Source: Gemmatimonadaceae bacterium (GTDB taxonomy: Bacteria; Gemmatimonadota; Gemmatimonadetes; Gemmatimonadales; Gemmatimonadaceae). From it: a DNA stretch of 64,000 nt. The stretch covers positions 1 to 64,000 of the forward strand of contig JAIEMN010000002.1 of assembly GCA_019752115.1 (NCBI GenBank), in the 5' to 3' direction. Both the position numbers and the translations under genes were made by a program. The notes below the pieces were generated by a model, which was not told the origin of the DNA, made no database searches, and was given only the letters and a program-made list of their open reading frames with translations. Numbering within the stretch: the first letter of the stretch is position 1; each line of letters begins with the position of its first letter. Shown here piece after piece: positions 1-64,000 of this stretch.

Positions 1-11
1 TGGGCTACGCC

Positions 12-404
12 TCAGCTCGCCTGTGGTGGCCGGTTTTCAGGTGTCCACTGGTGGCCGGATTTGGGTGTCCACCGAGGCACAACCTGCCGGACCATCATTT
101 CACAGGTGTACGAAACGAGTTGAGTGTCGCCTGCGTCATGTGACACACAGAAGAGCAAGAGCATTGTGGGCTCTTGGCTCCCGACGCGAATTCCATTCTG
201 GCGCAGTTTAAGCTCCAGCCGATTGCGAACTGATGATGAATCTATGCCTGCAGCAGTTATTCCTAATGCAACATCAAAGCCTTTAAGGCCGGTGAGCGTC
301 ATGTCGGGGTCGTACACTGTGGTTATGGGCCGTGACGCTGGTTGTGCCACCAGTAGAACCGGGAACAACGACATAGCGATAAACGCGATCAGGCGGCTTA
401 GCAT
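12..404 (-). CDS. Small secreted protein with a repeat-derived C-terminus
   Basis: Encodes 130 residues. The N-terminus is a clear signal peptide (MLSRLIAFIAMSLF, cleavage near VAQP), so the product is probably periplasmic or secreted. GAGGA lies just upstream of the ATG at 404 and supports this start. The body, roughly residues 22-110, matches no family I recognise. The last 20 or so residues, starting near WTPKSGHQWTPE, are translated from the 25-bp tandem repeat and are unlikely to belong to the original protein. The gene therefore looks truncated by an insertion-sequence end and extended to a fortuitous stop. Confidence 0.5.
   Translation of the reverse strand: MLSRLIAFIAMSLFPVLLVAQPASRPITTVYDPDMTLTGLKGFDVALGITAAGIDSSSVRNRLELKLRQNGIRVGSQEPTMLLLFCVSHDAGDTQLVSYTCEMMVRQVVPRWTPKSGHQWTPENRPPQAS
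25..74. repeat. Tandem 25-bp repeat resembling an IS21-family end
   Basis: Two adjacent 25-bp units (25-49 and 50-74) share GGTGGCCGG followed by GGTGTCCAC. IS21-family elements carry such multiple repeats at their ends as IstA binding sites, and I recall this GTGGCCGG/GTGTCCAC wording from those ends. No transposase lies inside the window, so any element would continue to the left or be a remnant. The repeat forms the last codons of the neighbouring leftward gene. The family assignment is from memory of the motif. Confidence 0.4.
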
Positions 405-677
405 GGTCTATCCTCAATAGCAGCCGATAAGTGAATGTTTTGGAGCGCCTCAGTCGACGCTCTGATTTGTAATCAGTGCGCGCGGAGTCGCGTGAACGGT
501 CCGATAACGCAGCGCACGACAAGAGCTTAGCACCTGCTGCAGAAGTCCGCCTGCCATCTGCTCTCGTCTCACGGCTACACCAGCGGCTACACACACCCCG
601 AAAACGCGTCTCCGTCTCGAAGCAGAGCACATATAACCGAGAAGGAATACGCGGATCGTCGGGGGGCGGGGTGAGCG
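405..677. other. Intergenic stretch, nothing recognised
   Basis: Upstream region of the small secreted gene and downstream of the 678-1658 gene. Open frames here have no ribosome-binding site and read as shadows. I see no RNA gene, hairpin or repeat. Confidence 0.5.
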
Positions 678-1658
678 TCAGCAGCTCCGCCAGACGAGCA
701 GTGCCAGTAAGCCGACGATGATCCACAGCGGCGTTCGTAATTGCTCAATCGCGAAGCCGATCCCATTCCCCTGAAGCGCCTCACGGGTCCCGTCCCGTAT
801 CGCGGCCTGACGTTCGACCGAACGCATCCGATCCATGAACGATCCGGGTTCAGGCTCGTCGATTCTGCTTTGCGAACGTGTTGCAGCGTCGCCGCTCGTA
901 ACCGCTCGGGATGTTCCTGAGCGACTCCGTCGGCGTTGACGAGAGAAGGACAGCGTAAACCGGCGAGCCGAGCCCAGTCGAGGCGGGGTGACGGCGAGAC
1001 CTGATCCGTTTTCTAGCTGAAGCTGACTTTCACTGACTAACGTCTTGATCGAGTAGGCAGTGATTGAGGGGCTCCACGCGGCGTAGAAGCCGCTAACCCC
1101 CGTCAGCCGAAGATAGGCTCGATTCCGCTGTGGGCTTTCCGCCAGCCGGCACATTCGCTCGTATGCAGACTTCGGTACCGTCAATGAAACGGCTAGCTCA
1201 TCATCTTCGCTTCGCGTTCGAAAGTCGACTTCGTGCTCGTGCTTGATTCCGCCCCACACGTGGCAAGTCGCGTCCTCCACACCATCCGGCGCAGGCTCGA
1301 CGGTCAACGACATCTTGGAGATCGTCCGGCTAGTGCCAAAGTGAGAGAAGGACGTCTCTTCTGGAATTAGCTTCGCGCCGAGATGATCGCTTACGCGCGC
1401 GAGAAGCGGGGGGCCGACCGTGAACTCGTCGTCTGCCTCATCGGTCACCTCCGACGCTGCAACATCCCGATGTCCGTCTCCCTCGACGCTCACGAAGCGC
1501 TGAATATCGCGGACGTCGAAAGAGGCCGACCAAGTGAACGGGATCATTGGTGAGCCGATCGGCGTACCGTCCGCGCCAATCTCTCGAATCGCCCATGAGT
1601 GTCCTTCGGGCGATCTGCTCGCTTCGAGCGCAACTCGGTAATCAAAGAATCGCTTCAT
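678..1658 (-). CDS. Hypothetical protein with C-terminal membrane anchor
   Basis: Predicted at 326 residues using the ATG at 1658 (MKRFFDYRVALEAS); an in-frame ATG at 1682 would add eight residues. The protein is soluble for most of its length, has a basic, serine-rich segment at about residues 235-275, and ends in one hydrophobic helix (LWIIVGLLALLVW) just before the stop. This suggests a tail-anchored protein facing the cytoplasm. I do not recognise the family. It lies about 10 bp downstream of a frameshifted gene on the same strand and probably shared an operon with it. Confidence 0.6.
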   Translation of the reverse strand: MKRFFDYRVALEASRSPEGHSWAIREIGADGTPIGSPMIPFTWSASFDVRDIQRFVSVEGDGHRDVAASEVTDEADDEFTVGPPLLARVSDHLGAKLIPEETSFSHFGTSRTISKMSLTVEPAPDGVEDATCHVWGGIKHEHEVDFRTRSEDDELAVSLTVPKSAYERMCRLAESPQRNRAYLRLTGVSGFYAAWSPSITAYSIKTLVSESQLQLENGSGLAVTPPRLGSARRFTLSFSRQRRRSRSGTSRAVTSGDAATRSQSRIDEPEPGSFMDRMRSVERQAAIRDGTREALQGNGIGFAIEQLRTPLWIIVGLLALLVWRSC

Positions 1659-1668
1659 CGGCTTCCGA

Positions 1669-1981
1669 TTAAGGGGCTGCATAAAGCTCTGGCACCGACC
1701 ACCGATTCGCCAGCTCGCGGATTTCCCCGGCGCGAAGGCGGGACGAGACGCTCCGGATAGAGCCCCATTTCAGCTGAGATGCCGGTATGCGCGGCCTCCC
1801 AAATGCCACGAAGGAGTGAGGCTTGGTGCGCGTCCCGACACCAGATGATCTCGCCCCCGTCGCCGAGATCCAGCGGGCATGAGTTCGTGGTCGAAATACC
1901 CGCAGCATATCGGTCGGCGTCACCGCACCGTAATCGCCGAACGCTTCGTACCACGGACGTCTTAGGCGTGGCTTGCTGCAT
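1669..1981 (-). pseudogene. Frameshifted small hypothetical gene
   Basis: One frame from the ATG at 1981 reads convincingly up to LYPERLV. The sense then continues in the next frame as RLRAGEIRELANRW and ends ELYAAP at a TAA at 1669. The switch falls around 1731-1750, in the minus-strand run GTCCCGCC. A single-base indel joins the halves into a protein of about 104 residues that stops about 10 bp before the next gene. I do not recognise the family. It may be a real pseudogene, a sequencing error or, less likely, programmed frameshifting. Confidence 0.45.
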
Positions 1982-2054
1982 GGAAATTCACGCCATACAT
2001 TCGCGCCGATTCCGTCCGCCTAATTGCTTGACACACTAACAACTGGAGGAGAGC

Positions 2055-2591
2055 ATGTCGAAGCTCCGAAGCGCACTCGCCCCGAGGTTCTCTCTGAACC
2101 CATTGCTCGTGGTACTCGTTGCAACCCTCTTCAGTGGATGCGCGGCTATCGTCCACGGATCGAGTCAGACTCTCCCCATCAATACCTCGCCCAATCAGGT
2201 TCACATCGCAGTGAAGAACGGCGCAGGCGTTGAAATTGCGAGTGGTACGGCGCCAATGAACCTTCCCCTCACTCGGAAGAACGAGTATTCGATTGAGCTT
2301 TCTATCGCTGGATACGAGCCTCAGAAGCTACAACTGACCCGTGGCTTGTCAGGTTGGTTTTGGTGGAACTTTGTCCTGGGAGGCCCTGTCGGAATGATCA
2401 TCGACTACGCGGCAGGCGCAATGTGGAAGCTTCAGCCCAGCTCACTCGACATCCGAATGCGCAAGTCGGAAGCGAAGGATGCAAACGAACTACTGGTGAC
2501 TTTCATGTCGTCCAACGGAAGTCGATTGAGAGAGGCGGTACTTCCGCTCGTCAAATCGTCAGCCTCATCGGACATGCAGCTTCGACGTTAA
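2055..2591 (+). CDS. Lipoprotein, possibly PEGA-like
   Basis: Encodes 178 residues. The start is set by GGAGGAGA placed six bases before the ATG, the strongest ribosome-binding site in this part of the window. A signal peptide ends in a lipobox (LFSGC at about residues 26-30), so the mature protein should be lipid-anchored. Residues about 40-100 (NQVHIAVKNGAGV, GTAPMNLPL, GYEPQKLQL) read like a PEGA-type beta domain, and a glycine-rich hydrophobic segment follows (WWNFVLGGPVGMIIDYA). Similar small lipoproteins occur near phage-derived genes. The role is unknown. The gene is convergent with the portal-like gene. Confidence 0.7.
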   Translation: MSKLRSALAPRFSLNPLLVVLVATLFSGCAAIVHGSSQTLPINTSPNQVHIAVKNGAGVEIASGTAPMNLPLTRKNEYSIELSIAGYEPQKLQLTRGLSGWFWWNFVLGGPVGMIIDYAAGAMWKLQPSSLDIRMRKSEAKDANELLVTFMSSNGSRLREAVLPLVKSSASSDMQLRR

Positions 2592-2650
2592 CGAACGCGT
2601 CGCCCTGCGGACGTCCTAGGGCGAGCATATCTAATGCCGCTGCCCGAATC

Positions 2651-2685
2651 CCGTGGGTATTGTCGGTTTGTCGTAATACCCACGG
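2651..2685. terminator. Bidirectional hairpin between convergent genes
   Basis: A perfect 11-bp stem, CCGTGGGTATT (2651-2661) pairing with 2675-2685, around a 13-base loop, lies in the gap between the lipoprotein and the portal-like gene. The plus side continues ATTTCTCC, a weak T-tract. Its placement supports a two-way terminator. Confidence 0.6.
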
Positions 2686-2715
2686 ATTTCTCCGCTTTCT
2701 TCTGGCCTGATCGAG

Positions 2716-4188
2716 CTAGGCGGCATCGCGCTCCAGCGCGATCCTGGCCTTCTCGCGGTCGGCGTCGAAACCGGCTGGGAGGAGCTGACCACGCTCCATG
2801 AGCTGCCAAAGCGTATCGAGGGTGAGCTGCCCCCGTTCCTGCATACCTGCCAGCAGAGATAGCGTCGCCTCCGGAATGACCGTCGCCTCGAAGTCCCGAT
2901 TGAGCGAGAACGACCCGCCGCTTTCCGTAGCGCTCTTCCTAATCGCGAGCCCGCACCATTCGGCGTGAATGGCGAGTCCCGCCTCGACGGCATCCTCGAA
3001 TCGTCGCGCGGCATCGGCGAGCGTGGAGTTCTGCGACGCGGTGTCGAGTCGACGGGCCTCGGCGGTTTCGGCGGCTCGCGTATCTCGCTGAATGAACGCC
3101 AAGCCGAGGGTCGCCATCCGCTGCTCTAACCGCTGCAGCTCTTCCGCCGTCGGGACGAAAGCGGTCCCTGCAGGCTCCGCCCAGCCAAAGGCGCCGGACT
3201 CGTTCAACTGCAGCAGCACGTTCGGGCCGATCTGGACGGACGGGTTCTCCGCCCCCTCGGGGGTGATCAGTCCCTTCGCCCAAGGTACCGGGACGCAGCA
3301 GAGGTGCATGAGCCATCGGCGATCCGCGTTGACGCGATAGTGCGCGAGGTTGACGTCGGCGAGATCCAGCAGCGCCGGACGGGCGACGAAGCGTCCAGCG
3401 GGCAACCCGAGCTGAAAGCCGACGAACGGGATGCGGGAGGGACCGCGAAGCTCAGTCTCCTCCTCGATGATCTGCAGCCGGGAGCCCGCGCCGTCACGTT
3501 CGGCCCAGAGTTCGACGGTGATCCGATTGGACGCCAACTCATGGCGATAGACCCGATAACGCTGCTCTCGCCGGACACCGAACCGGCCAGACGGGACCGT
3601 TTGCGTCTCGGTGAGCACGAGCAGGGTGAGGACTTGCTCGGCCCCCCTCGGCTCGGTGCGCCATGCCCGAATGTCCTCGGCTGGGACGAATGACCACGTC
3701 GGGCGGAGTCGGCGATCCCGTACGTCCTTCAGGGTGAGGCGTCCCCCATCGAGATGCTCAGGTACGCGGGGGTACTCAACCAAGAAGCCGCCGTAGCCCG
3801 TGACAAGGCCATCGAGAAAGGCATCCCGAAGAAAGACGTCTCCGTGAGCACCGTTCGTCCCAAGCGCCTCATAGTGCTCGCGGATCTCGCGTGGAATGTC
3901 AGCGCCTAGGCCAGGAGGCCGCTGGAAGACGAGTGCTGTGATAGCCGAAACCGTGCGGCCAAAGCCGTTGTAGACCTCGGTAAAGCGTCCCCGCCGCGCG
4001 TGATCGACGGGGCGTTCAGCCTCATGACGAGGGAGGTAGGTGACGAGGTCCTCGTGGATCGCACGAGAGCCAGTGTAGAGATCCCGGCAGGCTTTGCGGT
4101 CTTCGAGGAACCGCAGCGTTTCGGGATGGCGAACTTCCGGAGAGTCTTCCGGGGTGGCGTCGAGACCGGGCGTGAGCCACGCGGTCAT
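2716..4188 (-). CDS. DUF4055 phage portal-like protein
   Basis: Encodes 490 residues from the ATG at 4188, chosen because GAGGA precedes it and because the family's conserved part begins shortly after (MTAWLTPGLDATPED). The N-terminal half carries features I associate with DUF4055, a phage portal-like family: FGRTVSAITALVFQRPP, a DAFLDGLVTGYGGFLVEY segment, and SFVPAEDIRAWR. The C-terminus is helical. Portals form the dodecameric DNA channel of tailed-phage heads. No terminase, protease or capsid gene is nearby, so this is probably an isolated prophage relic, although the frame is intact. The surrounding DNA is less GC-rich than the rest of the window. Confidence 0.75.
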   Translation of the reverse strand: MTAWLTPGLDATPEDSPEVRHPETLRFLEDRKACRDLYTGSRAIHEDLVTYLPRHEAERPVDHARRGRFTEVYNGFGRTVSAITALVFQRPPGLGADIPREIREHYEALGTNGAHGDVFLRDAFLDGLVTGYGGFLVEYPRVPEHLDGGRLTLKDVRDRRLRPTWSFVPAEDIRAWRTEPRGAEQVLTLLVLTETQTVPSGRFGVRREQRYRVYRHELASNRITVELWAERDGAGSRLQIIEEETELRGPSRIPFVGFQLGLPAGRFVARPALLDLADVNLAHYRVNADRRWLMHLCCVPVPWAKGLITPEGAENPSVQIGPNVLLQLNESGAFGWAEPAGTAFVPTAEELQRLEQRMATLGLAFIQRDTRAAETAEARRLDTASQNSTLADAARRFEDAVEAGLAIHAEWCGLAIRKSATESGGSFSLNRDFEATVIPEATLSLLAGMQERGQLTLDTLWQLMERGQLLPAGFDADREKARIALERDAA

Positions 4189-4286
4189 GGTAATGTCCTC
4201 GCAGCGGGAGGACGCGCATCCCGCGCGGTCGGACGTCACCGTTCCCGTCATCGAGAACGCGTGTAACGCCAACACAGAGAAGCTAA

Positions 4287-4318
4287 AACGCTCGACTGCG
4301 ATCTTGCAGTCGAGCGTT
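4287..4318 (-). terminator. Intrinsic terminator after the DUF2335 gene
   Basis: A perfect 13-bp stem, AACGCTCGACTGC at 4287-4299 pairing with 4306-4318, around a 6-base loop. Read on the minus strand it is followed by a short T run (TTTT) then AGC. It lies downstream of the DUF2335 gene and upstream of the portal-like gene, so the two should be separate transcripts. Confidence 0.75.
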
Positions 4319-4352
4319 CTTGTCAACGAAAGCGGCCCAAGAAACAGAGACC

Positions 4353-4835
4353 CTAGAGCTTCGTTGGCGCGCCGGATCTCGGCGGGAATAGCAGCCGAAG
4401 CACCTGCACGATGATTGGACTCATGAAGAGCGCAGCCATCTTCTCCTGTCCCGAGATCGCCATATAGATGGCGGTTGCCAGCGAGACAAGGAGAACAGAG
4501 TAAAGCATCCACTGTCCTCGTTTGGTCTCGCTTCGGCCAGCACGCTGATCCTCGATGGTAGCGTCGGTGGTGATCCGCTCCATTTCGCGCTCGTGAGCGG
4601 CTTGCTGCAACCGATTGTTCTGCTCAGCCGAGGTCCACGTAACGATCTCTTTTGCGAGACCGGGGAACCTATCCTCGTATTCCTGAAGTGTATCGGGAGA
4701 AGGAATAGGCCCCGAGTGGCCCTTGATGTTCACACGAGCACCCGGGATGGTCGGCGGAGCCAAGTTGTTCGGCTGCGCGGGCGAAGTGACAACTCCCTTC
4801 TTCGTCGGCGGCGATGGCTTATTCCCTTTGCTCAT
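4353..4835 (-). CDS. DUF2335 membrane protein
   Basis: Encodes 160 residues from the ATG at 4835; a GTG at 4850 is an alternative start. After a proline-rich N-terminus the protein shows the DUF2335 pattern: GPIPSPDTLQEYEDRFPG, then a charged amphipathic helix (residues about 65-105), then two hydrophobic helices (SVLLVSLATAIYMAI and a second near LFMSPIIVQVLRLLF). The function of this family is unknown. It is frequent in prophages and mobile islands, which fits the phage portal-like gene next door. It follows the 4855-5115 gene closely and ends at a strong intrinsic terminator. Confidence 0.75.
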   Translation of the reverse strand: MSKGNKPSPPTKKGVVTSPAQPNNLAPPTIPGARVNIKGHSGPIPSPDTLQEYEDRFPGLAKEIVTWTSAEQNNRLQQAAHEREMERITTDATIEDQRAGRSETKRGQWMLYSVLLVSLATAIYMAISGQEKMAALFMSPIIVQVLRLLFPPRSGAPTKL

Positions 4836-4854
4836 TCGCCGCGTGCCCACGAGC

Positions 4855-5115
4855 TCAGCGGGGAAGCGCTCGTTGCTTCGTCACCTTCGTCAGCGCCCGA
4901 TCGTAGTCCCCGCGAATGTTGGACCAGTCGAGCTCGACCGCTTCCCGCAAGGAAAGCTGATCTCGACGCACACGAGGATCGAATCTGAGAGGCGGAGTAG
5001 CGGCTCCCAAATCGAGCGTCGCCGATGCTCTTCGTAGCGCCAGTATTAGACGCTTCACCGATTTCTGTTTGCGGAGCATATGTGTGAACCTGACGTTCAG
5101 AGAGATCGGACGCAA
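4855..5115 (-). CDS. Small hypothetical protein
   Basis: Proposed 86-residue product using a TTG at 5115, nine bases after GGGAGG. An ATG four bases earlier (5119) opens a different 95-codon frame with an equally good ribosome-binding-site spacing. I prefer the 5115 frame because its later part looks like real protein (SLREAVELDWSN, YDRALTKVTKQ), its third codon positions there become GC-rich, and it ends 20 bp before the DUF2335 start. No family is recognised. A start at 5079 (MLRKQKS) is also possible. Confidence 0.4.
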   Translation of the reverse strand: MRPISLNVRFTHMLRKQKSVKRLILALRRASATLDLGAATPPLRFDPRVRRDQLSLREAVELDWSNIRGDYDRALTKVTKQRALPR

Positions 5116-5299
5116 CCATGCTTACCTCCCGACAGCATTCATTGTTTCGTCTTCAGTGACAGAATCGAATAACGAAATTACAGGCTGAGCGGGGAAACAG
5201 AGACGCTAAGCACATTTAACTGTCGAAGGCGCGAGCTCATTTGTGCCGAAACTGTGTAGCCGTGGTGTAGCCACGGGGCGAGAATTTGAGGTAAGAACA

Positions 5300-5335
5300 A
5301 AAGCGCCGCAACGACCTAAGTCGTTACGGCGCTTT
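5300..5335 (-). terminator. Terminator of tRNA-Gln
   Basis: AAAGCGCCG (5300-5308) pairs with CGGCGCTTT (5327-5335), with an inner AACGAC/GTCGTT stem and a CTAA loop. On the minus strand the hairpin begins five bases after the tRNA 3' end and is followed by TTTGTTCTT. Confidence 0.75.
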
Positions 5336-5339
5336 GTAT

Positions 5340-5410
5340 TGCCCCTCCTGGGGTCGAACCAGGAACCTTCTGATCCAGAGTCAGACGCTCTGCCAGTTGA
5401 GCTAAGGGGC
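5340..5410 (-). tRNA. tRNA-Gln (anticodon CTG)
   Basis: The minus strand folds as a cloverleaf. The acceptor stem is GCCCCTT/GAGGGGC, the D arm starts AGCTCAACTGG, and the anticodon stem TCTGA/TCAGA encloses the loop CTCTGGA with anticodon CTG. The T arm is CCTGG TTCGACC CCAGG, and the discriminator base is A at 5340. CCA is not encoded. It decodes CAG. The tRNA lies just downstream of glnS and the Uma2 gene on the same strand, and its 3' side faces the phage-like islet. Confidence 0.92.
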
Positions 5411-5489
5411 AGCTGGCTTTCCCGGCGAGATCCACCGGGAGCCCACAAATATAGGGCGCCCGGCCCGCAACGGTAGTGCCGGCGGATTC

Positions 5490-6068
5490 CTACTCCACCG
5501 GGGGCAGCCCCGCCTCGGCCCAGATCGGCGCCAGCGGGATCGCACACCCTTCCGGGGACCCAGACGGCTCCCAGCGCACCGACGTCACGCACACTTCCGG
5601 CCGGTCCGCCTCGGGGAGCCACCGCTCCACGAGCTGCGCCTCGGGGTCGACCAGCCAGCACTCGATCCCGGCCCGCTGCAGCCGCGGGCGTTTCCGGAGC
5701 TTGTCGTTGCGCGCCGTGCCGGGCGAGAGCACTTCGATCGCCAGGAGCGGCGCGGGCGCCGGCGCCTTCCCCCACATCACGTCCTGGCCGACCGGCGGCA
5801 ATACGAACACATCCGGCTGCACCAGCGTATACGGATCGAGAATGATGTCAGCCGGCGAGACCAGCACGACGCCGATGCCACGAGCGCGCACCCACTCGCG
5901 CAGCGCCGCGTACAGCGCCATCGCGACGGCCTGATGCCCGTACCGCGGCGCGGGGCTCACCAGCAGCTCCCCATCCACCGTCTCGTAGCGATGCCCGTCC
6001 TCCGGGATCGCCCACACGTCCTCCACGGACCAGCGACGCCCACGGGCGTCCTGCTGCAGGATCGGCAT
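5490..6068 (-). CDS. Uma2 family (DUF820) nuclease-fold protein
   Basis: Encodes 192 residues from the ATG at 6068. The pattern is typical of Uma2/DUF820 proteins with a PD-(D/E)XK-like fold: YETVDGELLVSPAP near the N-terminus, a VSPADIILDPYTLVQPDVFV core with the conserved QPD, and LLAIEVLSPGTARNDK, where IEVLSP and the following lysine are family hallmarks. These proteins are numerous in some bacteria and are annotated as putative endonucleases, but few have been tested. The start lies two bases after the glnS stop codon, so it is translationally coupled to glnS, with tRNA-Gln further downstream. Confidence 0.85.
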   Translation of the reverse strand: MPILQQDARGRRWSVEDVWAIPEDGHRYETVDGELLVSPAPRYGHQAVAMALYAALREWVRARGIGVVLVSPADIILDPYTLVQPDVFVLPPVGQDVMWGKAPAPAPLLAIEVLSPGTARNDKLRKRPRLQRAGIECWLVDPEAQLVERWLPEADRPEVCVTSVRWEPSGSPEGCAIPLAPIWAEAGLPPVE

Positions 6069-6070
6069 GG

Positions 6071-7786
<1,716 letters not shown>

Positions 7787-7790
7787 AATG

Positions 7791-7807
7791 GCTGGGTAGA
7801 ACCCAGC
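7791..7807 (-). promoter_or_regulatory. Hairpin at the glnS translation start
   Basis: GCTGGGT (7791-7797) and ACCCAGC (7801-7807) form a perfect 7-bp stem with a 3-base loop, ending four bases before the glnS GTG. If transcribed it would occupy the place of a ribosome-binding site, and no Shine-Dalgarno sequence is visible there. It could modulate initiation or be part of an operator. Which of these applies cannot be decided from sequence. Confidence 0.4.
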
Positions 7808-7880
7808 AATCTAAGCCACTCCCCTCTCAAAACGGCGGGTGGCGCTGGTATCAACGCCCCGGGGAGGGTGTATTTCGGAC

Positions 7881-9161
7881 GTGCGCCGACTCCTGACCGC
7901 CGTGGGCCTCGTGGCCGTGACACAGCTGGCCGCCTGCAAGGGGGCGGCACTCGCCTATGGCGCCGATGTCGCCGCCGCCCGCACCGCCTTCGATGACCTG
8001 GCGGGCGCCCTCGAGGCCCGTTTCACCAACGTGGTGCGCGCGCCCAAGTTCGCCTATGCGCGGCTTCGCATCGCCCGCTACGCCTTCGCCCCCTCCAAGC
8101 TGGTGAACGACACCGCCATCTGGACGGGCGCGCGCACGACCCGCACCGGGCCGGCGCGCGATCTGGAGCTGCGGGCCGGCCTCACCGGCAACCAGTTCAC
8201 CTTTCTCGCCGCCCGCGGCGTCGCCACCCCCACGCACATCGGCGATCAGCGGCATCTCATTGCCCTCGAACAGCTCGGCGAGGACGACTGGTTCTGGCAC
8301 ACCGAGGTCGATCATGCCGTGGGCGCGATGGCCCCCGCGCGGGCAAGCGAGGTCTTTCGCGCGTTGCTCGCCGCCGCCGAGCGACCGGGTGGCGCCATCC
8401 GCGCCGACTACCGCGCCGCGTTTCCCCGCACCACCCAGGCACTCGGTCGCATGGTGCGCGTCGACACGATCCTCACCCAGGGAGCGAGCGACGGCTCCAC
8501 ACTGGTCACGCTGCGCCTGACCATCGATGGCACAACGCTCGGCCGCACCTTCCCCGCCTTCGGCAAGTACGTGCGCCAGTACATCGAGCCGGCGCGCTAT
8601 CGATTCCGCCTCTCGAGCGGCGGCACGGATTGGCTCGAGGCGCAGGGCGCGGAGAAGGCGCTCACGATCCAGTTCCGCTCGCACGACGGCCACCTGCGAC
8701 CGCTCGCCGGCGGTACGCGCGTCATGCCGGACACCGTCACGCTCACCGTCGATGCCAAAGCCAAGTTCGGCCTCTTCACCGTGGGCGTCAGCGCGATGCA
8801 AGGCGAGTTCGTCTTCGTGAACGACACGCCCCGCGAACGGGCGTGGGCCATGCGCTTCAACACGGAACCGCAATGGCACCTGCCACTGATCGCCGAGCGC
8901 CTGCTCCGCTCGCCGCTCCGACGCCCGTTCGAGGGGCGCGGTGTGGTCTTCCGCCTGGGGCTGCGCAGCGGTGCCGACGGACAGACGCTCCTCAACCGCA
9001 CGTTCGACGTGGCCGTGCGCGAAAGCGCGATCATGCGCTTTCTCGGCAACCTCGGCTTCACCGCGGTGAGCGACTACGCGGGGAAGGTGGAGGAGGAGGA
9101 GAACCGATTCATTGCGGAAGCGATGCGGGCGATGCGGGCCGACGCGGCGGGGCTCAAGTAA
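7881..9161 (+). CDS. Hypothetical lipoprotein
   Basis: About 426 residues from a GTG at 7881. The open frame extends back to a GTG at 7839, but the 7881 start gives a canonical lipoprotein signal (VRRLLTAVGLVAV then LAAC). The mature protein is rich in beta-prone stretches and arginine. It has recognisable segments such as GEDDWFWHTEVDHAVGAM and MQGEFVFVNDTP but no domain I can name. It is probably anchored in the outer membrane or periplasm. The gene is divergent from glnS and followed by a strong hairpin. Third codon positions are strongly GC, as in its neighbours, so it is not recently acquired. Confidence 0.75.
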   Translation: MRRLLTAVGLVAVTQLAACKGAALAYGADVAAARTAFDDLAGALEARFTNVVRAPKFAYARLRIARYAFAPSKLVNDTAIWTGARTTRTGPARDLELRAGLTGNQFTFLAARGVATPTHIGDQRHLIALEQLGEDDWFWHTEVDHAVGAMAPARASEVFRALLAAAERPGGAIRADYRAAFPRTTQALGRMVRVDTILTQGASDGSTLVTLRLTIDGTTLGRTFPAFGKYVRQYIEPARYRFRLSSGGTDWLEAQGAEKALTIQFRSHDGHLRPLAGGTRVMPDTVTLTVDAKAKFGLFTVGVSAMQGEFVFVNDTPRERAWAMRFNTEPQWHLPLIAERLLRSPLRRPFEGRGVVFRLGLRSGADGQTLLNRTFDVAVRESAIMRFLGNLGFTAVSDYAGKVEEEENRFIAEAMRAMRADAAGLK

Positions 9162-9173
9162 CCCGAAAACACA

Positions 9174-9201
9174 GAAGCCCTGACCCGAGGGTCAGGGCTT
9201 C
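9174..9201 (+). terminator. Terminator-like hairpin after the lipoprotein gene
   Basis: GAAGCCCTGACC (9174-9185) pairs perfectly with GGTCAGGGCTTC (9190-9201) around a CGAG tetraloop, 12 bases after the stop codon. There is no T-tract after it. Confidence 0.65.
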
Positions 9202-9270
9202 ACAAGCTGCCACGCGCGCCGTCATTGGAACTCTCCGTCCTACCGATCGGCGGCGGGCTTAACGCTTCAT

Positions 9271-9291
9271 ACACAGGACGATCGCCTGTGT
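9271..9291 (-). terminator. Hairpin in the tRNA-Ala 3' trailer
   Basis: ACACAGG (9271-9277) and CCTGTGT (9285-9291) form a perfect 7-bp stem about 75 bases beyond the tRNA-Ala 3' end. It is the only clear stem in the 9202-9363 gap. There is no T-run, so a terminator role is tentative. Confidence 0.35.
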
Positions 9292-9363
9292 TCCCGAGTA
9301 ACACCAGTGCCGAGTCGGTAACGATCAGGACTCATCGTTCCTACACAACCTGTACTGCGAAAG

Positions 9364-9436
9364 TGGAGCTGAGGGGGCTCGAACCCCTGACCTCTGCAAT
9401 GCGAATGCAGCGCTCTCCCAGCTGAGCTACAGCCCC
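9364..9436 (-). tRNA. tRNA-Ala (anticodon CGC)
   Basis: The minus strand gives a 73-base cloverleaf. The acceptor is GGGGCTG/CAGCTCC with discriminator A, and the D arm contains AGCTCAGCTGGGAGAGC. The anticodon stem CTGCA/TGCAG holds loop TTCGCAT with anticodon CGC, and the T arm is AGGGG TTCGAGC CCCCT. It decodes GCG. CCA is not encoded. Confidence 0.92.
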
Positions 9437-9502
9437 AAATGCGGCCCTGGTGGCCCGCGGTACTGCGTAAGTCGTTGCCAGTGAACGTCTTAAGAATAAG
9501 AT

Positions 9503-9527
9503 GGCCCCGCCTTCGAAGCGCGGGGCC
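9503..9527. other. GC-rich hairpin upstream of tRNA-Ala and the photolyase
   Basis: GGCCCCG (9503-9509) pairs with CGGGGCC (9521-9527), with an inner self-complementary CTTCGAAG. On the minus strand it is followed by ATCTTATTCTT, like an intrinsic terminator, yet no minus-strand gene lies upstream of it. It may be a relic of a lost gene. Confidence 0.4.
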
Positions 9528-9586
9528 GTTCGGCTGACAGACGGGTAAGGTAGCCGAAGGTCACCCAGTGTCAAGCGGCGCGCCGG

Positions 9587-11164
9587 GTGGCGCAGTGCTC
9601 GCCACGACCGACGAACAGCGAATCCGGGCACCCCGCTGCGGTGTCGGACGTTGTGAGCCCGCCCCCGTGTGGTCCTCGTGTCCTTCAGCTCCCGGTTGTG
9701 CCCGCGCTTCATGCCCTCGAGGCGGACTATGTCCGCGACCAACTCGTCCCCCGCACCGTTGACGTGAACGGCAAGGCGTATCGCCCGGATGGCGAGTACG
9801 TGCTGTACTGGATGCAGTCCACGCATCGACTGGAAGAGAACTGGGGGCTGCGCGCCGCCATTCGCACGGCGAATCGGCTCAAGCTCCCCGTTGTGATCCA
9901 TCAGGGGCTCGATCCGACGTATCCGCACGCCAGCGATCGACACCACACGTTCATCCTGCAGGGCGCGCGTGACACGGCGCGCGATGCGGCGGCGCGCGGG
10001 CTGCACTATCAGTTCGTGTTGCGCCGCCGGCGCGACGGCGATCGCCGTGTGGTGGATCGACTCGCTGCGCGCGCGTATGTGGTGATCACCGATCTCTATC
10101 CCACCGCCGGGATTCGCGAACGCGTCGCGCGCTTCGCCGAACGGTGTGCCTGCCGCGTGCTCGCCATCGACAGTGTATGCACCGTGCCGAGCGGCCTCTT
10201 TGTGAAGGCGGAATTTGCGGCGCGCACGATTCGCCCCAAGCTGGCCAAGCTCATCGACCATGCCATCGAGCCGGTCGACGAGGGCGCGCCGCTCGTGGCG
10301 GTGAGCGAGCGCCTGCGCGCGTCGCTCCGCGAGACGATCGCCGCAGGCGGTGGGCTGGCGCCGCTGCCGATTGACACGATGAGCGACGCCGACGTCGCGC
10401 GTGAGATAGCCGCGTGCGAGATCGATCACACCGTCCCCGCCGTGCCGCTCACAGGTGGCCGTGCGGCGGCCGACGCGCGGTGGCAGCAGTTCCTCACGCA
10501 GCATCTCGCCGGCTACGACGAACAGCGCAACGAAGCGGGGAACGGCGAGGGCACGTCACGCCTGTCGCCCTACCTGCACTTCGGCCATATCCCCTCGGCG
10601 CGGCTGGTGCGCGACGCGCGAGCCAGCGGCGCCCGCGCGGCCGATATCGACGCCTTCGTGCAGCAGGTCACCACGTGGCGTGAGCTCGCCTACAACTGGT
10701 GTGTGCGCACCCCGCAGTTCGATGCACTCGCCGCGCTCCCCGACTGGGTGCAGCGCACGATGGCCGAGCACGTGAACGACCCGCGCCCGGTGCTGTACGA
10801 TCTCGCCACGCTCGAAGCCGCGCGCACCGGCGATCGCCTCTGGAATGCCGCGCAGCATGAACTCGTGCACGAGGGGATCATCCACAATTACCCACGCATG
10901 CTCTGGGGCAAGACGCTACTGCTCTGGACCGAGAGCTACGAGCAGGCGCGCACGTGGATGTTTCACCTGAACGACAAGTACGCCCTCGACGGCCGCGACC
11001 CGAACAGCGTCGGCGGCATCATGTGGTGCCTCGGTCTCTGGGACCGCCCCTGGGGCAACAAACCCGTGTGGGGCGGGATCCGGCCGATGGTGACACACCG
11101 GGCGCGGATGAAGTTCGATGTGGAGGCGTATGTGGGGAGAGTGACGGGGGCGCGGCTGCTGTAG
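9587..11164 (+). CDS. phr: Class II CPD photolyase
   Basis: Flavin-dependent enzyme that uses blue light to split cyclobutane pyrimidine dimers. The open frame gives 525 residues, but the first 60 or so are not typical, and translation may begin later (a GTG near 9700 is in reach). The conserved photolyase part starts around YVLYWMQSTHRLEENWGL. The class II signatures are in the C-terminal FAD domain: SRLSPYLHFG, WRELAYNW, a WNAAQHELVHEG segment, RMLWGKTLLLWTESYEQA, and LNDKYALDGRDPNSVGGI. The last of these binds flavin and DNA. The tRNA-Ala gene lies upstream on the opposite strand, and a large word-palindrome follows. Confidence 0.9.
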   Translation: MAQCSPRPTNSESGHPAAVSDVVSPPPCGPRVLQLPVVPALHALEADYVRDQLVPRTVDVNGKAYRPDGEYVLYWMQSTHRLEENWGLRAAIRTANRLKLPVVIHQGLDPTYPHASDRHHTFILQGARDTARDAAARGLHYQFVLRRRRDGDRRVVDRLAARAYVVITDLYPTAGIRERVARFAERCACRVLAIDSVCTVPSGLFVKAEFAARTIRPKLAKLIDHAIEPVDEGAPLVAVSERLRASLRETIAAGGGLAPLPIDTMSDADVAREIAACEIDHTVPAVPLTGGRAAADARWQQFLTQHLAGYDEQRNEAGNGEGTSRLSPYLHFGHIPSARLVRDARASGARAADIDAFVQQVTTWRELAYNWCVRTPQFDALAALPDWVQRTMAEHVNDPRPVLYDLATLEAARTGDRLWNAAQHELVHEGIIHNYPRMLWGKTLLLWTESYEQARTWMFHLNDKYALDGRDPNSVGGIMWCLGLWDRPWGNKPVWGGIRPMVTHRARMKFDVEAYVGRVTGARLL

Positions 11165-11188
11165 GGCGGCGCTGGACACCGCGGCACA

Positions 11189-11347
11189 GCGGAAGCCTGT
11201 ACTTCGGAAGCTGGACATCGGGAGCTGGACATCGGGATACGGCGGGCCGGTGACAACGCGCCCGCTTCCCATCACGTTTCCCTCCAGCCCCCCGCCGTCC
11301 CCGTTGTCCAGCTTCCGCCGTCCAGCTTCCGCCCTACAGGCTTCCGC
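11189..11347. repeat. Word-palindrome, family 1, copy A
   Basis: Two arms, 11189-11245 and 11292-11347, are inverted copies of each other at about 48 of 57 positions. The right arm contains the 14-bp word GTCCAGCTTCCGCC twice in tandem, then CTACAGGCTTCCGC. The left arm carries the complementary words, with AGCTGGACATCGGG twice. It lies between two plus-strand genes. Its outer ends match copy B at 46221-46336. Confidence 0.8.
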
Positions 11348-11365
11348 AGTTCACATCCCCCGCAC

Positions 11366-12352
11366 ATGGCCCTCCTCAACCACTCCATCCTCCCCACCCT
11401 CGACGCCGTGCGCGCCGCTGAGCGGCATGTGCGGGAGGTGATGCCGCCGAGCCGTCTGGTGCGCAACGATGTGCTCTCGGCGACGACCGGGCAGGAGGTG
11501 TTCTTCAAGCTCGAGCTCGAGAACCCGACGGGGTCGTTCAAGGTGCGGGGGGCGTTCAATGTGCTCGCCGGTCTCTCCGACGCGGATCGGGCGAAAGGGG
11601 TGGTGGCGTCGAGTGCCGGCAATCACGGACTCGGCGTGGCGTATGCCGCGAAGGCGTTTCACACCCCCGCGATGCTCTACGTCCCCACCACGGCGCCGCA
11701 GGTCAAGAAGGACGGGATCCGCGCCCTCGGCACCACGGTGAACGACGAGGCGGCGGATTACGACGTGGCGATGGTGATGGCGAAGGCGCATGCGGCGCGC
11801 GAAGGGATTCGCTTCATCAATCCGTGCCTCGGCGTGGACTTGCTCGCGGGTCAGGGCACCGTCGCCCTGGAGCTGCTGGAGCAGCTGCCGGATGTCTGCA
11901 CCGTGTTGATCTGCACCGGCGGCGGTGGGTTGCTCGGCGGCATGGGGGCGGTGCTGCGCGAACTCGCGCCCCACGTGCGCATCATCGGCGTGCAGAGCGT
12001 CGAAACGGCGGCGATGCAGCGCAGCGTCGCGGCGGGGCATGTGGTCGATGTCACCGTCACCCCGACGCTCGCCGACGGGCTCTCCGGTCAGATCGACGAC
12101 GATGCGCTCTACATCGGGCAGGTGTGTGCCGATGAACTGGTGCTGGTGACCGAAGAGGAGATCGGCGAAACGATCGCCTGGCTGCACCGCACCACCGGCA
12201 TGGCGGTCGAAGGCGCCGGCGCCGTCACCGTGGCGGCATTGCGCCACGACAAGATCCGGGATCTCGTGGGGCCGGTCGCCGCAATCGTGAGCGGCCGAAA
12301 CATCGACCCGACGCGCCTGCAGGCGCAGCTGGACCGCTACCCCACGCCGTAA
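11366..12352 (+). CDS. Threonine/serine dehydratase-like PLP enzyme
   Basis: Encodes 328 residues of the fold type II PLP family. These cytoplasmic enzymes deaminate threonine or serine to 2-oxo acids and ammonia; some members are racemases. The PLP lysine is K59 in NPTGSFKVRGA, SSAGNHGLGVA is the conserved Asn/Gly loop, and the phosphate-binding glycine loop is CTGGGGLLGG. The ACT regulatory domain of biosynthetic IlvA is absent, which favours a catabolic dehydratase or a serine racemase. The C-terminus ends soon after AIVSGRNID, as in the catabolic group. The start is the ATG just after the word-palindrome; no strong ribosome-binding site is visible. Confidence 0.85.
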   Translation: MALLNHSILPTLDAVRAAERHVREVMPPSRLVRNDVLSATTGQEVFFKLELENPTGSFKVRGAFNVLAGLSDADRAKGVVASSAGNHGLGVAYAAKAFHTPAMLYVPTTAPQVKKDGIRALGTTVNDEAADYDVAMVMAKAHAAREGIRFINPCLGVDLLAGQGTVALELLEQLPDVCTVLICTGGGGLLGGMGAVLRELAPHVRIIGVQSVETAAMQRSVAAGHVVDVTVTPTLADGLSGQIDDDALYIGQVCADELVLVTEEEIGETIAWLHRTTGMAVEGAGAVTVAALRHDKIRDLVGPVAAIVSGRNIDPTRLQAQLDRYPTP

Positions 12353-12354
12353 GC

Positions 12355-12436
12355 GACCCACAACCCACCACCAAAAACCCGGGACCCTGAACTGATCCGT
12401 TCAGAGTCCCGGGTTCCTGGTACTGGGTCGTGGGTC
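12355..12436. terminator. Long terminator-like word-palindrome, family 2
   Basis: Outer GACCCAC (12355-12361) pairs with GTGGGTC (12430-12436). The inner AACCCGGGAC and CTGAAC pair with GTTCAG and GTCCCGGGTT around TGATCC. The gap between the convergent dehydratase and KGG genes is almost wholly filled by it. The left arm is made of ACCC words. Its core resembles 63390-63438. Confidence 0.75.
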
Positions 12437-12437
12437 T

Positions 12438-12797
12438 TTAGCGCGCCGACGACTCGTCCTGCCGCCCCAGCTCCGGCCGACGGTCGGCCGGCATCGCCGG
12501 ACGTCGCTCGGCGTCGCGGGCGACCTGCATCGGCACCTCGCGGTCCGACATCCTCGCCTGGCGGGCCTGACGGGCTGCCGCCGAGCGCGACTCCCCACCC
12601 TCACGGCCAATGGCGGCCATGTGGGCACGATCGCGACTCACGGTCACCCCGCCCTTCCGCCCGGCTTCCCGGGCTTCGTCGGACGACCACTCGTGGGCCG
12701 TCCCCTTCTCGTGGGCTGCCCGCCCACCTTTGCTAGCGATCTCGCGCTGACGCGCGGGATCCATAGACGCGAATCCGCGTCGGCTCTTTCCGGTCAT
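12438..12797 (-). CDS. KGG-repeat general stress protein (YciG-like)
   Basis: Encodes 119 residues from the ATG at 12797, preceded by a G-rich run. Three copies of the KGG stress repeat are visible: the first in REIASKGGRAAHEKG, the second in EAREAGRKGGVTVS, and a variant, AIGREGGESRSA. The C-terminus is hydrophilic and rich in Arg and Gln (about residues 80-119). KGG proteins such as YciG and Con-10 are small, disordered and induced by stress or stationary phase; no enzymatic activity is known. The gene is convergent with the dehydratase gene and shares its long terminator palindrome. Confidence 0.8.
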   Translation of the reverse strand: MTGKSRRGFASMDPARQREIASKGGRAAHEKGTAHEWSSDEAREAGRKGGVTVSRDRAHMAAIGREGGESRSAAARQARQARMSDREVPMQVARDAERRPAMPADRRPELGRQDESSAR

Positions 12798-13025
12798 ACG
12801 CCCCCCGGCCGTCCGGAAGTGGGAACAAGTGCGATTGTGAAGGCTGGGACATGGTGTCACAGATCCGGCACATCGCGCGATGACAACCGACCTGTACTGC
12901 AAACCATGGGCCGCTGAGTCTCCCATGAGCCGGTGTCGACGGGTATCGCAAACATGGGGCCGCGCAGGCCGTCACGCAGCCGGAACCCCAAACGGCCTTC
13001 GGGCCGGCCCGTCTATATTCCCGGC

Positions 13026-13997
13026 ATGCCGCTGCTCATCCGATTCCTTGGCACCGCCGCCTCCCGCCCGACCGTGGAACGAGGCGTCAGTTCGCTCGCT
13101 GTCATTCGGGAAGGGCAGACTCTGCTGTTTGATTGCGGTGAAGGCACCCAGCGGCAGATGATGCGCTACGGGGTCTCGTTCGCGTTCGAGGATGTGTTCT
13201 TCACCCACATGCACTCGGACCACGTCCTGGGCATCACCGGGCTCGTCCGCACGCTGGCGCTGCAGGGGCGCACGGAACCGCTCCGGGCGTGGGTGCCTCG
13301 TGGCGGCGGCAAAACGTTGCGCCAATGCATCAACCTGGGTGGCGAGCGTACCACGTTTCCGATCGACATCACGGAAGTGGACCCGGGGACCACCATCCCC
13401 CGCGGCGACTACCGGCTGGAGGCGTTCGCCGTGGATCACGCCGGCTCCGCCTCCCTCGGCTGGGCGCTCATCGAAGAGGATCGCCTGGGGCGCTTCAACC
13501 CCGAGCTGGCCCGGGCACTGGGGATCCCGGAAGGGCCGCTCTGGGGGAAGATCCACCGCGGCCAGGCCGTGACCCTGGACGACGGGCGCGTCATCGAGGC
13601 CGCCACCTTGGTCGGGGGCGCCCGGCGTGGCCGCCGGATCGTGCTCACCGGCGATACCCGCCCCTGCGCGAACACGATCGCCATGGCGCACGACGCCGAC
13701 GTCCTGATCCACGAGGCCACCTTCGCCGAGGAAGAGGCCGCGCGCGCCCTGGAAACGGGACACAGCACCGCCCGCGAGGCCGCCGATGTGGCGCGTCAGG
13801 CCCGCGCGCGGCGTCTCGTCCTGACCCACATCAGCGCGCGCTACTCCCGCGACACCCGCGAACTGGAAGTGGAGGCCAAGCGCGTGTTCGCCAACACCAG
13901 CATCGCGAAAGACGGCACCGAGATCGAACTCGGGCTCACCGAAGAACTCGCGACCGACGCCGCCCCGAGCGAACGCGAGACGCCGACCGACGCCTAA
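13026..13997 (+). CDS. rnz: Ribonuclease Z
   Basis: Metallo-beta-lactamase endonuclease that matures tRNA 3' ends in the cytoplasm. Encodes 323 residues from the ATG at 13026; the family usually starts exactly here (MPLLIRFLGTAASRP). The zinc ligands are in FFTHMHSDH (H61, H63, D65, H66); further motifs are DCGEGTQRQ (36-44), GDTRPC, HEATF, GHSTAREAA and a late LTHIS. No Shine-Dalgarno is visible. TATATT lies six bases before the ATG, so the mRNA may be leaderless. The last four bases overlap the end of the convergent MFS gene. An exosite arm is present as PEGPLWGKIHRG. Confidence 0.93.
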   Translation: MPLLIRFLGTAASRPTVERGVSSLAVIREGQTLLFDCGEGTQRQMMRYGVSFAFEDVFFTHMHSDHVLGITGLVRTLALQGRTEPLRAWVPRGGGKTLRQCINLGGERTTFPIDITEVDPGTTIPRGDYRLEAFAVDHAGSASLGWALIEEDRLGRFNPELARALGIPEGPLWGKIHRGQAVTLDDGRVIEAATLVGGARRGRRIVLTGDTRPCANTIAMAHDADVLIHEATFAEEEAARALETGHSTAREAADVARQARARRLVLTHISARYSRDTRELEVEAKRVFANTSIAKDGTEIELGLTEELATDAAPSERETPTDA

Positions 13998-15286
13998 CTG
14001 TCGGTCCGGATGTCCCGCAGGCGCCGCAGCGACGGGACGGCGATCGCGGTGGTCGCCACGACACCCAGCGTGGCGATGCCCCCGACCACCACGCTCGTCA
14101 CCGCGCCCCACCAGCGCGCGGTGAGCCCGCTTTCAAAGGCGCCGATTTCATTGGACGAGCCGATGAAGATCTGATTCACCCCACTCACGCGACCGAGCAG
14201 CGATTCGGGCGTGCGCAGCTGCAGCATGAGGCTGCGAATCACGACGCTCACCATATCGAAGGCCCCGCCCAGCGCGAGCAGCGCAAGCGACAGCGGAAAA
14301 CTCTTCGAGAGGCCGAAGCCAATCGTACAGACGCCAAAGCCGGCCACGGCCAGCAGCAGATTGCGCCCCGTCTTGGCGAACGGCGGGAAGCGCGTCAGCA
14401 GGATGCCGGTGGTCACGGCCCCCAGACTGGGCGCGGCGCGCAGCAGCCCGAGCCCGGTGGGACCGGCCTTGAGGATCTCCCCCGAAAACACCGGCAGCAG
14501 CGCCACCGCGCCGCCGAAGAGCACCGAGAAGAGATCGAGCGCGAGCGCACTCAGGAGCAGCGGTTCGCTGAAGACAAAGCGCAGGCCACCGAGGATCGCC
14601 TCACCCATCGGTTCATCGGTGACCTCGCGTACCGGTGAGCGATGGCGCACGGTCGTGAGGACGAACACCGCGGCGGTCATCAGCACGGCGTCCACGACGT
14701 ACGCCAGCGTGCTCCCGCCAATCGCGTACAGCAATCCACCCAGCGCAGGACCGAGCACAGCGGCCAGCTGCCAGCTGCCACTGCGCCACGTGATCGCATT
14801 GCTGTAGAGCGCGCGCGGCACGAGCTCGGCGCTGAGGGCTTGCCGCGCTGGCTGCAGAAACGCGCGCGCCACGCCACTGACCACGATCACGGCATAGATC
14901 GCGCGCACGCGCGCACTCGACACCATCGACGCGAGGCCGAGCGGCGTGGGATGGGCGAGCCACCAGAGCGCGACGCTGCACGCCACGAGCACCGACAGCG
15001 CCAGCAGCGAAATGCGGCGGCGATCGTGCGTATCGGCAAAGTGGCCGGCAAAGAGCGACATGCTGATGGCCGGCAGCGCTTCGGCCAGACCGATCAGCCC
15101 GAGCGCCAGCGGATCATGCGTGAGGTCATAGACCTGCCATCCGACCACGGTCCCCTGGATCTGGATGCCCAGGGTGAGCGTAAAGAGCGCCAGGATGTAG
15201 CGGCCGAAATTCGGCACGCGCAGCGCTGCAAAGGTGTCGGCGCGGGCGGTCGTGGACGCCGCCGCGTCAGATGGTCGATCGGGCAT
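13994..15286 (-). CDS. MFS exporter (EntS-like)
   Basis: Encodes 430 residues with about twelve hydrophobic helices. After a short Ala-rich N-terminus, FAALRVPNFGRYILA and the QGTVVGWQVYDLTHDPLALG segment are characteristic of the EntS/MFS_3 exporter branch. The loop between helices 2 and 3 reads GHFADTHDRRR, the usual MFS signature A. Members export siderophores, macrolides or other small molecules; the substrate cannot be told here. It is convergent with and overlaps rnz by four bases, and lies 29 bp downstream of the outer-membrane gene on the same strand. No regulator is adjacent. Confidence 0.8.
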   Translation of the reverse strand: MPDRPSDAAASTTARADTFAALRVPNFGRYILALFTLTLGIQIQGTVVGWQVYDLTHDPLALGLIGLAEALPAISMSLFAGHFADTHDRRRISLLALSVLVACSVALWWLAHPTPLGLASMVSSARVRAIYAVIVVSGVARAFLQPARQALSAELVPRALYSNAITWRSGSWQLAAVLGPALGGLLYAIGGSTLAYVVDAVLMTAAVFVLTTVRHRSPVREVTDEPMGEAILGGLRFVFSEPLLLSALALDLFSVLFGGAVALLPVFSGEILKAGPTGLGLLRAAPSLGAVTTGILLTRFPPFAKTGRNLLLAVAGFGVCTIGFGLSKSFPLSLALLALGGAFDMVSVVIRSLMLQLRTPESLLGRVSGVNQIFIGSSNEIGAFESGLTARWWGAVTSVVVGGIATLGVVATTAIAVPSLRRLRDIRTDS

Positions 15287-15315
15287 CCGCCCAATCTAGT
15301 CGCGCCCGCGCGCCC

Positions 15316-17112
15316 CTACGGCCAGCTGACCAGACCGTCCGGGTGTGTCGCTTCACGCCCCGCCGCGATATCGCGGGGCTCGCGCCAGAAGGTCCGCGTG
15401 CGATCGGTGATGGTCAGGCGCACCACGATCCGCTGCGGTGTCGCGCCCGGGAGCGCGGCGGCCAGCGGCACCCCCACATCCACCCGATAGAGCCGCCGCG
15501 CTTCGGGCGGCGACACCAGGACGCCGAGCCCCACCACCGACTGCCACGGCGTATCGGTCGCATAGGGCACAAAGTCGTCGGCCCACAGGCGCCCGGCCTG
15601 CGCGAACACCGCCAGCCCGATATCCATCGGCATCCGCGCGGGGGCCACCCACGAGGGGAGCAGCACCCGCTGCTCGGCTTGCACCACCGCCCGGCGCGCG
15701 CCGGTCACCAGCGAGCGCCGGTATCCCAGAACGCCACCGTCCACGTCGGCCAGGCTCAGCTGAAACGGCGACTGCACGCGCCACGCGGCACTCGCGTCGG
15801 CGGTCAGGACGGTCGTGACGCGCGCCGCGGGCTTGAGGTAGAGCGCGCTGTGCCCGCTCACCACCTGCCCGTCCCACCGGTTCGTGCGCAGATCCCGACG
15901 GGCTTCCCCGCGGAACTGCATGGCGCCGAACGACCGTGCGCCGCCGGTGCCGGCGTAGCCATCGATGGCCACAAACTGATCGCGATCACGCAGAGCCGCG
16001 ACCGGCACCGACTGCCCGAGTTGCACGCTCCACTGCGAGCCGACGCGGACATCCTGCACCGCCCGCAGGGCATCGAAGCCGCGCACCACCACAAAGCGCG
16101 AGCGGTCGAGACCAGCGAGCAGGTTCACGCGCGCGACGCGCTGCACGCGGAAGCCGGTGGCCACGGGTGTGCCCGAGTCGGCCACGAAGCCGAAGGCCGA
16201 CGGGCGCATCGCCGTGCCGGTGGCATCGAGCGTGGCCGTCGCCACGGCCAGCCCGAGAATGCGCTCGCCGAAGGCGCCTGCGGTGCGTCGCGTGGCGCCG
16301 AACATTGTGACCGCCTGCGACACGGGCACCGAGATCAGCGATTCATCGACGCGGCGCAGCGGGGCATACCCGAGCGAGCGATCTACGCTCGCGATGAACG
16401 CCACCCGCTGCGACGCGGTGTAGATGGGGCGCGCAATCGCCGCGTGCACGTCATAGCCATCGAGCGTCCGACGTGCCGCCAGCTGCAGCTGCTGCGGCCG
16501 TCCGGCGAAGAGACGATCGACATAGCGCACGCCCATCGCGTTCTGGTAGCCGCCGCCTTCGCGCCACTCCACTTCGGCGATGCGCGCCGTCCCGCCGAGA
16601 TTCAGCGCGCCGACCTTGCCGCCCCGGAGCGGCATCTCGCTGCTCTGCACGTAGGGGGCGAGCGCCACGTTGGACTCGTCGGCCGTTTCCACGTCCACCC
16701 GCACGCCGTGCGGATCATCGATCGCCCGCACCTCGACGTGACTGAAGATGCGCTGCGCGCGCAGCACGCGTTCCGCCTCCTCGAGCAGGGCTGGCGTGCA
16801 CACAACGCCCGTATCGAGTGGCAGAAAGCGGCGCACGATTTCGGGGCGCGTCGTGGTCTGCAGCAGCGACTGCGCATCGGCCAACGAGCGGAGCGCCGAC
16901 GGGAGCGCGGCCTCGGCGGCGGGCGCGGTGTGCACGTCGATCGCGACGATGCGCCGACCGGTACAGTCGTTCTCCCCGGTGGTGGTCAGCCCGACGACCT
17001 GCGCGCCGATACGGCCGCCGGCGAGCAGGACGCCCATGCCGCCGCACACGCCAGCGGCCCACGCCGCACGCGAGGCGCGGCGAGGGACAAGACGCAGAGT
17101 CGGGCGCGGCAT
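15316..17112 (-). CDS. Outer-membrane barrel protein with POTRA-like N-terminus
   Basis: About 598 residues from the ATG at 17112 (MPRPTLRLVPRR); an earlier ATG at 17196 adds 28 residues before the signal peptide. A signal sequence runs to about GRIGAQ. A POTRA-like module follows: RRIVAIDVHT, a helix ending VVCTPALLEEAERVL, and IFSHVEVRAID. The rest has alternating hydrophobic residues typical of a transmembrane beta-barrel and ends with the barrel-like QRIVVRLTI and aromatic strands. It may be a diverged Omp85/TamA-type protein, but the canonical VRGY barrel motif is not obvious. It might insert outer-membrane proteins or act as a lineage-specific porin. Confidence 0.55.
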   Translation of the reverse strand: MPRPTLRLVPRRASRAAWAAGVCGGMGVLLAGGRIGAQVVGLTTTGENDCTGRRIVAIDVHTAPAAEAALPSALRSLADAQSLLQTTTRPEIVRRFLPLDTGVVCTPALLEEAERVLRAQRIFSHVEVRAIDDPHGVRVDVETADESNVALAPYVQSSEMPLRGGKVGALNLGGTARIAEVEWREGGGYQNAMGVRYVDRLFAGRPQQLQLAARRTLDGYDVHAAIARPIYTASQRVAFIASVDRSLGYAPLRRVDESLISVPVSQAVTMFGATRRTAGAFGERILGLAVATATLDATGTAMRPSAFGFVADSGTPVATGFRVQRVARVNLLAGLDRSRFVVVRGFDALRAVQDVRVGSQWSVQLGQSVPVAALRDRDQFVAIDGYAGTGGARSFGAMQFRGEARRDLRTNRWDGQVVSGHSALYLKPAARVTTVLTADASAAWRVQSPFQLSLADVDGGVLGYRRSLVTGARRAVVQAEQRVLLPSWVAPARMPMDIGLAVFAQAGRLWADDFVPYATDTPWQSVVGLGVLVSPPEARRLYRVDVGVPLAAALPGATPQRIVVRLTITDRTRTFWREPRDIAAGREATHPDGLVSWP

Positions 17113-17378
17113 TCGTGACACCAATCGGCGACCAGCAAGGGGGAATTCCGGTCGGGCCGTCATCGACGACCCGGGTCGTAACAGCACCGGTGGCACGCGC
17201 GCCCTGACCCCTTCGCCGAGTGGCGAAATCTTAATGACGCGGTACTGCCGGCCCGCTGCATTTCATGACACCTGACGATTGACCGCCCCTACGGATTCGG
17301 CGACGTTACAGCCGTTGTCGGTGCCCTCACACCGGCGGCCCTCGCCGTCCCGCTCAACGGCTCCCCTCATCGATCCGC

Positions 17379-18623
17379 ATGCCTAGGCTCTGCCGAGTGA
17401 TCCGCCGCGACGCGGACCGCCCGACCGTGAATACGCTCGTTCGTGCCCCGGGTCAGGTCCTTGCCGGGGGGCTGCTGTCGACCCTGCTGCTGGCGTGCGC
17501 CGGCGCCGGCGAGATGCCGACGGCACCGTCGACGCTCGTCGCGAACACCTCCGCCGAGGTCACGGGCGCACTGCCCGCCCTGACGAGCGAGAACGTGTTC
17601 CAGCGCGGCGTGGCCGCGATGAGCATCCCTACGTATGACGGGTCGGGCGAGGCGGTTCATCCCGACGTGGTGAGCTTTCCCGAGGCATGGAACGGTTTCC
17701 GCTACTGGAGCGCGTTCACACCGTACAAGAACAGCGCGATCACGCTCGAGAATCCGTCGCTGCTGGGCAGCCAGGATGGCCGTCGGTGGGAGAGCCCCAC
17801 ATCGAGCTTTGCACCGCTCGTGAAGGCGTCGCACGGGCATCTGTCCGACCCGGACATGATCTTCGAGCGCGCCAGTCGCCAGCTGTGGATGTACTATCGC
17901 GAAGTCGAACTGCAGGGCGGCAAGCCCGGCGGGGCGCATGTCGCCGATCACATCTGGTTGACGCGCAGCAGCGATGGGCGCCAGTGGGACACGCCCGTCG
18001 AGCTGTTTGCCGATAAAGGCAAGTACGTGGTGTCGCCGAGCATCGTGCAGCACCCGACCGATGGGTTTCAGCTCTTCGCCGTGGATGCGGGCACGGGCGG
18101 CTGCAACGCCGCGACCACGCGCCTGGTCCGGCGCCAGTCGGCCGATGGGCTTACGTGGAGCGACGCCAAGGCGGTGCGCTTCACGCAGACCGGCTTTCAG
18201 CCGTGGCATCTCGACGTACAGTATGTCGCCGATCGCGGCGAGTACTGGGCCTTCGTGGTCGCCTACCCCACGGGCAAGGGGTGCCACGCGAGCAGCCTGT
18301 TCCTCGCCACGAGCCGTGATGGCGAGACATGGACCACGTATCCACGTCCGATCCTCGCCCCGCGAGAGTTCGCGGCGTTCGGGACGACGGTCTATCGGTC
18401 CACGTTCGCGGCCGAGGGTGACTCGGTCAGCATCTGGTACAGTGGGGCGCGGCAGACGCGGCGCGGGACGCGCGCGCGCGGCGCCGTGCTGCAGTGGAGC
18501 CTCGCGGCGGCGCGAACCAGCGTGGCAACGTTGTTCACCCGCGTGGCCGACAAGTCGGGACTCACGCGCCTCTCGCTGGCCCCGGCCGCGGGCGCGGCCG
18601 TCGTCGGCGTCACCCCTCCCTGA
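17379..18623 (+). CDS. Secreted lipoprotein, beta-propeller/GH43-like
   Basis: Encodes 414 residues from the ATG at 17379. A GTG at 17427 gives a cleaner lipoprotein signal ending LLLAC, so the mature lipid-anchored form has about 375 residues. Repeated motifs suggest a propeller of the sialidase/GH43 type: SQDGRRWESP, SSDGRQWDTP, SADGLTWSDA and TSRDGETWTTYP resemble Asp-box repeats, and SHGHLSDPDMIFE fits an active-site blade. The likely job is binding or cleaving extracellular glycans. It lies directly upstream of a glycosyltransferase and a membrane acyltransferase in the same direction, so the three probably form an envelope-glycan operon. Confidence 0.65.
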   Translation: MPRLCRVIRRDADRPTVNTLVRAPGQVLAGGLLSTLLLACAGAGEMPTAPSTLVANTSAEVTGALPALTSENVFQRGVAAMSIPTYDGSGEAVHPDVVSFPEAWNGFRYWSAFTPYKNSAITLENPSLLGSQDGRRWESPTSSFAPLVKASHGHLSDPDMIFERASRQLWMYYREVELQGGKPGGAHVADHIWLTRSSDGRQWDTPVELFADKGKYVVSPSIVQHPTDGFQLFAVDAGTGGCNAATTRLVRRQSADGLTWSDAKAVRFTQTGFQPWHLDVQYVADRGEYWAFVVAYPTGKGCHASSLFLATSRDGETWTTYPRPILAPREFAAFGTTVYRSTFAAEGDSVSIWYSGARQTRRGTRARGAVLQWSLAAARTSVATLFTRVADKSGLTRLSLAPAAGAAVVGVTPP

Positions 18624-18627
18624 TCGC

Positions 18628-19737
18628 ATGCTGAGCGAGGCGCGCGCGTCGCTGCGCCTCCTGTTCGTCGCGACGTTGCCGGAACCCGGCGGCGCCTGCA
18701 CGCACACGACGAACCTGGTCGCGGCGCTGGTGCAGGCGGGGCACGCGGTGACCGTCGTCGCCACTCCGGGGCGCGGCGTATGGGACGAGCTCGAGCCGCA
18801 TCCGCGGCTCACGCGCGTCGCCGCCACCTTTCGCACCGCCTTCGACGCCGAGGCGAGCGCCGTCGTGGCGCGTGAACTGCGCAGCGCGCGGTTCGATCAG
18901 GTGTTCGCGGTCTTCGAGCAGGATTACTGGGGCACGCTGCGGGTCGCGCGTCGCGAACGGGTCCCCAGTGCGTTCTTCCTGCATCACGCGGGCATGAAGC
19001 GCACCAATCGCCTCCTGCTGCCCTTCGTGCGTCCCACGTACATCGTACCGTCGGAGGATCTGCGCGACTGGATCGTGGCGCGACGTACTCCACGTCGGCG
19101 CGTGCAGGTGCTGGCCAATCCGATCGACACGCACGCTTTCGCGCCGGATGCAGCGGCACGCACCGCCGCACGCGCGGCGTTCGGCTTTGCCGATGACGAT
19201 GTGGTCGTGGGATTCGTGGGGCGTCTCGAGTTCAACAAGGGCATCGTCCCCTTCGCCGAGGCGCTGAACGCGGCGATGCGGGAGCACGCCACGCTGCGCG
19301 CCCTGTGGATCGGCAGTGGCCGGCGCGAAGCGGAGGTGGATGCGATCATCGCGCAGGCGCCCGATCGGAGGCGTCACGTGCGCGAACCGTGGACGCGTGA
19401 CGTGCGCGCCGCCTACCACGCGATGGATCTGCTGGCCCTGCCGAGCACGGGGCGCGAGTCGTTCGGTCGGGTGCTCGCCGAAGCCCAGAGCTGCGAAGTG
19501 CCGGTGCTGGGGAGCGCGATCGGTGGCATCCCGACCGCCATGGCGGCGGGGGTGAGCGGAGAGCTGGTAGCCCCGGGTGACGTGACCGCCTGGGCGCGCG
19601 CGCTGACGGCACTGGCCAACGATCCGACTCGGCGCTCGGCGATGGGACGCGCCGGGCGGCTGTTCGTGCAGACCCACTTTGACCGCGCGGTGATTGCCGA
19701 ACAGCTCGTGCGTTTCGTGCGCGCGACCGTACGTTGA
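18628..19737 (+). CDS. Glycosyltransferase family 4
   Basis: Encodes 369 residues with a GT-B fold, transferring a sugar from an activated donor. The N-terminal domain begins LRLLFVATLPEPGGACTHT, the acceptor side with a glycine loop. The C-terminal donor domain has VVGFVGRLEFNKG, the helix LWIGSGRREAE, and ESFGRVLAEAQ, which carries the GT4 E-x7-E signature; LGSAIGGIPTAM follows. No membrane segment is seen, so it should act on the cytoplasmic face. The start is four bases after the lipoprotein stop. The downstream acyltransferase starts four bases after this gene's stop. Confidence 0.85.
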   Translation: MLSEARASLRLLFVATLPEPGGACTHTTNLVAALVQAGHAVTVVATPGRGVWDELEPHPRLTRVAATFRTAFDAEASAVVARELRSARFDQVFAVFEQDYWGTLRVARRERVPSAFFLHHAGMKRTNRLLLPFVRPTYIVPSEDLRDWIVARRTPRRRVQVLANPIDTHAFAPDAAARTAARAAFGFADDDVVVGFVGRLEFNKGIVPFAEALNAAMREHATLRALWIGSGRREAEVDAIIAQAPDRRRHVREPWTRDVRAAYHAMDLLALPSTGRESFGRVLAEAQSCEVPVLGSAIGGIPTAMAAGVSGELVAPGDVTAWARALTALANDPTRRSAMGRAGRLFVQTHFDRAVIAEQLVRFVRATVR

Positions 19738-19741
19738 GCGG

Positions 19742-20935
19742 ATGCCGACGCCGGTGAGCTCTACCCTACGCCCCGCGCGCGAACGCCTCGCGTCGGTGGA
19801 TGTCTTTCGCGGGGTGACGATCGCCGGCATGCTGCTCGTGAACAATCCCGGTTTGCCGGACACCGTGCCCGCTCCGCTCGCGCACAGCCCGTGGAACGGC
19901 TGCACGTTCGCCGACCTGGTCTTCCCGGCCTTTCTTGTGGTGCTGGGCGTCACCACGCAGCTCGCGTATGTGCGCGGTGGACCGATAGCCCCGGCGCGAC
20001 CGATCTGGCGACGCGCGGGCTTGCTGTTCCTCGCCGGGGTGCTGCTCAACGCCTACCCGTTCTTCGAGAACCGGGTGACGGCCGGGCCGGCCTGGTTACC
20101 GGTGCCGCTGGCGCACGTGGTGGCGCGCTTCGCCTCGCTGCGCGTACTGGGTGTGCTGCAGCGCATCGGGCTGGTCTATCTGGCGGTGGCCCTGATGCGC
20201 CGCCGCTGTTCGACGCGCGCGCTGGCAGTCGTGACCGTGGCGATCCTGGCCGCGTACGCGGTCCTGCTCGCCGTGACCACACCCACGCTCCTCCCACCCG
20301 AGGCGACCTGGCCGGTGCGCATGGATCAGGCGCTGCTCAACTGGGAACCGCTGGGCCTGGGCTGGCATCTCTGGGATCGCGGGAAGCCCTACGACCCGGA
20401 AGGACTGCTCTCCACACTGCCCGCGATTGCTACTGGCCTCTTGGGCGTCCTCGCCGGCGTTGAGCTTACCGCATCGCGCGCGCTTGCTGATCGCGTGCAG
20501 CGGCTGGCGCTCGGCGGTGCGCTGCTCATCGCGATTGGCCTCGCGTGGACCTACGTGGTGCCACTCAACAAACCGCTCTGGTCGAGCTCCTACGCCGTCT
20601 TTTCCGCCGGCACCGCGTGGTGCGGCCTTGCCGCCGCGGCCTGGCTGACCGACCTCGCGCCACGCCCGGCGCTCACGGCGCCCTGGCTGGTGTTCGGCAC
20701 CAATCCGTTCGTGATGTACATGGGCAGCGAACTGCTGGCGAACGTGCTGCGCTCATCGATCAAGTGGCGTGTGGACGGTGTGCGTCTGTCCACCGGCGGC
20801 ACGATCGCCACGCTGCTCGAGCGACTCGGTGCCCCCGCGCCGCTCGCCTCACTCGCGTGGGCGGTGCTCTTCACCCTGCTCTGCTGGTTCGCCGTGCGCC
20901 CGCTGTATCGGCGGGGACGGTTCATTACGCTCTGA
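19742..20935 (+). CDS. Multi-pass membrane protein, HGSNAT/NagX-like acyltransferase
   Basis: Encodes 397 residues with about ten hydrophobic helices. It carries the DUF1624/DUF5009 hallmarks: RLASVDVFRGVTIAGMLLVN, PWNGCTFADLVFPAFLVVLGV, RVLGVLQRIGLVYL, DPEGLLSTLPAIATGLLGVLAG, and FGTNPFVMYMGSELL. The relatives are heparan-alpha-glucosaminide N-acetyltransferase and bacterial NagX, inner-membrane proteins thought to acetylate amino sugars across the membrane. With the glycosyltransferase and the lipoprotein just upstream, a role in modifying an envelope glycan or recycling cell-wall sugars is reasonable. The substrate is unproven. A word-palindrome fills the downstream gap. Confidence 0.8.
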   Translation: MPTPVSSTLRPARERLASVDVFRGVTIAGMLLVNNPGLPDTVPAPLAHSPWNGCTFADLVFPAFLVVLGVTTQLAYVRGGPIAPARPIWRRAGLLFLAGVLLNAYPFFENRVTAGPAWLPVPLAHVVARFASLRVLGVLQRIGLVYLAVALMRRRCSTRALAVVTVAILAAYAVLLAVTTPTLLPPEATWPVRMDQALLNWEPLGLGWHLWDRGKPYDPEGLLSTLPAIATGLLGVLAGVELTASRALADRVQRLALGGALLIAIGLAWTYVVPLNKPLWSSSYAVFSAGTAWCGLAAAAWLTDLAPRPALTAPWLVFGTNPFVMYMGSELLANVLRSSIKWRVDGVRLSTGGTIATLLERLGAPAPLASLAWAVLFTLLCWFAVRPLYRRGRFITL

Positions 20936-21008
20936 TGCGCTCGAGCGGACCCGCGAGATTGGGGGATTGATTGGGATTCTTTGGATAAAAGAAACAGCAC
21001 AGGGGATT

Positions 21009-21146
21009 GCATGGATTTCACGGATTCCGCGGATGAGATCCGTGAAATCCTCAAGATCCGCGAAATCCATGCATGCTGTTGCTGTTATCCGCGAAATCCA
21101 TTCGCTCTGTTATCCGCGAATTCCATTCGCTCCGTTATCCGCGGAA
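21009..21146. repeat. Word-repeat hairpin, family 4 (ATCCGCGAAATCC)
   Basis: GGATTTCACGGAT (21013-21025) and ATCCGTGAAATCC (21038-21050) form a perfect 13-bp stem. GCATGGATTT (21009-21018) can instead pair with AAATCCATGC (21063-21072). Then 25-bp units starting GTTATCCGCGAA recur at 21084 and 21109, with a partial third at 21134 that reaches the thioesterase stop. The gap is convergent, so a terminator role is possible. Confidence 0.75.
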
Positions 21147-21644
21147 TCAGCTGGGCGTCTCGCGCGCCTCGGCCTGGCGCTCTTCGAGCCGGCGGCGGCG
21201 GCGGTTCTGGGCGGCGTCGTAGCGGCGGCGCTGCTCTTCGGTTTCGGGCGCGACGGGCGAGATGGGCACGGGCCGGCCGTTGCGATCGATGGCGACGAAG
21301 GTGAGGTAGCAGGTGTTCGTGTGTCGGCGCTGCCCGGAGATGAGATCTTCGGCCTCGACGCGCACCCCCACTTCCATGCTCGTGGTGCCTACGAAGTTCA
21401 CGCTGGCCTTGCACGTGACCAGATCGCCCACGTGGATCGGCTCGCGGAAGTCCACGCGATCGATGCTGGCGGTGACGCACGCCGTGCGCGCGTGACGGAA
21501 TGCCGACACGGCCGCCGCCTTGTCCACCATGGCCATGATCGCGCCGCCGAACGCGTGCCCCAGGATGTTGGCATCGTGGGGCATGATGAGTTCACTCGTC
21601 TCGTGCTGGGAGGCGGAGACGGGACGGGGAGCACGATCAGTCAT
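21147..21644 (-). CDS. Acyl-CoA thioesterase, YciA/BACH type hotdog
   Basis: Encodes 165 residues from the ATG at 21644. The hotdog fold is shown by MPHDANILGHAFGGAIMAMVDKAAAV, where the N and HAFGG are typical of YciA/BACH thioesterases and D is the catalytic base. It continues with RVDFREPIHVGDLVTCKA and MEVGVRVEAEDL. The enzyme hydrolyses acyl-CoA to free CoA and fatty acid in the cytoplasm. The C-terminal 40 residues are basic and Arg-rich. The start overlaps the end of the upstream lipoprotein gene by eight bases, suggesting translational coupling. The physiological substrate is unknown. Confidence 0.88.
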   Translation of the reverse strand: MTDRAPRPVSASQHETSELIMPHDANILGHAFGGAIMAMVDKAAAVSAFRHARTACVTASIDRVDFREPIHVGDLVTCKASVNFVGTTSMEVGVRVEAEDLISGQRRHTNTCYLTFVAIDRNGRPVPISPVAPETEEQRRRYDAAQNRRRRRLEERQAEARETPS

Positions 21645-22860
21645 GACGAGTCCGAATGAAGCGAGTGGCCGCGCGGGCGTGCGGAACGGTCGGGGTGGCG
21701 GGGCGCTGATAGACGGCCCGCTGCGCCATGCCATCGAGCGCGGCCGACACATCGAACGTGCGCGCCAGCGCGGAGCGGCCCGCGCTGTCGAGTGGCGGAT
21801 CATCGAGGGCGATGAGCTGATAGGCGGGCGAGCCAACGGTACTCACCGGCCACTCCTTGGCCGTGACGCCGGTGCCCATGAGCACGAGGGCGAGCGCGTC
21901 GCCATCGGCGGAGGGGCGCGCCATGACGTCATACCGCCCACGTGACCAGCGCACGCGCGAGGAATCCGCGGTCCAGGTGGGGAGCGTCGCGCGCACCGCC
22001 GCCCACCAGCCCGGCGCCGTGACCTTGAGCGGCGGCAGATGCAGCGCGAGCGCCTCACCATCCGCACTCTTACCCGGCACCATGAAGGCGATGGCCGGCT
22101 CACGGCCGAGATCGGTGATACCGAAGCTCGAGGAATCGAAGACGAAGCTTCCGAGTGTTTCGACCGCCGCGGCAGCGCGTTCATCACCGCCCTGCCCGGC
22201 CGTGCGAATCGAATCCGTGAGGCGCGCGAGCGACTGCTGCGCCTCGGCGATCACCCGCTGCGCCTCCGGCGCCCCGAGCAAGTCGGCCACCCGCATGAGA
22301 CGCCCACTCCGGACATCTACCACGAACCGGCGCCCTTCGTGCCGATGGGGCGGGCCGCCGTCGATGTCCACGTTGAGCAGGTGCTCGAAAGTGAGATACG
22401 GCCCGTGCACGTCGAGAATCTCGATCTCATCGTGCACCATCGTGCGCGGATCGTCCTCGAGCTGTTCGTCGTTCGGATCGATCTCGGTCTCGTTCGGATG
22501 CGCGGTCCGCCACGACCGCAGCTCGCGCAGCACCGTGCTGTCGCCGAACAGCCGCACGCTGTCGCGGCCGCCGAGCGCGCGCGCCCAGAGCTGCGAGGAG
22601 GCGAACGAGGCGTCCACATACTCGGCGCCATCATCGCTCAGAAAGACTTCGAACAGCTTACCGTCAACCTGCGTGAGCAGAATCGGCGCGCTGCGCACAC
22701 GGAGCCCGTCGGCGCTCGAGTGCACCCAATACGTCGAGTCCCCCGCCGCAAAGAGGAACTCGGCGCGCGGCATCGCCGTGGCCGGATTGGGCGACTCGCC
22801 CTTGCAGGCCGCCAGCAGCGCCAGGGCTGCGAGCGCCACCGCGCCGACGCGATGCCGCAT
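21637..22860 (-). CDS. Lipoprotein, DUF3298/RsiV-like
   Basis: Encodes 407 residues with a clear lipobox (ALLAAC near residue 19). The central region resembles the DUF3298/RsiV fold: YLTFEHLLNVDIDGGP, RFVVDVRSGRLMRVADLLG, then FDSSSFGITDLGREPAIAFMVPG. Most of the rest is beta-rich and lacks named motifs. It is likely a periplasmic or outer-membrane lipoprotein. It starts directly after the PLP enzyme's stop codon and overlaps the thioesterase, so the block from 25019 down to 21147 looks like a single operon. The DUF3298 similarity is a judgement by eye. Confidence 0.6.
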   Translation of the reverse strand: MRHRVGAVALAALALLAACKGESPNPATAMPRAEFLFAAGDSTYWVHSSADGLRVRSAPILLTQVDGKLFEVFLSDDGAEYVDASFASSQLWARALGGRDSVRLFGDSTVLRELRSWRTAHPNETEIDPNDEQLEDDPRTMVHDEIEILDVHGPYLTFEHLLNVDIDGGPPHRHEGRRFVVDVRSGRLMRVADLLGAPEAQRVIAEAQQSLARLTDSIRTAGQGGDERAAAAVETLGSFVFDSSSFGITDLGREPAIAFMVPGKSADGEALALHLPPLKVTAPGWWAAVRATLPTWTADSSRVRWSRGRYDVMARPSADGDALALVLMGTGVTAKEWPVSTVGSPAYQLIALDDPPLDSAGRSALARTFDVSAALDGMAQRAVYQRPATPTVPHARAATRFIRTRHD

Positions 22861-24117
22861 TCAGCGGGCCCCGCGCACGAGCGCCTGCACGCCGTCGATG
22901 AGCCACTCCACTTCGTCGGGCGACGTGTAGCAGCTGCAACCGGCGCGCACGAGGCCTTCCTCGGCGACGCCGAGCTTGCGGGCCACGGTGGTCGCATAGA
23001 AATCGCCGTTCGAGACGTACACGCCGCGCGGCACGAGAAAGCGCGCCACCGCTTCCGACGGATGGCCGGCCACACGGAACGAGATGGTGGGCGTGCGCGG
23101 CGTGCCGGGACGCGGACCGTGACAGGTCACGCCCTCGATCGCCGAAAGCCCATCCCACAGGCGCGCCAGCAGCGCCTCGCCGCGCTCGTGCAGGCCGTGC
23201 ATGGCGCGCGCGAGGCGCTCACGGCGCGAGCCCGTGAAGCCACCCAGGCTCGCAAGGAACTCCACCGCAGCCGCCGCCCCCACGATGCCTTCGTGATTCT
23301 GGGTGCCCGTCTCGAGAATCTCCGGGACCCAGTCCGGCGCCGGCTCGAGGCGCGGAACATCCAGTGCCGCGACCGCGTCGGTGCGTCCGTAGACCACGCC
23401 CACGTGCGGGCCGTAGAACTTGTAGGCGCTGCACAGCAGGAAATCGCAGCCGATCGCCTGGACGTCCACCAGCGCATGCGGCGCGTAGTGCACGGCATCC
23501 ACCACGGTGAGCGCGCCGGCGGCCTTCGCCGTGCGTACGATCTGCGCCACATCACTGATGGTCCCGGTGATGTTCGACGCCGCGCCCACGGCCACGACCT
23601 TCGTGCGCGGCGAGAGCAGACGCTCGAGCGCCCCCGCCTCATGGCGATACGTGGTCAGATCGAGCGGCAACCACTTGAGCACCACGCCACGCTCCTTCGC
23701 GAGCGCCTGCCACGGCGCCACGTTCGCGTGGTGATCGAGCTCGGTGATGATGATCTCGTCGCCCGCCTGCAGCCCGCGACCGATCGCCCGCGCCACGTGA
23801 AACAGCAACGTGGTCATGTTGGCGCCGAACGCGATCTCACCCGGACCGGCGCCCAGGAAGTCGCCCAGCGTCTCGCGCGCCTGCGCGAGGAGCGCGTCGG
23901 TTTCGGCGCTGGTGGGATAGACCCAATGCGTGTTGGCGTTGTGATGGAGGAGGTAGTCGGACATCGCGTCCACCACGCGACGCGGCACCTGCGTGCCGCC
24001 CGGCCCGTCGAAGTACGCCACCGGGTGCCCCTGCTCCACCCGGGCGAGCGCCGGGAACTGGGCGCGGATATCGGCGAGCGGCAGCACCGACTCCTCAGCC
24101 GCGACGAGCGTGCTCAT
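22861..24117 (-). CDS. Cysteine desulfurase-like class V aminotransferase
   Basis: Encodes 418 residues of a fold type I PLP enzyme. FDGPGGTQVPRRVVDAM and the NANTHWVYPTSAETD segment match the cysteine desulfurase-like subfamily (TIGR01976 type). The PLP aspartate/histidine pair lies in VVDAVHYAPHALVDV, and the Schiff-base lysine in CSAYKFYGPHVG. The usual mobile-loop catalytic Cys of SufS/IscS is not identifiable; a CSCY pair sits near the C-terminus. The true substrate is unknown. The start overlaps the end of the upstream dehydrogenase by four bases (ATGA), so the two are coupled. Confidence 0.8.
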   Translation of the reverse strand: MSTLVAAEESVLPLADIRAQFPALARVEQGHPVAYFDGPGGTQVPRRVVDAMSDYLLHHNANTHWVYPTSAETDALLAQARETLGDFLGAGPGEIAFGANMTTLLFHVARAIGRGLQAGDEIIITELDHHANVAPWQALAKERGVVLKWLPLDLTTYRHEAGALERLLSPRTKVVAVGAASNITGTISDVAQIVRTAKAAGALTVVDAVHYAPHALVDVQAIGCDFLLCSAYKFYGPHVGVVYGRTDAVAALDVPRLEPAPDWVPEILETGTQNHEGIVGAAAAVEFLASLGGFTGSRRERLARAMHGLHERGEALLARLWDGLSAIEGVTCHGPRPGTPRTPTISFRVAGHPSEAVARFLVPRGVYVSNGDFYATTVARKLGVAEEGLVRAGCSCYTSPDEVEWLIDGVQALVRGAR

Positions 24118-25019
24118 GATGCGCTCCGGCCGCCGACCTTCGCCCCGCCCTGCCGCTCGACCACCTGCACCGCTTCCACGTGGTCCGCCTCCTCGCCAAG
24201 CTCGCCATGCGCCAGGCGGAAGAGTTCCGCCGTGAGCTGGAGCAGCGGGCTCGGCACTTTCTGTTCGCGCGCCAGATCGGCGGCGATGCCCACGTCCTTG
24301 TCGAGCAGCGCCAACCGGAAGGTGCGCGGGAAGGCCCGCGTCAGTACGCGCTCCGGGAACAGATTCATGCTGGCGTTCGAGCGGCCGCTCGAGGTGTTGA
24401 TCACGTCGAGCGCGATCTCGCTCTTCACGCCGGCCTTTTCGAGGGCCACGAGCCCTTCGGCGGTCCCCCAGATGTGCATCGCCAGGAGCGCATTGTTGAC
24501 CGCCTTGAGGGCATCACCGGCGCCCACGGCGCCGCAGTGCACGATGCGCTTGCCGAAGCGCTCGAGCACCGGGCGGACGCGTTCGAGCGTTGCCTCATCG
24601 CCGCCAATCATGACCGTGAGCGCGCCCGCTTCGGCGCCGCTCACCCCACCGCTCACCGGCGCGTCGAGAAAGCCGATGCCGCGCTCGGCCAGCCGCGCGG
24701 CCATGCGGCGCGACGTCGCGCTGTCGCCCGAGGTGCAGTCCACCAGCACGCTGCCGGCCGGCATCGTGGCCAGCAGCCCGTCGGGGCCATCGAGCAGGGC
24801 TTCGACATCCCGCGAGACGGGCAGGCAGGTCACGACCACGTCACGATCGCGCCCGGCCTCCGCGGGGGTTGGGGCCACGCGGGCGCCGGTCGCGGCCGCG
24901 AAGGCCTCGGCCTTGGCGCCGGTGCGGTTCCAGACGACGAGATCGAGATCGGCCGCAGCAAGGTGCCGGGCCATCGGGGTGCCAATGGCACCCAATCCGA
25001 GAAAGGCGACGCGAGTCAT
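24114..25019 (-). CDS. 3-hydroxyisobutyrate dehydrogenase family (beta-hydroxyacid dehydrogenase)
   Basis: Encodes 301 residues, the usual family length, from the ATG at 25019. The Rossmann motif is FLGLGAIGTPMARHL, and VVWNRTGAKAE shows an Arg in the NADP-preferring position. The substrate site is DAPVSGGVSGAEAG, and the catalytic lysine region is GAGDALKAVNNALLA. Members oxidise 3-hydroxyisobutyrate, tartronate semialdehyde or succinic semialdehyde analogues. The following class V PLP gene overlaps it by four bases. Divergent from it, only ten base pairs separate its start from that of a small HMA-like gene. Confidence 0.9.
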   Translation of the reverse strand: MTRVAFLGLGAIGTPMARHLAAADLDLVVWNRTGAKAEAFAAATGARVAPTPAEAGRDRDVVVTCLPVSRDVEALLDGPDGLLATMPAGSVLVDCTSGDSATSRRMAARLAERGIGFLDAPVSGGVSGAEAGALTVMIGGDEATLERVRPVLERFGKRIVHCGAVGAGDALKAVNNALLAMHIWGTAEGLVALEKAGVKSEIALDVINTSSGRSNASMNLFPERVLTRAFPRTFRLALLDKDVGIAADLAREQKVPSPLLQLTAELFRLAHGELGEEADHVEAVQVVERQGGAKVGGRSAS

Positions 25020-25029
25020 AGATTGAAAG

Positions 25030-25269
25030 ATGCCACGCCAACGCATCCACGTGGAGATCGAGGGACTGATTGCCGTGCACGCCGTCCGGGCCGTCAGGAC
25101 GGCGCTCGCGGCGGTGCCCGGCATAGAGCAGGCCGACGTCTCCATGCAGGGCGCCGTGCTGGAGACGAGCGCCCCCGTGTCCGAGGCGGCCCTCCGGGAG
25201 GCACTCGGCCTGGCCGGTGTGGCGCTCCGGTCCATGCGCATCGAACGGGGCGGTCTCCCCCTGCTCTGA
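25030..25269 (+). CDS. HMA-like ferredoxin-fold protein without CxxC
   Basis: Encodes 79 residues. The pattern RIHVEIEGLIAVHAVRAVRTALAAVPGIEQADVSMQ... follows the beta-alpha-beta layout of heavy-metal-associated domains, with VPGIEQADV a typical strand, but the metal-binding CxxC is replaced by IAVHAV. It may thus bind another ligand or act as an adaptor. TAGATT lies five bases before the ATG, and the divergent gene starts only ten base pairs away, so the mRNA may be leaderless. mgtE begins 106 bp downstream. Confidence 0.55.
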   Translation: MPRQRIHVEIEGLIAVHAVRAVRTALAAVPGIEQADVSMQGAVLETSAPVSEAALREALGLAGVALRSMRIERGGLPLL

Positions 25270-25375
25270 CCCGCGCGCCGCGAGGCGTGCGCCCTCGGGA
25301 ACGCGACCGCGTGTGAAGGGTTTGTGCGGGCAGGCCCCCGTACTAACTTGCCGCCAGCCCGCAGCCCCTTCGCCG

Positions 25376-26791
25376 ATGACGCCTCGCGCCAAAGAAGACC
25401 GGCCGCTTGCGGCGCTGATCGTGCCGGACCTTCTCGAGCTGCTCGAGGAGCATCCGGAGAGCATCGGTCCGCAGACGGAAGAGATGCACCCGGCCGACCT
25501 CGCCGACGTGGCCGAGGCCCTGCCGGAGGCACAGGTGCGCGCGTTCCTCGCGGCCCTCCCCAAGGAGCGCGCCGCCGAGGTCATGGAGTACCTCGACGAA
25601 GACCTGCGTACGATGGTCCTCGAGGAGCTGCCGGCCGAGGAAGCCGCCGAAATCGTCGCCGAGATGGACCCCGACGAGCGTGCCGACGCGCTCGACGATC
25701 TCGACGAGGACGTGGCCGAGGACATCCTCGAGCAGCTCGAGCCGGAGGACAAGGCCGAGACCGAGCGGCTGCTCGAGTACGACCCGTACACCGCCGGTGG
25801 TCTCATGACCACCGAGTTCGTGTCGGTGCTCGAGTCGCTCACCGTGGAGGAGTCGCTGCGCAGCGTGCGCGCGATGGCCAAGGCGGGCCGCCGCGAGGCG
25901 ATGTACACGATCTATACGACCGATGCGACCGGCCGCCTCCGCGGCGTGCTGTCGCTGCGCGAACTGCTGGCGGCGCCGGAAGGGTCGCGCATCAGCGAGC
26001 ACGCGTGGACCGAGGTGGTCAGCGTCAGCCCCGACACCCCGCAGGAAGAGGTGTCGCAGGTGACGTCGAACTACGACCTCGTGGCGCTCCCGGTCGTGGA
26101 TATAAACAAGCGACTGCTGGGCGTGGTCACGGTCGACGACGTCATCGACGTCATCCAGGAAGAGCAGACCGAAGACGCCCAGAAGTTCGGTGGTATGGAG
26201 GCGCTCGAAGAGCCCTACATGGACATCAGCCTGTGGCAGAACGTGCGCAAGCGCGGCGGCTGGCTGTCCATTCTGGCGATCAGCGAGATGCTGACGGCGT
26301 CGGCGATGACGTACTACCAGACCGAGATCGACAAGGCCACAATGCTGGCGCAGTTCATTCCGCTCATCATGAGCTCGGGCGGTAACTCCGGGTCGCAGGC
26401 CACGTCGCTCATCATCCGCGCCATGGCGCTGGGTGAAGTGCGCCTGCGCGACTGGTGGCGCATCATTCTGCGCGAGCTGCCGGCCGGTATCATTCTCGGG
26501 AGCATCCTCGGCGTGCTGGCCATCACGCGCATTCTCACGTGGCACACGCTCGGGCTCTACGATTACGGCCCGCACTATGTGCTCGTAGCCATCGCGATCG
26601 GGCTGTCGCTGGTGGGCGTGGTGACCTTCGGGTCGCTCACCGGCTCGATGCTGCCCTTCGTACTCAAGCGCCTCGGCTTCGACCCGGCGAGCGCGTCGGC
26701 GCCCTTCGTGGCCACGCTGGTGGACGTCACCGGCATCAGCATCTACTTCAGCGTCGCGTATCTCGTGCTGCACGGGACGGTGCTCAACTGA
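25376..26791 (+). CDS. mgtE: Magnesium transporter MgtE
   Basis: Encodes 471 residues from the ATG at 25376. The layout matches MgtE. An N-terminal superhelical acidic domain holds repeats such as MHPADLADVAEALPEAQ and EMDPDERADALDDLDED. A CBS pair follows, with YDPYTAGGLMTTEFVSVLE at its entry and VVTVDDVIDVIQEE near its end. The membrane domain comes last, with GGNSGSQATSLIIRA forming the Mg-binding pore. MgtE is a Mg2+ channel of the inner membrane whose cytoplasmic domain closes when Mg2+ is high. I see no M-box riboswitch in the 106 bp upstream. The next gene begins within about 40 bp. Confidence 0.95.
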   Translation: MTPRAKEDRPLAALIVPDLLELLEEHPESIGPQTEEMHPADLADVAEALPEAQVRAFLAALPKERAAEVMEYLDEDLRTMVLEELPAEEAAEIVAEMDPDERADALDDLDEDVAEDILEQLEPEDKAETERLLEYDPYTAGGLMTTEFVSVLESLTVEESLRSVRAMAKAGRREAMYTIYTTDATGRLRGVLSLRELLAAPEGSRISEHAWTEVVSVSPDTPQEEVSQVTSNYDLVALPVVDINKRLLGVVTVDDVIDVIQEEQTEDAQKFGGMEALEEPYMDISLWQNVRKRGGWLSILAISEMLTASAMTYYQTEIDKATMLAQFIPLIMSSGGNSGSQATSLIIRAMALGEVRLRDWWRIILRELPAGIILGSILGVLAITRILTWHTLGLYDYGPHYVLVAIAIGLSLVGVVTFGSLTGSMLPFVLKRLGFDPASASAPFVATLVDVTGISIYFSVAYLVLHGTVLN

Positions 26792-26829
26792 GCACGCCGG
26801 CGTATACCACCACCGCGCCGTCGGCGCTG

Positions 26830-27687
26830 TTGCGTGGCACGTTGGCGGTGGTGGTCAGCGCCTGTTGCTTCGGTTCGATCTCGCCACTCACCGTGGTGGC
26901 GACGGGCCATGGCATGGCCCTCGAAACGATCCAGACGTGGCGCTACGTCACCACCGCGGTGATCCTCGTCGGGACCGGGCTCGTGGTCCGGCAGCCGCCG
27001 CGCGCACCGGGCGTCGCGCCGTGGTTCACGCCCCGTATCCTGCTGATCGCCGGCGGTGGGCAGGCGGCGGTGGCGACCCTCGCGCTGCTGGCGCTGCGGT
27101 GGCTCCCGGCAGCCACGGCCAGCTTTCTCTTCTACACCTTTCCGGCGTGGGTGGCGGTGATCACCGCCGTGCGCGGAATCGAACCCCTCGAACGCCGTCG
27201 GCTCCTCGCGCTGGGGATCGCCCTCACCGGGATCGCCGCGATGGTGGGCGCCCCGGCTGCCGCGTCGCTCTCGCCGGTTGGGGTCGGCGTCATTCTGGCG
27301 GCGGCGCTGGTGTATGCGCTGTACATCCCGGTGCTCTCCACGCTGCAGGCGCAGCGCGAAGCGCTCGATGTGTCGCGCGCCATCGCCGTGGGCGGCGCGC
27401 TCCTCTTTGCGACGTGGGCCGCGGCGACCGGCACGCTCTTTTCCCCTCCCGATGCCACGGCCCTGGGCGCGAGCCTGCTGCAGGGGGTGCTGTCGGCCGG
27501 GTCCTTCCTCGGTTTTCTGGCCGGCCTGCGGGTGCTGGGGCCGGTCCGCACCGCGATCACCAGCACGGTCGAGCCCTTCTGGACGACCATGCTGGGCGTG
27601 GTGCTGTTGGGGCAGCCGGTCGGCCTCGGTACCGTCCTGGGCGGCCTCGCCATCATGACCGCGGTCATCTTGCTGCAGCGTCGCTAA
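26830..27687 (+). CDS. EamA/DMT-family exporter
   Basis: About 285 residues using a TTG at 26830; the frame has no ATG before residue 28, and a CTG at 26788 would add 14 residues. Ten hydrophobic helices in two EamA repeats are visible: LAVVVSACCFGSISPLTVVA, ATASFLFYTFPAWVAV, ALVYALYIPVLSTL, and TAITSTVEPFWTTMLGVVLLG, with the family's conserved E-P in the last helices of repeat 2. These transporters usually export metabolites such as amino acids. The gene follows mgtE nearly without spacing, and a strong GC hairpin follows it. Confidence 0.8.
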   Translation: MRGTLAVVVSACCFGSISPLTVVATGHGMALETIQTWRYVTTAVILVGTGLVVRQPPRAPGVAPWFTPRILLIAGGGQAAVATLALLALRWLPAATASFLFYTFPAWVAVITAVRGIEPLERRRLLALGIALTGIAAMVGAPAAASLSPVGVGVILAAALVYALYIPVLSTLQAQREALDVSRAIAVGGALLFATWAAATGTLFSPPDATALGASLLQGVLSAGSFLGFLAGLRVLGPVRTAITSTVEPFWTTMLGVVLLGQPVGLGTVLGGLAIMTAVILLQRR

Positions 27688-27694
27688 CCCCAAC

Positions 27695-27726
27695 GCCGCC
27701 GCCGGGTCGCTGACCTTGGCGGCGGC
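27695..27726 (+). terminator. GC-rich hairpin after the EamA gene
   Basis: GCCGCCGCC (27695-27703) pairs with GGCGGCGGC (27718-27726), with an inner GGTC/GACC pair. It lies eight bases past the EamA stop and before the epimerase gene. No T-run follows. Confidence 0.55.
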
Positions 27727-27795
27727 TGGCTCGTCCTTGTCGGGCGCCATCGTGTGGATGTCGCCGGTGGTGTCTCACCCTTGTCTGCTCTTTCC

Positions 27796-28812
27796 ATGGC
27801 CAAGATTCTGGTCACCGGCGCTGCCGGCTTCATCGGTTCGCACACGAGTCAGCGCCTGCTGGCGCGCGGCGATGAGGTCGTTGGCCTCGACAATGTGAAT
27901 GACTATTACGACCCGACGCTCAAGGAGGCCCGTCTGGCGCGCCTCACGTCGCAGCCCGGGTTCCGCTTCGTGCGCCTGGAGTTGGGCGACCGCGCGGGGA
28001 TGGACGCGCTCTTCAAGACCGAGCGCTTCGACAAGGTGATTCACCTCGCGGCGCAGGCGGGGGTGCGCTACTCGCTCACCAATCCGCACGCGTACGTGGA
28101 CAGCAACCTCGTGGGGTTCATGAACATCCTCGAGGGATGCCGGCACCATGGCGTGCAGCATCTCACCTATGCGTCGAGCTCGAGCGTGTATGGTGCGAAC
28201 ACGGCGATGCCCTTCTCGGTGCACCAGAACGTCGATCATCCGCTGTCGCTGTACGCGGCCACGAAGAAGGCCAATGAGCTGATGGCGCACACGTACAGCC
28301 ATCTGTATCAGCTGCCGACCACCGGCCTGCGCTTCTTCACGGTGTACGGCCCGTGGGGGCGCCCGGACATGGCGCTCTTCCTCTTCACGAAGGCGATTCT
28401 CGAAGGGAAGCCGATCGACGTGTTCAATCACGGCCAGATGCGCCGCGACTTCACGTACATCGACGACATCGTCGAAGGGGTGATCCGCACGAGCGATCAC
28501 ACCGCGCCGCCGAATCCCGCGTGGGATTCCAACGCGCCCGATCCGGCCACGAGCAAGGCGCCGTACCGCATCTACAACATCGGCAACAACAATCCGGTGG
28601 AGCTGATGCACCTCATCAGCACGCTCGAACAGTGCCTTGGCCGCACGGCCACGAAGAACATGCTGCCGCTGCAGGCGGGTGATGTGCCGGCGACGTATGC
28701 GAATGTGGATGCCCTCGTCGAGGACGTCGGCTTTCAGCCGGCCACGCCGATCGAGACGGGGGTCGCGCGCTTCGTGAACTGGTACAAGGAGTACTACCAG
28801 ATCGGCGACTGA
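27796..28812 (+). CDS. UDP-glucuronate 4-epimerase-like NAD-dependent sugar epimerase
   Basis: Encodes 338 residues of an extended short-chain dehydrogenase from the ATG at 27796. The NAD loop is [34 protein letters not shown] matches UDP-glucuronate 4-epimerases. The catalytic residues appear in YASSSSVYG and [11 protein letters not shown] (Tyr-x3-Lys), and the substrate region includes [19 protein letters not shown]. These enzymes convert UDP-GlcA to UDP-GalA for envelope polysaccharides in the cytoplasm. The gene stands alone between hairpins. NAD rather than NADP use is inferred from the acidic residue in VVGLDNV. Confidence 0.88.
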
Positions 28813-28824
28813 GCGGCCGCCGAT

Positions 28825-28847
28825 AGCGGTCGCCGATGGCGATCGCT
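28825..28847. terminator. Two-way hairpin between convergent genes
   Basis: AGCGGTCGCC (28825-28834) pairs with GGCGATCGCT (28838-28847), with one mismatch and a GAT loop. It occupies nearly all of the gap between the epimerase and the 28847-29395 gene. Confidence 0.55.
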
Positions 28848-29395
28848 TACCAGTAGAGCCCGACGAACCGCTTGCCGGTGGGCGACATCACGAGCGCCGG
28901 CCCGGGGAGGCGAACCGTGTGCAGGAGCTGCTTCACGGCCACCCAGGCGCGGTTGTTCCCCGGCAGGCGCGCGGCATCGAGATCGAGACCGATGGCGTAC
29001 TCCGAGCCCAACGGCCCATCGGTGATGCGACGGCCCACCGACAACCGCACGGGCGACGGCCAGGCCTGCGCCGCGCGCGCAGGGAGCAGATCGTGCACGT
29101 TCGTCGAGAGCCACACCGACGATCGGCTGTCATAGGTGCGGGCCCCGCGCGGGCCGCGGCGCACGAACATGCTGCGGGGCGCCGTGGAGAAGCTCGGCGT
29201 GATGGTGCCGATCACCCCCTCGAGCGCCGGGAGTGACGGGGCGTCGCGATGCGCCGGGGCATCCGGCTCCTGCGACCACGTCTTGAGCGGGGTCACGAGC
29301 GACAGGCCGATGGCGGCGAGCGCATGGCCCAGCACCCGGGCGGGGTGACGGGCGGAGTGCGTGAGGGATCCGAGGAGACGGGCGGCGGAGGTCAT
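28847..29395 (-). CDS. Exported hypothetical protein
   Basis: Encodes 182 residues. The N-terminus is basic and then hydrophobic (VLGHALAAIGLSLVTPLKTW), consistent with a signal peptide cleaved near TWSQEP. The mature part contains SSVWLSTNVHDLLPAR, LSVGRRITDGPLGSEYAIGL, and a C-terminus (VKQLLHTVRLP, GKRFVGLYW) with alternating hydrophobic residues, so a short outer-membrane or periplasmic beta protein is possible. I do not recognise the family. It is convergent with the epimerase. About 120 bp without features separate it from the SURF1 gene upstream. Confidence 0.6.
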   Translation of the reverse strand: MTSAARLLGSLTHSARHPARVLGHALAAIGLSLVTPLKTWSQEPDAPAHRDAPSLPALEGVIGTITPSFSTAPRSMFVRRGPRGARTYDSRSSVWLSTNVHDLLPARAAQAWPSPVRLSVGRRITDGPLGSEYAIGLDLDAARLPGNNRAWVAVKQLLHTVRLPGPALVMSPTGKRFVGLYW

Positions 29396-29515
29396 GCCCG
29401 GAGCTAGGGCAACCGTCGTGCCACAGCTGAGTTCGCCTGTATCCCTCTAGAGTAACGCCAGCATGGCGAGCTCAACCGTAGTCGCATGCCCGCAACTGCT
29501 GCGGCCGCGCAACAG

Positions 29516-30259
29516 TCACCCGACGTTTTCTGATCGCCGAGGGCGGCGCCCCGCGCCGGTGGCGAAGAAGCCGTAGCCGACCAGGAAGACCGTCGCGAAG
29601 CCGAACCACTGGAGCGCATAGGAGAGATGCGGCCCGTCGGTGATGGCGGGCGGCGGCACCCGGGCCGGACGCGTCACATCGCGGACGGTCGTGTCCCCCA
29701 GGGCCAGCAGGACGAAGGGGGCCAGCGGGGCGCCGGTGATCGCCGACAGGGTGTCCCGGTCGAGGGTCCGCACGGCCGTCGCCAGCGACGGCAGGCGGAC
29801 GGTTCCCGGCTTGGTCACCGTGAAGGAGGTAATGAGCCCCTCGAGCGCGAGCGTGTCCCCTTCGCGGGCCTTGGCGTGATCGATCGTGCGCCCGTCGGCC
29901 GCATACACATAGCCGCGCAGCAGCAGCACCGCGGTGTCGCCCCAGTCGGCATCGAGTGGGCGCACTGGTGTGAGCAGATACACCCCGGGCGAGCCCGCCT
30001 GCGACCGCGTGGCATACACCGCTTCGTGCGCATAGTCGGCCACACCGCGCAGGGTGGCCCGCCGCCAATGCGTGGCCGTGGTGTCTTCCGCGCGGAGCGC
30101 ACTCACACTCACCGCGGGCATCGCGCCGCGCGCGATCATCACCGCGTTCTTCGCCCGGCGTTCCTGCAAGCGCGACAGCTGCCAGATCCCCAACCGGACA
30201 CACACCGCCGACGCGACCACGGTGAGCACGCCAAAGACGATCATCCGCGCGCGCGTCAT
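29516..30259 (-). CDS. SURF1-family cytochrome oxidase assembly protein
   Basis: Encodes 247 residues with one helix at each end, the SURF1 layout. The N-terminal helix runs into VRLGIWQLSRLQERRAKN, the conserved G-x-W-Q-L-x-R-x3-K region. A beta domain follows (GVADYAHEAVYA, VLLLRGYVYAADG). The C-terminal helix follows PHLSYALQWFGFA, the conserved P-H-x2-Y-A-x-Q-W-F. SURF1/Shy1 helps deliver heme a to subunit I of aa3 oxidases in the inner membrane. Its start overlaps the glgB stop by four bases, although the functions seem unrelated. No oxidase genes are in the window. Confidence 0.9.
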   Translation of the reverse strand: MTRARMIVFGVLTVVASAVCVRLGIWQLSRLQERRAKNAVMIARGAMPAVSVSALRAEDTTATHWRRATLRGVADYAHEAVYATRSQAGSPGVYLLTPVRPLDADWGDTAVLLLRGYVYAADGRTIDHAKAREGDTLALEGLITSFTVTKPGTVRLPSLATAVRTLDRDTLSAITGAPLAPFVLLALGDTTVRDVTRPARVPPPAITDGPHLSYALQWFGFATVFLVGYGFFATGAGRRPRRSENVG

Positions 30260-32754
30260 GTCTTGGGCGTGCGCGTGGTGGGCTTGGTCGTGGGCGTCGA
30301 GGGCGACGTCGCCGGCTTCGGGTCCTTCGCCGCTTTCGGTTCCTTCGCCGCTTTCGGCTCCTTGGCCGGCTTCGGTGCCTTGGTCGGCTTCGGCTCCTTG
30401 ATCGGCTTCGCCTCCTTCACCGGTTTCGGTTCCTTCGCTGGCTTCACCGCCTTCGTCGCCTTGGCCGGCTTCGTGCCCTCCCGGCCCTTCGTGCCCTTTC
30501 GCCCGGCAGTGGCGGTTTTCGTTGCCACGGCCGTCTCAGCAGTCGGCACGACAACCGGCGGTGTCAGGCGCGGTCCGTCGAACACCAGCATCGCCAACGG
30601 CGGTAGCGCCACCACGATGCTCTGCGCGAAGCCGTGATACGGCACCGCCTCCGTCTCAGCCTCGACCTCCACCGGATACCCACTCCCCGCGAACTCCGGT
30701 GCATCGGAGTTGAGCACCAGCGTGTAGCGCCCCGCACTCGGCACGCCGAGCCGATAGCCCGGGCGCGGCACCGGGGTGAGGTTGAGCGCCACCACCGCGT
30801 GCGCCTCGCCATCTAGGCGCGCATACGAATACACGCTCTTCTCGCGGTCGGCCACATCGATCCAGCGATAGCCGGCGGGATCATGATCCAGACGCCAAAA
30901 GGCTGAGCGCTCGCGATACATCGCGCCAAGCGCCGCCATGTACTCCAGCAGACCACGGCGCGACGGATCTTCGAGCAGGTGCCACTCGAGACTCACGTCG
31001 TGATTCCACTCGTGATAGCTGCCGAGCTCCGTCCCCATGAAGAAGAGGCTCTTCCCCGGACGCGTGACCGAATAGCCGATCAGCGCGCGCAGGTTCGCGA
31101 GCTGCTGCCACGCATCGCCGGGCATGCGCCCCAGCAGCGACTTCTTGAGATGCACCACTTCGTCGTGCGAGAGCGGATTGACGAACTTCTCGCTCCACTC
31201 GTACCAGATCGCGAACGTCAGCTTGTCGTGCGCTCCCTTCCGGAAGAAGGGGTCGATCTTGAAGTAGTCGAGGGTGTCATGCATCCACCCCATGTTCCAC
31301 TTGAAGGTGAACCCCAGTCCGCCTTCACTGATCGGGTGCGTGACCTTGGGCCACGCCGTGCTTTCCTCGGCGATCGTCACCACACCCGGATACAGCGAGT
31401 GCACGGCGTGGTTGAGCTGCTTGAGGAAGCTCACCGCCTCGAGGTTCTCCCGCCCGCCGTACTGATTGCGGAGCCACTGGCCGGCCTCGCGTCCGTAGTC
31501 GAGATACAGCATCGAGGCCACGGCATCCACGCGGAGTCCATCGATGTGGAACTCCTCAATCCAGTACAGCGCATTCGCCACGAGGAAGTTGCGCACCTCG
31601 TGCCGTGCGTAGTTGAAGATGTGCGTCCCCCACTCGGGATGATCGCCGAGCCGTGGATCCTCGTGCTCGTACACGGCCGTGCCGTCAAAGCGGCGCAGCG
31701 CCCAATCATCCTTGGGAAAGTGGGCCGGCACCCAGTCGAGGAGCACGCCGATCCCCTGCTGATGCAGCGTGTCCACGAGGAAGCGGAAATCATCGGGGGT
31801 GCCGAAGCGCGAGGTAGGGGCGTAGTAGCCGCCGACCTGATAGCCCCACGAGCCGCCGAAGGGGTGTTCCTGCACCGGCAGCAGCTCCACATGCGTAAAG
31901 CCAAGGCGGCGCACGTGGTCTGCCAACCTCGGCGCGATCTCGCGATAGGTGAGCGTGCGGTTGTTCTCGCCGCGCATCCACGAGCCCAGATGGACCTCGT
32001 ACACCAGCATCGGCTCACGCTGCGGATCGGCTTCGGCGCGCTGCGTCAGCCACCCGCCATCATTCCAGTCGTACGTGCGCGGGGCCTGCACGATCGACGC
32101 GTAGCCCGGGCCCTGCTCCAACTTGAAGGCGTATGGGTCCGTCTTGATGCGAATCGCGCCACTCGCCGTGCGGATCTCGTACTTGTAGAGCGCGCCGTCA
32201 TGAATACCGGGGACGAACAGCTCGAAGACGCCGCTGGCGCCGAGCAGGCGCATGGTGTGCGCCCGTCCATCCCACTGATTGAACGGCCCGATGAGCGACA
32301 CGCGCGACGCATTCGGCGCCCACACCGCGAAGGCCGTGCCCTCCACGCCATCGAGCGTGCACGGATGCGCGCCCAGCTTCTCCCACAGACGCAGATGCCG
32401 CCCTTCGTTGAAGAGATGGAGATCCATCTCGCCGAGGGTGGGCAGGAAGCGATAGGGATCGTCGCACTCCTCGACCTCACCGGTGTCCCACGTGACCACG
32501 AAGCGATAGCGCAGGGGGACCTGCCGATCACTCAGGAACGCCGCATGGATGCCGTAGGCGTCCCGCTCCATGGGGGTCACGTGCTCGCCGAGCTTCACCG
32601 CCACCGCGCGGGCGCGCGGGAGCCACGCGCGGATCACGACACCGGAGACGCCATCCACCTGCGCGGCGTGGGCGCCGAGGATGTCGTGCGGCGCAACGGA
32701 ATCGCCGCGCACCAATCGGGCGGCGGCCTGGGCGGAGACGGGAGGCACGGTCAT
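30256..32754 (-). CDS. glgB: 1,4-alpha-glucan branching enzyme with histone-H1-like C-terminal tail
   Basis: Encodes 832 residues from the ATG at 32754. It introduces alpha-1,6 branches into glycogen. An N-terminal GlgB-type domain is followed by a CBM48 (GTAFAVWAPNASRVSLIG), and then a GH13 barrel with YEVHLGSWMR, GLRVDAVASMLY (nucleophile Asp), TIAEEST (acid/base Glu) and NPLSHDE. Ordinary bacterial GlgB ends around 640-750 residues. Here about 90 extra residues follow MLVFDGP: a Lys/Pro/Ala-rich low-complexity tail of KEPKPA-type hexapeptides (encoded at 30311-30436) resembling histone H1. Such a tail is not known for this enzyme family to me and may bind polyanions. The SURF1 start overlaps its stop. 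Confidence 0.93.
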   Translation of the reverse strand: MTVPPVSAQAAARLVRGDSVAPHDILGAHAAQVDGVSGVVIRAWLPRARAVAVKLGEHVTPMERDAYGIHAAFLSDRQVPLRYRFVVTWDTGEVEECDDPYRFLPTLGEMDLHLFNEGRHLRLWEKLGAHPCTLDGVEGTAFAVWAPNASRVSLIGPFNQWDGRAHTMRLLGASGVFELFVPGIHDGALYKYEIRTASGAIRIKTDPYAFKLEQGPGYASIVQAPRTYDWNDGGWLTQRAEADPQREPMLVYEVHLGSWMRGENNRTLTYREIAPRLADHVRRLGFTHVELLPVQEHPFGGSWGYQVGGYYAPTSRFGTPDDFRFLVDTLHQQGIGVLLDWVPAHFPKDDWALRRFDGTAVYEHEDPRLGDHPEWGTHIFNYARHEVRNFLVANALYWIEEFHIDGLRVDAVASMLYLDYGREAGQWLRNQYGGRENLEAVSFLKQLNHAVHSLYPGVVTIAEESTAWPKVTHPISEGGLGFTFKWNMGWMHDTLDYFKIDPFFRKGAHDKLTFAIWYEWSEKFVNPLSHDEVVHLKKSLLGRMPGDAWQQLANLRALIGYSVTRPGKSLFFMGTELGSYHEWNHDVSLEWHLLEDPSRRGLLEYMAALGAMYRERSAFWRLDHDPAGYRWIDVADREKSVYSYARLDGEAHAVVALNLTPVPRPGYRLGVPSAGRYTLVLNSDAPEFAGSGYPVEVEAETEAVPYHGFAQSIVVALPPLAMLVFDGPRLTPPVVVPTAETAVATKTATAGRKGTKGREGTKPAKATKAVKPAKEPKPVKEAKPIKEPKPTKAPKPAKEPKAAKEPKAAKDPKPATSPSTPTTKPTTRTPKT
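30311..30436 (-). repeat. Seven 18-bp tandem repeats encoding the GlgB tail
   Basis: Read on the plus strand, seven 18-bp units begin GCCGGCTTCGG or a close variant (GCCGCTTTCGG, GTCGGCTTCGG, ATCGGCTTCGC, ACCGGTTTCGG) and end CTCCTTC or CTCCTTG. On the coding strand each gives a KEPKPA-like hexapeptide. The unit length keeps the frame, so copy number can change by slippage without breaking the gene. Confidence 0.85.
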
Positions 32755-32776
32755 GTTACAGAAAATAGCGACCCCC

Positions 32777-33586
32777 TCAGAAGAGTGTCGCCTGATCCCC
32801 AATCGACGCCGGATCCACCGTCGGTAGGCCGAGGCGCTGCTGCAGCATGCGGACGCTCGCGGGCGCGTGGCCGGCGAAGTGGTTGTTTACGAACCCGTAG
32901 ATCTCCCGCACCTGCCCCTGCAGCACCGGGATCATCTGCGCCCAGGCATCGAGCTCGGCGCTCCGATCGAACTGCAGGTGGGAGTAGTCCGTGATCGCGC
33001 GGTCGGGGCCCATCCAGCGGAGATAGGCGAAGTCAGCCGTGGGCATCCCACACAGCTTGAGCAGCCACTCGCGGGGAATCCAGCGCCCATCGCTCAGCGC
33101 CAACGCGACATTGTGCTGCTGCAGCAGCGTCAGCGTGCGCTTCCGGATCCACGCCGACTGCCGGAACTCCACCGCAAAGCGGAGATCACGCGGCAACTGG
33201 GCCAGGAACTCGGCGAAGGGCCCGCCCTCATGGGGCGCGAAGTCGGGGCCGCACTGAATGAGGATCGGGCCAAGCTTGGGGCCGAGCTCGCGCATGCGAT
33301 CGGTGAAGGCCTGCAACACGTCGAGCGCGTCCACGAAGCGGCGCTCGTGGGTGATCTCCTGCGGCAGCTTGGCCGTGAAGACGAATCCGTCGGGAACGCG
33401 CGAGGCCCAGCCGCGCACGGTGCTCACCGGCGGAATGGCGTAGAACGTCGAGTCGATCTCCACCACGCGAAAGGCGCGGGCGAACAGGCGCAGAAAATCC
33501 GCCGGGCGAGTGCCCTCCGGATAGAAGGGCCCGACCCAGGCCGGGTAATTCCACCCTTGTGTGCCGAAGTGGAGTGAAGCGGGCAT
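32777..33586 (-). CDS. DUF72 family protein (YecE-like)
   Basis: Encodes 269 residues from the ATG at 33586. DUF72 is a TIM-barrel family of unknown function. The hallmarks are HFGTQGWNYPAWVGPFYPEG at the N-terminus, the VVEIDSTFYAIPP strand, FTAKLPQEITHER, LIQCGPDF, VEFRQSAW, and the C-terminal IYGFVNNHFAGHAP. Most members lie near DNA or stress genes, but no activity is established. The gene ends 22 bp upstream of glgB on the same strand. The opposite-strand neighbour is divergent across a 240-bp gap with no strong promoter seen. A longer frame upstream of 33586 is a shadow of the divergent genes. Confidence 0.9.
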   Translation of the reverse strand: MPASLHFGTQGWNYPAWVGPFYPEGTRPADFLRLFARAFRVVEIDSTFYAIPPVSTVRGWASRVPDGFVFTAKLPQEITHERRFVDALDVLQAFTDRMRELGPKLGPILIQCGPDFAPHEGGPFAEFLAQLPRDLRFAVEFRQSAWIRKRTLTLLQQHNVALALSDGRWIPREWLLKLCGMPTADFAYLRWMGPDRAITDYSHLQFDRSAELDAWAQMIPVLQGQVREIYGFVNNHFAGHAPASVRMLQQRLGLPTVDPASIGDQATLF

Positions 33587-33769
33587 GTCCGAAAGCTCGA
33601 TGTGGCACTCGGACACACGCAAGCGGTCAATGAGCGGTCCGCCGGCACCCGATGCAGTGCCTGCGGCCTGTGTCGCATTCACACCAGCGCAACACCGACG
33701 CCATTCGTCACACCGGCCCGCCACTGGACCCGCCGCCGAATCCCTCGTGCGGCCGCGCCGTATCGAAAG

Positions 33770-33797
33770 CACGGAGCCGCAACCGCATGGCTCCGTG
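33770..33797 (+). promoter_or_regulatory. Leader hairpin before the first small paralog
   Basis: CACGGAGCC (33770-33778) pairs perfectly with GGCTCCGTG (33789-33797), ending 29 bases before the ATG at 33827. It may be a leader structure or an operator. It is the only structured element I see in the 33587-33826 gap. Confidence 0.4.
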
Positions 33798-33826
33798 TAT
33801 CCCACCTTGCTCGCGGAGATCGATAT

Positions 33827-34315
33827 ATGCTGACGCTCGTGATCGCTGCCCTTACCGCCGTGAATACCGCCGCCGCCATGCCCGCCGCGCGCGCCACGGC
33901 TTCCACTCCCGTCGTGGCGGAACCGACCCGCTCGGCGGAACACATCGCCAAGGCGCGCCGTGCCCTCGTCCAGGGCGAACTGCAGGAGGCGCGACGGGAG
34001 TATGTGATCGCGTCGGCGCTCGATCGTGACGAAGGCAAGCTGCCGGCGGAGGCCGCGTTCGGTCTCGCGCAGGTGCTTTTCTCGCAGTTCGACGAGAAGG
34101 GCGCCGCCAAGGTGCTCGATCAGCTGGCGGATGAAGCATCGGCCAAGGGCGATGCGGACACCGAAGCGCGCGCACTGACCGATGCCGTGTGGCTCAATCT
34201 GAATACGCACCAAACCGCGCGCGCCCGTGTCGATGCGGAGCGCCTGCGCGAGCTGCTGAAGGGCGAACGCCTCTCGACGGAGACGCGCGCGTACATCACC
34301 GCCCGTATCCGCTAA
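33827..34315 (+). CDS. Exported small helical protein, paralog 1
   Basis: Encodes 162 residues from the ATG at 33827, with GCGGAG at about the right distance upstream. The N-terminus is a signal peptide (MLTLVIAALTAVNTAAAMPA). The body is all-helical and TPR-like: KARRALVQGELQEARREYVIA, DEGKLPAEAAFGLAQVLFSQ, then TEARALTDAVWLN. It is a tandem paralog of the next gene, with clearly shared blocks (EARREYV, LP.EAA.GLA.VL, DTEARAL.DA). The two proteins may be periplasmic scaffolds. No family name is assigned with confidence. Confidence 0.7.
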   Translation: MLTLVIAALTAVNTAAAMPAARATASTPVVAEPTRSAEHIAKARRALVQGELQEARREYVIASALDRDEGKLPAEAAFGLAQVLFSQFDEKGAAKVLDQLADEASAKGDADTEARALTDAVWLNLNTHQTARARVDAERLRELLKGERLSTETRAYITARIR

Positions 34316-34342
34316 TCCACGACCATCAACCGGAGTGCGATC

Positions 34343-34837
34343 ATGCTGATCACGACTTTGCTGATGGCGTTGCACACGACCATCGCCACGCCCGCCGCCG
34401 ATCCGGCGGCTCTGTTGCCGATTCACGCCGTTGCCCGCGCGGCGGCCTCCCTCTCCATGGAACCGGACTACCTCGCCCGGGCCATGGCGGCCGAAGCGGC
34501 CGGTGACCTTGAGACGGCCCGTCGGGAGTACGTCGTGGCGGTCGCGCTCGAGCGCGATTCGGGCCGCCTCCCCACTGAAGCGGCGTATGGCCTCGCCTTC
34601 GTGCTGAACGAGCAGGGGAAGTATCGGGAGAGCGCCGCGGTACTCGAGGCGCTCGCCAACGATGCCTCTGCCAAGCACGACACCGATACCGAAGCGCGTG
34701 CCCTGCTCGACGCGCTCTACCTCAACAGCCGGGCTCACCGGCATGCGCACGCCCGTGACAACATGGAGCGGCTGACCATGCTGGCCAAGCACCCGGCGCT
34801 CGCGCCGTCCCTGCGCAAGCGCATCACCGCGATCTGA
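34343..34837 (+). CDS. Exported small helical protein, paralog 2
   Basis: Encodes 164 residues from the ATG at 34343, preceded by CCGGAG. A signal peptide is likely (MLITTLLMALHTTIATPA). The helical body repeats the blocks of the preceding gene: GDLETARREYVVAVALERD, LPTEAAYGLAFVLNEQGKY, DTDTEARALLDALYLN. The pair arose by duplication and then diverged, with copy 2 carrying extra histidines (SRAHRHAHARDN). It lies 27 bp downstream of copy 1 and 15 bp from the convergent AttH-like gene. A TPR-like role in protein interaction is an inference from helix pattern only. Confidence 0.7.
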   Translation: MLITTLLMALHTTIATPAADPAALLPIHAVARAAASLSMEPDYLARAMAAEAAGDLETARREYVVAVALERDSGRLPTEAAYGLAFVLNEQGKYRESAAVLEALANDASAKHDTDTEARALLDALYLNSRAHRHAHARDNMERLTMLAKHPALAPSLRKRITAI

Positions 34838-34852
34838 GCCGCGCAGGCGGCG

Positions 34853-36387
34853 CTAGCGGTACGTCTCGAAGAACCCGCGGCCGCGTCCCGACAGGGCGCG
34901 GCCGCGGATGCGTCCGCTCAACGCCGCGTCGCCGGCCATCTGCACAAACCACGGGCGCGTGAGATTGCGGGCGTACGCGCCCTCCCCGCGCTCGATCAGC
35001 CCCAGCCGGGTGTCCGTTGCCACGGCATCGTCGATCGTGAGCGTGACGCGCAGCGTGTCGGCGCCGCGCACGTCCACCAGTTCGGCCGTGGCCGGGACCT
35101 TGAGCGGTCCCTCGCGCGTCATGACCACGCGCGCGTCGTCATAGCGAATGGACTTGGGGCGGAAGAGCGCCAGGAACCCCTGCGCATCCGTGACGTACAC
35201 GAACAGCGGCGACGTGCCACCACTGTCTTCCGGTGCGACGCGGCCATAGAGCAGCGTATACTCACCCGCTCGCGTGGCGCCCCATTCCCAGGTCACCCCA
35301 CGCCACCCACCCCAGTTGTGATCGTGATAGCTCTGCGCGGCGCTGTAGGCGGTACACGCGCCGGCCACGCAGATCGCCCCTGACGCCTCGGCGCGCAGCG
35401 CGGGGACGGCGTAGCCACTCGTGAAATCGCCACTCACCAGCTGGGCGCCGGGAAACTCCACGCGCGGTGTGGGGGCCACCGTCAGGTCCAGCGTCAACGG
35501 CGTGCCCCGGCCCTCCTCGCGCGCTTCCGCGTGCAACGCATACCGCCCATCGGGCTGCACGGTCACCGTGCTGTTGCCGATGCGCAGATTGGCGTCGGTG
35601 GTGCTGAAGCGCACCTGCTGGCGCGGCACGCGCTGCACGAAGCGGCGCGGCGGTTTGCCGCGCTCGTGCAAGGTGACCAGCATCTGCCCGCCCCAGAGCG
35701 TGTCGCGCACATCGCCGCCCACGAGGAACGTGATGAACGCCCACCGCGTCGCGTCGGGCGAGAGCACATTAAAGTAGTGCCACTCGCCCCACGTCGCCGG
35801 GTTCGGCATGTCCGGCGCCGGCAGATGGAAGTGATCGATATCGTGCCGCAACTCCGCCAGTGTAGGCGCGCTCCATCGGCGATCCGCATCGTCATCGCCC
35901 CACGCGCCCTGCACGATGCGGGGCATGGCGCCGAGCGCCGCGGTCGCGCTCGGCAACTCACCGGTGGCACGCACGGCATGCTCCACGCCATCGGCGGTGG
36001 TGAGATAGAGCAGCTTGCCCTCGAGCTGCGGTGCGGCCACCGACACGGCATCTGCAAGGCGCGGCGAGGTCAGCACCTGCCGATGCACAAAGCGCGCGTT
36101 GGGCACCGAGAAGAAAAGCCCCCCGAGACCACCGGTGGTGAGCACTTCCACGTCGATCCCCTCGGGGAGCACCGTGATGGCCCCGCCGCCCACGAGGCGC
36201 TCCTGACTGGCCTGTCGCACCATCGCCTCGCCCACCGCGAGCAGCACGATCATCACCCCGACGCCCACGCCAAAGCCGCTGCACAGCAGGAACGCACGCC
36301 ACGGCCGCGAGGCCACCGTGCGCCACGCCAGCAGCCACGACATCGCCAGGCGCATCGCCCCCGGGCGTTCGACGGCGCCAGGTCCCG

Positions 36388-36391
<4 letters not shown>
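34853..36391 (-). CDS. AttH/CrtC-family protein fused to an FtsX-like N-terminal segment
   Basis: Encodes 512 residues from the ATG at 36391. The central and C-terminal part shows the AttH/CrtC (carotenoid hydratase-like) lipocalin signature: LAELRHDIDHFHLPAP, EWHYFNVLSPD, and SYHDHNWGGWRG, whose HDHNWG is the family hallmark. The first 60 residues (AWRTVASRPWRAFLL, VGVGVMIVLLAVGEAMVRQ) are a membrane helix of the FtsX/MacB permease type, so the protein is probably membrane-anchored with a periplasmic lipocalin. It overlaps the ABC ATPase by four bases. Known AttH proteins accompany an AttEFG transporter, which is also encoded here. Confidence 0.7.
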
Positions 36392-37107
<716 letters not shown>

Positions 37108-37111
37108 AGTC

Positions 37112-38326
37112 TCAGCCAATGGCTTCCTCCCGCAGCGCGCGGGCAATGGGAATCGACGCCGCCCGCCATGCGGGGAGCAGACCGGCGAGCGAGCCGCTCA
37201 CCAGGAGCATCGCGAGCGCACGCCACGCGGCATCGGGCGTCCAGACAAAGAAGTCGAAGCTCGCCGGCAGCCCCGGAAAGTCACTCAGGATGCCGTTGAG
37301 CCAGCGTGCGGTCACGAGACCGAGCCCGAGCCCACCCACAATCCCGGCGCCGCTCAGCATGAAGCCTTCGAGAAAGACCTGCCGCAACACGCCACCGCTC
37401 GAGGTGCCAATGGCACGCAGCACCGCGATCTCGCCGCGGCGCTCGTTGACGCTGAGCGTGATGAGCGTGGCCACGAGCAGAAAGCCGATCCCGAGGCTGA
37501 TCGCGCCGAGCACGAACGCGAGCTGACGGAAGTAGGAGAGCCGCTCCTCCACCTGACGAATGGCGGTCTCCGTGGAAATGGCATTCACCCGCGGCTGCGT
37601 GCGCCCGATCCAGGCGCGCGCGGCTTCGACGCTCGCCGAGTCGCCGCGGCGCACTTCGGCCATGGCGAGCGACATGCGATCGTGAAACGTGGGCCCCGAG
37701 AGCCGGCGAACGCTGGCCAGTGGGAGCGCCATCACCGGCGTTTCATTGGGTACGTAGTAGAAGCGCCCCTCGCCCACGAGCACCACCGTGCGCGAGCGCG
37801 CCATGCTGCGCAGCTGCGCATCGGCGCCGGCCGAGACCGTGAGCGTATCGCCAAGCCGGCGGTGCGTGCGCATCAGGAACATGCGGCTCACCACCGCCGG
37901 CAAGACCCCCGTGTCGGCCGCAGTGACGGGGATATCGCGCCCCTGTTCCAACACGTAGTCCCCCTGCACATCCGACGCGAGCCCCAGCGTGAAGACGCTC
38001 GGCACCAGCTGATCCGGCATCGCCAGCGTGGTTCCCAGCGAGGGGCTCACCGCCTTGATGTCGGGATTGGCGCGCAGGGCCGCCACGATCGCGTCAGCTC
38101 CATCGATGGTGGCTTCGCTGTCAAAGGGGAGCGTCCCCTTGGGCGCGATGCGCAACTGATAGCCGCGCGTGAGCATCAACGCCCGAAAGCTCGTGCGCAT
38201 GCCGGTCGCGAGCATCACCATGTCGAGCAGCAGCGCGGCCGCCACCGCGATGCCGAGGATGGCCAGCGTGGTCCGCGCCGGATGACGACGCAGCGTGGCC
38301 CACGCGAGCGTGGTGCGCATGGACAT
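37112..38326 (-). CDS. FtsX-family ABC permease
   Basis: Encodes 404 residues. The N-terminal helix lies in HPARTTLAILGIAVAAALLLD, followed by a large extracytoplasmic MacB-type domain (residues about 45-255). Three C-terminal helices follow, with the FtsX-family NERRGEIAVLRAIGTSSGGVLRQVFLEG motif, then IVGGLGLGLVTARWL and a last helix near LLVSGSLAGLLPAWRAA. It is the larger of two permeases in this cluster; a heteromeric pair would match AttF/AttG. The start is three bases after the stop of the other permease, so the genes are coupled. Confidence 0.85.
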   Translation of the reverse strand: MSMRTTLAWATLRRHPARTTLAILGIAVAAALLLDMVMLATGMRTSFRALMLTRGYQLRIAPKGTLPFDSEATIDGADAIVAALRANPDIKAVSPSLGTTLAMPDQLVPSVFTLGLASDVQGDYVLEQGRDIPVTAADTGVLPAVVSRMFLMRTHRRLGDTLTVSAGADAQLRSMARSRTVVLVGEGRFYYVPNETPVMALPLASVRRLSGPTFHDRMSLAMAEVRRGDSASVEAARAWIGRTQPRVNAISTETAIRQVEERLSYFRQLAFVLGAISLGIGFLLVATLITLSVNERRGEIAVLRAIGTSSGGVLRQVFLEGFMLSGAGIVGGLGLGLVTARWLNGILSDFPGLPASFDFFVWTPDAAWRALAMLLVSGSLAGLLPAWRAASIPIARALREEAIG

Positions 38327-38329
38327 CGG

Positions 38330-39193
38330 CTAGCGCCCCATAAGCGTGAGCGGCGGCGTGCGCACGAGGCGCCACGCGGCCACCGCACCGGCACCGATGC
38401 CCAGCGTGAGCGACAGCAGCGTGGCAAAGGCGAAGATCTGTGGCGTGAGCAGCGCAAAGAGGAGCGGCGTGCGATAGACCTGCTGGAAGTGCGCGTTCAC
38501 GATGAGCGACGCGATCCAGCCCACGACGGCCCCCAGCGCACTACCGATCAGCGAGACGAGCGCCGCCTCGATCACGATCGCGCGCACCACGGTGCCTTGC
38601 GAGATCCCCAGCAGGCGGAGGGCCGCGACATCGCGCTTGCGCTCCTCCACACTCAGGAGCAGGAGGCAGAGCAGAAACACCGCGCTGGCCACGACCGTGA
38701 TGATGCCAATGGCGGTGTGGAAGCGCTCGACGACCTGAAAGGTGCGCGAACTTTTCACCGCCACCGCTTTGCTGGGGTGAGCGCGAAAGCCAAAGGCCAC
38801 GTGATTGATGCGAGCCACCGCGCTGTCGATTGAGACGCCGTCGCGCACCCCCACGGCAAACCGATCCACCCGATCATCGGCCCCCAGGAGCTGCTGCAGC
38901 TGGCTGAGATGCGTGCGGATGCGGTACTCGCGCCGGGCCACTTCGGCCGGATCGGCCTTGCGCTCGAAGATGGCGCGCACGACCGCGCTGTCCGTCGGGG
39001 CGCCGGGGACTGCGGAGAGCCGCACACGGGCGCCGACGCTCAGACCAAGGTCTTCGGCGAGTCGCGTATCGATCGCAATCCCGCGCGCTTGGGCGCCTGC
39101 GGTTCCGGCGATCAGGGGCGCGCCGGCCAACGCGCACGCCAGCGCGACTGACACTCGCCGCGCGAGTGCCAGAGGCATTCGTTCCCACCGCAT
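38330..39193 (-). CDS. FtsX-family permease, short form
   Basis: Encodes 287 residues from the ATG at 39193. The N-terminus resembles a signal peptide more than the usual permease helix (VSVALACALAGAPLIAGTAGAQA). A short extracytoplasmic domain follows (about residues 40-155), then three helices with the FtsX motif SVEERKRDVAALRLLGISQGTVV. It may therefore be a half permease that relies on the AttH-like protein's membrane segment or the second permease to complete the complex. The start is three bases after the dtxR stop. Confidence 0.75.
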   Translation of the reverse strand: MRWERMPLALARRVSVALACALAGAPLIAGTAGAQARGIAIDTRLAEDLGLSVGARVRLSAVPGAPTDSAVVRAIFERKADPAEVARREYRIRTHLSQLQQLLGADDRVDRFAVGVRDGVSIDSAVARINHVAFGFRAHPSKAVAVKSSRTFQVVERFHTAIGIITVVASAVFLLCLLLLSVEERKRDVAALRLLGISQGTVVRAIVIEAALVSLIGSALGAVVGWIASLIVNAHFQQVYRTPLLFALLTPQIFAFATLLSLTLGIGAGAVAAWRLVRTPPLTLMGR

Positions 39194-39196
39194 GGG

Positions 39197-39904
39197 TCAG
39201 TCCGTCGACTTCAGGGCATCAGGCATCGTGTCCACCAATACCTGAGCGGCAAGATTAGGTCCAACGACCGGTTCGGTGGTGCCGATGCGGAGCGTGATGG
39301 GCCCGTCGAAGGGGGCGCGGGCGACGAGCGTCACCTCGGCGCCGGGCTGCAGGGCGATCTCGGCGAGGTACCGCAGGAACGACGAATCCTTGTCGCTCAC
39401 GACGCGCACCATGCGCGCGGTTTCGCCCACCGCCAGCTCGGCGAGGGTGCGGTGCGAGCGCTCATCCACCTCGCCGTCCACGGTGGGGATCGGCGCGCCG
39501 TGCGGATCCTCGGTGGGATCGCCGAGCGCCGCGGCCATGCAGGCAATGAGCGCGTCACTGGCCGCATGCTCCAGCCGTTCGGCCTCGGCGTGCACCTGAT
39601 CCCACGGATAGCCCAGCACGCGCGTGAGATAGGTCTCGAGGATCCGGTGTCGGCGAATGGTGCGCAGCGCGGCCCGGCGGCCGAGCGGCGTGAGCTGCAC
39701 GCCCTTGTAGGGGACGTGATCGCAGTACCCCTGCTGAGCCAGACGCCGGATCATGCCCGTCACGCTGGCGGGGGCGACGGCGAGCGCCTGCGCGACATCG
39801 GTGGTGGCCGCCGCGCCATGGCGCCGCTCGAGCTCGTAGATCGCCTTGAGGTAATCCTCAACAGGCTCGGTCAGGACCGGCGGAGCGGGCTGGGGCGCGG
39901 ACAT
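39197..39904 (-). CDS. DtxR/MntR-family metal-dependent repressor
   Basis: Encodes 235 residues from the ATG at 39904. The N-terminal winged helix reads PVEDYLKAIYELERR and ATTDVAQALAVAPASVTGMIRRLAQQG, with the wing in VQLTPLGRRAAL. The dimerisation/metal domain has EAERLEHAASDALIACM, with a conserved Glu/His ligand arrangement, followed by an SH3-like FeoA domain (KDSSFLRYLAEIALQPGAEVTLV). Members repress iron or manganese uptake genes when the metal is bound. It lies in the same operon as mntH and the ABC transporter, so it probably regulates this cluster. The candidate operator is at 41780-41797. Confidence 0.9.
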   Translation of the reverse strand: MSAPQPAPPVLTEPVEDYLKAIYELERRHGAAATTDVAQALAVAPASVTGMIRRLAQQGYCDHVPYKGVQLTPLGRRAALRTIRRHRILETYLTRVLGYPWDQVHAEAERLEHAASDALIACMAAALGDPTEDPHGAPIPTVDGEVDERSHRTLAELAVGETARMVRVVSDKDSSFLRYLAEIALQPGAEVTLVARAPFDGPITLRIGTTEPVVGPNLAAQVLVDTMPDALKSTD

Positions 39905-39930
39905 GCGGCAAAAAGTAATGCGCGGCGTGC

Positions 39931-40365
39931 TTACGCCGGACGCTTGGGCGAGCGGACCATCAGCACCGGCACGGTCGTCTTGTGGCGCACGGCGTTGGCA
40001 GTGGTCCCGTAGAGCAGGTCCTGGATCCCCTTGTGGCCATGCACGGCCATGGCGATCAGGTCGCACGACTCGCGATCGGCGGCGGCAGCAATCTCGGCGG
40101 CCGGATCACCGCCGGCCAGCACGCACTGCGAGTCGAAGCCTTCGTCGCGGAGCGACGCGCAGCACTGCTCCAGATACTCGCGGTCCTGCCGCATCTCTTC
40201 GCTTTCGCGCAGCTTGAGCGACTGCTGATTGCGGGCGGCCCACCCGTCGGCGACGTGAATGAGCAGCAGCGACGACTCGCAGAGCTTCGCGAGCTGACGC
40301 ACATGCTCGAGGATCACGCGATCGTACGGCGAATGCTCGAGCGGAACGAGGATGCGTCGGTACAT
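39931..40365 (-). CDS. Universal stress protein
   Basis: Encodes 144 residues of the UspA fold. The start is YRRILVPLEHSPYD, the ILVPLD-type N-strand. The ATP-type glycine motif appears in HGHKGIQDLLYGTTANAVRHKTTVPVLMVR, where G-x2-G-x9-G/S contacts nucleotide in ATP-binding members. USPs improve survival under starvation, oxidative and metal stress. It lies between mntH and dtxR on the same strand with gaps of about 41 and 26 bp, implying co-transcription with manganese transport. Its precise partner is unknown. Confidence 0.9.
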   Translation of the reverse strand: MYRRILVPLEHSPYDRVILEHVRQLAKLCESSLLLIHVADGWAARNQQSLKLRESEEMRQDREYLEQCCASLRDEGFDSQCVLAGGDPAAEIAAAADRESCDLIAMAVHGHKGIQDLLYGTTANAVRHKTTVPVLMVRSPKRPA

Positions 40366-40406
40366 GCGTCAGACGAGGCGCGGGGCGGGAAGGAGCAGCA
40401 GCACGG

Positions 40407-41771
40407 TCATGCCAGCCAGCCGCGGACCGTCTGCACCAGCAACCAGGCGTTCAGCGCGGCAATCACGATGGCGACCGTATAGGCCGCCACGCGCAGCAGC
40501 GTCGAATTGACGAACTCGCCCATCTTGGCCGGATCGGACGTGAAGCGGACCAGCGGAAACACCGCGAAGGAGAGCTGCAACGACAGCACCACCTGGCTGA
40601 ACACCAGCAGCTGGGCCGTGCCGCTCTCCCCGTAAAATATCGCCACGACCGCCGCCGGCACGATGGCAATCGCGCGCGTGATGAGGCGCCGCAGCCAGGG
40701 CCGGATGCGCAGATCGAGGAACCCTTCCATCACGATCTGGCCCGCCAGCGTACCGGTGAGCGTGGAATTCTGTCCCGACGCCAACAGGGCCAGCGCGAAG
40801 ACCGCGCTCGCACCCGTCACACCCAGCAGGGGGGTGAGCAGCTGGTGCGCGTCCTGAATCTCGGCGACCTGGGTATTGCCGGTGCGGTGAAACGTCGCCG
40901 CCGCGACAATGAGAATCGCCGCGTTGATGAAGAGTGCGAAGGTGAGCGCGATGGTGGAATCGACGAAGGCAAACCGCACCGCCTCCCGCTTCCCTTCGGC
41001 GTTCTCGGCGTACTTGCGGGTCTGCACGATGGACGAGTGCAGATACAGGTTGTGCGGCATCACCGTCGCGCCGAGGATGCCGATCGCGATGTAGAGCTTC
41101 TCCGGATCGCGCACGATCTCGATGCTCGGTAGGAACCCGCGCGCGACCTCACCCATGTCGGGGCGCGAGATCACCAGCTCGAAGAGGAAGCAGCCGCCCA
41201 CCACGGCCACGAGCGCAATGACGAGCGCCTCGAGCAGCCGGAAGCCCTTGTTCTGGAGATAGAGCACCACCAGCACGTCGAGCGCGGTGAGCCCGATGCC
41301 CCAGGGGAGCGGAATCTTGAACAGCAGGTTGAGGGCGATGGCCGAGCCGATCACCTCGGCGAGGTCGCAGGCGGCAATGGCCACCTCGCACAGCAGCCAG
41401 AGGATGAACGCCACGCGCGGCGAGTAATGATCACGACACGCCTGCGCGAGATCACGCCCGGTGACGATGCCCAGCTTGGAGGCGAGCCCCTGCAGGAGCA
41501 CCGCCATCAGGTTGGACATCAGGATGACGGTCAGGAGCGTGTACCCGAACCGTGACCCACCCGCGAGATCGGTGGCCCAGTTGCCCGGGTCCATGTAGCC
41601 AACGGCCACGAGATAGCCGGGCCCGGCAAAAGCGAGGAGCTTCCGGAACCAGGAGGTGCCGGTGATCTCGACCGAGCGATGCACCTCCGCCAGGGACGGC
41701 GCGAGTCGCGCCCGTCGCCACCCGGCGTCGGGGTCGATCGGAGCAGTCGGCGGGGCGTTCGTTTCACTCAT
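40407..41771 (-). CDS. mntH: NRAMP divalent metal transporter MntH
   Basis: Encodes 454 residues with eleven helices. The metal-binding motifs are in helix 1 ([17 protein letters not shown], the DPGN motif) and helix 6 ([14 protein letters not shown], the MPH motif). It imports Mn2+ (and Fe2+) with protons through the inner membrane. The leading gene of the minus-strand cluster, it has a promoter with a good -35 and -10 and a palindrome over the -10. The start codon follows seven bases after the -10, so the message may be leaderless. Repression by the co-encoded DtxR protein is inferred. Confidence 0.93.
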
Positions 41772-41778
41772 CGTCGGT

Positions 41779-41808
41779 AATTTAGCTGAGACTAAATATT
41801 TATTTCAA
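41779..41808 (-). promoter_or_regulatory. mntH promoter with DtxR/MntR-like operator
   Basis: On the minus strand TTGAAA (41803-41808) is followed, after 18 bases, by TAAATT (41779-41784), then seven bases to the ATG at 41771. A perfect inverted repeat, ATTTAG-six bases-CTAAAT (41780-41797), overlaps the -10. DtxR-family consensus sites have TTAG and CTAA half-sites. With a dtxR gene in the cluster, metal-dependent repression is plausible. Confidence 0.6.
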
Positions 41809-41823
41809 GCGATCGGTACCTGA

Positions 41824-41902
41824 CCTGCGGAGATGCGGAGAGGAAAAGCAGCGGAGGCCGACGTACGCCTCCGCTGCACCGCTCCTCCGGATACTCCGCA
41901 GG
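41824..41902. repeat. Word-palindrome, family 3 (CGGAG words), copy A
   Basis: CCTGCGGAG (41824-41832) pairs with CTCCGCAGG (41894-41902); GCAGCGGAGGC (41848-41858) pairs with GCCTCCGCTGC (41867-41877). The stretch between holds more CGGAG words. It sits between the divergent mntH promoter and the Omp85 gene. Confidence 0.7.
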
Positions 41903-42062
41903 GCGGGTACCCGCGCGATCTCGTGGAAAGTGGTAACTGATTGCAATAATTGAATTTCCCTTCATGCCGCGGCGGCGCTACGTCACCTGACGTATCGTTT
42001 CTACGTCACGGGTGGCCGATCATGCTGGTGTCCCTGATCTGACCCTTTCCGCCGGTGCTGCC

Positions 42063-43157
42063 ATGACGCCCTTCCGCCGTTCCTCCATCCCTGCTTTGCT
42101 CGCAATCGCGCTGTGCATTCCGCAGCGGGGTTCGGCGCAATCCACGGATTCCACCCAGTGGCGCCGCCGGCTGCAGCCGTTCCCGGCGATCGCCTCGGCG
42201 CCGGAGACCGGGCTGCAGCTCGGGCTAACCATGCTCGCCGTGTTCGAGCCGCCTGCGGCGCGCCATGCGCGGCCGGCGTCGATTGTGCCGACGATCATCC
42301 GAAGCGCCAAAGGGCAGACGCGGGCGAGTGTCGAAGGTGAGTACTGGTCGCGGGAGAACGCGCGGCGGCTCTGGGGGAGTCTGGCCTGGCAGCGCTTCCC
42401 GCTCCCCTACTACGGCGTGGGCGATCAGACGCCCGAGACGGCGAAGGAGACCTACACGCCGGAGGGCATCGATGCGCAGGCCACCATCCAGCAGCGGGTG
42501 CATGGGCAGTGGTACGGTCTGGTGTCGGCACGACTGATCGACCAGACGATCACGGCCGACACGACCACCGGCGTGCTGCGCACCAAGACGATCACCGGCG
42601 CCACCGGCGGACGGGTCAGCGAAGTGGGCGTTGGACTGCTTCGCGATTCGCGCGACTTCGTGTTCAATCCGCATCGCGGCACCCTCGCGCAGCTCACCGT
42701 CACGGCCTCGCGGTCGGCGATCGGCTCCGACTTCTCATACGTGCGTCGCCGACTGGATGTGCGGCAGTACGTCCCGGTGGGCGCCTCCACATTGGCCCTG
42801 AACTACCTCGGCCTCTGGATCGACGGCGACGCGATTCCGTTCGACCAGCTGAATCTCGTGGGCGGTGGCGACATGCTCCGCGGCTACACGCGTGGCCGCT
42901 ATCGCGATGTGAACCTGCAGGCGGCGCAGGCCGAGTGGCGCACACCCATCCGCCGGCGCGTCGGGGCGGTGGCGTTCGGTGGGCTGGGCATCCTGAACGA
43001 TCACAACAGCGCCACGAGCACAAAGGCGCTCCCGACGTACGGCGCGGGGCTCCGCTTCCAGATCGACCCGCGGCAGCGCACCGCCGTGCGCGTGGACTAT
43101 GGCCGCGGTCGCGATGGTGCGAGCGGTCTCTACATCGGCTTCAACCAGGCCTTCTGA
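42063..43157 (+). CDS. Omp85-family outer-membrane barrel (surface antigen)
   Basis: Encodes 364 residues from the ATG at 42063. A signal peptide ends at GSAQ. The body is an Omp85/bacterial surface antigen barrel with the VRGY-type loop as GGGDMLRGYTRGRYRD, the FNPHRGTLAQLTV strand, and the usual C-terminal aromatic ending GLYIGFNQAF. No POTRA repeats precede the barrel, and the size suits a barrel-only, patatin-like or lipoprotein-associated member. It should sit in the outer membrane. The LuxR-ATPase regulator starts two bases after its stop. Confidence 0.8.
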   Translation: MTPFRRSSIPALLAIALCIPQRGSAQSTDSTQWRRRLQPFPAIASAPETGLQLGLTMLAVFEPPAARHARPASIVPTIIRSAKGQTRASVEGEYWSRENARRLWGSLAWQRFPLPYYGVGDQTPETAKETYTPEGIDAQATIQQRVHGQWYGLVSARLIDQTITADTTTGVLRTKTITGATGGRVSEVGVGLLRDSRDFVFNPHRGTLAQLTVTASRSAIGSDFSYVRRRLDVRQYVPVGASTLALNYLGLWIDGDAIPFDQLNLVGGGDMLRGYTRGRYRDVNLQAAQAEWRTPIRRRVGAVAFGGLGILNDHNSATSTKALPTYGAGLRFQIDPRQRTAVRVDYGRGRDGASGLYIGFNQAF

Positions 43158-43159
43158 TC

Positions 43160-46100
43160 ATGACTGCCTCGGCGGCCTCACCGCGCGCCTCCGTCAGCGC
43201 GCTCCCGTTCGTCGGACGCGAGAGTGAACTCGCCCGGCTCACGCAGTGTCAGCAGGACGCGGCGGCCGGACTGGGCCAGCTCGTGCTGCTGAGCGGTGAC
43301 GGCGGCGTGGGCAAGTCTCGCCTGCTCGCAGAATCGATCGCCGCCGCGCGCGCGAGCGGCTGGCAGGTCGCCCATGGACAGGCGTACCCGTTGGAGACGG
43401 CCATTCCCTACGCCGTGTTCGCCGATGCGATGGCCCCGCTGCTCGCCACACTCGACAGCGGCGCGCTGATGCGGCTCACGCGCGGCGATCGTGCCATTCT
43501 CGCGGCGCTGGCGCCGGACCTCCTTGATCGCGGCTCGGGCAACCTGCTCGCCGAGGGCGTGAACCCCGCCGAGCAGCGCGTTCGCCTGCACACCGCCATT
43601 CGGCAACTGCTGACGCGCCTGTCGGAGAAGACGCCGCTCTATCTCTGCCTCGAGAATCTGCAGTGGGCAGACAGCGCCTCGGTGGAGTTGCTGCATTTTC
43701 TTGGGCGCCAGGTGGCCTCGCAGCGACTCATCATTGTGGCGTGCTGGAACGAGACGGACCGCACGCTCCCCGATGAGTTTCGCCTTGCACTCCGCTCGCT
43801 GCGCTCGCTGGGCGGCGCCGTGGATGTGCGCCTGACGCCGCTGACGCAGCCCACGGTGAAGGCGGTTCTTGCTGCCCACTTCGGCGTCTCCGACGTGGTC
43901 GTAGACGCGTTCGCCACCCGGCTCCATCAGGCAACCCTCGGCAACGCGTTCTTCCTCGATCAGGTGCTGCGCGAGCTCGTCTCGCGTGGTGACGTGCGAC
44001 AGCAGGGCGGCGTGTGGGTCGGCTGGCACGTGGAGACGCTGACGCTCCCGCCGTCGGTTCGCGATGTACTGGCCGATCGCCTGGCGCGTCTCGGTGCGCC
44101 CGCGCGTCGGCTCGCCGAGATCATTGCCGTGGCCGATAGCGGCGCGACACACGACGTGGTCCGTACGGTCGCGCGCATGGCCGTGGGCGATGGCACACTG
44201 GGGCTCGACGATGCCGCGATCTTCGAGGCGCTGCGCGAGCTGCGCGACGGCGACATCATCACCGAGCGCCCGGGGGGCGACAGCGTGGTGTACGCGGTCG
44301 TGCATCCGATGATGCAACAGGCGCTGGTGGAATCGGTGGGGCTCGCCCGTGAACGCGAACTCCACGCCACGCTCGCGCGGGCCATGGAAGCCGTGAGCCC
44401 GCAGCCATCCACCGCGCAGACGGAAACCATCGCCGTGCACTGGCTCCGTGCCGATCCGCGCGAACAGCCCGCGGTGGCAGTCCGGTGGCTCGTGGCGGCC
44501 GGTCGGCAGGCACTGCTGCGACTCGCCCGCCGTGAGGCGGCCGAGCTGCTCCGCGCGGCCCTCGATCGCGCGGACGCCCACCCCGAGGTGGTTCCGGCCA
44601 ACACCCGCGACGATTTGGTGGACGATCTGATGCGCGTCTATCGGCGCCTCGGTGACTACCAGCAGGCGATCGCAATGTGCAAACGCGCCATCGAGCACGC
44701 CACGGCGACTGGCAACGCGCTGGCGCTGGCGATCGCCGAGCGTCGCTATGCGCTGTCGCTCACGGGGTTGGGGCGCCGCGAAGAGGCGTTGGCCCACTAC
44801 GACGCGGCCATCGCGCACGCGCGCCGAGCGGGGAGCGACTCGCTGGTCATTCGCACGCAACTCGCCAAGGGCGATGCGATGCAGATGCTCGGCCTCTCCG
44901 ACGACGCCAAGCGCGAAGTCGCCGACGCGGTCGCGACCGCGGAGTCGCTGGGCGACATCTCCCTGCAGGCGCGCGCGCATCGCATCCTGCTTATGCTGCA
45001 TGTGTGGACGGGGCCGGCGCATCGCGCGTGGAGCTACGCGCGCAGCGCCGTGCAACTCGCGGAGAAGAGCGGTGAGCGCAATCTGCGGTGGCATGCGCAT
45101 TTCGGGGCGGCGGTGCTGGGTGGGCTTACCTCGCAGACGCAGGCCTTGGCCACGCACCTCGAGCAGGCGACGCGGCTCGCGCAGGAACTCGCGAGTCCGT
45201 TGCTTGAACTGCGCTGCGCCGAAATTGCGCTGGAGTATCGCGCCGGCATCGGCCAATGGGACCGCGCCCTCGCCGAGGGCGAAGGCGCGATCACACTGGC
45301 GCGGGCGCTTGACCAAACCACGCTGCGCGCGCGCATCCTGCATTGGGTGAGCGGCGTGTATCTGCAGCGGGGCGACATTCCCACCGCCCAACGCCTCGTG
45401 CAGGAAGCGTGGGAAGTGTCCGGTGCGGCGCAGCTGGACCACTCCCGCCCGTTCGAAGTGCACGGCGTGTTGCCGGCCTTCGTGGCCCGCACGCGCTATC
45501 TCGAAGCGGTCGGTGAACGCGCCGAAGCGCTCCGCGTGGGGCAGATCGCGCTCGACATGGCGATGCGCACGGGCTACGTCGCGTGGGCGGTCTATCGCCT
45601 CATGCCCACCATGATCGAAGCCGCCCTCGCACTGGGCGACACCGCGACGGTGGACGTACTCCGTCAGCGCCTGGAGCAGGCCGCGGCCCATCTCGCGCAC
45701 CCGATCGGCCGCGCCTGGGTCGAAGTGATCGACGGCGAGCGCGCCCGCGCGGCCGGGGACTTTTCCACGGCCATCGCGCACCTGCAGCGCGCCATCGCCC
45801 AACTCGAAGCGGTCCCTTATCCGTTCGATGCCGCCAAGGCGCGCCTGCGACTCGCCCGCGTATACCACGAGAGTGGCGCCCGCGACGACGCGGTCCATGA
45901 GGCCCGCGAGGCGCTCACGATGTTCGACCAGGTCGGCGCCGCCCCCGCCGCCACCGACGCCCGCGAGATCCTGCGCGAACTCGGCGCGCGCCTCCCGGTC
46001 GCCCCTGACAATGCCGCCGGCGCCTTCGCCGATCTCACCGCCCGCGAGCTCGAGATCGTGAAGCTCGTCGCGCAACGCCTCTCCAACAAAGAGATCGGCG

Positions 46101-46222
46101 CACGCCTGGGCATCACCGCACGCACGGCGGGGACGCACCTGGCGAACATCTTTGATAAGGTAGGAGTCAGAGACCGGACGGGATTGGGGGATTTGGCGCG
46201 GGAGAAAGGACTCCTTCGGTAA
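43160..46222 (+). CDS. LuxR-type regulator with N-terminal AAA/NTPase (MalT-like)
   Basis: Encodes 1,020 residues. The N-terminal NTPase has Walker A GDGGVGKS at about 46-53 and a Walker-B-like LYLCLENLQWADS (E-N rather than D-D). A large TPR-like alpha-helical middle with repeated AxxGxxxxA helices (for example YQQAIAMCKRAIEHA) occupies about residues 380-930. The C-terminal LuxR helix-turn-helix is LTARELEIVKLVAQRL with SNKEIGARLGITARTAGTHL. It is a cytoplasmic ligand-dependent transcription activator of the LAL class; the inducer is unknown. It is translationally coupled to the Omp85 gene. The word-palindrome begins at its stop codon. Confidence 0.9.
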   Translation: MTASAASPRASVSALPFVGRESELARLTQCQQDAAAGLGQLVLLSGDGGVGKSRLLAESIAAARASGWQVAHGQAYPLETAIPYAVFADAMAPLLATLDSGALMRLTRGDRAILAALAPDLLDRGSGNLLAEGVNPAEQRVRLHTAIRQLLTRLSEKTPLYLCLENLQWADSASVELLHFLGRQVASQRLIIVACWNETDRTLPDEFRLALRSLRSLGGAVDVRLTPLTQPTVKAVLAAHFGVSDVVVDAFATRLHQATLGNAFFLDQVLRELVSRGDVRQQGGVWVGWHVETLTLPPSVRDVLADRLARLGAPARRLAEIIAVADSGATHDVVRTVARMAVGDGTLGLDDAAIFEALRELRDGDIITERPGGDSVVYAVVHPMMQQALVESVGLARERELHATLARAMEAVSPQPSTAQTETIAVHWLRADPREQPAVAVRWLVAAGRQALLRLARREAAELLRAALDRADAHPEVVPANTRDDLVDDLMRVYRRLGDYQQAIAMCKRAIEHATATGNALALAIAERRYALSLTGLGRREEALAHYDAAIAHARRAGSDSLVIRTQLAKGDAMQMLGLSDDAKREVADAVATAESLGDISLQARAHRILLMLHVWTGPAHRAWSYARSAVQLAEKSGERNLRWHAHFGAAVLGGLTSQTQALATHLEQATRLAQELASPLLELRCAEIALEYRAGIGQWDRALAEGEGAITLARALDQTTLRARILHWVSGVYLQRGDIPTAQRLVQEAWEVSGAAQLDHSRPFEVHGVLPAFVARTRYLEAVGERAEALRVGQIALDMAMRTGYVAWAVYRLMPTMIEAALALGDTATVDVLRQRLEQAAAHLAHPIGRAWVEVIDGERARAAGDFSTAIAHLQRAIAQLEAVPYPFDAAKARLRLARVYHESGARDDAVHEAREALTMFDQVGAAPAATDAREILRELGARLPVAPDNAAGAFADLTARELEIVKLVAQRLSNKEIGARLGITARTAGTHLANIFDKVGVRDRTGLGDLAREKGLLR

Positions 46223-46336
46223 CGGCGGAAGCCTGTACATCGGAAGCTGAAACGGCGGAAGCTGGACATCGGGACCCGCAGTTCCCGATGTCCAGCTTCC
46301 GACGTTCACGCTTCCGATGTACAGGCTTCCGCAGTT
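46221..46336. repeat. Word-palindrome, family 1, copy B
   Basis: Arms 46221-46274 and 46283-46336 are inverted copies with 49 of 54 matches, separated by 8 bases. They share GCGGAAGCCTGTAC and AGCTGGACATCGGGA with copy A at 11189-11347. Here the flanking genes are convergent. The regulator's TAA lies at the left edge. Confidence 0.85.
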
Positions 46337-46370
46337 TGCAGTTTGCCGTTCGTGGTCCGGCTGCTGCCGC

Positions 46371-48140
46371 TCAGTACCCCGCCGCCACTCCATCCCGCCG
46401 CGGGTCCGCCACCCCGATCCGCTTCCCGCTCGGCGACACGTACACCGCGTGGACGCCACCGAAGGTGATGTCGGCGACGCGGCTCACGGGGATGTAGCCG
46501 CGGGCGACGAGTGCCTGATACACCGTGGTCGTGTAACCCGGCTCCACCTCGACGTCCTTCTGACCGGCGCTCGCATAGATGCGCGGCGCGGCGACGGCCA
46601 TGAACGGGTCTTCGCCGAACGCCAGCATGCGGAGCGTGACCTGCGTGATCGCGGGCTGGATGTACTGCGAACCGGCGGCGCCCACCACGAGGCGCACCTT
46701 GCCGTGGTCGAGGATGACCGTTGGCGACATCGTGGAGTTCGCGTAGCGGTTCGTGCCGCGCGTGCGCGCGTCGAAGTTGCTCCCCGACGAGTTGAGGAAG
46801 AAACCGCCGGTGTACACCCCGCTGCCGAACAGCACGCCCACCGTGGTGGTCGCCGAAACCGCACTGCCGCTCGCGTCCACCACGGCGAGGTGCGAGGTGA
46901 AGCTCTGCCCTTCCGGCTCCTCCTGCTTCGGCTCGTGCAGCAGATCCGCCGCGTCGTGCGCCGGCGCAGTCACACTGGCGCTCACGGCAGGATACGGGTT
47001 GAGCGGCGCGCACGTCGCGGGGACGCTCGCGGTATCGAACGCCCACGGATCGCCGGCCAGCAGCGAGTCGCTCAACGGCGCGCCCACCCGCGCGGCGCGC
47101 GCCTTCGCAAAGCCGCTGTGCGACACGCCGTGCGCCGGTACACGCTGCGCGAGCGGATCCCCGCGCCAACGATTGGCGTCCACACCGCCGATGCGCAGGA
47201 TGTCGGCCATCTTCACCACCGCGTCAGGCTTGTCGGTAAAGCCCCCGGCGTTGGTCACGCCTGTCGCATCGGCGATCTGCAGCATCTCGAGCACACTCGA
47301 GCCTCCCATCGGCGGCGGCGCGCCGAGCACCGTGTAGCCACGCCACTCCGTGCACAGCGGGCGCATCGCCGTGACGGGATAGGTCTTCATGTCGCCCACG
47401 GTGATCAGCCCACCCAGGCTCTGCACCTTGGTCGCAAGCGCCTCGGCGATCGCACCGGTGTAGAACGCGTCGCGCCCGCCATCACGAATGCGCTCGAGCG
47501 TGGCGGCGAGTTCCGGCTGCACCAGCTTGTCGCCCGGCCGCAACGCGACGCCGTTCGGCATGAAGCGCGCCTTGGCGAGCGAGTCGGCTTCGAGCTTGGC
47601 CTTGCTGCTCGCAATCGTGCGCGACAGCAGCGGCGAGACGATGAACCCGTCCTTCGCCAGGCGAATGGCCGGCGCCATCACCTGCGCGATCGGGAGCTTC
47701 CCCCAGCGGCGATGCGCCTCGAGCAGCCCGGCGACCTGCCCCGGCGTCGCGGCGGCGCGGCCGGGACCACGGGTCCCCGCCGCCTGCGCCCACGCCGTGT
47801 CGCTTCCCGTGCGTGGATAGAAGCTCAGGTGCTCGACCGTCTTCGTCTGCGCGTTGTAGTAGGTCATCGCGCCACCGCCACCGAGACCGGTCTGCGACAC
47901 ATCGGTCACGCCCAACGCGAACGCCGTGGCCACAAAGCCGTCCACGGCATTGCCACCCGCGCGCAGGACTTCAGCCCCGGCGGCGGCGGCATCGGGGTGC
48001 GATGCGGCCACCATGCCGGCGCTTCCCTCCACGCGCTTGCCAGCCATCGGCGACATCGCCGCCGGAGACGAGGGACGCGCGCAGGCGGCCAGCTGCCAGC
48101 CCGCCGCGACCAACAGCGGAAACTTCGTCGTAAAACGCAT
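46371..48140 (-). CDS. ggt: Gamma-glutamyltransferase
   Basis: Encodes 589 residues with a lipoprotein signal (WQLAAC). It is an Ntn hydrolase that cleaves gamma-glutamyl peptides such as glutathione in the periplasm. Autocleavage should occur at the Thr of FTSHLAVVD; the small subunit follows with GSAVSATTTVG. The large subunit has VAASHPDAAAAGAEVLRAGGNAVD and GLGGGGAMTYY, and the C-terminus carries the GVHAVYVSPSGKRIGVADPRR segment. The Nudix, rhodanese and LD-carboxypeptidase genes lie upstream on the same strand. The product probably recycles peptide and thiol. Confidence 0.9.
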   Translation of the reverse strand: MRFTTKFPLLVAAGWQLAACARPSSPAAMSPMAGKRVEGSAGMVAASHPDAAAAGAEVLRAGGNAVDGFVATAFALGVTDVSQTGLGGGGAMTYYNAQTKTVEHLSFYPRTGSDTAWAQAAGTRGPGRAAATPGQVAGLLEAHRRWGKLPIAQVMAPAIRLAKDGFIVSPLLSRTIASSKAKLEADSLAKARFMPNGVALRPGDKLVQPELAATLERIRDGGRDAFYTGAIAEALATKVQSLGGLITVGDMKTYPVTAMRPLCTEWRGYTVLGAPPPMGGSSVLEMLQIADATGVTNAGGFTDKPDAVVKMADILRIGGVDANRWRGDPLAQRVPAHGVSHSGFAKARAARVGAPLSDSLLAGDPWAFDTASVPATCAPLNPYPAVSASVTAPAHDAADLLHEPKQEEPEGQSFTSHLAVVDASGSAVSATTTVGVLFGSGVYTGGFFLNSSGSNFDARTRGTNRYANSTMSPTVILDHGKVRLVVGAAGSQYIQPAITQVTLRMLAFGEDPFMAVAAPRIYASAGQKDVEVEPGYTTTVYQALVARGYIPVSRVADITFGGVHAVYVSPSGKRIGVADPRRDGVAAGY

Positions 48141-48151
48141 GAACCGAAGGG

Positions 48152-48757
48152 TCAGGGATCCAACAGCGGGAGCAACTGGCGCACGATGCGCTCAGTGAGC
48201 CCCCACACGATGTGTTCGTGGACGCGATAGCCCGGGAAACGGGCGCGCGCGCCATTGATGGTCATCACGTGTTCCGCCTGCGCATCGTCGGCCCGCAAGC
48301 GCGCCACCGGCACCCAGAAGGTGGCCGCGACCTCATCGCTCGGGATGAACGACACATCCGGTGGCACGACCGCCACGAACGGTCGGATTACGATGCTCGG
48401 CAGATTTACGTTGCGCGGCGCCAGGTCATCGAGGCGCCCCAGCACGCGGCCGGCGGTGAGATCGAGCGCCAGCTCTTCCATCGTTTCGCGTACGGCCGTG
48501 TACTCGAGCGACGGGTCCTGCGGCTCATGGCGCCCCCCGGGGAATGCCATGTGGCCACTCCAGGGATCGCCCTCGCGATACGCGCGCTTGATGAACAGCA
48601 GTTCGGGCGCGTCGTCCACCACCCGAAACACGGCCGCCACCGCCGCGCGCTTGTCGGCCTCATCCTCACGCGGCGCATGTGACGCGAGGCGCACCGCCAA
48701 CCGGGCCAGGTCGGGGTGCGCCAACGCAGCATCCAGCGGCGACGGAGGGAACGGCAT
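48152..48757 (-). CDS. Nudix hydrolase, CoA pyrophosphatase-like (NudL type)
   Basis: Encodes 201 residues from the ATG at 48757. The Nudix box is GGRHEPQDPSLEYTAVRETMEEL, where RETMEEL holds the catalytic glutamates. HMAFPGGRHEPQD with the preceding KRAYREGDPWSG resembles the YeaB/NudL CoA pyrophosphatase family, in which Asp replaces the first Glu of the box. The C-terminus has IVWGLTERIVRQLL, typical of that family. It probably hydrolyses CoA or acyl-CoA in the cytoplasm. It lies 11 bp upstream of ggt in the same direction and 20 bp downstream of the rhodanese gene. Confidence 0.85.
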   Translation of the reverse strand: MPFPPSPLDAALAHPDLARLAVRLASHAPREDEADKRAAVAAVFRVVDDAPELLFIKRAYREGDPWSGHMAFPGGRHEPQDPSLEYTAVRETMEELALDLTAGRVLGRLDDLAPRNVNLPSIVIRPFVAVVPPDVSFIPSDEVAATFWVPVARLRADDAQAEHVMTINGARARFPGYRVHEHIVWGLTERIVRQLLPLLDP

Positions 48758-48777
48758 CGCGCCGGTGACGGAGGCGC

Positions 48778-49134
48778 TCAGTCGGCCACCTCGCCACCCG
48801 ACGCCACCCACTCGCGGAAGCCACCGGCCATCGACGCCACGTTCGTGTAGCCCATCTCCCGCAGCGCCAGCGCCGCCAGCGCCGACCGATTGCCGCTGGC
48901 GCAGCTGAGCACCACGCGCGCGTCGCGCGGGACCTTGGCCTCGATCTGCGTTTCGAGCACACCGCGGCCGATGTAGATCGCCGGCTTGGGGTGGCCAAGG
49001 TTCCACTCGTTCTGCTCACGAATGTCGATGAGCACGAGTTCCTCGCCGCGAGCGAGCGCGTCCTGCACCTCACGGGGCGTCACTTCGGTGATTTGCGCCT
49101 TGGCTTCGGCGATGAGCTGCTGAGCGGTCTTCAT
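48778..49134 (-). CDS. Single-domain rhodanese
   Basis: Encodes 118 residues. The rhodanese fold is seen in EVTPREVQDALARGEELVLIDIRE, the conserved GH in WNLGHPKPAIYIGRG, and the active-site loop VVLSCASGNRSALAA with catalytic Cys. The C-terminal helix GYTNVASMAGGFREW follows. Such proteins transfer sulfane sulfur in the cytoplasm. The 5-residue-like loop CASGNR is typical of thiosulfate sulfurtransferases and differs from the loops of Cdc25-like members. It is 34 bp from ldcA and shares its direction. Confidence 0.9.
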   Translation of the reverse strand: MKTAQQLIAEAKAQITEVTPREVQDALARGEELVLIDIREQNEWNLGHPKPAIYIGRGVLETQIEAKVPRDARVVLSCASGNRSALAALALREMGYTNVASMAGGFREWVASGGEVAD

Positions 49135-49168
49135 AGAGTCATCCTGTCAGGTGAAGGTCAGGTCGCAC

Positions 49169-50101
49169 TCAGGCGCGCACGGTGAGCGCGCGCGCATCGG
49201 CGTCGAGCGTTGCCGCCGCGCCAAAGGGAATCGTCCACTGATCGTCAATATGTCCCACGGGCACCCCGAGCACGGCCGGCACCTGCAGGTGATCAGCGAC
49301 CTCCTGTACAATCGCCGGCAGCGCCCGCGCACCGTCGCTGGTGCTCTCGGGGCAGTCGGTGAACTGTCCGAACGCCAGCCCGGCGCAGCCGTCGAACGCA
49401 CCGGCGTGTACGAGCTGCGTCAGCATGCGGTCGAGGCGATACGTGGCTTCGTTGATGTCTTCGAGCACCACAATGGCATCGCGAAAATCCCACGCCCAGG
49501 GGGTGCCGCAGAGGCTCGCGACGAGTGCCAGATTGCCGCCCGCCAACCGCCCGTGCGCGCGCCCGCCGCGCAGCACGGTGGCCTCCGGCGCGCGCCACAG
49601 CGCCTCGGTGCGCCCCTGCACCATGGGGATGAAGTGCTCGCGTGAGAACGGCGTCAGCACCGCCCGCGCCGTGGGGGCATGATAGCTCGCCAGTCCGGCT
49701 CGCGCCCACGCGGCGTGCAGCGCCGTGATGTCGGAGTAGCCCAGCAGCGCCTTGGGACGCGCCTGCTGCAGCACCGGCCAGACGGCCGGCAGCAGCCGCG
49801 CCGCGCCATAGCCACCCCGCAGACACCAGATGCCATCGATGGTGTCATCCTGCAGCGCCGCGATGAGATCGGCCGCACGCGCGTGATCGGGGCCGGCAAA
49901 GTACCCCTCGCGCGCGAGCGCATGCGGCCCGACCCACGTGCTCCAGCCGAGAGACTGCGCGGTGTCGATGGCGCGCTCGAGCTCATGCGGCCCGTTGAGC
50001 GGTCCGGACGGCGACACCAGCGCCACATGCGAACCAGGCGGCAGCGCCGGCGGTTCAGGAAGGGCATGATGGGGCGCCGAATGGCTCGCCGTCGCAGTCA
50101 T
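49169..50101 (-). CDS. ldcA: LD-carboxypeptidase (S66 family)
   Basis: Encodes 310 residues from the ATG at 50101. The S66 family removes the terminal D-Ala from murein tetrapeptides in the cytoplasm, a cell-wall recycling step. VALVSPSGPL is the N-terminal strand; the nucleophile serine is in LLGYSDITALH, the catalytic Glu in VVLEDINEATYRLDRML, and the His in GVPVGHID. Length and motif order match LdcA. The start is used because no earlier ATG has a ribosome-binding site; a frame upstream to 50158 exists. The divergent neighbour is the glycosyltransferase. With rhodanese, Nudix and ggt it forms a minus-strand set. Confidence 0.92.
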   Translation of the reverse strand: MTATASHSAPHHALPEPPALPPGSHVALVSPSGPLNGPHELERAIDTAQSLGWSTWVGPHALAREGYFAGPDHARAADLIAALQDDTIDGIWCLRGGYGAARLLPAVWPVLQQARPKALLGYSDITALHAAWARAGLASYHAPTARAVLTPFSREHFIPMVQGRTEALWRAPEATVLRGGRAHGRLAGGNLALVASLCGTPWAWDFRDAIVVLEDINEATYRLDRMLTQLVHAGAFDGCAGLAFGQFTDCPESTSDGARALPAIVQEVADHLQVPAVLGVPVGHIDDQWTIPFGAAATLDADARALTVRA

Positions 50102-50170
50102 GCCTTGAACGTACTCGGCGTGAAGGCCCGAGGCCACGCGCCGCGTCCCCGCCATCACTACGTTCCGCCC

Positions 50171-51328
50171 GTGTCTGTGCTACTTCCTGTTCTGCTCGCC
50201 CTCCCCTGGTGGGCCGCCCCCGCCGCGCTTGGGGGTCGGCTCCGCCATACGCCGTCGCTCGACGACGTGGACGCGACGCCTCCCGCCGGCGCCGACCGCG
50301 TCTCCATCGTGCTCCCGGCCCGGAATGAAGCGGCGCACATCGCCGCCTGTGTGGCGAGTCTGCGGGCAAGCACCTGGCCGAATCTCGAGATCATCGTGGT
50401 GGACGACCACTCCACCGACGGCACCGGTGACCTCGCCCGCGCCGCCGCCGCTGGCGACCCGCGCGTGCAGGTGCTCGCCGCCCCCGATCTCCCCGGCGAC
50501 TGGTTCGGCAAGCAATGGGCCTGCCACACGGGCGCGCAACGCGCCACCGGCCGCTGGCTGCTCTTCACTGATGCCGATACGCGCCACGGCCCCGAGCTGG
50601 TCGCCCGCATGATGGCCCTGCGCAGTCGCCGCGCCGCCGATCTCTTCTCCGTGGCGGGCCGCCAGGTCATGGGCACGATCTGGGAGCAGGCCGTGCAGCC
50701 GAGCGTCTTCACGCTCATCCTTGGCCGCTACGGCGGCGCCGATCAGCTGGAACGCGCCAGCCACCCGCGTGACGTGGTCGCCAACGGACAGTGCTTCCTA
50801 GTGAGCCGCCCCTGGTACGATCAGATCGGCGGCCATGTCGCGGTGCGACAGTACGTCGCCGAGGACCTCATGATCGCCCAGCGCACCCTCCTCGCCGGCG
50901 GCCGCGTCTCCATGGCCCTCGGCGTGCGCCACCTGAGCACCCGCATGTACGACGGCCTCGCCTCGCTCATGAAAGGCTGGGGAAAGAACCTCTACGCCGG
51001 CGGCCGCCACGCGATGTGGGGCGGCGAGACCGTGCGCCGGTGGCTCTACCCACTGCTGCTCCTCGCCTTCCCCTTCGGCATCGTGGGCCCGTTCCTCGGT
51101 GCAGCGATCGGTGCGTTGCTAGGCATGCCGCTGCTTACGGCCTGGGGCCTCGGCGCTTCACTCGCTGTCCTGAGCAGCTTCGCGCTCGCGAACGTGCTGA
51201 ACAAGGATCCGGTGTGGCGGGCAATCTATGCCCCACTCGGCGGGATCGTGCTGCTCGTGATCTGCCTCAAGGCCATCACGCGCGGCGATCAGGTTGAGTG
51301 GAAAGGCCGGGCGTACACGTCGCGCTAG
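50171..51328 (+). CDS. Membrane glycosyltransferase family 2
   Basis: Encodes 385 residues from a GTG at 50171 (VSVLLPVLLALPWWA). The GT-A domain follows: RVSIVLPARNEAAHIAACVASL, VVDDHSTDGTGDLA, and the DxD site in LFTDADTRHGP. GGADQLERASHPRDVVANGQ and AEDLMIAQRTLLAGGR carry the acceptor-side ED motif. Three or four helices follow at the C-terminus (PLLLLAFPFGIVGPF, LGAAIGALLGMPLLTAWGLG). It resembles carotenoid- and hopanoid-associated GT2 enzymes. The substrate is probably a lipid acceptor in the inner membrane. Its end is close to a family 3 palindrome. Confidence 0.85.
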   Translation: MSVLLPVLLALPWWAAPAALGGRLRHTPSLDDVDATPPAGADRVSIVLPARNEAAHIAACVASLRASTWPNLEIIVVDDHSTDGTGDLARAAAAGDPRVQVLAAPDLPGDWFGKQWACHTGAQRATGRWLLFTDADTRHGPELVARMMALRSRRAADLFSVAGRQVMGTIWEQAVQPSVFTLILGRYGGADQLERASHPRDVVANGQCFLVSRPWYDQIGGHVAVRQYVAEDLMIAQRTLLAGGRVSMALGVRHLSTRMYDGLASLMKGWGKNLYAGGRHAMWGGETVRRWLYPLLLLAFPFGIVGPFLGAAIGALLGMPLLTAWGLGASLAVLSSFALANVLNKDPVWRAIYAPLGGIVLLVICLKAITRGDQVEWKGRAYTSR

Positions 51329-51329
51329 T

Positions 51330-51425
51330 CCTCCGTTGCCCCGCCCCTCCGCAGGTCAGGCACGACCGAGGTCAGCGGTGCGAGTACATCTTGCTGGAAG
51401 CAACGGAGGGACGGAGTAACGGAGG
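51330..51425. repeat. Word-palindrome, family 3, copy B
   Basis: Arms 51330-51351 and 51404-51425 form an imperfect 22-bp inverted repeat (CCTCCGTTGCCCCGCCCC on the left; the complement of CTCCGTTACTCCGTCC on the right). The words ACGGAGTAACGGAGG recur. The gap lies between the convergent glycosyltransferase and aminotransferase genes. Confidence 0.75.
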
Positions 51426-51426
51426 T

Positions 51427-52272
51427 CTACGCCGTGAGGCGACGCGCCCGTTCGATGTAGCCGTTGCGCAACGCGGTCGTGACGGGCCCGGGCTGACCAT
51501 TGGCGATGGTGTGGTCATCGACCTGTGTCACCGGCAGCACGAAGCTCGTGGCGCTCGTCAGGAAGAGCTCGTCGGCGCCCAGCGCCTGCTCGAGCGTGAA
51601 CGCGCGCTGCTTCACCGTCACGCCGTGCGCCTCGGCAACATCCAGCAACGCATGCCGGGTGATGCCGGCCAGAATGTCGGTCGAGAGCGGCCGCGTCTGC
51701 ACCATGCCGTGCTTCACCATCCACAGGTTGCTCGAGCCGCCCTCGGTCACCACGCCGTCTTCGTGCATGAGCGCTTCGAAGGCGCCCGCTGTGCGCGCGG
51801 CCTGCTTGGCAAGGACCTGCGCCAGCATGGACGTACTCTTGATGTCGCAGCGCGCCCACCGCAGGTCGGGCACGACATGGAGGCGCACGCCGCTCGCATT
51901 CGGGTCGTCGCTCAGACGCTTGGGACGCGCGTACGCGAACGCCGTGGGCGTGGGGTTCGCCGGGAACGGAAAGTCACGCTCGGCGGGGCCCCGCGTGACC
52001 TGCAGATACACCAGCCCTTCCTCGATCGCATTCTTCGTCGCCAGCTGCTGCATCACGTCGAGCCACTGCGCGGTGGTCGCCGGCGCCGGGAGGCCGATCA
52101 TGCGCTGCGAACGCTCGAGTCGATGGAGGTGCAGATCGGCGTCCAGCAGGCGGCCGTTGAACACGGCGGCCACTTCGTACACGCCGTCGCCAAAGAGCAC
52201 GCCACGATCGAAGATCGACAGCTTGGCCTGATCTTCAGGCAGGAATTCGCCGTTGAGCCAGCAGGTCCGCAT
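51427..52272 (-). CDS. Class IV aminotransferase (D-amino-acid aminotransferase-like)
   Basis: Encodes 281 residues from the ATG at 52272. Fold type IV PLP enzyme. The signature is SIFDRGVLFGDGVYEVAAVFNG, and the PLP lysine lies in RWARCDIKSTSMLA. EGGSSNLWMVKHGMVQTRPLS and ILAGITRHALLDVA are the E-x3-S-N and G-I-T-R motifs shared by D-alanine transaminase, BCAT and ADC lyase. VTRGPAERDFPFP fits the D-amino-acid transaminase branch best. It supplies D-Glu or D-Ala for murein if so. It starts 16 bp after the chrA stop on the same strand. Confidence 0.85.
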   Translation of the reverse strand: MRTCWLNGEFLPEDQAKLSIFDRGVLFGDGVYEVAAVFNGRLLDADLHLHRLERSQRMIGLPAPATTAQWLDVMQQLATKNAIEEGLVYLQVTRGPAERDFPFPANPTPTAFAYARPKRLSDDPNASGVRLHVVPDLRWARCDIKSTSMLAQVLAKQAARTAGAFEALMHEDGVVTEGGSSNLWMVKHGMVQTRPLSTDILAGITRHALLDVAEAHGVTVKQRAFTLEQALGADELFLTSATSFVLPVTQVDDHTIANGQPGPVTTALRNGYIERARRLTA

Positions 52273-52288
52273 CGCGAGAGACACCAGG

Positions 52289-53398
52289 TCAGAGCAGGCG
52301 CAGCAGGCCGGCGAGCCCTCCCAGCAGGAGAACCCAACCCGCCCCCACGCGCGTGGTGAGCAACAACAGGGAGGTGGCCAGAAAGATAGCGAGCGCAAGC
52401 GGCTGCGCGGCCACTGCCCGCGCCATGACGAGTACCACGCTCACCATCAGCGCGAGGGACACGGCATTCACGACATCGAGGGCCGGCGCCAGACGCGGGT
52501 CCCCACGGAGCCGCCGAACGAAGGGCGCGGTGAGCGCCACCCCCACGAACGCGGGGAGAAAGATCCCGGCGGTGGCCGCCCAGGCCCCGGCCGAACCTCC
52601 GAGCAGATAGCCCACAAAGGTGGCCGCCGAGAAGACGGGGCCTGGCGTCACCTGCCCCACCGCGAGGGCGTCGGTCAGCACATGCAGCCGCTCGCCGAAC
52701 TCCCCCCGCAGGAAGGTGAGCAGCACATACCCGCTCCCGTACAGCACGCTGCCGATCTTGGCAAAGCTCAGAAAAATCGTACCCGTGCCGAGCGTGGTCG
52801 TGGCGGCCGCGCCGGTAGCGGAGAGCGCCACGGGGAGGGCGCTGGTATTGGTTCGTGCGATCATCGCGATCGCCAGGATCACCGCCGCCAGCAGCACGGT
52901 GAGCTCCGACACCCCCGCCAGCACCGCGACCAGTGCCGCGCCGGCGAGCACGGCGGCGAGTCGCGACCGTACGAAGCTGCCTTTCAGTCGCCAGGCCGCC
53001 TGCACCACCACCGCGAGCACCGCGGGCTGCATGCCACTGAGGGCGGCCGCGACGTCCACGCGTGCGCCGAGCCGCGTGTAAAGCACGGCGAGCCCCCACA
53101 CGAGGAGCACGGCGGGGAGGATGAACCCCACGCCGGCGGCCACGAGCCCCGGCCATCCGGCACGCCGATAGCCGAGGTGACTGGCGAGCTCGGTGGAGTT
53201 GGGGCCGGGAATGAGATTGGCCGCACCCACCAGATCGGCGAACTCCTCGCGCGACACCCACTGCCGCCGCGTGACGAGTTCGTCTTCCATGGCGGCGATG
53301 TGCGCCAGCGGTCCACCGAAGGCCGTCACGCCGAGCCGCACGAACACGGCCGCGACGTCGCGAACCGAGGCTTGGGGCGCGGAATGGGCGGTGGTCAT
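52289..53398 (-). CDS. chrA: Chromate transporter, two-domain (ChrA)
   Basis: Encodes 369 residues from the ATG at 53398. Two CHR domains are fused: the first has GVTAFGGPLAHIAAMEDELV and LVGAANLIPGPNSTELASHLG, the second SFAKIGSVLYGSGYVLLTFLR and LAVGQVTPGPVFSAATFVGYLL. Both carry the conserved GP pairs. About ten helices. It extrudes chromate and sulfate-like anions across the inner membrane. The methylase gene diverges from it with only 80 bp between, and no clear promoter motifs were found. No chrB regulator is present. Confidence 0.9.
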   Translation of the reverse strand: MTTAHSAPQASVRDVAAVFVRLGVTAFGGPLAHIAAMEDELVTRRQWVSREEFADLVGAANLIPGPNSTELASHLGYRRAGWPGLVAAGVGFILPAVLLVWGLAVLYTRLGARVDVAAALSGMQPAVLAVVVQAAWRLKGSFVRSRLAAVLAGAALVAVLAGVSELTVLLAAVILAIAMIARTNTSALPVALSATGAAATTTLGTGTIFLSFAKIGSVLYGSGYVLLTFLRGEFGERLHVLTDALAVGQVTPGPVFSAATFVGYLLGGSAGAWAATAGIFLPAFVGVALTAPFVRRLRGDPRLAPALDVVNAVSLALMVSVVLVMARAVAAQPLALAIFLATSLLLLTTRVGAGWVLLLGGLAGLLRLL

Positions 53399-53478
53399 CC
53401 ACGCAACCTCGAATGAAATGATCCAATGCGCAACGTTCCGATGACACACGTCGCGCGCACACGACACATCGTGCCGCC

Positions 53479-56400
53479 GTGCTCACCATCAAGACTGCTG
53501 CTTCCCTTCTCGCATCGGCCGATTCGCTCGACACGATGCTCCCCATCGCGCACCTGCTGGGCTTCACCGGCGAGGTGACCCGCCTGCGCGGGGCCGCGCG
53601 GCGCGATCTGGGTATCGCTTCCTACGCGAGCCAGGCCCGGCTGGTCCCGGGGAGCGGTGCGATCTGCTGCTTGCTCGCCCGCCTGGCGCCGCCGGCGGCT
53701 GTTGGCCCGACCTACGATGCCCGCGAGCGCACCCGCCTGCTGGCGGTGCAGCTCGTGAAGCGCTCGCCCACCCGGCACTGGTGTGTGCTGGCGATCGATC
53801 ACGACGGGCACCTGCTCACGCTCGCCACCGTCACCGACTCGCCCCACGGGCCGCGCATTGCCGCGCTGCGCCTCGATCGGCGGCGCGTGCTCGACTCCGA
53901 TGCCGACACGGTACGGGCGCTCGCCGCGGTGACCGATGACGACCCGCTGCTCCGCCATGCGCGCTTCACCGACATCCTGCGCCGCGATGCGCTCACGCAT
54001 CGCTTCTACCGGGCACTTGAACAGAGCGTCACCGCGCTTGGCGACTCCCTCTCGCTGGCGGACACCCCGCGTCGGCCGGGCCGCCCTCCGGCCTCGCCAC
54101 TCGCCATGGAGCGGCGCGAGCTGGCGTTGCTCGCCGCGTCGCGCCTGCTGTTCCTCGCCTTCATCGAGGCGAAAGGGTGGCTCAACGGGCAACGGGACTT
54201 CCTCATGCAGCACGCGCTGCGGGTGCTCGAGGCCAATGGCTCGCTGCACGAGGCGCTGTTGCGGCCGCTCTTCTTCGGCACGCTCAACACGCCACGTTCC
54301 CGACGGGCGCCCGTGGCGCGGGCGTTCGGGGCGGTGCCCTTTCTCAACGGCGGCCTGTTCACGCCCACGCCGCTCGAGAAGCGCTTCACGCGCTACCGCT
54401 TCAGCAATGACGCGCTCACAGGACTCGTGACGGGCGTGCTCGACCGCTATCGCTTTACCGCGCGCGAAGACTCCGCCAGTTGGTCGGAGGCCGCGGTGGA
54501 TCCGGAAATGCTGGGACGTGCCTTCGAGTCGTTGATGGCAGCCGAGGAACGGCGGCGTTCCGGTTCCTTCTACACGCCGCCGCATCTGGTCGCGCAGGCG
54601 GTGCGTGAGGCATTGCTCAGTGCAATCCCCGAACTGCCGACAGCTCTGCTCGACGATCAGCCGGATGTACGCCCCCTGCCGGCGGCACTGGCTGCGCGGT
54701 TGCGGCCGCAGCTCGAGGCGCTGCGGGTGCTTGATCCGGCGTGCGGCTCGGGGGCGTTCCTGGTGCACGTACTCGAGCGTATCGATGCAGCGCTGGCGGC
54801 GTGTGGCGACGTGCGGGAGGCGCATGTGCGCCGTCGCGAGGTGCTGACGCGCTCCGTCTTCGGGGTGGACCGTCAGCCGATGGCCGTATGGCTCTGCGAG
54901 CTTCGACTGTGGCTGTCGGTGGTGATTGAATGCGCCGAGCCGGATGTCGCGCGCCTGGCACCGCTGCCGAATCTCGATCATCACATTCGTGTGGGCGACT
55001 CGCTGGCGGGTGGGGCGTTCGACTTTGCCCCACCGTCGCCAGCGCGGCTCACCGCGCTGCGGGCGCGCTACGTACGCGCCAGCGGGGCGCGCAAGGCCAC
55101 CTTGGCCAGTGAGCTCGACCGCGAGGAGCGCCAGCGAGCGCTTGCGGAGCTGGACCGTCGCCGGAGCGCGGTGTACGCCGAGCGTGAAGCACTCCTGCTG
55201 TCGTTGCGCGGGCGCGACCTGTTCGGTGAACGGCGACGTGCATCGGCGGCGGATCGCGCGCAGCTGGCGCTGCTGCGTCTGTCGGTGCGGGCGCTGGCGT
55301 TGCAGCGTCGCGCGCTGGCGCTGGGTGGGGCGTTGCCCTTTCGCTATGCAGCGATGTTTGCCGATGTCGCGGCGCGGGGCGGATTCACGCTGGTGGTGGG
55401 GAACCCGCCGTGGGTGCGGCCGCATGCCATGCCGGTCGCCGAGCGGGTGTGGCTGCGGCAGGAGTTCCGGACGATGCGCGATGCCACGTGGCGGGACGGG
55501 GCGCGGGGTGCCGGTGCGGGGGCGGGCTTTGCCGGGCAGGCCGATCTGGCGGTGGCGTTCATCGAGCGCGCCGTGCAATTGCTGGCCCCGAACGGCACGC
55601 TGGCGCTGCTCGTGCCGGCCAAGCTGTGGCGGACGCTGTCGGGCGGCGGCGTTCGGCGGCTGCTGTTGCGAGACGCGCAGCTGCGTGCGCTGCACGACTG
55701 GAGCGACGCGCCGGCGCAGTTCGATGCCGCGACCTATCCGTCGCTCGTGGTCGCCACGCGCCGAGCGCCAGTGGAGCGGCTGGCGCTGGCCGAGTGGGCG
55801 GCAGCCCCGTCGGAGGGGTCGGCGGTTCTCACCACCACCACTGGCTCGGCGCAAGAGATGACGATCCGCATTTCGATCACGCGAACGCACACCACGCGCT
55901 TCAGCACCAGTGCGCCGGCGCTGTCGCTGGGCGGCGAGGCGGGCGCGCCGTGGGTGTTGCTGCCGGCGCCGGCGCAGGCGGCCTTCGAGACGTTGCGGCG
56001 CACGGGCGTACCCCTCGCGCAGTCCGTGATGGGGCGGCCGCTGCTGGGGGTGAAGTGCGGGTACAACGCGGCCTTTCTGGTGCGGGCGGTGGAGCATGAT
56101 GATGATACGGCGACCGTGATGACCGACGATCCTGCGCGCCCGCGCCAGGGGGTCATCGAGCGCACGCTGTTGCGCCCGGTTCTGCGTGGTGAGGAGGTCG
56201 GTCACTGGTTCCTCGATCATGAGGTAACGACAAGCGGCTCTGCACAAACGCTGCGCATCATCTGGACGCACAACTCGGCGGGCGAGGTGCTGCGCACGCT
56301 GCCACCGGCGACGGCGCGGTGGATGGCGCAATGGAAACCGGGTTTGAGCAGCCGGTCGGATATCCGGCATCGGCAGCCGTGGTGGACGCTCTTCCGTACC

Positions 56401-56847
56401 GAAGCGGCGCGGAGCGATGCGGTGCGCATCGTGTGGGCGGACATCGGTCGGAAGTTACGCTCGCGGGTGCTGCTGCCCGGCGATCCCACGGTGCCGCTCA
56501 ACTCCTGCTATGTCGTGCGGGCGCCGCATCCCAACGACGCCTATGCGCTGCATGCGCTCCTGCGCTCCACGATCGCGTCGGCGTGGTTGGATGTGCTCGC
56601 CGAGCCAGCGCGTGGCGGGTTCCGCCGCTTTCTGGGGTGGACGGTCGCCGCGTTACCGGTGCCGCGGGATTGGGCGTCGGCTGTGCGCCTGCTCGCGCCG
56701 GCCGGTCGCGCGTTGTCGCGGGATGATCACCGGCAGCTCGAGGCGCAGACGAACGCCTTGCTCGATCTGGATGAGCTGGTGGCGCTCGCCTATGGGATTC
56801 CGGTCAACGAATTGCTTCCCCTGCTGGAGTGGTACGTGCATGCGTGA
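53479..56847 (+). CDS. Eco57I-type DNA adenine methylase, putative defence protein
   Basis: Encodes 1,122 residues from a GTG at 53479. The methylase core has GSFYTPPHLV (motif X, residues 362-371), DPACGSGAFL (motif I, 419-428, SAM binding) and VVGNPPW (motif IV, NPPW at 642-645), the gamma-class order of N6-adenine enzymes. LFLAFIEAKGWLNGQRDFL at about 224-242 is shared with Eco57I/PglX-like proteins. The C-terminus (LDLDELVALAYGI) is Type IIG-like, and residues about 700-1,050 may recognise the target. The N-terminal 200 residues show no nuclease motif I can identify. It overlaps the SNF2-type helicase gene by eight bases, so the pair is coupled. Confidence 0.85.
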   Translation: MLTIKTAASLLASADSLDTMLPIAHLLGFTGEVTRLRGAARRDLGIASYASQARLVPGSGAICCLLARLAPPAAVGPTYDARERTRLLAVQLVKRSPTRHWCVLAIDHDGHLLTLATVTDSPHGPRIAALRLDRRRVLDSDADTVRALAAVTDDDPLLRHARFTDILRRDALTHRFYRALEQSVTALGDSLSLADTPRRPGRPPASPLAMERRELALLAASRLLFLAFIEAKGWLNGQRDFLMQHALRVLEANGSLHEALLRPLFFGTLNTPRSRRAPVARAFGAVPFLNGGLFTPTPLEKRFTRYRFSNDALTGLVTGVLDRYRFTAREDSASWSEAAVDPEMLGRAFESLMAAEERRRSGSFYTPPHLVAQAVREALLSAIPELPTALLDDQPDVRPLPAALAARLRPQLEALRVLDPACGSGAFLVHVLERIDAALAACGDVREAHVRRREVLTRSVFGVDRQPMAVWLCELRLWLSVVIECAEPDVARLAPLPNLDHHIRVGDSLAGGAFDFAPPSPARLTALRARYVRASGARKATLASELDREERQRALAELDRRRSAVYAEREALLLSLRGRDLFGERRRASAADRAQLALLRLSVRALALQRRALALGGALPFRYAAMFADVAARGGFTLVVGNPPWVRPHAMPVAERVWLRQEFRTMRDATWRDGARGAGAGAGFAGQADLAVAFIERAVQLLAPNGTLALLVPAKLWRTLSGGGVRRLLLRDAQLRALHDWSDAPAQFDAATYPSLVVATRRAPVERLALAEWAAAPSEGSAVLTTTTGSAQEMTIRISITRTHTTRFSTSAPALSLGGEAGAPWVLLPAPAQAAFETLRRTGVPLAQSVMGRPLLGVKCGYNAAFLVRAVEHDDDTATVMTDDPARPRQGVIERTLLRPVLRGEEVGHWFLDHEVTTSGSAQTLRIIWTHNSAGEVLRTLPPATARWMAQWKPGLSSRSDIRHRQPWWTLFRTEAARSDAVRIVWADIGRKLRSRVLLPGDPTVPLNSCYVVRAPHPNDAYALHALLRSTIASAWLDVLAEPARGGFRRFLGWTVAALPVPRDWASAVRLLAPAGRALSRDDHRQLEAQTNALLDLDELVALAYGIPVNELLPLLEWYVHA

Positions 56848-59200
56848 GGATCCTGGGATGACATCGCCGAGCCGCGCGGCTGAGGATGCGGTGCCCCCCG
56901 CGCCGCGTTCGTCGCGCGTGGCGCAGCGGCGGCTCGAGCTGGTGCGTGCCTACGTCGCGCAGAGTGTGTTGCCGCCACTTCCCTCGCCGACGTTGGGCGA
57001 GGTGGTGCTGGCCCCGCATCAGCGGGAGGCAGCGGCGCGACTGCTGCGCATACTGGCGCGACATGGCGGGGCGTTGCTCGCCGATGATGTGGGGTTGGGC
57101 AAGACGTACGTGGGGCTGGCCGTGGCGCGGGAGTACGAGCGGTGCATGGTGATTGCGCCAGCGGCGCTGTTGCCGATGTGGGCGGCGGCGGTGCGGCGCA
57201 CGCACACCACGGGAGCCGCGCTCGTGTCGCTGCATGCCTTTTCGCGTGGCGATGGGCCTGCGCTCGATACGGGCGCGCGACGACTGGTGATCATCGACGA
57301 GGCGCATCATCTGCGGAATCCCGCCACGCAGCGATACCAACGGGTGTCAGCAGCGATTGCCGGCGCGGATGTGCTGTTGCTGTCGGCGACGCCCGTGCAC
57401 AATCGCGAGGGCGATGTCCGGGCGATGCTGGCGCTCTTTGCCGGAAGTCGGCCGAACCTACTGGAGGCGGGGCGGCGTGCGGAGCTGATCGTGCGCCGAG
57501 ACGCGGCCATGGTGGGCGGGGCATCGAGTGCCGTCGCGGGGAGCCGGCCGGCGGTGCGGTGGCATCGGGCGCATCGGGTACCGATGGATCGCGCGATTCT
57601 GGAGCGGATCATGGCGTTGCCGGCGCCGTTGCCGGCCAAGGACGGGGCGGAGGCCGGGGCGCTCATCCGCATGGGGTTGCTGCGCGCCTGGTGTTCGAGC
57701 GAGGCGGCGTTGCTCGATGCGGTGCGCAGGCGGCGGTTGCGCGGCGCGGTGTTGCGCGATGCGTTGGAGGTGGGGCGCCATCCGACGCAGGCGGAGCTGC
57801 GATCGTGGGCCGTCTCGGAGGGCGACGTGCAGCTCGGATTCGCCGAGCTGTTGGCGTCGGGGCCGGTGGAGCATGGGCCGTTGCTCGCCGTTTTGGACCG
57901 TCACCTGGCGGCGCTGGAAGCGCTTTCCGATGCGCTGCGGAGCGCCGGTGGTAGTGACGCGGAGCGGGCGGCGTGGTTGAGGCGCGTAGTGGCGGCGCAT
58001 CCGGGGGTGCCGGTAGTGGCGTTCTCGCAGTACGCGCGCACGGTGGAGGCGATGTACCGGGCGCTCCGCGATATCGCTGGCGTCGGGATGCTGACCGGTG
58101 CGCGTGCGCGGATTGCCAGCGGCCCGATCGGCCGGCAGGAGGCGTTGCAGCGATTCGCGCCGAGGGCGCATGAACGTCCGCCACCGCCGTCGCATGCGGC
58201 GATCCGTGTGCTGCTGACGACGGATCTGTTAGCCGAGGGGGTGAACCTGCAGGATGCGGGCGTCGTGGTGCATTGCGATGCGCCGTGGACCGCGGCGTTG
58301 CGTGATCAGCGAGTGGGGCGCGCGGTGCGCATGGGCTCACCGTGGGGGGTGGTGCACGTCTATCGGCTGGCGCCGTCGCTCGAGGTCGAGGGGGCGTTGC
58401 GATGGGAGGCGCGGGTGGTGCGCAAGGCGGCGATTGGTGCGCGGGTGGTGGGGCGCGCCGGGAGATCGCGGAGTGTGGTGGAAGTGCGCAGTGCACTGCT
58501 GGCGCAGTTTGCCGAGTGGGCCCGTGCATCGGACGCGGTGGATGTCCCGGATGCGGCGTCGCTACGGGTGGCGGTGCAGCGCGTGCGGGCCTTGCCCGTG
58601 GTGGGTGGTGTGCGACCGGTGGTGGCGGCGCTGATCGCGGGCGGCGCATCGCGCGCGGCGAGCGGCGTGATGGCCGCCTGGTTGGTGGATGGCGGATGGC
58701 GCGTCAGTGGGCGCGATGCGCGGGTGATGGCGTTCGTGGCGGCGGCGAGTGCGGGGCCGGTGGCGCCGGCGCAGGTGTCGAGTGCGGCGAAGCGCGCGTG
58801 GCTGCGCGGGGTGTGGCGCGCCGAAGCGCGGTGGCGTGGGCGCGCGGCGGCGCGGGTGATTGCGGGGGAGGATCCCGGGGCACTGAGTGCGGTGCAGCGG
58901 AGCGCGTCGGCGCAGCTCGCGTGGGTGGCGCGGGGGCTGTCGGTTGCGGAGCGGGTGCGACTGGCGCCGTTCTTCGTGCGGGCACAGCGAGCGGTGGCGA
59001 TGGCGCGCTCGCCGGTGGCGGAGCGGGCGTTGCGCGGGTGGCTCGCCCAGGGGAATGCGCCGGTCGGCGACTGGATGGCGCGGGCGCCGGCAGCTGAGGA
59101 GCGGGTGTCGACACCGGAGACGGAGGGCGCGTCGGGCGGGCGCGTGCGGTATGTGCTCCTCCTGGTGGCGTGCGCTGCGTTTCGCGAACGGCGCGTGTAG
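56840..59200 (+). CDS. SNF2/DEAH-type helicase, partner of the methylase
   Basis: Encodes 786 residues from the ATG at 56840; 56858 is an alternative. Walker A is DDVGLGKT (82-89), motif II DEAH (153-156), motif III SATP (182-185), motif V LLTTDLLAEGVNL (about 458-470), and motif VI QRVGRAVRMGS (490-500, SNF2-like). The C-terminal 250 residues are Ala/Arg-rich and unlike any domain I know. DNA translocase activity is expected. Similar SNF2 helicase and methylase pairs occur in DISARM (DrmD with DrmMI), but no drmA, drmB, drmC or drmE lies here. Third codon positions are visibly G-rich compared with the C-rich neighbouring genes. Confidence 0.85.
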   Translation: MREDPGMTSPSRAAEDAVPPAPRSSRVAQRRLELVRAYVAQSVLPPLPSPTLGEVVLAPHQREAAARLLRILARHGGALLADDVGLGKTYVGLAVAREYERCMVIAPAALLPMWAAAVRRTHTTGAALVSLHAFSRGDGPALDTGARRLVIIDEAHHLRNPATQRYQRVSAAIAGADVLLLSATPVHNREGDVRAMLALFAGSRPNLLEAGRRAELIVRRDAAMVGGASSAVAGSRPAVRWHRAHRVPMDRAILERIMALPAPLPAKDGAEAGALIRMGLLRAWCSSEAALLDAVRRRRLRGAVLRDALEVGRHPTQAELRSWAVSEGDVQLGFAELLASGPVEHGPLLAVLDRHLAALEALSDALRSAGGSDAERAAWLRRVVAAHPGVPVVAFSQYARTVEAMYRALRDIAGVGMLTGARARIASGPIGRQEALQRFAPRAHERPPPPSHAAIRVLLTTDLLAEGVNLQDAGVVVHCDAPWTAALRDQRVGRAVRMGSPWGVVHVYRLAPSLEVEGALRWEARVVRKAAIGARVVGRAGRSRSVVEVRSALLAQFAEWARASDAVDVPDAASLRVAVQRVRALPVVGGVRPVVAALIAGGASRAASGVMAAWLVDGGWRVSGRDARVMAFVAAASAGPVAPAQVSSAAKRAWLRGVWRAEARWRGRAAARVIAGEDPGALSAVQRSASAQLAWVARGLSVAERVRLAPFFVRAQRAVAMARSPVAERALRGWLAQGNAPVGDWMARAPAAEERVSTPETEGASGGRVRYVLLLVACAAFRERRV

Positions 59201-59212
59201 ACTTCGCGCACC

Positions 59213-59860
59213 ATGACCACGCGCCACGCTCTGCTCTTCGATCTTGATGGGACGCTGATCGATTCCATCGGCCTCCTGCTCGAGTGCATGGAGTTTGCGT
59301 TTGCAACGCGCGAGCGGCGGCCGACGACGGCGCAGTGGGTGGCGGGGATCGGAACGCCGCTGCGCACGCAGTTGGCGGAGTGGTGCGACACCGAGGCCGA
59401 TGTGGATGCCATGGTGACGCGCTACCGCGAGTACCAGGATCTCCATCTCGAGCGGCTCACGACGGCCTTTGCCGGGGTGCCCGAGATGCTGGCGTGGGCG
59501 CGCGCGGAGGGGCACCCGACGGCGATCGTGACCAGCAAGGGGCGCGGCATGACGGATCGATCCTTACGGCATGTGGGGCTGCTGGGCGCGTTCGATGCGA
59601 TCGTGACGTATGAGGAGACGGCACGCCATAAGCCCCTGCCCGATCCGGTGTGGCTGGCGTGTGAGCGGCTCGGGGTGCCGCCGGCGCGGGCGCTGTTTGT
59701 CGGCGATTCGCCGCACGACATGCATGCCGGCCGGTCGGCCGGGAGCCGGACCGGGGCGGCGCTGTGGGGGCCGTTCACCCGGGACGAGTTGGCGCCGGCG
59801 CACCCCGATTTCTGGATGGGCAGCATGACCGAATTGCCGCAGGTCGTGGCGCAACTGTAA
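59213..59860 (+). CDS. HAD hydrolase, phosphoglycolate phosphatase-like
   Basis: Encodes 215 residues from the ATG at 59213. HAD motif I is LLFDLDGTLIDS (nucleophile first Asp), motif II AIVTSKG (Thr/Ser), and motif III/IV HKPLPDPVWL with FVGDSPHDMHAG (Lys and the acidic pair). The cap domain is of the alpha-helical C1 type, in line with Gph/PpaX-type enzymes that remove phosphate from 2-phosphoglycolate or pyrophosphate. The start follows the helicase stop by only 12 bases; nevertheless it is probably a housekeeping gene rather than part of the defence pair. Confidence 0.87.
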   Translation: MTTRHALLFDLDGTLIDSIGLLLECMEFAFATRERRPTTAQWVAGIGTPLRTQLAEWCDTEADVDAMVTRYREYQDLHLERLTTAFAGVPEMLAWARAEGHPTAIVTSKGRGMTDRSLRHVGLLGAFDAIVTYEETARHKPLPDPVWLACERLGVPPARALFVGDSPHDMHAGRSAGSRTGAALWGPFTRDELAPAHPDFWMGSMTELPQVVAQL

Positions 59861-59929
59861 GTCGCACGGGGGTTCAAACCCTCCCGGGGCTCACGGTATC
59901 CAATCCCGTGCCAAGTTTCCGGAGCCCTT

Positions 59930-60502
59930 TTGCTCGCCCTGCGTGTGACTGACCCCACCCTCGAACTCGCCGCCACCGACACGGGCCTGCCCGTGCCGAG
60001 TGACGTGACCGCCGCCGCCCGCGGCGATCGCGCGGCGTTCGAGCGGGTGTACCGGGCGCATGTGGACCGCGTCTACAGCCTCGGCGTGCGCATGCTGGGG
60101 GACCGGGTGCTGGCCGACGAGGTCACGCAGGACGTGTTCGTGCGGGTCTGGCAGAAGCTGCCCGGTTTCCGCGGCGAGTCGGCGTTCAGCACGTGGCTGC
60201 ATCGCGTGGCGGTGAACGTGATTCTGTCGCGCCGGAAGACGGCCGGCGTGCAGGCGGGGCGCCTGGCCGATGACGGGGCGCTCGACGATGCGCCGAGTCG
60301 CCCGCTCGCGGTGGGCGACCGGCTCGATCTCGAGCAGGCGATCGCCGGGCTGCCGAACGGGGCCCGCAGGGTGTTCGTGCTCCACGACGTCGAAGGTTTT
60401 ACCCACGAAGAGATTGGTGAGCAGCTCGGCATTACGCCGGGCGGCAGCAAGGCCCAGCTCCACCGCGCCCGCATGCTGTTGCGGGCCGCGCTTACGCGAT
60501 GA
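59930..60502 (+). CDS. ECF-type RNA polymerase sigma factor
   Basis: Encodes 190 residues from a TTG at 59930, with GGAG at 59921-59924 as ribosome-binding site; a GTG at 59945 is an alternative. Sigma region 2 is seen in RGDRAAFERVYRAHVDRVYSL and ADEVTQDVFVRVWQKLP, and region 4 in LEQAIAGLPNGARRVFVL and EGFTHEEIGEQLGITPGGSKAQL. It directs RNA polymerase to stress promoters. The anti-sigma gene starts seven bases after its stop. The autoregulatory promoter could not be identified by eye. Confidence 0.92.
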   Translation: MLALRVTDPTLELAATDTGLPVPSDVTAAARGDRAAFERVYRAHVDRVYSLGVRMLGDRVLADEVTQDVFVRVWQKLPGFRGESAFSTWLHRVAVNVILSRRKTAGVQAGRLADDGALDDAPSRPLAVGDRLDLEQAIAGLPNGARRVFVLHDVEGFTHEEIGEQLGITPGGSKAQLHRARMLLRAALTR

Positions 60503-60509
60503 AGGACCG

Positions 60510-61304
60510 ATGACCGACGCCCTACCGACCAACCCGACCGCTCCCGACTGCGCGCGCTTCGAGGCGCAACTTGGCGCCTGGCTCGAGCAGGAGCTGAGCC
60601 CGAGCGAACAGGCGTTCATGACCGCGCATCGAGCGCAGTGCACCGCCTGCGATGCGCTGACGCGCGACCTCGAGCAGATCGTGGCCGACGCCGGCGCGTT
60701 GCCAGCGCTGTCACCGCCCCGTGATCTGTGGGCGGGCATCGCGGAGCGCCTCGAAACCGAGGTCGTTCCCCTGCCCACCGCCGCTCGGCGCGCGCCTGGT
60801 GTTGCTCACTGGTCCGTGCGACGGCTCGGTGCAGCGGCCGCAGCGCTCATGGCGATCACCGCCGGCGTGACCTGGCAGTTCGCCACGCGCGCCGGCGGCG
60901 ATGGCGTTCAGACGGACAGCGCGCGCGTGGCCACCGCGGCCCCCGTCACGCCGCAGCAGCCGCAGACGCCCGACAGCTCGCTGGTGGTGCCGAAAGCCGA
61001 GCTGGTAGTGGGCCGGCCGGAGGCGGTCGCGACGACGGTGGCGAACAGTGCCGTGCCGGTGGCCCCTGGCGTGACATACGAGCGCGAGATCGTCGCCCTC
61101 CGCCGCATCGTGAACGAGCGGTTCACTGAGCTGGACAGCACGACCGTGAGCGAGCTCCGCCGCAATCTTCAGATCATTGATCAGGCCATCGCGGACAGCC
61201 GCAAGGCGCTCGCGAAGGACCCGCGCAGTGCGTTCGTCGCGCAGCAGCTCGATCGCGCCCTCGAGGCCAAGCTGGAGCTGATGCGCAAGGTGGCGCTGCT
61301 ATGA
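60510..61304 (+). CDS. Zinc-finger anti-sigma factor (single-pass membrane)
   Basis: Encodes 264 residues from the ATG at 60510, with AAGGA upstream. The N-terminal anti-sigma zinc domain is CARFEAQLGAWLEQELSPSE with HRAQCTAC (H-x3-C-x2-C). One helix, LGAAAAALMAITAGVTWQF, spans the membrane near residue 115, and a periplasmic helical domain follows (EIVALRRIVNERFTELDS). It likely holds the ECF sigma inactive until an envelope signal. The DUF4097 gene begins within its stop codon (ATGA), so translation is coupled. Confidence 0.85.
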   Translation: MTDALPTNPTAPDCARFEAQLGAWLEQELSPSEQAFMTAHRAQCTACDALTRDLEQIVADAGALPALSPPRDLWAGIAERLETEVVPLPTAARRAPGVAHWSVRRLGAAAAALMAITAGVTWQFATRAGGDGVQTDSARVATAAPVTPQQPQTPDSSLVVPKAELVVGRPEAVATTVANSAVPVAPGVTYEREIVALRRIVNERFTELDSTTVSELRRNLQIIDQAIADSRKALAKDPRSAFVAQQLDRALEAKLELMRKVALL

Positions 61305-62227
61305 CCCCCGCCGTGACCCGTCGTCCAGCTCCCGCCGTCCAGCGTCCGCTGTTCAGCTTCCGCGGTCTGCTGTTCCTCTCAGCACTCGCCGCGTCGAGCC
61401 TCCACGCCCAGGATTCGACCCTCCGCCTCCCCGACAACGCCGTCGTTGACGTCACGCTGCGCACCGGTCGCCTGATCGTGCGCGGCACCGACCGCAGCAC
61501 CGGCAGCGTGCGCGGCGGCGGTCGCAACTACCAGCTCCGTCCGAGCGGGGTTGGCATCGTCGTGAATGAACGCACCCGCGATCGCGACGATGACGGTCCG
61601 CTCGAGCTCGATCTCCCGCGCAACGTGCGGCTGGTCGTCAACACCTCGTCGGCCGATGTGGACCTGCGCGACTTGCGCGGCGATGTCGACATCAAGACAG
61701 TGAGTGGCGATCTCGTGGCCGACAATCTCTCCGGCCGCCTGCGCGTTGACACGTTCAGCGGCGATGTGGATGTCGTCGGCTCGGTGACCGGGGTACGTGT
61801 CAGCACGATCAGCGGGGACGTGCATCTGCGCGGCGTACGCGGCGACGTCGAACTCAAGACCACCAGCGGCACCCTGCGCGTTGACGGTGATCGCATCACC
61901 AGCGTCACCGCCGAAAGTATCAGTGGCGACGTCACGGTCGACGGCGGGCTGGCCGATGACGCCCGCGTCCAGGCCACCTCACACTCCGGCGACATCACGC
62001 TCCGCCTGCCGGGTGGCGCGCGCGCCGCGCTCGACTTCACCACGATCAGCGGCGAACTCGACGCCGGCGGGCCGCTCACGCTGATGCCCGGTGAGGTCGG
62101 CGGTTCCCGCAGCCGGCGCGCCACTCGGCACTATGAAATCGGCAACGGCTCCACCCCCGCGACGCTGCGGCTCGACCTCTCAACTTCCAGCGGTGACGTG
62201 CGCCTCGTGCGCGGCATCCGCTCCTGA
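61301..62227 (+). CDS. DUF4097 beta-repeat protein (DUF4097-1)
   Basis: Encodes 308 residues starting at 61301, overlapping the anti-sigma stop. A signal peptide ends ASSLHAQ. The rest is a DUF4097 (DUF4098-like) right-handed beta-helix: repeats of the type SGDVDVVGSVTGVRVSTISG, each with the VxTISGDVxL spacing (V.L..TSGTLRVDG, ITSVTAESISGDVTVDGGL). These repetitive adhesin-like proteins are often under ECF control. The coding bases 61323-61364 hold three copies of a 14-bp word shared with the intergenic palindromes. The protein is probably periplasmic or outer-leaflet. Confidence 0.8.
   Translation: MTPAVTRRPAPAVQRPLFSFRGLLFLSALAASSLHAQDSTLRLPDNAVVDVTLRTGRLIVRGTDRSTGSVRGGGRNYQLRPSGVGIVVNERTRDRDDDGPLELDLPRNVRLVVNTSSADVDLRDLRGDVDIKTVSGDLVADNLSGRLRVDTFSGDVDVVGSVTGVRVSTISGDVHLRGVRGDVELKTTSGTLRVDGDRITSVTAESISGDVTVDGGLADDARVQATSHSGDITLRLPGGARAALDFTTISGELDAGGPLTLMPGEVGGSRSRRATRHYEIGNGSTPATLRLDLSTSSGDVRLVRGIRS
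61323..61364 (+). repeat. Three 14-bp word units inside a coding region (family 1)
   Basis: GTCCAGCTCCCGCC (61323-61336), GTCCAGCGTCCGCT (61337-61350) and GTTCAGCTTCCGCG (61351-61364) are tandem variants of the word GTCCAGCTTCCGCC found in the right arm of copy A. They encode the residues around RPAPAVQRPLFSF at the signal peptide's basic end. Confidence 0.7.
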
Positions 62228-62253
62228 TTCTTCGCTTTCCTCCGAGCCTTCCC

Positions 62254-63057
62254 ATGCGCTCCCGCCTGCTTTCCGCCGCCTTCGCGGCACTCACCATCGG
62301 CGTGGCCGTCTCCGCGCCGGCCCGTGCTCAGGACTCGCGTCGCGACAACGCCTTTACCTGGTCCGGCAGCATTCCGTCGGGGCGCACCATCGCCATCAAG
62401 AACGTGAACGGCGGCGTCGATGTCACGCGCAGCACCAGCGGCCGCGTGGAGGTCACCGCCGAAAAGCGATGGCGCAAGGGCAACCCCGAGATGGTACGCA
62501 TCGAACCGAAGAAGTTCGGTGATGATGTCGTGATCTGCGCGCTCTTCAACGAAGGCGCGACGTGCGAAGAAGACGGGATCCACAACGAACGACGCATGCG
62601 CTGGAACGAGAACAACGATGTGTCGGTGCACTTCCAGGTGCGCGTCCCCGATGGCGTACGCGTCGACCTCAACACGGTGAACGGCGCGATCGAAGTGCGT
62701 GACGTCACCACCGAAGTGCGCGCCCAGACCGTGAACGGCGGCATCACCGCCCGCAGCGCCGGCGGCCCCGTTCGCGCCCGCACCACCAACGGCAGCATCA
62801 CCGTCGCCATGGGCTCACTCGGCCGCGCCGAGGATCTCGACTACCAGACGGTGAACGGCTCCATCACGCTCGAACTCCCGTCCAACTTCGGCGCCGAACT
62901 CGAACTGGGCACGGTGAACGGTCGCGTGAGCACCGACTTCCCCATCACGATCAGTGGGACGCTCTCACCGCGGCGGCTGCGGGGGACGATTGGGGATGGT
63001 CGGACACGGCTGCGGGCGAGCACGGTGAACGGGTCGGTTTCGCTGCGAAAGAACTAG
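62254..63057 (+). CDS. DUF4097 beta-repeat protein (DUF4097-2)
   Basis: Encodes 267 residues with a signal peptide ending APARAQ. The beta-helical repeats are of the TVNGGITARSAG and TTNGSITVAMGSL type, with the Asn-Gly turn in place of Ser-Gly (for example VNGAIEVRDV, VNGSITLELP, TVNGRVSTDFP). It has two unusual Cys-containing segments (VVICALF, EGATCEED) that could form a disulfide. It follows the first DUF4097 gene by 26 bp and is likely part of the same ECF operon. Both could act as sensors or targets of envelope stress; the function is not known. Confidence 0.82.
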   Translation: MRSRLLSAAFAALTIGVAVSAPARAQDSRRDNAFTWSGSIPSGRTIAIKNVNGGVDVTRSTSGRVEVTAEKRWRKGNPEMVRIEPKKFGDDVVICALFNEGATCEEDGIHNERRMRWNENNDVSVHFQVRVPDGVRVDLNTVNGAIEVRDVTTEVRAQTVNGGITARSAGGPVRARTTNGSITVAMGSLGRAEDLDYQTVNGSITLELPSNFGAELELGTVNGRVSTDFPITISGTLSPRRLRGTIGDGRTRLRASTVNGSVSLRKN

Positions 63058-63073
63058 GGCGCCTTCGGCGCCC
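63057..63073. terminator. UUCG-tetraloop hairpin between convergent genes
   Basis: GGGCGCC (63057-63063) and GGCGCCC (63067-63073) form a stem closed by C-TTCG-G, the extra-stable UUCG tetraloop. It begins in the last base of the DUF4097 stop and ends next to the pterin-dehydratase stop. Two-way terminator likely. Confidence 0.7.
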
Positions 63074-63364
63074 CTACGATGCCGCCAGGGCTTCAATCGC
63101 CGACGCGAGCAGAAAGTCCTTCGCCGTAATCCCGCCCGCATCATGCGTACTGCACGCGAACTGCACGCGCGTGTACCGGATGTCGATATCGGGATGATGC
63201 TGCTGCGCCTCGGCCACCTCGGCCACGCGCGCGATGAAGGCGATCCCCGCCGGGAACGTGGCGAAGTGGTAGGTCTTCGCGATCGCGTCCCCTTTGCGCG
63301 CCCAGCCGGGCAGTGCGCTCAGGTTGCGGTGCACTTCGATATCCGAGAGCCGTGCGTCGGTCAT
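63074..63364 (-). CDS. phhB: Pterin-4a-carbinolamine dehydratase
   Basis: Encodes 96 residues, the normal family length. It has LPGWARKGDAIAKTYHFATFPAGIAFI at the N-terminus and the active-site EAQQHHPDIDIRYTRVQFACSTHDAGGITAKD, where the HHP and the later H are the catalytic histidines. It dehydrates 4a-hydroxytetrahydrobiopterin in the recycling of the aromatic-amino-acid hydroxylase cofactor; it can also serve as a chaperone for that enzyme. No phenylalanine hydroxylase gene is in the window. The start is the ATG at 63364, and the upstream strand holds the radical SAM gene. Confidence 0.92.
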   Translation of the reverse strand: MTDARLSDIEVHRNLSALPGWARKGDAIAKTYHFATFPAGIAFIARVAEVAEAQQHHPDIDIRYTRVQFACSTHDAGGITAKDFLLASAIEALAAS

Positions 63365-63389
63365 GGAGAGAGACTACCCCACTCGGAAC

Positions 63390-63438
63390 CCAACCCGTAA
63401 CCCCCAACCAAAAACCCGAAACCCAGAACTGATCAGTT
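63390..63438. repeat. Solo arm of the family 2 word-repeat
   Basis: ACCC/AACCC words run 63390-63425 and end in AACTGATCAGTT, a perfect palindrome (63427-63438). ACCAAAAACCCG and GAACTGATC match the copy at 12355-12436, but no complementary right arm follows. Confidence 0.6.
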
Positions 63439-63466
63439 TGCACTTTCGGTATATATTCGGTACCAT
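63438..63466 (+). promoter_or_regulatory. Candidate promoter of the radical SAM gene
   Basis: TTGCAC (63438-63443), a 17-base gap, and TACCAT (63461-63466) precede the ATG by six bases, so the mRNA could be leaderless. The -35 overlaps the end of the solo repeat arm. Assignment is by spacing and similarity only. Confidence 0.35.
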
Positions 63467-63472
63467 CCAAGT

Positions 63473-64000
63473 ATGGATGCCCTGCCGATCCTCCCCGACC
63501 CGCTCCGCCTTCTGAGTGAGCAGGCCGACCTCCGGTACCACGCCGCTCCCGGCGGTGGGATCCTCAACAGCCCGGCGGCGACGCATATGGGCTTCTGGTC
63601 CATCAACCCGTACGTCGGGTGCGCCTTCGGCTGCGCGTATTGCTACGCCCGCGACACGCACCGCTACACCATCGAGCGCGCGGGTGACCTTGGGAGGCAG
63701 ATCGTCCGCGAGATGCCGCCGTGGCTCGCCTTCGAACGCCGCGTACTGGTCAAGGAGCATGCCGGCGCGCGTGTGCGCGAGGCGTTGCGCTCATCCCGGG
63801 CGCCCAGGGCTGGCGAGTCGCTCGTCATCGGCTCGGCCACCGATCCCTATCAGCCCGCCGAGCGTCGCTTTCGGGTGACGCGTGAAGTGCTCGAGGCGCT
63901 GCAGGTCGTGCGCGGACTTAAGGTCGTGATCATCACCAAGAGCCCGCTGGTAACGCGCGATCTCGCGCTGCTGCAATCGCTGGCGCGGCACAACACCGTG
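63473..64000 (+). CDS. Radical SAM protein, SPL-like (partial, runs off the window)
   Basis: The ATG at 63473 opens a frame that runs to the window edge, 176 codons seen. The cluster-binding motif is GCAFGCAYCYAR (C-x3-C-x2-C), in the context HMGFWSINPYVGCAFGC. It resembles the Rv2578c-like and SPL-type DNA-photolesion or related radical SAM proteins (SATDPYQPAERRF, VVIITKSPLVTRD). These use S-adenosylmethionine and a 4Fe-4S cluster. The start is unusually close to a TANNNT-like box. The C-terminus lies outside the window, so the exact branch is unsettled. Confidence 0.85.
   Translation, partial: MDALPILPDPLRLLSEQADLRYHAAPGGGILNSPAATHMGFWSINPYVGCAFGCAYCYARDTHRYTIERAGDLGRQIVREMPPWLAFERRVLVKEHAGARVREALRSSRAPRAGESLVIGSATDPYQPAERRFRVTREVLEALQVVRGLKVVIITKSPLVTRDLALLQSLARHNTV

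What the first reader, a model, noticed from the sequence alone, without database searches (positions are those of the whole stretch)
53479..59200. Two-gene methylase and SNF2-like helicase system
Seen: NPPW methylase overlapping a DEAH/SNF2 helicase by eight bases. Known: DISARM uses a SNF2 helicase (DrmD) with an adenine methylase (DrmMI) plus DrmA, DrmB, DrmC and DrmE; Type ISP enzymes join helicase, methylase and nuclease in one chain. Neither complete set is here, and no nuclease domain is visible. Inference: a minimal or previously undescribed anti-phage module.
Basis: partly seen in the sequence, partly recalled or inferred. Interest (0 to 1): 0.8.

Follow-up and report, generated by a model that had tools for sequence, protein, structure and literature searches.

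The report
Core nuclease-less methylase–SNF2 helicase pair
Two overlapping genes, a DNA adenine methylase and a SNF2-type motor protein, look like an old restriction system that lost its DNA-cutting part and became a fixed, inherited part of the chromosome in nearly all members of one bacterial family (Gemmatimonadaceae), where it probably marks the cell's own DNA.

Summary
A 1122-aa Eco57I/IIG-type N6-adenine methyltransferase (MT, NPPW, window 53479-56847) overlaps by eight bases a 786-aa SNF2 helicase (HEL, 56840-59200). No nuclease signature was found. The interpretation, an undescribed anti-phage module, is only partly supported. The pair is a near-core locus. MT occurs in 153/179 and HEL in 149/179 genomes of the family, at one syntenic place (glycosyltransferase/aminotransferase/chromate transporter – MT – HEL – HAD phosphatase – sigma factor), with clean empty sites in three genomes that lack it. 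Gene trees follow the taxonomic families, and no close copy turned up in the phage, plasmid or viral collections searched. The nearest relatives elsewhere are mobile-looking two-gene systems: an active HKD/PLD-nuclease–SNF2 helicase plus an NPPY methylase. In two other families of the class the helicase keeps a dead PLD relic (HAK to W[AT]P). In the window's order the domain is gone. Methylase and ATPase motifs are conserved, both genes are under purifying selection, and the target-recognition region is far more conserved than in the HKD relatives. Best reading: a domesticated, nuclease-less restriction-modification derivative giving a fixed host m6A mark, analogous to CamA/CcrM but coupled to an SNF2 motor. 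Methylation, motif and phenotype are untested.

The parts
53479..56847 (+). MT: N6-adenine DNA methyltransferase of Eco57I/Type IIG/BrxX kind, 1122 aa, DPACGSG + NPPW
53479..53973 (+). MT N-terminal domain (res. 1-165), confidently modelled alpha/beta; sits where MmeI/DrdV carry their nuclease but has no conserved D/E/K triad and no family match
54694..55758 (+). MT catalytic domain (about res. 406-760) with SAM motif DPACGSGAF at 419-427 and catalytic NPPW at 642-645
55876..56664 (+). MT target-recognition region (about res. 800-1062), unusually conserved among orthologs
56840..56847 (+). eight-base overlap ATGCGTGA: HEL start codon and MT stop codon
56840..59200 (+). HEL: SNF2-type helicase/translocase, 786 aa, intact ATPase motifs, no N-terminal nuclease domain
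58457..59197 (+). HEL C-terminal tail (res. 540-786), fast-evolving helical, low confidence, no nuclease match
59213..59860 (+). HAD-family phosphatase: conserved neighbour of HEL (syntenic marker; functional link not shown)

Best explanation
The pair is a domesticated, nuclease-less derivative of a two-gene restriction-modification-like system (HKD/PLD-nuclease-SNF2 helicase plus IIG/BrxX-like methylase). Shown by sequence: an ancestor-like HKD-SNF2 + MTase pair exists in many phyla; in other Gemmatimonadota families the HKD domain is a dead relic; in the window's order it is gone; MT and ATPase motifs are kept; the locus is fixed, vertically inherited and occasionally lost. Inferred: MT methylates N6 of adenine at one fixed motif of the host chromosome, and HEL, which no longer feeds a nuclease, acts as a DNA translocase that assists or regulates methylation (clearing bound proteins, or surveying unmethylated DNA). 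The net effect is thus a core epigenetic mark, not restriction.
For: MT in 153/179 and HEL in 149/179 family genomes, 34/35 and 33/35 genera; MT also in 53 of 58 sampled genomes of the two other families of the order (my count). HEL is beside MT in nearly all inspected loci of six families. Same flanks in the family, HAD neighbour also in other families, clean empty sites in three genomes. Each family is monophyletic in the MT tree, nearly all in the HEL tree. HKD-SNF2 + MTase relatives. Dead PLD relic: hhalign Prob 96.5, E 8.8e-10, versus at most 0.33 in 20 shuffles, with HAK replaced by W[AT]P. TRD/core identity ratio 0.84-0.94 versus 0.60-0.75 in HKD-partner methylases. dN/dS below 0.4 for both genes in nine pairs. 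Best structural matches of MT: CamA, a core orphan methylase (Z 23.5), and BrxX.
Against: No methylation, motif, ATPase or phenotype data. HEL's intact, conserved motor could mean a nuclease-independent or externally supplied restriction step. The pair is dispensable (lost in small genomes, apparently decayed in genus g30), so it is not essential. The PLD relic was not detectable in family f10. The TRD comparison uses non-independent pairs and a phylogenetically wider control group, at least one member of which carries the Type_ISP_C specificity domain.
Confidence: 0.6

Rival explanations
1. Still a defence system: MT marks self, HEL recognises unmodified incoming DNA and blocks it without cutting (BREX/DISARM-like translocation, replication block) or recruits an unlinked nuclease.
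For: Both genes descend from RM-like relatives; MT's fold is close to BrxX; HEL scores against DpdE, DrmD and ZorD models; losses concentrate in small genomes; HEL evolves faster than MT in most pairs.
Against: Fixed locus, vertical inheritance, no close mobile copies, conserved TRD, nuclease lost. No third gene, apart from the general syntenic neighbours, is held beside the pair.
Confidence: 0.25
2. An ordinary Type IIG restriction enzyme (nuclease in the MT N-terminus) with an accessory helicase.
For: PADLOC's best model for MT is a IIG REase-MTase (E 4.7e-42); the N-terminal domain lies where MmeI/DrdV nucleases lie.
Against: No conserved D/E/K triad in residues 1-205 of 44 sequences; invariant columns are only M1 L11 G28 F29 S140 D141 A142 T144; no Pfam or PDB-sequence match. 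The structure of this domain alone was not searched.
Confidence: 0.08
3. A fragment of DISARM or BREX whose other genes are elsewhere.
For: Weak scores to DrmMI/DrmD and PglX; single MZB-domain and PglZ hits exist on other contigs.
Against: Scores far below equivalog cut-offs (DrmD 67.5 vs 610; BREX_2_MTaseX 47.2 vs 400); no such genes among the conserved neighbours; other contigs only.
Confidence: 0.04

Closest known systems
HKD/PLD-nuclease-SNF2 helicase + IIG/Type ISP-like methylase pair (PADLOC profile C3a139 'HKD+Snf2')
   Same: SNF2 core and adjacent, often overlapping methylase; helicases form one clade with the Gemmatimonadota ones against the other SNF2 proteins sampled
   Different: Gene order reversed (helicase first), active HKD (HAK) domain, NPPY instead of NPPW in most, phyla mixed in the tree, diversified TRD; the window's helicase has no HKD domain
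CamA of Clostridioides difficile (core orphan adenine methylase, PMC8187626)
   Same: Best structural match (Z 23.5, 526 residues); present in all genomes of a taxon; no nuclease partner
   Different: CamA matches the model only from residue 326 on, so it lacks the N-terminal part, and it is described as an orphan enzyme; here an SNF2 motor is co-inherited; wider (order-level) conservation
BREX BrxX/PglX with BrxH helicases (PMC12839542)
   Same: Overall MT fold from residue 171 on (Z 22.7)
   Different: No PglZ beside it; below BREX cut-offs
DISARM class 1 (DrmD + DrmMI)
   Same: SNF2 helicase and adenine methylase
   Different: No DrmB in the neighbourhood; scores about a tenth of the DrmD cut-off
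Type ISP enzymes LlaGI/LlaBIII
   Same: MT aligns with their methylase-TRD half (Z 20.5)
   Different: Two chains, no nuclease, SNF2 motor in a separate protein

Membership tests
DISARM | DrmB (MZB/DUF1998) next to the helicase-methylase pair | tested here: not met
   only MZB hit in the genome is on contig C22, window is C2; flanks are metabolic/transport genes
DISARM | helicase scores as DrmD | tested here: not met
   67.5 bits vs cut-off 610
BREX | PglZ and BrxC with PglX-type methylase | tested here: not met
   PglZ only on C19; PglX models far under cut-off; BrxC not searched separately
Type ISP RM | nuclease, helicase and methylase in one chain | tested here: not met
   two genes, no nuclease match
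Type IIG RM | PD-(D/E)XK nuclease in the methylase N-terminus | tested here: inconclusive
   no conserved catalytic residues, no sequence match; N-terminal fold alone not searched
HKD-SNF2 + methylase pair | SNF2 helicase and methylase encoded side by side | tested here: met
HKD-SNF2 + methylase pair | N-terminal HKD nuclease with intact HxK on the helicase | tested here: not met
   absent in the window's HEL; dead relic in f5/f7
Core (persistent) host methylase such as CamA/CcrM | near-universal, vertically inherited in the taxon without cognate nuclease | tested here: met
Core (persistent) host methylase such as CamA/CcrM | conserved target specificity | tested here: inconclusive
   TRD conserved in sequence; actual motif unknown
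Core (persistent) host methylase such as CamA/CcrM | methylates the host genome and affects host physiology | not testable with these tools
   needs m6A sequencing and deletion mutants

The most novel reading that the evidence does not exclude
A lineage-defining bacterial epigenetic system in which an adenine methylase is coupled to its own SNF2 motor: a nuclease-free 'writer plus remodeller' domesticated from a restriction system and kept across an order.
Probability: 0.35. Interest if true: 0.85.

Novelty: new variant of a known kind. Interest (0 to 1): 0.62.

Why it matters
It gives a readable sequence of steps in the domestication of a restriction-like system: active HKD nuclease in relatives, dead relic in sister families, deletion in the order, with methylase and motor kept. 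If methylation is confirmed, Gemmatimonadaceae would have a family-wide m6A mark with a dedicated SNF2 partner, which makes the question of what a nuclease-less translocase does for a methylase directly testable. It also warns that helicase-methylase pairs found by defence scans need not be defence systems.

Tried and rejected
DISARM/BREX fragment. Nuclease in the MT N-terminus or HEL tail: no match by Pfam, PDB sequences or conservation. Mobile copies: in 'phages' only three distant halovirus IIG-type enzymes, in 'plasmids' only partial matches (25-31% identity in the rows listed), in viral contigs only generic helicase similarity. PLD relic in family f10: not detected (Prob 0.1). VIA-align rows barely cover residues 1-170, so nothing is concluded about that domain's fold. 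Literature searches for this pair in Gemmatimonas or for a Gemmatimonas methylome found nothing relevant, within an open-access library only. A phylum-level search of whole genomes with MT failed once and was replaced by a class-level one.

Full report
What is there. The window holds MT (53479-56847, 1122 aa) and HEL (56840-59200, 786 aa) on the plus strand, overlapping by ATGCGTGA. MT matches Eco57I and N6_Mtase; HEL matches Helicase_C and SNF2. Orthologs support both start codons.

Surroundings. Upstream lie gamma-glutamyltranspeptidase, NUDIX, LD-carboxypeptidase, glycosyltransferase 2, class IV aminotransferase and chromate transporter genes; downstream a HAD phosphatase, a sigma-70-family sigma factor (regions 2 and 4 only), a weak zinc-finger anti-sigma candidate and a DUF4097 protein. 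None is a defence gene. In the Gemmatimonadaceae loci with enough flank most of the same genes surround the pair, and HAD stays near HEL in several loci of other families.

Distribution. MT: 153 of 179 family genomes, 94 of 105 of good quality. HEL: 149 of 179, 91 of 105. In the class sample, 53 of 58 genomes of the two other families of the order have MT by my count of the listed rows; further class families f5 and f10 carry it often, f7 in a few strong cases, and most other genomes sampled do not. HEL lies next to MT in nearly every locus inspected in f1, f2, f3, f5, f7 and f10. Exceptions: G072 keeps MT but lacks HEL, with its methylase motifs intact; G001 has about 11 kb inserted near the end of MT; three genomes of genus g30 show stops in MT. 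Many genomes without the pair are small (1.8-2.4 Mb). In three of the genomes that lack it, NUDIX, glycosyltransferase and HAD genes remain in order with no room for the pair between the last two. That is clean loss from a fixed place. In some other absences the contigs are short, so assembly gaps cannot be excluded.

Inheritance. In the MT tree each taxonomic family is one clade; in the HEL tree all but f5 (two rows) are. The HKD relatives, in contrast, mix phyla. No close copy was found in phages, plasmids (searched with MT) or viral contigs (searched with HEL).

Origin. The nearest helicases outside Gemmatimonadota carry an N-terminal PLD/HKD domain (PF13091, RE_NgoFVII; HAK before the Walker A motif; PADLOC C3a139 'HKD+Snf2') and are followed by an NPPY methylase of IIG or Type ISP kind; a methylase of this cluster is in 39 loci and no third gene recurs in more than 6, antisense ORFs set aside. 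In Gemmatimonadota families f5/f7 the helicase's N-terminal extension aligns with the HKD profile (Prob 96.5, E 8.8e-10; 20 column shuffles at most 0.33), but the catalytic HAK reads WAP or WTP (the residue-level match is my reading of that alignment). HEL of the window's family begins about 50 residues before the helicase and has no such domain. So the nuclease was most likely inactivated and then lost while the rest was kept. The MT tree adds that L052 and L057, partners of active HKD helicases, are the closest outside methylases; the other HKD partners are a distinct methylase subfamily on a long branch.

Constraint. SAM and catalytic motifs and helicase motifs are invariant or nearly so. 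dN/dS is 0.09-0.34 for MT and 0.18-0.39 for HEL in nine species pairs. In equal bins of catalytic-core identity, the target-recognition region of the family's MTs keeps 0.84-0.94 of the core's identity, against 0.60-0.75 in HKD partners; at 65-75% core identity it is 62.7% against 40.1%. Restriction systems usually diversify this region (established knowledge); a stable one points to a fixed mark. Pairs are not independent, so this is an indication, not a statistical test.

Structure. The MT model (pLDDT 76.5) is closest to CamA (Z 23.5), BrxX (22.7), BseCI (21.2), Type ISP LlaGI (20.5), DrdV (20.0) and MmeI (19.6). Residues 1-165 stand where DrdV and MmeI have their nuclease, without a conserved triad. 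The HEL core matches SNF2 remodellers and ZorD; its tail is poorly predicted.

Mechanism. Shown: anatomy, conservation, fixed locus, nuclease absence. Inferred: MT methylates host adenines at a fixed motif; HEL is a DNA translocase that helps MT or reads the methylation state. CamA, specified by all C. difficile genomes sequenced and an orphan enzyme needed for normal sporulation and biofilm formation (PMC8187626), is the best functional analogy. Defence without cutting is the main rival.

Novelty. The enzyme families are known, and helicase-HKD-methylase restriction-like systems are described (PMC12839542, PMC10853773). A nuclease-less, order-wide, syntenic MTase-SNF2 pair was not found described in the held library. 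Hence: new variant of a known kind.

Noticed in passing
L114 4957-16561 (G001:C3): About 11 kb inserted in or near the last part of MT, separating it from HEL; probably a mobile element.
   Followed up: partly
G130, G131, G132 (genus g30): All three genomes show in-frame TGA stops in MT, suggesting decay in that genus.
   Followed up: no
L113 6880-7300 (G072): Tandem repeat translating as ATARYGALRR, about a dozen copies, upstream of an MT whose HEL is missing.
   Followed up: no
L026-L075: Widespread two-gene HKD/PLD-SNF2 helicase + NPPY methylase units across many phyla, with no third recurrent gene; a candidate restriction system in its own right.
   Followed up: partly
window 53467-53479: The listed chromate transporter start (minus strand, 53467) and the MT start are only 11 bases apart and divergent.
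   Followed up: no
G000:C19:206506-207084 and G000:C19:90967-91500: A PglZ-domain gene and a second SNF2 gene lie on another contig of the same genome.
   Followed up: no
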